Shown in pieces: positions 1-32,211 of a stretch of 32,211 nt of DNA; within the stretch, counting starts at the first letter, position 1, and each line of letters starts with the position of its first letter. The notes beneath the pieces were generated by a model. It saw nothing but the letters and a program-made list of their open reading frames with translations, was not told the origin of the DNA and did not search any database. Position numbers and translations under genes: made by a program. The stretch comes from Candidatus Zixiibacteriota bacterium (GTDB lineage Bacteria; Zixibacteria; MSB-5A5; UM-FILTER-46-8), in contig WJIJ01000018.1 of the NCBI GenBank assembly GCA_014730345.1, positions 1-32,211 of the forward strand, given 5' to 3'.

Positions 1-201
1 GCGCAACGTGGCCCGCTGGGCGTCCATCCGGTCGGTAATTCCATCCAAATCAACCTGGTCCTCTAAAAATACAAGCGTTGAAATAACCTGGTCTGTTTCC
101 GCCCCCTGCATAATCTTGTTTAAACCGGAATCAATCTCTCCTGAAAATGATGTACCGGTCAGCAACAACATCATGGTGATTATCAAGGCACATTTCTTCA
201 T
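1..201 (-). CDS. N-terminal fragment of a secreted protein, possibly the propeptide of an S8-like peptidase; truncated by the window edge
   Basis: Reverse strand from ATG at 201 reads MKKCALIITMMLLLTGTSFSGEIDSGLNKIMQGAETDQVISTLVFLEDQVDLDGITDRMDAQRATLR and stays open to base 1. It has a signal peptide, and the 'VISTLVFLEDQVDLD' stretch resembles secreted subtilase propeptides. Confidence 0.6.
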   Translation of the reverse strand, partial: MKKCALIITMMLLLTGTSFSGEIDSGLNKIMQGAETDQVISTLVFLEDQVDLDGITDRMDAQRATLR

Positions 202-415
202 GAAAATCTCCTTAAGAAAATTTGTGATTGTATATGGATTGCATGAGTTCATGGCTGAAGAAAAAAATAGACCGTTGCTTTATCTGCGAATGGATAAGCA
301 ATACGGCCTTTGCATAATTAAGATAAAAAATAAACTTCGAATTGTCAATGACAATATTAATACTATTTTTTAAAGAACTATTTTAAATACTGCTATTTAA
401 AACTTTATTTTGCCA

Positions 416-865
416 CTATCGGGCAATATTGAAACTTACCGTGGCGTCTATCCTGTCGATGGCTACCATTTGAATGGGGCAAACCACCATCTCGCACGAC
501 CCCAAATCAGAAAGGGGACCAACATCAACAACAATCTTCCCGGGCTTGAACCGCACGCTTTCGATCGATTCGGTCATATTCGTGCAACCGCCGTAACCGC
601 AACCCCAATAAACCGCTATAATAAATTTATCATCAAAATTTACCGGCGGTTCAATAACCATATCGCCATAATAATTCTTCGAAATGAAATAATCCCATTC
701 ATCCAGATTGCGGATTACCGTTGTACCCTCGTCATCAGGGGTTATATAACGGGCTATATCCAGGTTTTCGAATTCGACATCGTTCCACTTTCCCGGATTA
801 CTGTTGCAGGCACTAAAGCTTAGTACGAGGATAATTAATGTGATAAAGTAAAAGCGGTTTAACAT
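416..865 (-). CDS. Predicted lipoprotein with PrcB C-terminal-like domain
   Basis: The internal ATG at 865 gives MLNRFYFITLIILVLSFSAC (signal peptide plus lipobox). The pattern 'NLDEWDYF...PPVNFDDKFIIAVYWGCGYGGCTN...IESVRF...VVCPIQMVAIDRI' resembles PrcB_C domains. Confidence 0.6.
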   Translation of the reverse strand: MLNRFYFITLIILVLSFSACNSNPGKWNDVEFENLDIARYITPDDEGTTVIRNLDEWDYFISKNYYGDMVIEPPVNFDDKFIIAVYWGCGYGGCTNMTESIESVRFKPGKIVVDVGPLSDLGSCEMVVCPIQMVAIDRIDATVSFNIAR

Positions 866-1018
866 GGCGCGAGTGATTTTCGGGATAGAATACCAAATAT
901 GTAGAATAATTTCTAACCGCAATATAACTATAAGGGGCAATTTAGTCAATTATTTTATTGTTAAAATTGGATAAGGAAAAGCATAGATACAGGAGATAAT
1001 CAGTATGTAAATATACGA

Positions 1019-1309
1019 TTATCCATGCTCCCCATCGAAGTCAAACAGGCGCCATATTTCATCGTATGATGTTAAATCGCCGACAATACGCCTTGTCGGA
1101 GGCGGGTACTCCTTCACCAGAGAAGGAACAGCGACAATTTTATTCGCCTCCGTCTTTTCCGGTTCGGTTTCCACATCAACAACTTCAAATAGCAGTTTGC
1201 CTTCCACTCGTAAATTCAAAGCATAAATTAAATTGGAAACAACCTTTTCGGACGGAGTAGAACTCTTGGAAAAATATAAAGTTAGCTTAACCTGCCCCTT
1301 TTGTCCCAT
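1019..1309 (-). CDS. KaiB-like thioredoxin-fold protein
   Basis: 96 aa. 'LTLYFSKSSTPSEKVVSNLIYAL...LLFEVVDVETEPEKTEANKIVAVPSLVKEYPPPTRRIVGDLTSYDEI' matches the KaiB pattern (LYV.G..P.S...L..L...L......VIDV...P..AE..KI.A.PTL.K..PPP.RRIIGDLS). Confidence 0.8.
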   Translation of the reverse strand: MGQKGQVKLTLYFSKSSTPSEKVVSNLIYALNLRVEGKLLFEVVDVETEPEKTEANKIVAVPSLVKEYPPPTRRIVGDLTSYDEIWRLFDFDGEHG

Positions 1310-1597
1310 AGCTTTGACCTGCCCCCTTTGATGAAATTAATAACTGTTACTGCGCGTTTATTTGCCCATTTTTGAAGCAACAAATTTACACGTCAAGGCT
1401 ATTACAAACTTCGACACTGTTATCCAAGTCGGAATTATTGGGGCAAATTTATAGAATTTCCCTCGAAATGTTCAAAGTATTATTTTAACTAAACGTTTTT
1501 CCAGTATTTTTGGTGCATTTTATACGTTTTTAATACGAATTAAATTCTACTCGAATAACGAAAGAACCGATAAATATATTTGTTTTAACTGGATTAT

Positions 1598-2722
1598 CTA
1601 AGAATTGCGCGCTTTGGAAACGCCCCCAAGCTTGACCATTGAAGTGAGTTTTACCGCGATAGAATTCAAGGGCAGTGAGAGATCGGATAACCCCGCCGCC
1701 GCTACCTCGCCAGGCATACCGTAGACCACACAGCTTTCCCGGTTCTGGGTAACGCAGAAACAACGACCGTCTTTTTTCATAGCCCTTACTCCTTCGGCGC
1801 CGTCCTTGCCCATCCCTGTTAAAACAACCGCCAAAACATTCCCTATGACCGAGCTGGCGATCGATTTGAACATAACATCCACAGCCGGTTTGCAACCGTG
1901 TACGAAAGCGCCGTCACGAAGGTTAATAACATATCTATAACCAACTCCCTGGGAAATACGGCTTATAATCATATGCCTGCCGCCGGGCGCGAGGTAAACA
2001 TACCCGCTTCTCAGCGTTTCTCCTCCCTGGGCCTCGATTACAAAAAGCCTGGAAATCGAATCGAGACTGGCCGCCAGCGAAGCGGTGAATTTTTCAGGCA
2101 TATGCTGGGTGATAACAATTGGCACAGGAAAATCGGCGGGTAGCAAGGGGATCACTTTTTTTAAAGCTTCCGGCCCCCCGAGAGAGCTTCCTATAGCCAC
2201 AAGTTCATATTTGGAATGCGCCGGCGGCCGGAAATTCGGACTCGCCTTCGGTTCCGGTTTAGGGGGCGCTTTCTTTATGGGAACTGTTTTTATATGGCTT
2301 GCCGACCGGTTTACGCGATAAAGGTCTATTACCGGTTTTAAATACTTGGTGTAGTAGAGAACATTGTGCTGAAGAGTGGTATCCGACGGTTTCCAAATAA
2401 AATACAACGCACCTAACTCAAGGGCTAACTCAGAACTTTTTGTCGATGTATGTTTCCTTACTGAAATCAGGATTACATCAAGGCTCGGTTTAATGCGCTT
2501 GAAATCGGCAATTGCTTTTTTTACATCCCCACCCGTGGAATCGTAATCCATCATAACAATGTCGGGCAAATGCCGTTGAACCATCTTGTAAGCCGATTCT
2601 ACCGACGCTGTTTGGCCGGCAACCACTACCCCCTCGATAGCATTTAAGGCATTTGCCAGTATATTGCGGGAATTTGAATCGGAATCGATTATGAAGAATT
2701 TTACCGGTGCGCGCTCTTTCAT
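1598..2722 (-). CDS. cheB: CheB-like protein-glutamate methylesterase: N-terminal receiver-like domain plus CheB catalytic domain
   Basis: N-terminal receiver 'KFFIIDSDSNSR...DIVMMDYD'. C-terminal 'AIGSSLGGPEALKKVIPLLP', 'QHMPEKFTASLAASLD' and 'VVLTGMGKDGAEGVRAMKKDG' are CheB Ser/His/Asp motifs. Confidence 0.88.
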   Translation of the reverse strand: MKERAPVKFFIIDSDSNSRNILANALNAIEGVVVAGQTASVESAYKMVQRHLPDIVMMDYDSTGGDVKKAIADFKRIKPSLDVILISVRKHTSTKSSELALELGALYFIWKPSDTTLQHNVLYYTKYLKPVIDLYRVNRSASHIKTVPIKKAPPKPEPKASPNFRPPAHSKYELVAIGSSLGGPEALKKVIPLLPADFPVPIVITQHMPEKFTASLAASLDSISRLFVIEAQGGETLRSGYVYLAPGGRHMIISRISQGVGYRYVINLRDGAFVHGCKPAVDVMFKSIASSVIGNVLAVVLTGMGKDGAEGVRAMKKDGRCFCVTQNRESCVVYGMPGEVAAAGLSDLSLPLNSIAVKLTSMVKLGGVSKARNS

Positions 2723-2884
2723 AATTAGTGCATGAAGTTAGTGATCTTGTTCCCCATCAATTTTACTTCCGAGTGAAAGGCTATAATGCCCGCCCTGAAG
2801 CCAATATTATTTAAATCGGAAAAATAAAACTCTAACTTGAGAAAAATGAAATTTTGAGCAAATCCACGTCAGATGATGCCGGCA

Positions 2885-3313
2885 TTACTTCGCCGGTTGT
2901 CCGATACGGTAAAGGTCTATAACCGGTTTCAAATAACGGTGGTAATATTTTATGTTATGCTGAAGTTTACTTCCATCGGCCTTCTTGATAAAATACATCG
3001 CCCCCAGCTCCAACGCCTTCTGGGAACTTTCCGCAGATGTCGCCCTTGTCTCTGAAACAAGGATTATCTCAATATCCTTATTGATTCTCCTGATCTCCTG
3101 CAATGCCCTCTGAACATTCCTGGTAATCATTTCATAATTTAACAAAACAATATCCGGGTTTCGGCCTGCCATACTAACCAAACCGAGCTGGAGCGACGAC
3201 GCACTGCCGATTACCTCGGCATAGTCTATCGAGTTAATCGCCTGGGTTAACTCGCTTTCGGACATCATATCCGATTCAATTATAAAAAATTTTATATCTC
3301 TTCTTTTTCGCAA
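2885..3313 (-). CDS. Stand-alone receiver-like protein with degenerate phosphoacceptor, paralogous to the CheB N-terminus
   Basis: Near gapless alignment with residues ~1-140 of the adjacent CheB ORF, including shared 'QHN..YY.RYLKPVIDLYR'. The Asp position reads 'DIVLLNYEM'. Confidence 0.75.
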   Translation of the reverse strand: MRKRRDIKFFIIESDMMSESELTQAINSIDYAEVIGSASSLQLGLVSMAGRNPDIVLLNYEMITRNVQRALQEIRRINKDIEIILVSETRATSAESSQKALELGAMYFIKKADGSKLQHNIKYYHRYLKPVIDLYRIGQPAK

Positions 3314-3485
3314 TGAACCTATTCCCGTTTAGTTATTGTTATAATTCCTACAGTTATTATAAACATCGGCAAATTATCCCCCTCGTTAAAATGTAATTAT
3401 AAAAATGTTGAAATTTAGGGATGGGAATCCAACATCTCTGACTCAAACGCTCAAAAAAATGTATATCATTAATGCGTAATTCAGC

Positions 3486-3521
3486 ACAAAAAAACGGGCG
3501 TCAACCTAAAATGTTGACGCC
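3486..3521 (-). terminator. Rho-independent terminator downstream of the GyrI-like lipoprotein gene
   Basis: Minus strand: ggcgtcaac-attttag-gttgacgcc followed by cgtttttttg. Confidence 0.75.
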
Positions 3522-3566
3522 TTGATTAAAAACTTCCATAACGATCGGCGGACGGCTATCAAACTG

Positions 3567-4184
3567 TTAATGCCCAGAACCCTCGGCGTGGCCGCCTTCC
3601 TCACCGCCTATTTCCTCGACCGGAATGCGAATCTCGGTAACATACTCGCTGTCAGGAATTTCGGGACCGAACTTAATCATGTGTTCATACATCGGGCCCA
3701 CTGGACGGTAATTATGCTGTACCACCCAGCCGTAAACATCATCGTACTGTTCGACAATCTCCTCAAACGGCCCTACCAGCCGAACCGACGCCGCGGTCAT
3801 CTCCGGTATCTCTTTGACCGGATGTTCTTTATCGCCCGTGTAATCTTCGGGAACCATTACGGCCATCTCCGCGCGGCAACTCTCCGGCGGGGTCATTTCA
3901 GGATCATCATAGTATATACCGATAAACAACGGTGTTGCCGCCTGGGGTACATTCTGCATAGCCCACATAGCAAAAGCCTCCCACTCGTCGCCGCTTTCCT
4001 CGTAAGGTCCCATATATTCCTCGTAGGCAACCCTGATAGGCGGATAATGCTTTACCTGGATATCCATGCCCGGAACGCTGTAACCCTCATCGGCTTGCTG
4101 TTCCTTTTCACCGCCCCCTCCACAGGCGAAACTTAACGCGACCGCGACCATTAATGCGAAAATTAAAAATTTGTTATAACGCAC
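3567..4184 (-). CDS. Predicted lipoprotein with GyrI-like / AraC effector-binding domain
   Basis: MRYNKFLIFALMVAVALSFACGGGG (signal peptide, Cys, Gly-rich). 'MDIQVKHYPPIRVAYEEYMGPYEES...PLFIGIYYDDPEMTPPESCRAEMAVMVPE...KEIPEMTAASVRLVGPFEEI...YEHMIKFGPEIPDSEYVTEIRIPV' follows the GyrI-like small-molecule-binding fold pattern. Confidence 0.72.
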   Translation of the reverse strand: MRYNKFLIFALMVAVALSFACGGGGEKEQQADEGYSVPGMDIQVKHYPPIRVAYEEYMGPYEESGDEWEAFAMWAMQNVPQAATPLFIGIYYDDPEMTPPESCRAEMAVMVPEDYTGDKEHPVKEIPEMTAASVRLVGPFEEIVEQYDDVYGWVVQHNYRPVGPMYEHMIKFGPEIPDSEYVTEIRIPVEEIGGEEGGHAEGSGH

Positions 4185-4328
4185 ATTTCCTCCTCAGTTA
4201 ATGATTTCCGCTAAACTAAATTATTGGCGCGCAACAGTCAACAACTTTATTACCTATAATTATAAGTCATTATCCTACTTAAAATAAGCTATTTTGTGAA
4301 AAAAATCACAGAAAATCTCATTTTTAAC

Positions 4329-4357
4329 TTGACAATTTTAATAATGAACACTAATTT
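4329..4357 (+). promoter_or_regulatory. Sigma70-like promoter upstream of the Rrf2 gene
   Basis: TTGACA-N17-TAATTT about 40 bp before the ATG at 4396. The downstream 'agtccacgttaaagtcc' could be an operator. Confidence 0.5.
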
Positions 4358-4395
4358 AGTCCACGTTAAAGTCCGACAATTAAAATGAGGATTAG

Positions 4396-4824
4396 ATGAG
4401 GTTATCGAGAAAAGGTGATTACGCTTTACGGGCGGTTATCCAGCTGGCTTTGAGCGAGGGTATTCCCAGGTCGATTACCCATGTCTCCAATGCCGGAGGA
4501 ATCCCCCGTAATTTCGCCGCCAAAATCCTCAAAGAGTTGACTGACGCCGGATTATTGAAATCATATCCCGGCAAAACCGGCGGGTACACATTGAAGAAAA
4601 TGCCGGAGAATATAAGTTTCCGGGAAATAATCGAGGCGGTTGAAGGGCCGATTGTGATAAACCGTTGTCTCGATGAAACCGGGGACTGTGCGCGGATGAG
4701 CATTTGCAGGATGTATAACGCATGGAAAAACACCCAGGAGAAAATGCTGGGCCTGCTGGATGATGTTAAAATCGGCGATGTTATAACGCCGGAGGCCGTG
4801 CCATTTGAAGTTGAAGATGTTTAA
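4396..4824 (+). CDS. Rrf2/IscR-family transcriptional regulator with three Cys
   Basis: 'MRLSRKGDYALRAVIQLAL...ISHVSNAGGIPRNFAAKILKELTDAGLLKSYPGKTGGYTL' type wHTH, then 'INRCLDETGDCARMSICRMYNAW'-type Cys cluster. Confidence 0.9.
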   Translation: MRLSRKGDYALRAVIQLALSEGIPRSITHVSNAGGIPRNFAAKILKELTDAGLLKSYPGKTGGYTLKKMPENISFREIIEAVEGPIVINRCLDETGDCARMSICRMYNAWKNTQEKMLGLLDDVKIGDVITPEAVPFEVEDV

Positions 4825-4843
4825 TATTAAATAGGAGAAGTTC

Positions 4844-5239
4844 ATGGGAGCCTTGGGACCATATAATGAAACGGTAATGGAACATTTCAGCAACCCCCGC
4901 AACATGGGTGAACTCGACGGCGCCAACGCGGTGGGGGATGTCGGCAACCCGGCATGCGGCGATATGATGCGCCTTTACCTGAAAATCGAGGACGGCAAAA
5001 TTGCCGACGCCAAATTTAAAACCTTCGGCTGTGGGGCGGCTATCGCGTCATCATCGATGTTAACCGAGATTATCAAGGGTATGACCATCGAGGAAGCTAA
5101 AAAGGTTACCAACGAGCAGGTCAATGAGCAGTTAGGTGGATTACCGCCGGTTAAAATACATTGCTCGTTGATGGCCGAAGAAGCTTTGAAGGCGGCATTT
5201 GAAAACTACGAGAAGGAGGCGGCTAAGAAAGCATCGTAG
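4844..5239 (+). CDS. iscU: Fe-S cluster assembly scaffold, IscU/NifU N-terminal family
   Basis: 'YNETVMEHFSNPRNMGELDGANAVGDVGNPACGDMMRLYLKI...FKTFGCGAAIASSSMLTEIIKG...KIHCSLMAEEAL' contains all three conserved Cys. Confidence 0.92.
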   Translation: MGALGPYNETVMEHFSNPRNMGELDGANAVGDVGNPACGDMMRLYLKIEDGKIADAKFKTFGCGAAIASSSMLTEIIKGMTIEEAKKVTNEQVNEQLGGLPPVKIHCSLMAEEALKAAFENYEKEAAKKAS

Positions 5240-5274
5240 AAGTTTCAATCATAATTTGCCAGCCATAATAATTT

Positions 5275-5304
5275 AAAACCGCCCGCATCTCCGGGCGGTT
5301 TTTT
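5275..5304 (+). terminator. Rho-independent terminator of the Rrf2-iscU unit
   Basis: aaaaccgcccg-catctc-cgggcggtttttt. Confidence 0.8.
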
Positions 5305-5309
5305 AATAG

Positions 5310-5331
5310 TCAAGACCACAGAGGGTCTTGA
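5310..5331. repeat. Short perfect inverted repeat in an intergenic region
   Basis: tcaagacc-acagag-ggtcttga, immediately after the iscU terminator. Confidence 0.5.
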
Positions 5332-5449
5332 CCTACTCCCCTGACGCGTATTCCGGGCGGGTGGGGACACACGCCGGGCACGGTATATTTCGCAGGGCGA
5401 ATCGGGACAACAAAGAACCCCAGCCCAATTACACATACTCAATTGAATG

Positions 5450-5479
5450 AAAAACGGCCAGTCCCTGAGAACCGGCCGC
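5450..5479 (-). terminator. Rho-independent terminator of the pckA transcription unit
   Basis: Minus strand: gcggccggttctcagggactggccgtttttc (stem CGGCC/GGCCG plus T-run). Confidence 0.65.
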
Positions 5480-5506
5480 TTCATATATCAATTGTAATCG
5501 ATGTAC

Positions 5507-7138
5507 CTACGCCCCAACGTCCGCGCTTTCGTATATCGGGCCGGCTTTTTTGACATCCCCGGTAGCCCGGTCCTCGAAGTCTTTGAAATTGGCACGGAAT
5601 AAACCGACAAGCTCGGCCGCTTTGCGGTCGTAGGCTTCCTTGTCTTTCCAGGTATCCCTCGGTTTAAGGACTTCTGAGGGAATTCCCGGAGCCGATTTGG
5701 GAACCTGCACGCCAAAGACCGGATCGGTTTCCATCTCCACATCGCGAAGATTGCCTTCAAGAGCGGCATTGACCAGCGCGCGTGTATACTTAATTTCCAT
5801 GCGGTGTCCTTCGCCATAAGGTCCGCCGGTCCATCCGGTATTAACCAGCCAGCAGTCAACATTGTGTTCCTTGATCTTTTTGGCAAGCAATTCGGCGTAC
5901 GAAAAGGGGTGCAGAACCATAAACGGAGCCCCGAAACAAGCCGAGAATGTCGCCTGCGGTTCAGTAATCCCCGATTCGGTCCCGGCGAGTTTCGCGGTAT
6001 AGCCGGATAGGAAATGATACATCGCCTGTTCGGGAGTGAGTTTGGCGATAGGAGGCATTATCCCGAAGGCATCGGCGGTAAGCATAATGATATTCTTCGG
6101 GTGGTCGCCCCAGCTTTCCTCGAGAGCGTTGGGAATATGCGAAAGCGGGTATCCGGCGCGGGTATTCTCGGTGAGAGAATCGTCATCGAGATCCAGCCTG
6201 CGGGTAACCGGGTCCATAGCCACATTTTCGAGAATCGTTCCGAACTTTCGGGTAGTATCGTAAATTTCCGGTTCTGATTCCCTGGACAGCCGGATAACCT
6301 TGGCGTAACAGCCTCCTTCGAAATTGAATATTCCCCGATCACTCCAGCCGTGCTCATCATCGCCGATAAGTTTCCTGTCGGGGACCGATGACAGCGTGGT
6401 TTTGCCGGTGCCGGACAGCCCGAAGAAGAGGGCGACATCGCCATCGGCGCCAACATTTGCCGAGCAGTGCATGGTCATAACTTCTTCCTGGGGCAGACGG
6501 TAGTTCATAACGGTGAATACAGATTTTTTAATTTCGCCGCCATAACCGGTACCGCCGATAAGCACCATCTTTTTACCCAGGTTAAGGATAATGAAAGTTT
6601 CCGAAGCGGTGCCGTCGAGTTCGGGTACGGCATTGAAATTAGGGACATGCAGGATGGTCAATTCGGGAACATGGCTGGGCAGTTCCTCCGGTTCGGCCTG
6701 GATCAGGAGGTTGCGGGCGAAGAGATTATGCCAGGCGTTTTCGGTAACCACCCTAACCGGCATACGGTAATCGGGATCATAGCCGGCGTAGCAATCCTGT
6801 ATATACAGGTCCCGTCCCTGCAGGTATGCCTGCAAACGATGGAACAGGCGGTCGAAATTCTGCTGGGGGAATGGGTGGTTGACCTTTCCCCACCATACAT
6901 GTTCTTTACTCGTCGGTTCTTCGACAATAAACTTGTCTTTCGCGGCTCTGCCGGTATGCTGTCCGGTGCGCACAACTACCGGGCCCATGTGGGCTATAGC
7001 GCCCTCGCGCCGGCGTACTATCTGTTCATATAAACTCGGCGTATTCAAATTCCAGTACAGGCGTCCGGGATTTGTGATGCCGTGATTTTCTAAACCATAA
7101 GTGCTTTTAAGCATCTTGTGAATCATATAAGTCCCCAT
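5507..7138 (-). CDS. pckA: Phosphoenolpyruvate carboxykinase (ATP)
   Basis: 543 aa. 'RTGQHTGRAAKDKFIVEEP', 'FFGLSGTGKTTLS' P-loop, 'LIGDDEHGWSDRGIFNFEGGCYAK', 'NTGWTGGPYGEGHRM'. Confidence 0.96.
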   Translation of the reverse strand: MGTYMIHKMLKSTYGLENHGITNPGRLYWNLNTPSLYEQIVRRREGAIAHMGPVVVRTGQHTGRAAKDKFIVEEPTSKEHVWWGKVNHPFPQQNFDRLFHRLQAYLQGRDLYIQDCYAGYDPDYRMPVRVVTENAWHNLFARNLLIQAEPEELPSHVPELTILHVPNFNAVPELDGTASETFIILNLGKKMVLIGGTGYGGEIKKSVFTVMNYRLPQEEVMTMHCSANVGADGDVALFFGLSGTGKTTLSSVPDRKLIGDDEHGWSDRGIFNFEGGCYAKVIRLSRESEPEIYDTTRKFGTILENVAMDPVTRRLDLDDDSLTENTRAGYPLSHIPNALEESWGDHPKNIIMLTADAFGIMPPIAKLTPEQAMYHFLSGYTAKLAGTESGITEPQATFSACFGAPFMVLHPFSYAELLAKKIKEHNVDCWLVNTGWTGGPYGEGHRMEIKYTRALVNAALEGNLRDVEMETDPVFGVQVPKSAPGIPSEVLKPRDTWKDKEAYDRKAAELVGLFRANFKDFEDRATGDVKKAGPIYESADVGA

Positions 7139-7170
7139 AATTTGAGGTTTTTGATTGTTGACTAATTCTA

Positions 7171-8139
7171 TTAACTTGAAAGTATATCGACTAAAGAAAG
7201 TTCCTTTTTATCCAGTTTTTTCTTTTTACGGTATGTATCCCTGAAAGAAGTATGCACAATATTACCGTTTACTTCCCCAACCATAATTCCATTAGCGTCT
7301 TCCATTAATGCTTCAACCGCGGCCACGCCCAACTTGGAACCAAGAATTCTATCCCGGGCGGTTGGCGAACCGCCCCGCTGGATATGGCCGAGGACAGTAA
7401 CCCATGATTTAATGCCAAACCTCTTTTTCAACTCAGCCGCAAGCGCGTTCGCCCCGCCAAGCTGGTCGCCCTCGGCAACCACGATTATATTGGTTCCCTT
7501 GCCCTTCTCCATGCCGGTCAGGAGTACATTATAAACCGCTTCGGTGTCTCCCTTTATCTCGGGGAGGAGCACTCCCTCGGCTCCGCCGGCGATAGCGACT
7601 TCGAGAGCGATAAATCCGGCATGCCGCCCCATAACCTCCACGAGGAAAAGCCGGTCCATGGAGCTTGCGGTGTCGCGTATACGGTCGATAGCGCCCAGGG
7701 CGGTGTTTATGGCGGTATCGTAGCCTATCGTAAAATCGGTGCCGTATAAATCATTGTCTATGGTACCCGGGCACCCAACTACGGCGATATCGCTTTCTTT
7801 GACCATTTTTTCCGCGCCGTGAAATGTGCCGTCGCCGCCAATAGCCACTACCCCTTCAATTCCAAAACGTTTTAAATTCTCAACCGCCTTGTTCCGCCCC
7901 TTCTTGGTAAGGAACCGTTCGCTTCGGGCGGAAATAAGAATTGTACCTCCGGATTGGATAATATTGGAAACCGAACGGGCGTTCATCTCTTGTATGTCTC
8001 CTTCTATCATCCCCTCATACCCGCGCTTGACGCCAAATACTCTTAAGCCATGGTTGACCGACGCCCTTACTACTCCGCGCACGCAGGCGTTCATGCCGGG
8101 CGCGTCACCGCCGCTGGTAAATACCGCTATATTTTTCAT
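7171..8139 (-). CDS. pfkA: 6-phosphofructokinase, predicted ATP-dependent type
   Basis: 'MKNIAVFTSGGDAPGMNACVRGVVR', 'GGDGTFHGA', 'PGTIDNDLYGTDFTIGYDTA', 'EVMGRHAGFIAL', 'LGHIQRGGSPTARDRILGSKLG'. Gly in GGDG and PGTIDND fits ATP rather than PPi use. Confidence 0.94.
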   Translation of the reverse strand: MKNIAVFTSGGDAPGMNACVRGVVRASVNHGLRVFGVKRGYEGMIEGDIQEMNARSVSNIIQSGGTILISARSERFLTKKGRNKAVENLKRFGIEGVVAIGGDGTFHGAEKMVKESDIAVVGCPGTIDNDLYGTDFTIGYDTAINTALGAIDRIRDTASSMDRLFLVEVMGRHAGFIALEVAIAGGAEGVLLPEIKGDTEAVYNVLLTGMEKGKGTNIIVVAEGDQLGGANALAAELKKRFGIKSWVTVLGHIQRGGSPTARDRILGSKLGVAAVEALMEDANGIMVGEVNGNIVHTSFRDTYRKKKKLDKKELSLVDILSS

Positions 8140-8175
8140 ATTAAATAACCCCTATCTACTTGTAATCAATTGTCG

Positions 8176-9918
8176 TTATTGGATATACCCGAGGGTTTTA
8201 AGCCTGTAGCCTATATTCGAATCGCAGGGCTTTCCCCGCGGTTTATTTATTTCTGAATAATCCTTTGAAACGCTATCACCCACCGCTTCTTTTGTTCCGA
8301 AGTCAGGGATACCCAGCATCCTCAGCAGGGTGTTATTAATTCCTGCGGAACTATTCAAGTCATTTTGCGAAGCCAAAGATATGCCGGGGCTTTTAATAAT
8401 AACCCGCGCTCCCGGCCGGGGAAATGCGGAAATTTGGGGGGAGGGATAGATGAATCCCCCGGCGTTGATTATTATTCCATCCGCGTCGAATAAATCGACC
8501 GGTTTGACATCATCGCGCAACCTGATCAATATTACCTTAGCGGTTGAATCGGTAATCGTTACCTCCTCGAAGAGAGGATAACCATTCTCGTCAATAATGC
8601 CCCTTAAAAATTCCACCGCTTCATTGACTTTACGCTCGGAGATTGATTCCGGCAGAAGGCGGAAGGTGTATTCGGGGGTATTATGACCGGCGGGAAGAAG
8701 CGGCCAGGCATCCGGCGGACGCAGGATGACATCGAGTTTTTCCCTCAGGGCGACATTGATGTCGTTAGACATATCCGATGGATTGAGCCGCAGGCTTATG
8801 GGGTGCCCCCGGTATTCCATGGTGAACCCCGAAAGGGTAGAATCTTCCGGGGGGAACGCAAACCGGGTCGCGGGCACAAGCTGGTATCCGGAAAACAGGA
8901 CAATATTCCGGTTGCGGGAGACCGTTTTTAAAACTTCACCAACCCATTCATCGATATATTCGTAACAACGCTCAATCACCAATCCGAAGCGTTCCATCTC
9001 GGTGGGAGTGATGTTGAATCCCCGCGCATAATGATAACGCATAAAACATTTCTGGGCGACTTCCATTGTACCCGAACGAATGGCGATAAAATCGGGCATG
9101 TCGTAATTATCATCGATTAACCGCAGTATATCGAGAATCTTGCGGTCCTTGCGCAATTCCCATGAAAGCAAACGCAGGCATCTTTCCAACCGCTCCGGAC
9201 CAGGGTCAACATTTCCTTCAACAAGTTTATCGCAGTTTTTCTCACTCAGCGGATAGCGTAAAAATCGGTTCAATGCTTCCAGATCGGTTTTCTCCATCTC
9301 TGTTTTAGGCGCGAAAAAGTCGGCTATTTGCACATCAAGTCCTTCCCTGCCGGCGAGTATGCCCTTTTGTTCCATATATACCCGGAACTCGTCGGGATGA
9401 ACAGCTTCATCCGAGCACAGCAGGAACTTCTCGGTTATAATAACCGAGTTGGATTGGGGCGCGGGATGGGTCAGGGGAATATTAATAAAAAGGGAATTAA
9501 TATCGTGGCTGTCGAGAATTTTCCAGAGCGGTTGCCCATGTAAATCCTCCCAGCCACCGCTTATAAATCCCCTCGATGATTCGGTTCCCCACCAATCGGA
9601 GGCGACTCCGGCTTGAAAATATCGTTTGCCGGTCAGAATTTCAGCGGCGGCCTGCGCGTTGGCAACGCATCCGTTTTCTTCTGATTCCATTTCGAATTTA
9701 TATCCGGAGCCGATCAGTTTTTCAATATTGGGCATCCTTCCCTGGGAAACCATCTCGTTGAATATGCCGCTGTTTAAAGGTCCAATGTCCACAACCAGAA
9801 CCCTTTTGGATTCATCCCGTTGATTGGCTTTGAAGATAGATGGTTTTTTTGATACTTTCTCCGTAGAGCAGCCAAAAGTAAACACAGCGAAGAAGAATAT
9901 CAGGAGAAGTTTCAGCAT
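8176..9918 (-). CDS. Predicted lipoprotein of the alkaline phosphatase / type I phosphodiesterase superfamily; appears catalytically degenerate
   Basis: Start at internal ATG 9918: MLKLLLIFFFAVFTFGC lipobox. 'RVLVVDIGPLNSGIFNEMVSQGRMPNIEKLIGSG' and '...EILTGKRYFQAGV' match the superfamily N-terminus. The usual Thr nucleophile, D..xH and DHG motifs are not seen. Confidence 0.6.
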   Translation of the reverse strand: MLKLLLIFFFAVFTFGCSTEKVSKKPSIFKANQRDESKRVLVVDIGPLNSGIFNEMVSQGRMPNIEKLIGSGYKFEMESEENGCVANAQAAAEILTGKRYFQAGVASDWWGTESSRGFISGGWEDLHGQPLWKILDSHDINSLFINIPLTHPAPQSNSVIITEKFLLCSDEAVHPDEFRVYMEQKGILAGREGLDVQIADFFAPKTEMEKTDLEALNRFLRYPLSEKNCDKLVEGNVDPGPERLERCLRLLSWELRKDRKILDILRLIDDNYDMPDFIAIRSGTMEVAQKCFMRYHYARGFNITPTEMERFGLVIERCYEYIDEWVGEVLKTVSRNRNIVLFSGYQLVPATRFAFPPEDSTLSGFTMEYRGHPISLRLNPSDMSNDINVALREKLDVILRPPDAWPLLPAGHNTPEYTFRLLPESISERKVNEAVEFLRGIIDENGYPLFEEVTITDSTAKVILIRLRDDVKPVDLFDADGIIINAGGFIYPSPQISAFPRPGARVIIKSPGISLASQNDLNSSAGINNTLLRMLGIPDFGTKEAVGDSVSKDYSEINKPRGKPCDSNIGYRLKTLGYIQ

Positions 9919-10070
9919 TAATTCCTCAAATTTAAGCGGCATGGGTGATTAAGTAGACTATAGCCTTTGGCAATATTTCTTTCTATCAGCGCGAAATTTC
10001 ATTACTACATACACGATATAAATAATAAGGTCAAGGCGAAAAAAGGTTTGCCAATGAATCCAAAAAAGTC

Positions 10071-10099
10071 TTGATTTGGTCAAAACGATTCTTTACTAT
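10071..10099 (+). promoter_or_regulatory. Sigma70-like promoter upstream of the small membrane protein gene
   Basis: TTGATT-N17-TACTAT about 33 bp upstream of the ATG at 10132. Confidence 0.4.
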
Positions 10100-10131
10100 G
10101 CAAAATTGTAATATAATTCGAGGTATGAATA

Positions 10132-10383
10132 ATGGCTACTAAAACAAAACAGACGGCCCGGAAATCTGACGATTCGATAGGTTTTACGTCCGCAAATTAT
10201 ATTCTTTTCGCTATCGGTATCGTGGTCATAGTAATCGGCTTTATTTCCCTGAGAATGGGTTCTATCACGCTCGCGCCGATTCTCCTGGTTTTTGGCTACT
10301 GCGTAGTTATTCCCACGGCGATTATGTACCGCGGTAAAAAGGAAGATTCCGCCGGAGCCGCTAAAAGCGATGCTGAAGCGTAA
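10132..10383 (+). CDS. Small two-helix membrane protein, DUF3098-like
   Basis: 83 aa: 'FTSANYILFAIGIVVIVIGFISLRMGSITLAPILLVFGYCVVIPTAIMY' (two TM segments with NY...GF...APILLVFGY pattern). Confidence 0.65.
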   Translation: MATKTKQTARKSDDSIGFTSANYILFAIGIVVIVIGFISLRMGSITLAPILLVFGYCVVIPTAIMYRGKKEDSAGAAKSDAEA

Positions 10384-10419
10384 CAGCGTTTTCGGCTGTC
10401 CCATCTGAGCGATTCACCG

Positions 10420-11565
10420 ATGAATATCAATGTCTTATTTCTAACCTCCGGGCTTTTTATCGGAGGCGAAGAAACCCAGAACCTGCAGAGCTTTACCCGT
10501 ATGCGGGAATACGGTATTCATTTCACTATCGCTACCACCAAAGATGCCGGGCCTTTTGCCGAACCTTTCCGCGAAAACGGCTTTGAGATTTTCCCCGACA
10601 TTCTCAAGAGCAGGTTCGATGTTTCCGGCATCGGTAGAATAAGGGAGTTAATAAAGGAAAAGGGCATCGATATAATGTGCACAGGTGGATTCGGCGACGC
10701 TTTATTCTTCGGGCGGGTCGCCGGTAAAATATCCGGTTGCAAAGCTATCGTGAACACCTTTTACCACTTCGGCAGGCTCGACCGGGAGAATGCCAAAATT
10801 GAGCTTGTGAACAACTTGATTCATTCCTTTACCACAGTATTTAAAACATCTTCGCTGGCATTGAGAGATTACCTTATCGATGAGATGGCCTATCCGCCCG
10901 ATAAGGTGGTAGCGGTGCACGATGGTATCGACACCACGAGATTTTCCCCGAAAAAACCGGACTCGTCAAAATACGCTGAATTGAGGCTAACCGAGAGCCG
11001 GCCCATAGTTGGAATCGTGGCATCGCTGTATCCATTTAAAGGACCCGATGTTTTCGCCGAAGCCGCGGCGATTGTTCACAAACAAGCGCCGGAAGCTGTT
11101 TTCGTTATGGTCGGCGAGGGCGACCAGCGCCCGAAAATCGAATCTATAATTGCTGAGAACGGTCTGGAGGATGTGGTTCATCTTCTTGGATACCGCAAAG
11201 ATGTCCCGGAGATTCTGCCGACTTTCGATATCTCCGTGCTGGCATCGGACACCGAAGCTTTTCCCAACACCCTGCTGGAGGCGTCGGCATGCGGTAAACC
11301 GATTGTATCAACGGCGGTAGGCGGAGCGCCGGAGATAGTAGTTGACGGATATAATGGTTTCCTGGTACCGCCAAGGGAACCGAGAGCTATGGCCGATAAG
11401 ATTATAAAACTCCTGGATAACATAGACCTGAGGAAACAAATGGCCGAAAACTCCCTTAAAAGAGTGCGCGAAAAGTTCTCTATCGAACATAAAGTCGAGG
11501 TTTTCAGCCGTTTCTTTGAACAGCTTTACCGGGGCGAAGATATTCCCCCCGGGCTGTATGATTGA
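10420..11565 (+). CDS. Glycosyltransferase family 4
   Basis: 'GIDTTRFSP', 'VGIVASLYPFKGPDVFAEAAAIV', 'VGEGDQRPKIE', 'LLGYRKDVPEILPTFDISVLASDTEAFPNTLLEASACGKPIVSTAVGGAPEIVVDGYNGFLVPP'. Confidence 0.92.
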   Translation: MNINVLFLTSGLFIGGEETQNLQSFTRMREYGIHFTIATTKDAGPFAEPFRENGFEIFPDILKSRFDVSGIGRIRELIKEKGIDIMCTGGFGDALFFGRVAGKISGCKAIVNTFYHFGRLDRENAKIELVNNLIHSFTTVFKTSSLALRDYLIDEMAYPPDKVVAVHDGIDTTRFSPKKPDSSKYAELRLTESRPIVGIVASLYPFKGPDVFAEAAAIVHKQAPEAVFVMVGEGDQRPKIESIIAENGLEDVVHLLGYRKDVPEILPTFDISVLASDTEAFPNTLLEASACGKPIVSTAVGGAPEIVVDGYNGFLVPPREPRAMADKIIKLLDNIDLRKQMAENSLKRVREKFSIEHKVEVFSRFFEQLYRGEDIPPGLYD

Positions 11566-11567
11566 TT

Positions 11568-12479
11568 ATGAGTGATGTTTTCATCAGCATAATTATACCG
11601 GCATTCAAATCCGAAGCCACTATCGGCGACCTCATGCAATCCACCGCCGCTTTAAACGCCGAGATACCCCATGAGGTAATCGTCGTGGACAGCTCTCCCG
11701 ATGAAATCACCGCCGGTATCGTACGGCAATACGAACATGTGAACTTAATCAGGACCGAAGGACGGCTTACGCCGGGGCAGGCGAGAAACCTCGGGGCCGA
11801 AAAATCCTACGGGCAATACTTCGCTTTCATTGATTCCGATACTGAGATAAAGGCCGACTACCTCGACCATCTTAAGGAAACGATCGAGATGGGATACGAT
11901 TTCATCGCCGGGGCTATAGGCAACTCGCCTAAAAATGACACCGCGTTAAGCGTGGCGGAGTATTACTACGAATTCAACGAACATTCGCCGTACCAGCCGG
12001 AGAAAGAGATATGGTTCGCCGGGTCATGCAACCTCATCTGCCGGAGAGACCTCTTCTTTAAAGCCGGAGGATTTCTCCCCCACCGCGGTTCCGAGGATGT
12101 AATGCTCTCCATGAAAATCAAGGAGATGCAAAAGAAAATCTATTTCAACCCGAGGGTGGTCGTTTATCACCGGAACCGGAAATCTTTAAAAAAGATCAGG
12201 ATCAATACTGTTATGCTCGGTAAGTTCATCGCCATGTTCCGCAAGCAGGGATTGATGCCCTCCTACGGAATCGTTGACAAACCGTTGATATGCTGGCTTA
12301 TTATCCCCCTGTTCGCTCTCATTAAAATCTACCGCACGTTGAAGAGAGTCCTGACTTCAAAAGACCCCCGCAAATTCGAATTAGTAAAATATTTCCCAGC
12401 TTATCTTCTGATTATCGCATTCTGGGCAACCGGTTTCTACATCGGAGCATACGGCAAAAATCTGGATATCACCCGCTAA
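11568..12479 (+). CDS. Glycosyltransferase family 2, membrane-associated
   Basis: 'VFISIIIPAFKSEATIGDLMQS...HEVIVVDSSPDE...LTPGQARNLGAEKSYGQYFAFIDSDTEI' and C-terminal hydrophobic segments. ATG at 11568, just after the GT4 stop. Confidence 0.88.
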   Translation: MSDVFISIIIPAFKSEATIGDLMQSTAALNAEIPHEVIVVDSSPDEITAGIVRQYEHVNLIRTEGRLTPGQARNLGAEKSYGQYFAFIDSDTEIKADYLDHLKETIEMGYDFIAGAIGNSPKNDTALSVAEYYYEFNEHSPYQPEKEIWFAGSCNLICRRDLFFKAGGFLPHRGSEDVMLSMKIKEMQKKIYFNPRVVVYHRNRKSLKKIRINTVMLGKFIAMFRKQGLMPSYGIVDKPLICWLIIPLFALIKIYRTLKRVLTSKDPRKFELVKYFPAYLLIIAFWATGFYIGAYGKNLDITR

Positions 12480-12480
12480 A

Positions 12481-14073
12481 TTATTTCAGCAATACCAGTT
12501 TTTTGGTTTCGGAGCGGCCTTCAACCATCAATCGGCAGAAATATACTCCGCTGATCTGACCCGACGCGTTCCAACGATATGTGTATCTACCCGCCGAAAG
12601 GTATTGATCCACGATTACCGTAACCTCCTGCCCGAGGATATTGTAAATCGTTAAATTCACCTCGGCATCCACCGGCAAATCAAGCTCGATAACGGAGACT
12701 TCGTTAAAAGGGCTGGGGAATAATCCGATCATGTCATTCCAGATTCCGGTGGGCGGTTTGGGTTCCACCGCGGTTCTCTGAACTGAGTTATACGCGTTAA
12801 TTCTTTTGGGATCATCGTAATATGGATTCTGCTGGCTGATGTCATCGGCTCCATCGATAATAACCCGGGCTACCTCCAAACCGGTAAGGCTTGTATCTAC
12901 CGCCTTAACCAATGCCATAACTCCCGCTGTGAGGGACGACGAGAAGGAAGCTCCGGACATGTAGGTGAAGTTACCGCCATGGGTGGAAACCAGAACATTT
13001 ACTCCCGGGGCCCATACATCGACCGAGCAGGGATTGCTGTCGGCGTAGTATATAATATCGTTTTCATCGGTGGGAGCCACACAGAGGACATTATTGTACG
13101 CGCATGGATAAATAGGCTGATTCGGCTGGCCGTCGCCGCCGGAGGCGACCACGATCGCTCCATCCTCGGCAATAGCGTTTACCAAATCCTGAAAAGACTG
13201 GCTGTAAGAGGAAGTTCCCCAACTGCAGTTGATAAAATGCGCCCCGTTTTCCGCCGCGTATATCATCCCCGTAATGTGGTTCATCATATTACCGGCGCGG
13301 AAAACTTTTACCGTCATAATTTTGGCCGAAAAGCCGGCAGAGGCCCCGCCGAAATCGTTATCGGTTACCATGGAAGCCATGCCTGCCACGGAAGTCCCAT
13401 GGAAAATACTCTCCTCCTGCGGGGACGGATCTCCAAATCCGAAGTCGTAGCCGATAACATCGTCAACAAAGCCGTTGCCGTCGTCATCCGCGTTGTTTAA
13501 GTCGCCTCCCTGTTCTTCGGGGTAATTTTCGAATGTCCCGTTGTTATTAATATCTTCCGGTTCGTTTATCCACAGATTATCTTCAAACTCCGGCAGCTCA
13601 TAATTCAACCCGGTATCTATAATAGCGATTATGGATGATTCTGTCTGCTCTCCGCGAACTATATCCCAGGCGAGGTTGCACTCGATGTGCGGGAGATACC
13701 ACTGGTCTCCATAACGGGGGTCATCGGGTTCATACATAAGTTCGGCGGAAGGTATTGGTTCTGCGTAGACCACTCCCGGTATATCGCCTAATCTCCCGCA
13801 TAACTCATGACTTATACTGACTGATTCGAACCCGGCGTAATAAAGATTCTTTACGTATTCACGGAGGGCGGGTTTGGTTATCCTGTGGGGGTATACAGGC
13901 GATAATGAAACAAATCTGCCGCCATACATATCAGTTATTGTTTGAGATACTTCGCGGGCATCGGTACCGGGATTCAGTTTTAACACCGCTTTCGATTCCG
14001 CATCCGCCTGTGTGTTAAAACTAAACAAAAACAGAAATAATACGGCCCAAAGGCATATCTTTGACTTACTCAT
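12481..14073 (-). CDS. Secreted subtilisin-like (S8) serine peptidase with T9SS type A C-terminal sorting domain
   Basis: Signal peptide; 'IIAIIDTGLNYELPEF' (Asp), 'FHGTSVAGMAS' (His), 'MSGASFSSSLTAGVMALV' (Ser). C-terminal 'LFPSPFNEVSVIELDLP...LTIYNILGQEV...SGVYFCRLMVEGRSETKKLVLLK'. Confidence 0.92.
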   Translation of the reverse strand: MSKSKICLWAVLFLFLFSFNTQADAESKAVLKLNPGTDAREVSQTITDMYGGRFVSLSPVYPHRITKPALREYVKNLYYAGFESVSISHELCGRLGDIPGVVYAEPIPSAELMYEPDDPRYGDQWYLPHIECNLAWDIVRGEQTESSIIAIIDTGLNYELPEFEDNLWINEPEDINNNGTFENYPEEQGGDLNNADDDGNGFVDDVIGYDFGFGDPSPQEESIFHGTSVAGMASMVTDNDFGGASAGFSAKIMTVKVFRAGNMMNHITGMIYAAENGAHFINCSWGTSSYSQSFQDLVNAIAEDGAIVVASGGDGQPNQPIYPCAYNNVLCVAPTDENDIIYYADSNPCSVDVWAPGVNVLVSTHGGNFTYMSGASFSSSLTAGVMALVKAVDTSLTGLEVARVIIDGADDISQQNPYYDDPKRINAYNSVQRTAVEPKPPTGIWNDMIGLFPSPFNEVSVIELDLPVDAEVNLTIYNILGQEVTVIVDQYLSAGRYTYRWNASGQISGVYFCRLMVEGRSETKKLVLLK

Positions 14074-14194
14074 ATTACCTCCACCAACAGCCCTGGAAAA
14101 GATATAGTTTTGACTGCATGTTCGTACCTCAATTGGACGTTAAATTCTAACGAACAATTAAAATATATGCTTTTACGTATAAAAAGTCAACCGG

Positions 14195-14941
14195 CTATTT
14201 TCCCTTTGCCAGCGCCCGCATATACTCGCGGTTCATCTTAGCGATGAACTTGACCGGAATCTCTTTCGGGCACGCCGCTTCGCATTCATAAAAATTGGTA
14301 CAGTTGCCAAAACCCTCAGCGTCCATCTGGGCAATCATCCCCCGCGCGCGTCGTTCCCGCTCAGCCTGACCCTGGGGCAAACTTGCCAGCTGTGAAATTT
14401 TCGCGGAGACAAATAACATCGCCGACGCGTTCGGACATGCGGCGACACACGCCCCGCACCCTATACAGGCGGCGGCATCCATCGCCGTATCGGCGGCCTC
14501 CTTGGATATCGGGATCGAGTTGGCGTCCTGGGCGCTTCCGGTATTGACCGAAACGAATCCCCCGGCCTGCATTATCCGGTCGAACGCGCTCCGGTCAACT
14601 ATCAGATCCCTGACCACCGGGAACGCCTTGGCCCGCCAGGGTTCTATATAAATGGAATCGCCGTCTTTGAAATGGCGCATGTGAAGCTGGCAAACCGTGG
14701 TGCCTGTCTCATGGCCATGGGGCCTGCCGTTGACCACCAGCGAGCATGTTCCGCAGATACCTTCTCTGCAGTCATGGTCAAATGCTATAGGTTCAATCCC
14801 CTGTTGGGCCAAATCTTCGTTTACCACATCGAGCATTTCCAGGAAGGACATGTGTTCATTAATATCCTTAGCCGCGTATTTCTCCATCCTGCCTTTATCG
14901 TTGGCGTCCTTCTGGCGCCATACATATAATGTCAAATTCAT
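14195..14941 (-). CDS. sdhB: Succinate dehydrogenase / fumarate reductase iron-sulfur subunit
   Basis: '[15 protein letters not shown]' [2Fe-2S] motif, '[15 protein letters not shown]' and '[28 protein letters not shown]'. Confidence 0.95.
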
Positions 14942-16854
14942 TATTTATAACTCCTTGTTGCCAGTTGGACGTTTTCGAATTCGAGGGATTCCTTGTGGAG
15001 GTTAGGTTTTTTGCCCACCCCGGTGAACTCCCACGCGGACACGAAACTGAAGTTTTCATCATCACGTTTGGCTTCGCCCTCCTCGGTCTGGTATTCCTCG
15101 CGGAAATGCGCCCCGCATGATTCCTCGCGGGTCAGGGCGTCGTAAATCATTATCTCCGCGAACTCGAGGAAATCGGCCACGCGCCCCGCAAGCTCCAGTG
15201 TCTGGTTAAGGTTTTTATCATTACCCAGAACAAGCAGGTTCTCCCAAAATTCCTCCCGCAATGCCGGTATCTTCTCCAGTGCTTTCTTCAATCCCTGCTC
15301 ATTGCGGTTCATTCCGCAATGTTCCCACATTATCTTCCCCAACTCCCGGTGAAAAGAGTCCGGGGTACGCTTTCCGTTGATGGAGAGGTATTTCCTGGTT
15401 CTTTCCTCGACCTCTTTTTCAACGTTGGCGAACTCCTTATGAGATGCATCGACATCCGAGTTCCCGGCCCGGGCGAAATAATCGCCGATCGTGTATGGTA
15501 TCACGAAATAGCCATCAGCCAAGCCCTGCATCAAAGCGCTGGCTCCCAAACGGTTAGCTCCGTGGTCGGAGAAATTCGCCTCGCCGAGTACGAACAGGCC
15601 CGGTATGGTGCTCTCCAGGTTGTAATCCACCCACAGACCGCCCATGGTATAATGGGATGCCGGGTAGATGCGCATAGGCACTTCGTAAGGGTCCTCGCCG
15701 GTTATGCGTTCATACATCTGGAAAAGATTTCCGTAACGGTCACGGATAGCATCCTTGCCCAGACGATTGATGGCGTCGCGGAAATCGAGATAAACGCCGA
15801 CCCCGGTCGGACCTATGCCGCGCCCTTCATCGACAACTTCCTTGGCGCTCCTCGATGAGATGTCCCTCGGCGCTAAGTTGCCGAAACTTGGATATTTACG
15901 CTCGAGATAATAATCCCGCTCTTCCTCAGGGATATCGTTGGGATGGCGGTTGTCATCTTTCTTTTTTGGCACCCAGATACGGCCGTCATTGCGCAATGAT
16001 TCGGACATGAGCGTCAGTTTGGATTGATAATCGCCGCTCTGGGGGATACAAGTCGGGTGGATCTGGGTGAAACATGGATTGGCGAAAAACGCTCCCTTTT
16101 TATATGCCCGATACGCGGCGGTAACGTTGCAACCTTTGGCATTTGTTGAAAGGTAGAAAACATTGCCGTAACCGCCGGTAGCCAGTATTACAGCATCGGC
16201 GCTATGGGAACTTATTTCCCCGGTTACCATGTCACGAACAACGATTCCCCGGGCGCGGTTATCGACGACCACCAGGTCCAGCATCTCCGTCCGCGGATAC
16301 ATAGCAACTTTCCCGGCGGCAATCTGTCTGCACAATGCCGAGTACGCGCCCAAAAGCAACTGCTGTCCGGTCTGGCCGCGGGCGTAGAAAGTACGCGATA
16401 CCTGGGCTCCTCCGAAGGAGCGGTTCGCGAGAGTACCGCCGTACTCGCGGGCAAATGGTACTCCCTGGGCTACGCACTGGTCGATGATAGCGGTGCTCAC
16501 CTGGGCCAAACGGTAGACATTGGCTTCACGTGAACGGAAATCACCGCCCTTGACCGTATCATAAAAAAGCCTGTATATAGAATCGCCGTCGTTCTGGTAG
16601 TTTTTGGCGGCGTTTATTCCCCCTTGCGCGGCAATACTATGCGCCCGCCGGGGAGTATCCTGGTAGCAAAAAGCCTTTACATTATACCCCAATTCAGCCA
16701 TAGAAGCCGCCGCGGAAGCTCCCGCCAACCCGGTGCCGACTATTATCGCTGAATATTTGCGTTTATTGGCCGGATTTACAAGCTTCATCTGGAAACGGTG
16801 GTTATCCCATTTATCCGCTATTGGTCCCGAAGGTACTTTAGATTCCAGTGTCAT
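14941..16854 (-). CDS. sdhA: Succinate dehydrogenase / fumarate reductase flavoprotein subunit
   Basis: '[21 protein letters not shown]', flavinylation motif '[15 protein letters not shown]', 'HPTCIPQSG', '[27 protein letters not shown]', '[24 protein letters not shown]'. Start at internal ATG 16854 avoids overlap with sdhC. Confidence 0.95.
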
Positions 16855-16855
16855 A

Positions 16856-17584
16856 CTACATCCCTCCTTTCGGGAGCCGGACAATTCCAGCCATAATTGC
16901 TACAGGTATGGAAACATAGCCCAAAAATATAATCAAGGCGAACAACCTGCCGATTACCCTTTCCTTATTCCGCAGATTGGGATGAATCAAGCCGATGGTT
17001 TGGAAAAGGCTGGGCAGGGCGTGGCTAAGGTGAAATGCCAGGAACCCCATGGATATTATGTATAATATTGAGACCCAGGCATGCTGGAAGCCCACAACAA
17101 CCATCGTATAAGCGTCATGCCTGCCCAACGCGTCTTCGAGATGGGCGTATTCGGGATAAACAACGTGGGCTGTGAAATGAGCTATATGGAAAACCACAAA
17201 GGCTAAAAGCGCCAGCCCGCTCCATATCATTGTCCGGGCGGTGTATGTAGTCTGGCTGGGGTTGAATTTTTTATAACTTACACCTCGAGCGCCGCTATTT
17301 TCGAAATACAGCTTAATCCCGTAGAAAATATGGATTGCAAAAAACGTGAATATGAGTACCCTCTCTATCCAAAGTAGCTCTCCCAGTCCCTGGAGAAATG
17401 CCGCGTAGGCATTGAACTGCTCCTGTCCGATGAAAATTTGCATATTTCCCATGAGATGCCCGATAATGAACAGGATGAAAGAGGCTCCCGTAACCGCCAT
17501 AACTACCTTCATGCCGATAGAAATGTTCGCGAGGGGAACCGAGGCATCTCCCGAGTAAACCTTCTTTGCCGCGGTTGCGTTCAT
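16856..17584 (-). CDS. sdhC: Succinate dehydrogenase cytochrome b558-type membrane subunit
   Basis: Five-helix hydrophobic protein: '[32 protein letters not shown]', '[27 protein letters not shown]', '[17 protein letters not shown]', '[20 protein letters not shown]'. Adjacent to sdhA. Confidence 0.88.
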
Positions 17585-17827
17585 GTGATCAACCTTTCAT
17601 AAAGTTATTTAAATCAGTAAGATATTCATCTGGTCTTAAAAATAATATATGGATATTGGAAATTGTTTTCAATAAAAAATTGGACATTGGGAACCAACAT
17701 AGTCTATATTCGGTTGCAACTTCTTTAATGCTGGTTTGCTCTAATAAACTGACCGGCGAAAACACGGGTTCACTTATGGAGCTTTGATGGTTCCACAATC
17801 ATTAACTTAATCACGGAGGATCTCAAA

Positions 17828-18370
17828 ATGAGAAAATTGTTATTGCTTGCTATTGTATTTGCACTCGCGATTCCTTCCGCCTCTTTAGCCAAGGACATGG
17901 AAGGTAAGTACGGTCTCGGTTACTTCATGCAGGATGCCCCCGTAGGCGCCCGTTATTGGGTAAACTCCAACATCGGTATTGATTTCGGAGTTGGCTTTGA
18001 ATCCCAGGACCAGGGTGATGAAAGCGCTACCAGCTTCTATGTCGAGCTTGGTGTGCCCTACGTGCTCATCGATACCGAAAGGGCTAACTTCATGCTCCGC
18101 CCGGGTTTCACCTACGGAAGCCTTGACGCGCGCCCTTATGGCATCAACTCTGACGAGAAATGGACCCAGATGACCATTACTCTTATGCCGGTAGCGGAGG
18201 TATTCTTCGGTGAACATTTCTCCCTGGAAGCGGGTCACGGAATTAAAATCAACATGCGTTCTTATCCGGATGATTCCGCTTTTGGCGCTCTTGCCGATGA
18301 ATCTTTCACCGATATCGAGACATTCGGCGCCAGCGTAACCTATCTTGGATTCCATTTTTACTTTAAGTAA
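17828..18370 (+). CDS. Secreted outer-membrane beta-barrel-like protein
   Basis: MRKLLLLAIVFALAIPSASLA signal peptide; alternating beta pattern and terminal aromatic 'VTYLGFHFYFK'. 'ggagg' RBS upstream. Confidence 0.75.
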   Translation: MRKLLLLAIVFALAIPSASLAKDMEGKYGLGYFMQDAPVGARYWVNSNIGIDFGVGFESQDQGDESATSFYVELGVPYVLIDTERANFMLRPGFTYGSLDARPYGINSDEKWTQMTITLMPVAEVFFGEHFSLEAGHGIKINMRSYPDDSAFGALADESFTDIETFGASVTYLGFHFYFK

Positions 18371-18423
18371 ACCGGAACCGATGATTTAGATTTCGGAGAT
18401 TTCCTCCGTAAATCTAACAATTT

Positions 18424-18468
18424 AAGGGCCGATGGATAGCGTAACCGCGCTAATCCTCGGCCTTTTTT
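18424..18468 (+). terminator. Rho-independent terminator of the beta-barrel gene
   Basis: ggccga...(agcg-taacc-gcgct)...tcggcctttttt; nested stem plus T6. Confidence 0.7.
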
Positions 18469-18593
18469 GTGAGGATATCTTAAAAATACTCCTGTCTGCC
18501 TCCTTCTTGTTTCATGCATTCAACGATTCTTATTATTCAATTGCATTTGAAGATTTATTTACATAAAATTATATAAACTAAACAGGAGGATGT

Positions 18594-18971
18594 TTGGCGG
18601 TGGTAAAAGCGATAGGAATCGATATCATAGAAATCGAACGCATCAAAAACGTTATCGATAAATGGGGTGACAGGTTTTTAAGGAAGGTCTATACCCCATG
18701 GGAAATAAGCTATTGCCAGGAAAAGGCGTATCCAGAATATTCGTTTGCCGCCCGTTTCGCGGTGAAAGAAGCGGTTTTCAAGGCCCTCGGCGGGGGTACC
18801 GAGATTGGAATTAAATGGACTTCTATCGAGGTGGTTAACCACCGGAGCGGCAAACCAATGATAAAAATGGGCGGAAAAGTGAAAGAAATCGTGGGCGAAG
18901 GGGAAATACTCATCAGCATTTCCCACACCCACCGCTACGCGGTGGCCCAGGCGCTGTTATTGGAAGGGTAG
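18594..18971 (+). CDS. acpS: Holo-[acyl-carrier-protein] synthase
   Basis: 'AIGIDIIEIERIKNVIDKWGDRFLRKVYTPWEISYC', 'YSFAARFAVKEAVFKALGGG', 'ILISISHTHRYAVAQALL'. TTG start with aggagg upstream. Confidence 0.93.
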   Translation: MAVVKAIGIDIIEIERIKNVIDKWGDRFLRKVYTPWEISYCQEKAYPEYSFAARFAVKEAVFKALGGGTEIGIKWTSIEVVNHRSGKPMIKMGGKVKEIVGEGEILISISHTHRYAVAQALLLEG

Positions 18972-18972
18972 A

Positions 18973-20217
18973 TTGAGAAAGGTTATTGTTGACAAGGCCG
19001 AAAGGCTCTACCGCATTCCCCCGGCAATATCGGCGGACTCGTTTCTGCTGTCCCGGGGCCAGAGGTTCCGGCGAAGGGAGATAATCGACTTGGGCGATGT
19101 TCGGCCGGAGCTGTTCGCGCATCCCGATTTTTCCGGGGAAGCCGGCGCTATACTGGGCAGTCCCGCCTTGCGGCGGAACGCGGCGTTAGAAGAGCTACAT
19201 AACCTCTATGAAAAATTATCCAGGTTTTACAAGGCGCGCTATAGCATCAAACTCAATCCCAAAACATCCTTCTCGCTGCTAAGCGCGGGTTTGCCCGGGG
19301 AGCTTATGCTATGCCAGGGACTGATCAACCCTAAAGATGAAGTAGTGATCACCGATCCCTCATCCCCGGTTTTCATGCAGGCCGCCGTTCTCGCATCCGC
19401 CTCAGTGATAACTATTCCGGCAAGCGAGCGAACCGACTACCTGCCCATGCCTGAACTTCCCGAGTTGGAAAAACACAGGAAGATAAAACTGAAATTCGTA
19501 AATTACCCCCACAATCCCACCGGCGCGGCCGCCGACAAAAACTACTTCAACCGCCTGGTTAAAGCCGCCTCGGAGGGTGATTATCTTATTTGCCACCGCA
19601 TGGGATTCATGGGGCTAAACCATGATACAACCGAACATCCTTCGATACTGGAATCGCCGGGCTCGAGGAAAACAGCGGTGGAATTAACAGGGTTCGACCT
19701 CGGATTCGGACTGCGTAATCATTATCTTCAGTTCGCGGCCGGTTCACCGGATGCCATCTCCGTGCTTGCGGAGACCGACGCTTTATTCGGAGAAACGATG
19801 CCATACTGTCTTGTCCGGCTCATGGAAACGGCCCTCGATTATTATGATGACGCTTTAACCAAGTATACGGAAATCATAGGGTCAAACGCCGAGCTTTTGA
19901 GTACCGGGCTCAGGGCGCTGGGATGGAAGACTTTCATTTTCAAGGGAGCCCCTTATATATGGGCGGCGCATCCCCGCAGAACCAACTCCCTTAACCTCGC
20001 CCAGGCCATATTCAAAAGAACCGGGGTATTGGTTCAGCCGGGGGTGAGGTTCGGCGAAAACGGGGAAGGTTATCTTCGTTTTTCATTGACCGCGGAGAAG
20101 AACGAACTGCTTGAAGCCCTGGAAAGGATAACCCGTAATTTTCATCCCATACAATCCGGAAAGAAAAAAATCAGCGATATAATCAGGGAATATCGAAATG
20201 GATTCGCTAAAGATTAA
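18973..20217 (+). CDS. PLP-dependent aminotransferase fold-type I homolog lacking the PLP-binding lysine
   Basis: 'VNYPHNPTGA', 'DEVVITDPSSPVF' and C-terminal 'GEGYLRFSLTAEKNELLEALERI' are class I/II aminotransferase landmarks. The Schiff-base Lys region reads 'ELTGFDLGFGLRNHYLQFAAGSPDAI' with no Lys. Confidence 0.78.
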   Translation: MRKVIVDKAERLYRIPPAISADSFLLSRGQRFRRREIIDLGDVRPELFAHPDFSGEAGAILGSPALRRNAALEELHNLYEKLSRFYKARYSIKLNPKTSFSLLSAGLPGELMLCQGLINPKDEVVITDPSSPVFMQAAVLASASVITIPASERTDYLPMPELPELEKHRKIKLKFVNYPHNPTGAAADKNYFNRLVKAASEGDYLICHRMGFMGLNHDTTEHPSILESPGSRKTAVELTGFDLGFGLRNHYLQFAAGSPDAISVLAETDALFGETMPYCLVRLMETALDYYDDALTKYTEIIGSNAELLSTGLRALGWKTFIFKGAPYIWAAHPRRTNSLNLAQAIFKRTGVLVQPGVRFGENGEGYLRFSLTAEKNELLEALERITRNFHPIQSGKKKISDIIREYRNGFAKD

Positions 20218-20554
20218 TGGTATCAAACTATATGGCAACCATGGCGTCACCGAGGATGAGCGGCGGGTGGGCGCGCAGTATGAGATCGATGTTATCGTGG
20301 GATACAGCGAAGAACATTCCGCCAACCAGGACGAACTGAGCCATGTGGTCGATTATACTTCTCTCTATGAATGCGTTAAAAAAACATTCCAGGGCAACTC
20401 TTTCAAACTGATCGAAAGTAGCGCGGACAAGATAGCTCAGACCGTACTCGATGAATTTAACCCGGTAAGAGAAATAACAATACGCCTTCGCAAACGGCCT
20501 CCGTTCGAAGCATCAATGGATTCGGTTGAAGTGGAAATTAGCAGGAGACGTTAA
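20198..20554 (+). CDS. folB: Dihydroneopterin aldolase
   Basis: 'LKINGIKLYGNHGVTEDERRVGAQYEIDV', 'VVDYTSLYECVKKTFQGNSFKLIESSADKIAQTVLDEF', 'VEVEISRRR'. Confidence 0.9.
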   Translation: MDSLKINGIKLYGNHGVTEDERRVGAQYEIDVIVGYSEEHSANQDELSHVVDYTSLYECVKKTFQGNSFKLIESSADKIAQTVLDEFNPVREITIRLRKRPPFEASMDSVEVEISRRR

Positions 20555-20555
20555 A

Positions 20556-21056
20556 ATGGAAACGGCATACATCGGTTTAGGTTCAAATAAAGGCGACAGG
20601 ATGGAAAATCTCAAGCGGGCGGTTGCATCTATCGGCAACGACGGCTGGACCGAGGTAGTCGATTTATCACCGGTTTATTTAACAACGCCGGTCGGGGTCA
20701 GCGGCCACCCGGACTATTATAACGCTGTAATTAAGATCCATACGCACTATCCCGTTCATGAACTGCTGGATATGCTCGAGACCATCGAGCGCGAATTGGG
20801 CAGGAAAGAAAAAGGCGATCTCAAACCGAGGGAAATCGATATCGACATACTCCTTTACGGCCGGGAGATTATCAAGCATAACCGCGTAACCGTGCCCCAC
20901 ACCAGGCTCAAAGAGAGGGCGTTCGCGCTGAAGCCGTTGCTGGATATCGAACCGGAGCTAAAATGCCCTTTGACCGGAGAGGATTACTCGAGCGTGTTAA
21001 AAAGAATTCACACGGGACAAAAACTGGAAAAGATAACAGGGGAATTAGCGCTTTGA
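20556..21056 (+). CDS. folK: 2-amino-4-hydroxy-6-hydroxymethyldihydropteridine pyrophosphokinase
   Basis: 'METAYIGLGSNKGDRMENLKRAV', 'LLDMLETIERELGRKEKGDLKPREIDIDILLYG', 'VTVPHTRLKERAFALKPLLDI'. Confidence 0.94.
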   Translation: METAYIGLGSNKGDRMENLKRAVASIGNDGWTEVVDLSPVYLTTPVGVSGHPDYYNAVIKIHTHYPVHELLDMLETIERELGRKEKGDLKPREIDIDILLYGREIIKHNRVTVPHTRLKERAFALKPLLDIEPELKCPLTGEDYSSVLKRIHTGQKLEKITGELAL

Positions 21057-21697
21057 TTTTTGCATCATATATCGCTGTTGAGGGAGTAATCGGGGCTGGG
21101 AAGACAACTCTTGCCGGGGCTCTGGCTAAAAGATTCCAACTGCAACTGATAACCGAGGAAGTAGAACATAATCCATTTCTTGCCGATTTTTACGCTGATC
21201 CGGCGAGATACGCTTTCCAGGTGCAGATGTTCTTCCTGGTCAGCAGGTTCAACCAGCTTCAAAAATTATCGTTTATAGATTTGTTCAGCACCGGCACGGT
21301 TTGCGATTACATGTTCGAGAAGGACGGGATTTTCGCCCGCATGAACCTTGATGACCGCGAGTACTCGTTGTATCAAAAGATCGCCCCGCAGTTGGGCAGC
21401 GACCTGGTCAAACCGGAGCTGGTCATTTATCTCGCCGCCGAAAATAAAGTCCTGATGGAACGAATAAAACGGCGGGGCCGCCATTTCGAAAGGAATATAG
21501 ACCCCGATTATATCGCCAGGCTCAATGAGGAATACAACCGTTTCTTCCTTCATTACGACGCGTCCCCGTTACTGGTGGTTGACGCGAATTTCTTTAATTT
21601 TGTTGATAATCCAAAACATTTTCAGCATCTTGTAGAGCACATCGAAGAACCGTTCGTTGGAAGGAAGTATTTGCTTCCGGAGAAGATAGGAAAATAG
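21053..21697 (+). CDS. Deoxynucleoside kinase family protein
   Basis: 'YIAVEGVIGAGKTTLAGALAKRF', 'EEVEHNPFLADFYADPARYAFQVQMFFLVSRFNQL', 'VCDYMFEKDGIFARMNL', 'RIKRRGRHFERNIDPDYI'. Probable TTG start overlapping the folK stop. Confidence 0.88.
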   Translation: MIFASYIAVEGVIGAGKTTLAGALAKRFQLQLITEEVEHNPFLADFYADPARYAFQVQMFFLVSRFNQLQKLSFIDLFSTGTVCDYMFEKDGIFARMNLDDREYSLYQKIAPQLGSDLVKPELVIYLAAENKVLMERIKRRGRHFERNIDPDYIARLNEEYNRFFLHYDASPLLVVDANFFNFVDNPKHFQHLVEHIEEPFVGRKYLLPEKIGK

Positions 21698-21701
21698 TAG
21701 T

Positions 21702-22523
21702 ATGGAATTCGATCCCAGCAAAATATCCCGGGTCAACAGCAAGAACCTTAAAAAATTCAAAAAAGCGGGGGTAAAGATTACATGCCTGACCGCCTATGAC
21801 TACCCTACAGCCCTGGCGCTGGATAAGGTGGGAATCGACGTCATATTAGTTGGCGATACCCTGAATACCGTTTTTTGCGGAATGGAAAATAACATCTCGG
21901 CGACCATGGACCAGATGATTTACCATACATCCATTGTAAAACGCGCCTTGAAACGGGCTCTGTTAATCGGCGATATGCCCTTCATGTCCTTCCAGGCGGA
22001 GCAGTCCGAAGCAGTCCGCAATGCCGGTAGATTTTTAAAGGAAGGCGGCGCCGATTGCGTTAAGGTCGAGGGCGGACTGGAAGTTATACCGACTATCAAA
22101 AAAATCCTCGACGCGGGGATACCGGTAGTGGGTCATGTCGGCCTTACCCCGCAGTCAGTCCACCGTTTTGGCGGCTATGTTGTGCGGGGCAGGAAACCGG
22201 AAGTACGGCAATACCTTATCGAATCGGCAAAAGCGCTTGAAGATATCGGCTGTTTCTCGCTGGTTATTGAATCGGTTCCCGCCGATCTTGGCAAAGAAAT
22301 CACCGAAGCGATTGAGATACCCACTATAGGAATCGGCGCGGGCCCCGACTGCGATGGACAGGTGCTGGTTATTTATGACCTTTTAGGATTGACCACCGGT
22401 TTCAGGCCCAAATATTTACGTAAGTATGATAATTTTGCCCAACGTATCGAAGACGCCGCCGGCAGATACCTTGATGATGTCCGGCGCGGCGATTTTCCAT
22501 CCGAAGAAGAGAGTTACAGCTAA
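21702..22523 (+). CDS. panB: 3-methyl-2-oxobutanoate hydroxymethyltransferase
   Basis: 'KITCLTAYDYPTALALDKVGIDVILVGDTL', 'GDMPFMSFQ', 'ADCVKVEGG', 'VVGHVGLTPQSVHRFGGYVVRGR', 'PTIGIGAGPDCDGQVLVIYDLLGL'. Confidence 0.96.
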   Translation: MEFDPSKISRVNSKNLKKFKKAGVKITCLTAYDYPTALALDKVGIDVILVGDTLNTVFCGMENNISATMDQMIYHTSIVKRALKRALLIGDMPFMSFQAEQSEAVRNAGRFLKEGGADCVKVEGGLEVIPTIKKILDAGIPVVGHVGLTPQSVHRFGGYVVRGRKPEVRQYLIESAKALEDIGCFSLVIESVPADLGKEITEAIEIPTIGIGAGPDCDGQVLVIYDLLGLTTGFRPKYLRKYDNFAQRIEDAAGRYLDDVRRGDFPSEEESYS

Positions 22524-23377
22524 TGATCAAGACAAGTTCAATAAAAAAGGTTCGTGATTTAATCTCCGAGCAGAAGAAAAATACAAAAAGCGTAGGTCTG
22601 GTGCCTACAATGGGCGCGTTCCATGAAGGGCATGAAAGCCTTATTAAAAAAGCCCGCAAAGAAAATGATTACGTGGTTGTCAGTATATTCGTCAATCCCG
22701 CCCAGTTCGCTCCCAACGAGGATTATAACCTTTATCCAAGGGATATTAAAAGCGACCTGCTAAAAGCGGAGAACAACGGCGCCGACCTGGTATTTATGCC
22801 CAACGATAAAGTAATATACCCGGAAGATTATTCAACTTACGTTACCGTTGAAGAATTAACCGATAAACTGGAAGGTAAAAGCCGCCCGAGCCATTTCCGC
22901 GGGGTTACCACTATAGTCACCAAACTACTGAACATCGTTACTCCCGACAACGCATATTTCGGGCAGAAGGATGCCCAGCAGTTAGCGGTGGTAAAGCGGA
23001 TGGTCAAAGATTTAAATATGCCGGTTAAAATCGTGGGCTGTCCCATCATTAGGAACCAGTCGGGAATTGCCCTGTCCTCCCGCCACCACTATTTAAACCG
23101 GACGCAAATGAAAACCGCGGTGGGCATCTATGAATCGCTAAAGGAAGGCGTAAAAATGATAAAATCGGGTACGTCCGATTTCGGCGCGGTTAAAGAGCGG
23201 ATTCTCGATGTTCTCCAGAATTTCGGCATTAAACGCATCGACTATGTCGAGTTTAACAAATGGGAAAGCCTTGAACCGCTTCGCAAACCGGAAGGTAAAG
23301 TTCTCATTTCACTCGCTGTTCGAATTGGGAACACCCGCCTGCTCGACAACGTAATCCTCGACTCCCCGCGCCTTTAA
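22523..23377 (+). CDS. panC: Pantothenate synthetase
   Basis: 'SVGLVPTMGAFHEGHESLIKKAR', 'VVVSIFVNPAQFAPNEDYNLYPRD', 'PSHFRGVTTIVTKLLNIVTPDNAYFGQKDAQQLAVVKRMV', 'IALSSRHHYL'. Confidence 0.97.
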   Translation: MIKTSSIKKVRDLISEQKKNTKSVGLVPTMGAFHEGHESLIKKARKENDYVVVSIFVNPAQFAPNEDYNLYPRDIKSDLLKAENNGADLVFMPNDKVIYPEDYSTYVTVEELTDKLEGKSRPSHFRGVTTIVTKLLNIVTPDNAYFGQKDAQQLAVVKRMVKDLNMPVKIVGCPIIRNQSGIALSSRHHYLNRTQMKTAVGIYESLKEGVKMIKSGTSDFGAVKERILDVLQNFGIKRIDYVEFNKWESLEPLRKPEGKVLISLAVRIGNTRLLDNVILDSPRL

Positions 23378-23590
23378 CAGCTAAGTGATGGTTTTATAAT
23401 CGCTTAACTCTCCATTATGGTTATTTATATCGGCGTTTGATTACAGAATAGCTATAAACAAGGCTAAATATTCATCTATATTGCCGATATGCTATATTGA
23501 TGGATTAGGTTACGGAGAGGTGAACAGTGGGATTTATACAAATATACAGCTGATTACTTACTATACTCTTTACGGTTCAGGGGGAAGCAA

Positions 23591-23992
23591 ATGGATTATG
23601 TTTATAGCAAAACCGAATCCAACGGAAATCCGGATTTATGGAAAGAAGAAACGGCGTTGGAAACTGTTGAAGGCGATAAAGACCTTCTTAAAGAATTAAT
23701 TGAAATTTTCATTGATGATTATCCCGCGGTTATAAAATCATTGAACGAGGCTTTCGATTCAAAGGAATGCGGTCAAGTTGAAAAAGCCGCCCACAGGCTA
23801 AAGGGGGCGATGTCAAATTTCGGTTCAGGGCAGGCGGTGGAACTTGCCCAGAAAACGGAAATATTGGCCCGCGAGGGTGATTTCGAAGGGGCGCAGAAAG
23901 TTTACACCGATTTAATAGAAGCAAGCGAAAAACTTATCGACGACTTGAAAAGGTACAGCAATGGAACGACCGGAAAAGATTCTTGTCATTGA
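23591..23992 (+). CDS. Histidine phosphotransfer (HPt) domain protein
   Basis: 'LLKELIEIFIDDYPAVIKSLNEAFDSKECGQVEKAAHRLKGAMSNFGSGQAVELAQKTEILAREGD' with HPt His motif AAHRLKGA. RBS 'ggggg' upstream. Confidence 0.85.
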   Translation: MDYVYSKTESNGNPDLWKEETALETVEGDKDLLKELIEIFIDDYPAVIKSLNEAFDSKECGQVEKAAHRLKGAMSNFGSGQAVELAQKTEILAREGDFEGAQKVYTDLIEASEKLIDDLKRYSNGTTGKDSCH

Positions 23993-24692
23993 AGATGATC
24001 ACGCAACAATAAAGTCTATAGTATCAATACTGGACAGACATGATTTTAAATCATTAACCGCCTTAAACGTAGACCAGGCAATCAAGCATCTAAATTCGGA
24101 TTCTCAAATCGGCCTTATTATAACCGACCTGTCGATGCCTGGGAAAGACGGTTTTTACCTGATTGATTATGTAAAATCCAACTACCGTTTTCACCATATT
24201 CCTGTTGTCGTATGCAGTCATCTCGGCGATCGCGACGCGGTATTAAAGGCCCTCAAACTGGGAGCGACCGACTACCTGGTCAAACCGGTACAGCCGGAAA
24301 AGATGCTGCAGACGATAAACGATGTCATTAAAAGAGGCCGGGGACGAATCCTTGTGGTCGACGATGAAAAAATCATGCGTGAGCTACTGGAAAGGCTGTT
24401 GCAAAGGGAAAACTTCACAACTTTTATCGCAAAATCCGGTGAAGAAGCAATCGAAATACTCAAGGAAACGATGGTCGACCTGGTGATTACCGACATTGCC
24501 ATGCCCGGAATGAATGGACTGGAGCTTATGGTTCATATCAAAGATATGTATCCTTTTGTACCGGTACTGGTGATTACCGGTTTCAGCGGCAAGTACAACA
24601 GCGAAAACGTTATCGCCGAAGGCGCCGATGGCTATATCGCCAAACCCTTTAAAAATATCGAAATAATCAATAAAGTTAAAAGTTATCTGTGA
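23961..24692 (+). CDS. Tandem receiver (REC-REC) response regulator without output domain
   Basis: Two complete receivers: 'ILVIEDDHATIKS...LIITDLSMPGKDG...DYLVKP' and 'ILVVDDEKIMRELL...LVITDIAMPGMNG...GYIAKPF'. Both Asp residues are intact. Confidence 0.9.
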   Translation: MERPEKILVIEDDHATIKSIVSILDRHDFKSLTALNVDQAIKHLNSDSQIGLIITDLSMPGKDGFYLIDYVKSNYRFHHIPVVVCSHLGDRDAVLKALKLGATDYLVKPVQPEKMLQTINDVIKRGRGRILVVDDEKIMRELLERLLQRENFTTFIAKSGEEAIEILKETMVDLVITDIAMPGMNGLELMVHIKDMYPFVPVLVITGFSGKYNSENVIAEGADGYIAKPFKNIEIINKVKSYL

Positions 24693-24814
24693 TTCCGGCT
24701 AATCCTGTTTAACCGCCCGGACGTAATAACTTACAAACGAAATGTATTGACCCGTCAGCTTTATTATGATATCCTGAATCGTTGATGTTTCAATGTTCAG
24801 AAAAGGAGTTTTAT

Positions 24815-25264
24815 ATGAAGCTGATGAAGTTGTTTCTTATAGTTACGCTCTCCGCCATAACTGCCGGATGCGCCGGGGATGTTAATGTCGAACAGCAGGG
24901 CGAACCAGCCACCGATGGCGTATTCATCCATATCACCGCCGGACCGGAAAATCCCCACCGGGTATTGATGGCATTGCAGATGGCCAATATCATGGCCGAG
25001 ACCCAGGATGTACTGGTTTATCTGGATATCGAGGGCGTAAAGGTAGTTTTGAACGATGCCGAAGACATCGAGTTCAGCCACTTCGCTACCTCCCACGCGC
25101 AGATAAGGAAGCTTATCGGTGCGGGAGCGACTGTAATGGCTTGCCCCGGTTGCCTGAAAGTAATCGATAAGACCGGCGAGGATTTGATGGATGGTGTCCA
25201 GGTAGCCGACAAAGCAAAATTCTTCTCCTTCACCGAAGGAAGAATTTTAACCCTCGATTATTGA
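24815..25264 (+). CDS. Predicted lipoprotein with DsrE/DsrF-like domain
   Basis: MKLMKLFLIVTLSAITAGC lipobox; 'GVFIHITAGPENPHRVLMALQMANIMAETQDVLVYLDIEGVKVVL...LIGAGATVMACPGCLKVIDKTGEDLMDGVQVADKAKFFSF' follows the DsrE-like fold. Confidence 0.78.
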   Translation: MKLMKLFLIVTLSAITAGCAGDVNVEQQGEPATDGVFIHITAGPENPHRVLMALQMANIMAETQDVLVYLDIEGVKVVLNDAEDIEFSHFATSHAQIRKLIGAGATVMACPGCLKVIDKTGEDLMDGVQVADKAKFFSFTEGRILTLDY

Positions 25265-25287
25265 TTTTAAACGTATTTGAGAAAACA

Positions 25288-25321
25288 AAATGCCGTTCCG
25301 ACGCGGGAACGGCATTTTTTC
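25288..25321. terminator. Rho-independent terminator, possibly bidirectional, between convergent genes
   Basis: aaaatgccgttcc-gacgc-gggaacggcatttttt. Confidence 0.8.
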
Positions 25322-25350
25322 TATACTAATCCTCGCCAAGCCCTTAGCTT

Positions 25351-27426
25351 CTATTTTAACAAAACCATCCGGCGGGTTATCTCACCATAACCGCTTTCGA
25401 GTTTGTAGTAGTATATGCCGGAGGCATATTCTTGCGCGTCCCATACCGCCGAATGTTCACCTGCTTCGAAATGCCCGTTGGCAATAATCTCCACCCGTTC
25501 TCCGAGGATGTTGTATATTGAAAGCTCAATGTTCTCCGGTTCAGGAAGCGTAAAGGAGATGTTAGTTCGGGCGTTGAAAGGGTTGGGGTAGTTTTGCTCC
25601 AGGCCGAATGTCAGTGGGATACCGGTCTGGTCATCCACTCCTATGCCTAACAGAGTGAAGCTCCAGAATTTCTGATTAGACGAAGTTACCCATGCCGAAT
25701 TTTGGTCGTCCGCGGTAACATACCAGTAAACCGTTTCACCGGGAATCTGTAATTCCAATTCTTCAACGCCAATACTGGTCCTGTCTCCCGCGAAGATGGT
25801 AATTGGATTTTCCATATTGGGTTCGGTATCATACACGACCCAATAAGCCACCTCATCCCCATCGGGGTCAACAGCTTCTTCCCACTCGAGGGTAAAGTAA
25901 TAATCAGCCGCCCCTGAATCAGGACCGACAAGGTCAAATACCATGGGAAGCGTATTTCCGCCGAGAGGGTTGTAAAGGCCGGTACGATGATTGTTCGCGT
26001 GATATGTTTCCCATTCCGCGGGCATGGAACCATAAAAGCCACGTTGAGCCCATACATTCACTTCCGCCATGCCTTCATAAGAAGAAATGCTCGCGTATTC
26101 CATCACCCCGTTGCGATTCAGGTCGGCCACCTGCATACCATTCATGTAGGTGAATCCCCACGGCTGAAGGGGATAAGGGTCATCCACGAAACCATCATCA
26201 TCGCAGATATAGATATTACCAAGTTGGTCCGAAGAACGGATGTGATTGTTATCAAAGGCTATGTATACATTACCATCGCCCTCGAGGTCGCCCGCGGCGG
26301 TCGGGCCTTCGGCCGCGCCATGGATAATAACCGGGAAACCGCCTACAACCGTACCATTAGTTTCAAAGGCATAGAGGTTATCAGAGGGGTAAGCAACCGA
26401 ACCAGAGACGCCAACCACGATTTCAACATCATCATCGCCGTCAATATCAGCTATTGAGGGCGGCGAATATGTCCACCGGGGGAGATAATAAGGCCAGCCT
26501 TCGAGAACATTAGCGGTATGATCGATAATAAATGCGGCCGGATTATTGCCATGATTCGCGCATACCATCTCCAGGTAACCATCGCCGGTAATATCATGAA
26601 GAGCTATCGACTGGTATGAAAAATTACCCCATGGCAGGCGCCAGGGGAATCCATCCAGGTCAGTACCGTCGATATTGACCACGTAAATGGAATTATAAGA
26701 TGTATATGCTATTTCGGGTTCGCCATCATTGTCGATATCGCCCACCGCCGCTGTACCGGTGGGAACATGATCGAGAAATACCGGCCAATTTCCGGACCAT
26801 TCAGAACCATCATATTCGATAACCCTCAAATGCCCGTTGGGATAATCACGGGTTCCAATAATAATTTCTAAAAAGCCGTCGTCATCGAGGTCATACAATG
26901 CCGGGGAAGCGGCAATGTTCTGGTTGCTGAAGTTTATCGGGAAACCATCGGCGTTCGAACCGTCGGCATCGAACATATATAACCGCCCGCCGTCAACAAG
27001 GCCGCGGGTGCCCTGAACTATCTCCGGCTCTCCATCGCCGTCAACATCACCGACAGATGGAGCTCCCTGGGCGACATTGACAACGTTGACGGGAAAACCC
27101 TCGATATAATCGCCCTCAAAATCGAAAACATGAACCCTCGAACCGGCGGAAGCGATAATGTCCATCTGACCGTCACCATCGATATCTTCAAGACAAACGC
27201 CCCGCGATGGCGCAAATTGCAAATGCGATGTTATCCGGACCGGCCAATTCTCAATCTGGGGCCAGCCGGTGGTATCCTCAAGAATAACCGGCGTTTGGAA
27301 ATAATTGCTCCCAATCTGCGGATTTTCATAGTAACCCATCTCATCGGGGCCGTAATAGCCGGCCCCCGCGAAAACCATTGCGGGAATTAATACTAAGACA
27401 ACCGCCAATAATAACCTTTTTAACAT
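25351..27426 (-). CDS. Secreted FG-GAP/VCBS-repeat protein with T9SS type A C-terminal sorting domain
   Basis: Repeated 'GDVDGDGEPEIV', 'DIDNDGEPEIAYT', 'ADIDGDDDVEIVVG' motifs. C-terminal 'LEQNYPNPFNARTNISFTLPEPENIELSIYNILGERVEIIANG...SGIYYYKLESGYGEITRRMVLLK'. Signal peptide from ATG 27426. Confidence 0.92.
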   Translation of the reverse strand: MLKRLLLAVVLVLIPAMVFAGAGYYGPDEMGYYENPQIGSNYFQTPVILEDTTGWPQIENWPVRITSHLQFAPSRGVCLEDIDGDGQMDIIASAGSRVHVFDFEGDYIEGFPVNVVNVAQGAPSVGDVDGDGEPEIVQGTRGLVDGGRLYMFDADGSNADGFPINFSNQNIAASPALYDLDDDGFLEIIIGTRDYPNGHLRVIEYDGSEWSGNWPVFLDHVPTGTAAVGDIDNDGEPEIAYTSYNSIYVVNIDGTDLDGFPWRLPWGNFSYQSIALHDITGDGYLEMVCANHGNNPAAFIIDHTANVLEGWPYYLPRWTYSPPSIADIDGDDDVEIVVGVSGSVAYPSDNLYAFETNGTVVGGFPVIIHGAAEGPTAAGDLEGDGNVYIAFDNNHIRSSDQLGNIYICDDDGFVDDPYPLQPWGFTYMNGMQVADLNRNGVMEYASISSYEGMAEVNVWAQRGFYGSMPAEWETYHANNHRTGLYNPLGGNTLPMVFDLVGPDSGAADYYFTLEWEEAVDPDGDEVAYWVVYDTEPNMENPITIFAGDRTSIGVEELELQIPGETVYWYVTADDQNSAWVTSSNQKFWSFTLLGIGVDDQTGIPLTFGLEQNYPNPFNARTNISFTLPEPENIELSIYNILGERVEIIANGHFEAGEHSAVWDAQEYASGIYYYKLESGYGEITRRMVLLK

Positions 27427-27623
27427 AAAACCTCCAGGATAAATCATCTATATAACTAATGAAATATAACCGTATTTCTTATTCTGTCAAGGGCGTATTA
27501 ACCGGCAGATATTTACTCGTTCATACACTACAAATTCAGTCAATAATATTAAAATTTATAGGAAGGCAAACCGATAATATCAGAAAGTGGGAAATCAATA
27601 ATCAAAAATAACGATATTATGCT

Positions 27624-27974
27624 ATGAAAAGAGTAAATCCCAGAGTTTTAATCGTTGAAAGTAAAAAACGCGTAGCCCTCGAAATCAAGGAGATGTTACA
27701 TCAATATGGCTACGAAGTAGTTGGTACGGCTTTCACCGCGAAGGAGGCTTACAAACTCGCCGGCAAAAGAAATCCAGATTTAATACTCACTAATATCGAG
27801 ATTCAAAAAGAGATGGATGGAATCAAGCTGGCGGAGGAACTGAGTGATAAATATATGATCCCGGCGGTCTATATGAACTTCAGCAAAGAAGCTCCGGCTT
27901 TTGATGAAAAAGAACTCCTGCACCGGATTGAACTTGCTCTAAGTATCCGCAATGAAAAGAACGCCCTGGTATAA
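27624..27974 (+). CDS. Stand-alone degenerate receiver-domain protein
   Basis: 'PRVLIVESKKRVALEIKEMLHQYGYEVVGTAFTAKEAYKLAGKRNPDLILTNIEIQKEMDGIKLAEEL' receiver pattern with Asn at the phosphoacceptor. C-terminal half shortened to 'IPAVYMNFSKEAPAFDEKELLHRIELAL'. Confidence 0.8.
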   Translation: MKRVNPRVLIVESKKRVALEIKEMLHQYGYEVVGTAFTAKEAYKLAGKRNPDLILTNIEIQKEMDGIKLAEELSDKYMIPAVYMNFSKEAPAFDEKELLHRIELALSIRNEKNALV

Positions 27975-27999
27975 TCCCCGAAACTTACGGGGTTATTTA
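27975..27999 (+). terminator. Terminator-like hairpin just after the receiver gene
   Basis: aaTCCCCGaaacttaCGGGGttatttaat directly downstream of the stop. Confidence 0.5.
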
Positions 28000-28238
28000 A
28001 TCCTCCCCCTACATACAGTATTTGTATAGCCAACTGCGTGATTTTTAAGCAGTGGGTAATTACGTATACCCATATACCTACTTGATTATGCTCATTCTAA
28101 AATCTCAAGTTTTTGCTCATAAGTATCGATAATAATTACAGGTAACGAAAGTTGGAAAATTTCATGGAGGCAGAACCAACTAAAAGCAGAACCTTTCTGG
28201 CATAGAATCTATTTCCCAATCCCACATGCGACACAATA

Positions 28239-28274
28239 GGCGCGGGTATCCTACAGCCCGCGCCGCCCTTTTTT
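28239..28274 (+). terminator. Strong GC-rich terminator hairpin
   Basis: ggcgcggg-tatcctacag-cccgcgcc followed by gcccttttttg. Confidence 0.65.
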
Positions 28275-28285
28275 GGGTCAAAATT

Positions 28286-30169
28286 CTATTTTAAAAGCGT
28301 TATCTTCTTCGTTTCGCTGTATTCTCCATTTCTGAACCGGCAGAAATAAATTCCGCTCGGTTGGTTGGAGGCAGACCAGGTAACTTCGTATGTCCCTCCA
28401 GCGCTATGATTTACATTCATCCGGTCGACTAACTGGCCGCCAAGATTGAAAACTTTTATCTCTATATTTCCCCCTTCGGCAATCGTGTATTTCATTTTAG
28501 CCCCCGAATTGAACGGGTTAGGATATACGTTCAGTATTTCTGTATTTTCGGGAATGTTTTTCCCTTCCGTGACGGATGTAGGCGTTCCGGTTCCATATTC
28601 GAGGATTACCCAGCGGTCAATCCCGCCGATATCATCCATAGTCCAGGATTCGGTTAATCCTGAGAGCCAGCGCACCGTAACCTGTTGTATTTCATCATAA
28701 TGACCTAACCCAAAATGAACCGGGTGCATGTTCATGCTCTGGTCTGATGATGCCGATTCCACCTGCTTTACTCCCGAACTGTTTCCATCCGGGTACAAAA
28801 TACGTATATGCGAACCGAGTCCGGTTCTCCCGCATTCCACACCATCGCCGACAAGCTGGATAACTAAATAGTGGTTATCCGCTGACAGTGAATCAAGTTC
28901 ATTCCTGAAAAGATAGATTCCGCGGTAAGCCGGTTCATTGGAATGAAATGCGATATCGAGATCACCATCCCGGTCGTAATCGGCGGAGGCGACTCCCATC
29001 AATTCGCTGAATTCCTCATCCCGGTTAAATCCTATAGAATCCTCGACCCGGTGGAAATGACCGAGGTTCTCGGGACCCTCATTCTCGTAAAAATAAGCGT
29101 CCATCCCCTCATACCACTGGGTAAGCAGTAAATCGATGTCGCCGTCATTGTCATAGTCCAGCCAGGTGCCGTTATGCCATTCCTTCTGACGGTTAATCAA
29201 CCCGGCTTCCTCGGTAACATTGGTAAAGGTGCCGTCCCCTTCATTCCGGAAAATAGCCGCCCATCCATGGATATTGGCCACCAGCAGATCGAAATCTCCA
29301 TCATTATCATAATCACCCCAGGACGCGCCACTGCTTAAACCGATACGGTAGCGGCCATGGGTTTCTACGGCTACCCCGGCGTATCTGCCGGCATCCTGAA
29401 AATAGCCATTGCCGTTGTTCTGCCACAGGTAATTCTCCCATGACGGGTCAGTCCAGTCCACGCCGTAAACGCCGCTGAAGATATCCATATCGAAATCATT
29501 GTCATAATCGCAGGCTACCGTGGAGCGCACATGGCGGGTATACTGCAGTTCCAAAAGCTCGGGGATATACTGCCCGGTAACATCGACATAAGCGCCGCCC
29601 CGCAATTCGAAATAGACATCGCGCCCCCTGCCGTAGTCAGGCGCCCAGTTGCCGAACGTTCCCACGTACAACTCGTAAATACCGTCGCCGTTGCCTTCTA
29701 CGAAAACCGGCTGGCTGGAACGGGTATTCAGGGGATTTACATATATGGGACCGCCTTCGAACCATAACCTGCCGCCCTCGATCTGCTGAAAGTAGTATAT
29801 GCGGCTGTCATAATCGGTTGTAGAATGGGAATGATTAGCGAGGGCGATATCGAGCAGACCGTCGTTGTTGACATCGGCGAATGCCGCCCGGTGTTCCGGA
29901 CCGGTTTCGATTACCGCTTCAATCCCGGTCGAATCGACAAGACTGAAAGTCCCGTCCTGATTGTTCAAATAGAAATAACATGAGCCTAAAAACAGGTCGG
30001 GATAGCCGTCACTGTCAACATCGGGCCAGGCGACCATGATTCGTCCGGTAACCTGGCTATGCGGCACACCAAGCGCCTGTTCGGTTACATTGATAAATAC
30101 GGCATTCGCGTTAATTGAGAGAACACATAAGAAGACTAACGTTAGAAAACAACCTCGGACTTTACACAT
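28286..30169 (-). CDS. Secreted VCBS/FG-GAP-repeat protein with ASPIC/UnbV-like domain and T9SS type A sorting domain
   Basis: 'ADVNNDGLLDIALANHS', 'GDYDNDGDFDLLVANIHG', 'LDYDNDGDIDLLLTQW', 'ADYDRDGDLDIAFH'. ASPIC-like 'GRTGLGSHIRILYPDGNSSGVKQVESASSDQSMNMHPVHFGLGHYDEIQQVTVRWLSG'. C-terminal 'VYPNPFNSGAKMKYTIAEGGNIEIKVFNLGGQLV...SGIYFCRFRNGEYSETKKITLLK'. Confidence 0.92.
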   Translation of the reverse strand: MCKVRGCFLTLVFLCVLSINANAVFINVTEQALGVPHSQVTGRIMVAWPDVDSDGYPDLFLGSCYFYLNNQDGTFSLVDSTGIEAVIETGPEHRAAFADVNNDGLLDIALANHSHSTTDYDSRIYYFQQIEGGRLWFEGGPIYVNPLNTRSSQPVFVEGNGDGIYELYVGTFGNWAPDYGRGRDVYFELRGGAYVDVTGQYIPELLELQYTRHVRSTVACDYDNDFDMDIFSGVYGVDWTDPSWENYLWQNNGNGYFQDAGRYAGVAVETHGRYRIGLSSGASWGDYDNDGDFDLLVANIHGWAAIFRNEGDGTFTNVTEEAGLINRQKEWHNGTWLDYDNDGDIDLLLTQWYEGMDAYFYENEGPENLGHFHRVEDSIGFNRDEEFSELMGVASADYDRDGDLDIAFHSNEPAYRGIYLFRNELDSLSADNHYLVIQLVGDGVECGRTGLGSHIRILYPDGNSSGVKQVESASSDQSMNMHPVHFGLGHYDEIQQVTVRWLSGLTESWTMDDIGGIDRWVILEYGTGTPTSVTEGKNIPENTEILNVYPNPFNSGAKMKYTIAEGGNIEIKVFNLGGQLVDRMNVNHSAGGTYEVTWSASNQPSGIYFCRFRNGEYSETKKITLLK

Positions 30170-30304
30170 AGGGACACCTCGGGATACGGATAGAAATAGC
30201 ATATTGAGTTTTAATGAGAACTGTTGTCGTTACAGTAATATAATAAATTATGTTAAATTCACAACAAAATTCTCGTTTCAGCAGGGATATAATTGCTGGG
30301 AAAG

Positions 30305-30490
30305 TTATTTTTTTCTTTCCCTTTCTTTATCCCGTTTAGCCATCCGCTTTTTAATTTCGGTTGCTTCGTCCTGTAATTCCTGGGCAGTGCAAAGGTTTTT
30401 GTTTATAAGAACATTAGCGATGGCTTCAACGGCGACGGCGTTGTTCATAGCCAGTATCTGCAGTGTTGAAAGGTCATATTTTTCCGGCAT
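30305..30490 (-). CDS. Small charged hypothetical protein (61 aa)
   Basis: MPEKYDLSTLQILAMNNAVAVEAIANVLINKNLCTAQELQDEATEIKKRMAKRDKERERKK. Plausible composition; 'gaggtaatttt' upstream of the start. Confidence 0.55.
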   Translation of the reverse strand: MPEKYDLSTLQILAMNNAVAVEAIANVLINKNLCTAQELQDEATEIKKRMAKRDKERERKK

Positions 30491-30525
30491 AAAATTACCT
30501 CGTTTATCAATCGTTTATTATCAAA

Positions 30526-30549
30526 TAAAAACGGGCGGGTGAACGCCCT
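30526..30549 (-). terminator. Rho-independent terminator downstream of the GNAT gene
   Basis: Minus strand: gggcg-ttcacc-cgcccgtttttattt. Confidence 0.6.
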
Positions 30550-30599
30550 ATCCCATGATAATAAAATATCTTCCATAACGCAACCGCCAAATGATTTAA

Positions 30600-31100
30600 T
30601 TACAACAACATCTCCAGTTCTATCTCATCGCGGACAGGGATGCCGTCGATGCCATACAGCGGGATGGAGGGTTTGAGTTCGCGGGATTTCTCGATTGCGT
30701 TGGGATATATGGCGGCGATACGAAAGCCCAGTTTTTGGTAGAAGCGCGTGGCGGGGGTATTGTCATTGGTGGTGATAAGCCATAGCCGTTTACATTGATT
30801 GTTTGCCGCCTCGGATTTGACGGTTTCGACCAGGGCGGTTCCGATTCCGATATTTTGCCGGAGGCTGTTCAGCGTTACCATCTCGCAGGAGTCGCCCTCG
30901 ATGATATAAATTGCCAATCCTGAGTATTGGCTATCCGTTTCGGCGATGAACGCGGGCAGTTCGACAGCGTTATGGATTTTCCCGCGGCTGACTATTTCCG
31001 GCGCGCCCCACCGTTGGGTCAGCAGTTCATTTATCCAGGCTTTGTCGGCGGGGACAGCGGGGCGGATGGTGAAAGTATTAGGCGATTCTTTGCCGTTCAT
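30600..31100 (-). CDS. GNAT-family N-acetyltransferase
   Basis: 'FTIRPAVPADKAWINELL', 'CEMVTLNSLRQNIGIGTALVETVKSEA' acetyl-CoA motif, 'LWLITTNDNTPATRFYQKLGFRIAAIYPNAI'. Confidence 0.9.
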   Translation of the reverse strand: MNGKESPNTFTIRPAVPADKAWINELLTQRWGAPEIVSRGKIHNAVELPAFIAETDSQYSGLAIYIIEGDSCEMVTLNSLRQNIGIGTALVETVKSEAANNQCKRLWLITTNDNTPATRFYQKLGFRIAAIYPNAIEKSRELKPSIPLYGIDGIPVRDEIELEMLL

Positions 31101-31839
31101 CGTCGATCAGTTTTGGTGTACAGCCTTTATACTTGCCGGGGGTCTGCACCAGACAAAACAGGTTCTCGATGCGCATAGGTTCGCCAATTACAAACCCCTG
31201 CCCGTATTTTACCCCGATATAATTTCCGAAACCGCGGGCCAGCGATTCCAGGGTCCACATGTAATCGCGGTCCTTCTCCGGATTCATAAACTGGGACTTA
31301 TGCGCCTGCAAAGCGGCCATCCATGTTTCGAATTCATCGGTGATGTCCACCACGAATGTCGGGGGAACTTCCGCGGGAAGGAAATAATGAAACATCCCCT
31401 TTATGCGGTGAGGTTCGAGGTCGATGGGCATCTTTTTAAGGGTAGCGAAATTAGCCGCGTTCATGGCGATACGTCCGGCGGCGAGGTGGTCGGGATGCCC
31501 CTGCCGTTTGCCATGGCCGCCTTCCCAATAGGGAGCGAGGATAATACGCGGTTTGTGTTTGCGTATGATGCCGGCGACGGCAAGGCGTGTTGTATAATTA
31601 TCATCAAGCTTGCAGTCGCCGAAGTCGAGGGTTTCGAAAACATCGACGCCGAGTATCTTCGCCGCCTCTTTTGCTTCTTCCTGGCGGATGCCGATTGTGC
31701 CCCCGGTGCCCATCTCCCCCTGGGTGAGATAGAGTATGCCGGTGGAGAAGCCCATCTTTTTCATTTTAACCAGCACGCCGCCTGTGCCCACCTCGACATC
31801 ATCGGGATGCGCGCCTATGGAAAGCAAGTCTATGTTCAT
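31078..31839 (-). CDS. bshB1: PIG-L family deacetylase, BshB1-like (bacillithiol biosynthesis)
   Basis: 'NIDLLSIGAHPDDVEVGTGGVLVKMKKMGFSTGILYLTQGEMGTGGTIGIRQEEAKEAAKILGVDVFETLDFGD', 'GHPDHLAAGRIA', 'ALQAHKSQF'. Start at internal ATG 31839. Confidence 0.87.
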   Translation of the reverse strand: MNIDLLSIGAHPDDVEVGTGGVLVKMKKMGFSTGILYLTQGEMGTGGTIGIRQEEAKEAAKILGVDVFETLDFGDCKLDDNYTTRLAVAGIIRKHKPRIILAPYWEGGHGKRQGHPDHLAAGRIAMNAANFATLKKMPIDLEPHRIKGMFHYFLPAEVPPTFVVDITDEFETWMAALQAHKSQFMNPEKDRDYMWTLESLARGFGNYIGVKYGQGFVIGEPMRIENLFCLVQTPGKYKGCTPKLIDDERQRIA

Positions 31840-32059
31840 TTTATATCCTCCTGTATCCATCATTAACCTTCGGAGTTTTAGAATAAGAAATACAAACCGT
31901 TCATGTCAATTGAATATATGATAACTGTCGCGCGTGCCCGGTGTTCCAATGCTGACTGCTTTCGGCCAATGCCATGTCGAGTGTGTATAATTTAATGAAA
32001 ACATCCCGCAGTACCGGCAAAAGTTTCCGTGTTTAACAGAACATTAATCCTTTCCTAAC

Positions 32060-32087
32060 TTGACATCTTTTACATCTGACCTATAAT
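32060..32087 (+). promoter_or_regulatory. Consensus sigma70 promoter
   Basis: TTGACA-N16-TATAAT, reading toward the window's right edge. Confidence 0.6.
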
Positions 32088-32211
32088 TATGGCATCTAAC
32101 TTTTCCAACATGTTTTGTTTTTCGGTTGAATGATTTCGAAGAAAAACTTAAAAATTAGTTCCAAGGAATAGGCGCCGGAAGAGTTAGATCAAGCTTGGAT
32201 GCTCTTTAAAA

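Follow-up and report, generated by a model that had tools for sequence, protein, structure and literature searches.

A conserved aminotransferase-fold protein family lacking the PLP-binding lysine, encoded beside folate and pantothenate genes in Zixibacteria

The lysine that forms the Schiff base with PLP is described as absolutely conserved among all aminotransferases with catalytic activity (PMC9309667). In SPT, a lysine-less subunit is paired with a catalytic partner (PMC6148460). Like the protein described here (X), this subunit, SPT1/LCB1, is of fold type I, is devoid of the PLP lysine and has long been conserved; it differs in belonging to the alpha-oxoamine synthase subfamily and in having a known homologue as its catalytic partner, whereas none is encoded with X. 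To our knowledge, lysine-less relatives of aminotransferases are few, SPT1 being the usual example. In ColD, a further fold type I protein, His takes the place of the lysine and PLP binding is retained; X, in contrast, has Leu at this site (His in 4/87 members of its family) and its phosphate cup is mostly lost. The regulators MocR, GabR and PdxR also possess an aminotransferase-like domain, used in these proteins for sensing, together with an N-terminal wHTH DNA-binding domain, while Pfam analysis of X identifies the aminotransferase domain only. The LL-diaminopimelate aminotransferase DapL (NF006756, TIGR03540) has the same fold as X and provides its top NCBIfam models, and in Omnitrophota its gene likewise lies before folK-panC. 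Unlike DapL, X is without the Lys, Asp, Tyr and phosphate Arg of the active site and scores far below the model cut-off, and it also differs from BacF, an aminotransferase of Bacillus subtilis, which keeps the SK...GWR motif. Lysine-less fold type I relatives are already known as a kind; the X family is an undescribed one in the literature searched, which covered few subscription journals and in which no description of the family was found.

The window analysed (32,211 nucleotides) spans one complete contig from the 3.58 Mb draft assembly of a Candidatus Zixiibacteriota bacterium. The gene order around X is acpS-X-folB-folK-dNK-panB-panC, with the following features:

18594..18971, + strand: acpS, holo-ACP synthase
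18973..20217, + strand: X, lysine-less aminotransferase-fold protein of 414 aa (from Pfam, alignment, predicted fold and orthologues)
20198..20554, + strand: folB, dihydroneopterin aldolase, overlapping X by 20 bp
20526..21056, + strand: folK (HPPK)
20963..21697, + strand: dNK, deoxynucleoside kinase (PF01712)
21702..22523, + strand: panB, ketopantoate hydroxymethyltransferase
22523..23377, + strand: panC, pantoate-beta-alanine ligase

The ORF of X has a TTG start codon and consists of 414 codons with no internal stops. A single base separates its start at 18973 from the end of acpS at 18971; this spacing and the overlap with folB had been described in the initial annotation, whose coordinates, residue calls and description of the ORF as intact are all correct. 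The folK and dNK ORFs (20526-21697) were called mechanically and overlap by 94 bp, and the true start of dNK therefore probably lies downstream of 20963.

X belongs to PF00155 (Aminotran_1_2, E 5.3e-20), and Pfam analysis over its 414 aa matched no second domain. Its top NCBIfam models, NF006756 and TIGR03540, are both of LL-diaminopimelate aminotransferase, and the DapL models match all 47 X members scanned. The score of X (197 bits) is far below both cut-offs (507 and 593.25, respectively), and that of TIGR03540 is passed by no Zixibacteria match. The structure prediction that had been proposed as a check was performed with AlphaFold2 on a 47-row alignment and gave a well-predicted aminotransferase fold (pLDDT 88.3, pTM 0.87). 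Foldseek searches with this model retrieved class I aminotransferases (best hit BacF, PDB accession no. 6l1n; TM 0.85, 25% identity), BacF (6l1l/6l1n) being the nearest solved structure to X by sequence as well as by fold. X is thus predicted to adopt the fold type I aminotransferase fold.

The active site was read by alignment of X and its relatives with the solved aminotransferases 6l1l, 2x5d and 2o1b, with residue roles in class I aminotransferases following PMC9309667. The family pattern SFSKTFNMAGWR aligns over GFDLGFGLRNHY of X, and the residues concerned are as follows:

19513..19515, + strand: codon 181, Asn of the NPTG motif, ring contact, retained (80/87 members; alignment)
19597..19599, + strand: codon 209, Arg at the position of the pyridine-N Asp (alignment)
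19606..19608, + strand: codon 212, Phe at the position of the ring-contact Tyr (alignment)
19699..19701, + strand: codon 243 (CTC), Leu at the position of the Schiff-base Lys (sequence and alignments)
19723..19725, + strand: codon 251, Tyr at the position of the PLP-phosphate Arg (Arg in 2/87 members; alignment)
20077..20079, + strand: codon 369, alpha-carboxylate-binding Arg, retained (84/84 readable copies; alignment)

The earlier assignment of Leu to the PLP-lysine site and of Tyr to that of the phosphate Arg is therefore borne out by alignment. The strand reading HDFAY in the solved enzymes is CHRMGF in X, and N181-P182 of the NPTG motif are kept. X shares with active class I aminotransferases the fold and the carboxylate Arg, and is without their Schiff-base Lys, pyridine-N Asp and phosphate Arg. 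The pyridine-N Asp is kept in 82/87 X members; the family of the window lacks it together with the ring-contact Tyr and the phosphate Arg, and is the only one with Arg at the Asp position, where the residue is fixed (4/4).

The distribution of X was assessed in 134 Zixibacteria genomes, which make up both the class-level and the phylum-level sample. Matches to the X profile at E<=1e-70 were identified in 118 of them. Those in two genomes (G131 and G132) are a DapL-like paralogue, leaving about 116 with X itself, and fragments or broken copies occur in three more (G044, G016 and G053). Among 87 aligned copies, one per species, the Schiff-base Lys is absent from 86, the site being occupied by Tyr (34), Phe (22), Thr (11), Leu (6), His (4) or other residues. 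This Lys is kept in all 81 relatives outside the lysine-less group and in 37/37 further loci (five genomes reached via other loci and, mainly, the phylum of the Latescibacterota locus L045), giving 118 sequence-checked relatives; no lysine-less copy outside Zixibacteria was seen among these 37 loci. The absence of Lys from X orthologues is beyond chance. It had been proposed that close orthologues retaining Lys would point to a local mutation or a sequencing error. Such an origin is ruled out by the lysine-less orthologues: the Leu codon CTC shares no base with AAA/AAG at any position, and the site is occupied by Leu, Ile and Leu in three relatives of the same family with 45-47% identity to X. 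A Lys shifted to a nearby position was also considered and rejected, as only G112 and G125 have one within five columns of the site and the window has none. The sole copy with Lys at the Schiff-base position (G024, locus L122) is nested deep in the group and lacks the phosphate Arg, and its nearest sister, at branch lengths of 0.03-0.04, has Thr at the site; this Lys is therefore interpreted as either secondarily acquired or erroneous.

In a tree of X and its relatives, built with the columns around the Lys masked and with a Lys-bearing outgroup as root, the lysine-less proteins group together as a single clade (support 100/98) that is present in 100% of bootstrap trees, for which a single loss of Lys would be the simplest history. 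The outgroup is a single long row, so the split is surer than the root. The closest Lys-bearing family is LL-diaminopimelate aminotransferase. In Omnitrophota (L034-L043), a Lys-bearing homologue is located after lysA-dapF-dapA-dapB and directly before folK-panC (dapB was named by Pfam and lysA, dapF and dapA from their sequences). This arrangement suggests, as a plausible origin, that the ancestor of X was a diaminopimelate aminotransferase whose gene was already next to folK.

Values of dN/dS for X, from close pairs, are 0.05-0.13 in every lineage where they were measurable, comparable to those of folK and panB and somewhat higher than those of folB. X is under purifying selection and is a maintained protein. 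That it is a decaying relic carried along by co-transcription with essential genes is highly improbable: many former active-site positions are poorly conserved and the gene is lost outright in a few genomes, but the reading frames are intact, X is retained in most families of the phylum and the dN/dS values are low throughout. X is cleanly missing from G019, G048 and G018, where folB-folK-panB persist, and is therefore not strictly required for the pathway. In four other genomes (G004, G102, G037 and G091) panB, folK and X are all unseen, to which gaps in draft genomes may contribute. One genome (G098) possesses two copies of X-folB-folK-dNK-panB on different contigs (L204 and L205), reflecting either duplication or a mixed bin.

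Thirty-six columns are invariant in the Lys-bearing set; of these, 12 are kept at >=90% in X and 15 fall below half. The 12 include the Asn (92%), Asp (94%) and carboxylate Arg (100%), and the 15 include the Lys (1%), the phosphate Arg (2%) and the Ser preceding the Lys (40%); the cross-subunit Tyr contributed by the partner is present in 4/87. By these columns, most members have kept the part of the pocket that contacts the ring and the carboxylate and have lost the part for the phosphate and the Schiff base, although the Asn, Asp and Arg could have been retained for folding or structural reasons. Three positions (H180, P327 and R135) are more conserved in X than in its Lys-bearing relatives. 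The surviving ring-binding residues (Asn, Asp and Tyr in most members), along with a Lys at the former phosphate-Arg position in 15/87, would be in keeping with non-covalent binding of PLP or PMP, in which case X would sense B6 or be a PLP enzyme that works independently of Lys. This is nonetheless very unlikely, given that the phosphate-cup residues are gone in most members and that the protein of the window has its Asp, Tyr and phosphate Arg all replaced.

Loss of the cross-subunit Tyr speaks against X forming a heterodimer, as the lysine-less member, with an active aminotransferase in the manner of SPT1/LCB1 and SPT2. Such a partnership is known for SPT (PMC6148460), active sites of fold type I enzymes lie at the subunit interface (PMC9309667) and other class I aminotransferases are encoded in most genomes. 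However, no Lys-bearing paralogue is located in the operon, and the closest one, which is DapL-like, was found in only 10/133 genomes, excluding it as a general partner of X. A heterodimer role, for which some other aminotransferase may serve as partner, is regarded as unlikely.

The gene immediately 3' of X is folB in 79/87 loci and dNK-folB in 4/87. Among the remaining loci, two contigs end just after X, folB lies 5.5 kb away in G005, and none is nearby in G119. Because location ahead of folB was partly used in choosing the first batch of X copies, the linkage in that batch is not independent evidence; the second batch was selected by profile score alone, and folB is downstream of X in 39/40 of these loci. 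On the other side, a class II aldolase (PF00596) was identified in the upstream flank in 72/87 loci, directly upstream in 71/87 (for example, L119, L120 and L148) and 1.9 kb away in one. The upstream neighbour is instead acpS in the family of the window, where the aldolase is absent from this position, and pyrE in family f9. Elsewhere in the genome of the window, one partial match to a class II aldolase was found (G000:C87). The acpS-X-folB arrangement put forward in the initial annotation thus holds in part: linkage to folB is phylum-wide, whereas the acpS flank is restricted to the family of the window and is usually replaced by the class II aldolase elsewhere.

The lysine-less orthologues, the aminotransferase fold and the linkage to folB support the earlier view of X as a conserved, repurposed protein of the folate/pantothenate operon. 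As the Lys has been lost yet the gene is preserved beside folate and pantothenate genes, X probably has a new job there. The reading we prefer, with moderate confidence, is that X is a non-transaminating, ligand-binding regulator or subunit of the operon, repurposed from a DapL-like enzyme. Fold, ancestry, the single clade, Lys loss, operon linkage and purifying selection were computed; from conservation and gene order we infer that X would not transaminate, would bind a ligand and would act on neighbouring enzymes. On this reading, a DapL-like enzyme lost the Schiff-base Lys and most of the PLP-phosphate cup in the common ancestor of the lysine-less Zixibacteria. X would have ceased to be a transaminase and been kept just ahead of folB-folK-dNK-panB-panC. 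The old Arg-containing pocket, which in most members also has the Asn and Asp, may bind an acidic pathway metabolite, and X may modulate or organise the folate/pantothenate enzymes. In the family of the window the ligand or binding mode has probably changed, since the Asp is a fixed Arg there. Against the regulator or subunit reading stand the three genomes (G019/G048 and G018) that lack X although folB-folK-panB remain, the further decay of the pocket in the family of the window, and the lack of any fusion of X to an operon neighbour or pathway enzyme among the loci.

The main rival is a new PLP-independent enzyme acting on pterin, pantoate or a related substrate in the emptied pocket, which we consider somewhat unlikely. 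The kept Asn, Asp and Arg, the newly conserved H180, P327 and R135, the near-invariant operon position and the strong purifying selection are consistent with catalysis. However, no obvious new catalytic motif was seen, Asp has become Arg in the family of the window, and some lineages manage without X; FolB, FolK, PanB and PanC are all encoded, so no gap was apparent at these steps. Framed more broadly, X may tentatively be seen as a new phylum-wide family, either a PLP-independent enzyme or a metabolite sensor of folate/pantothenate synthesis, that uses the old ring and carboxylate pocket without the cofactor.

Elsewhere in the window, which has no Rfam matches, a tRNA-Phe (gaa) is predicted at 26896-26972 (+) inside a 698-codon ORF of the opposite strand (25351-27447); either the true start of this ORF is further inside, as is probable, or it overlaps the tRNA. 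This ORF and that at 28286-30202 (-) encode FG-GAP repeat proteins with Por_Secre_tail, one of them also with UnbV_ASPIC. The presence of these sorting domains in two FG-GAP proteins suggests type IX secretion in the lineage of the window.

As the best NCBIfam matches of X are DapL models, its genes could be misread as encoding makers of a lysine precursor. In this family the loss of Lys is clearly placed, the site is densely sampled by natural variants, and the candidate partners are few. X would be an ancient bacterial case of a lysine-less aminotransferase relative, kept by selection across a phylum within a core vitamin operon.
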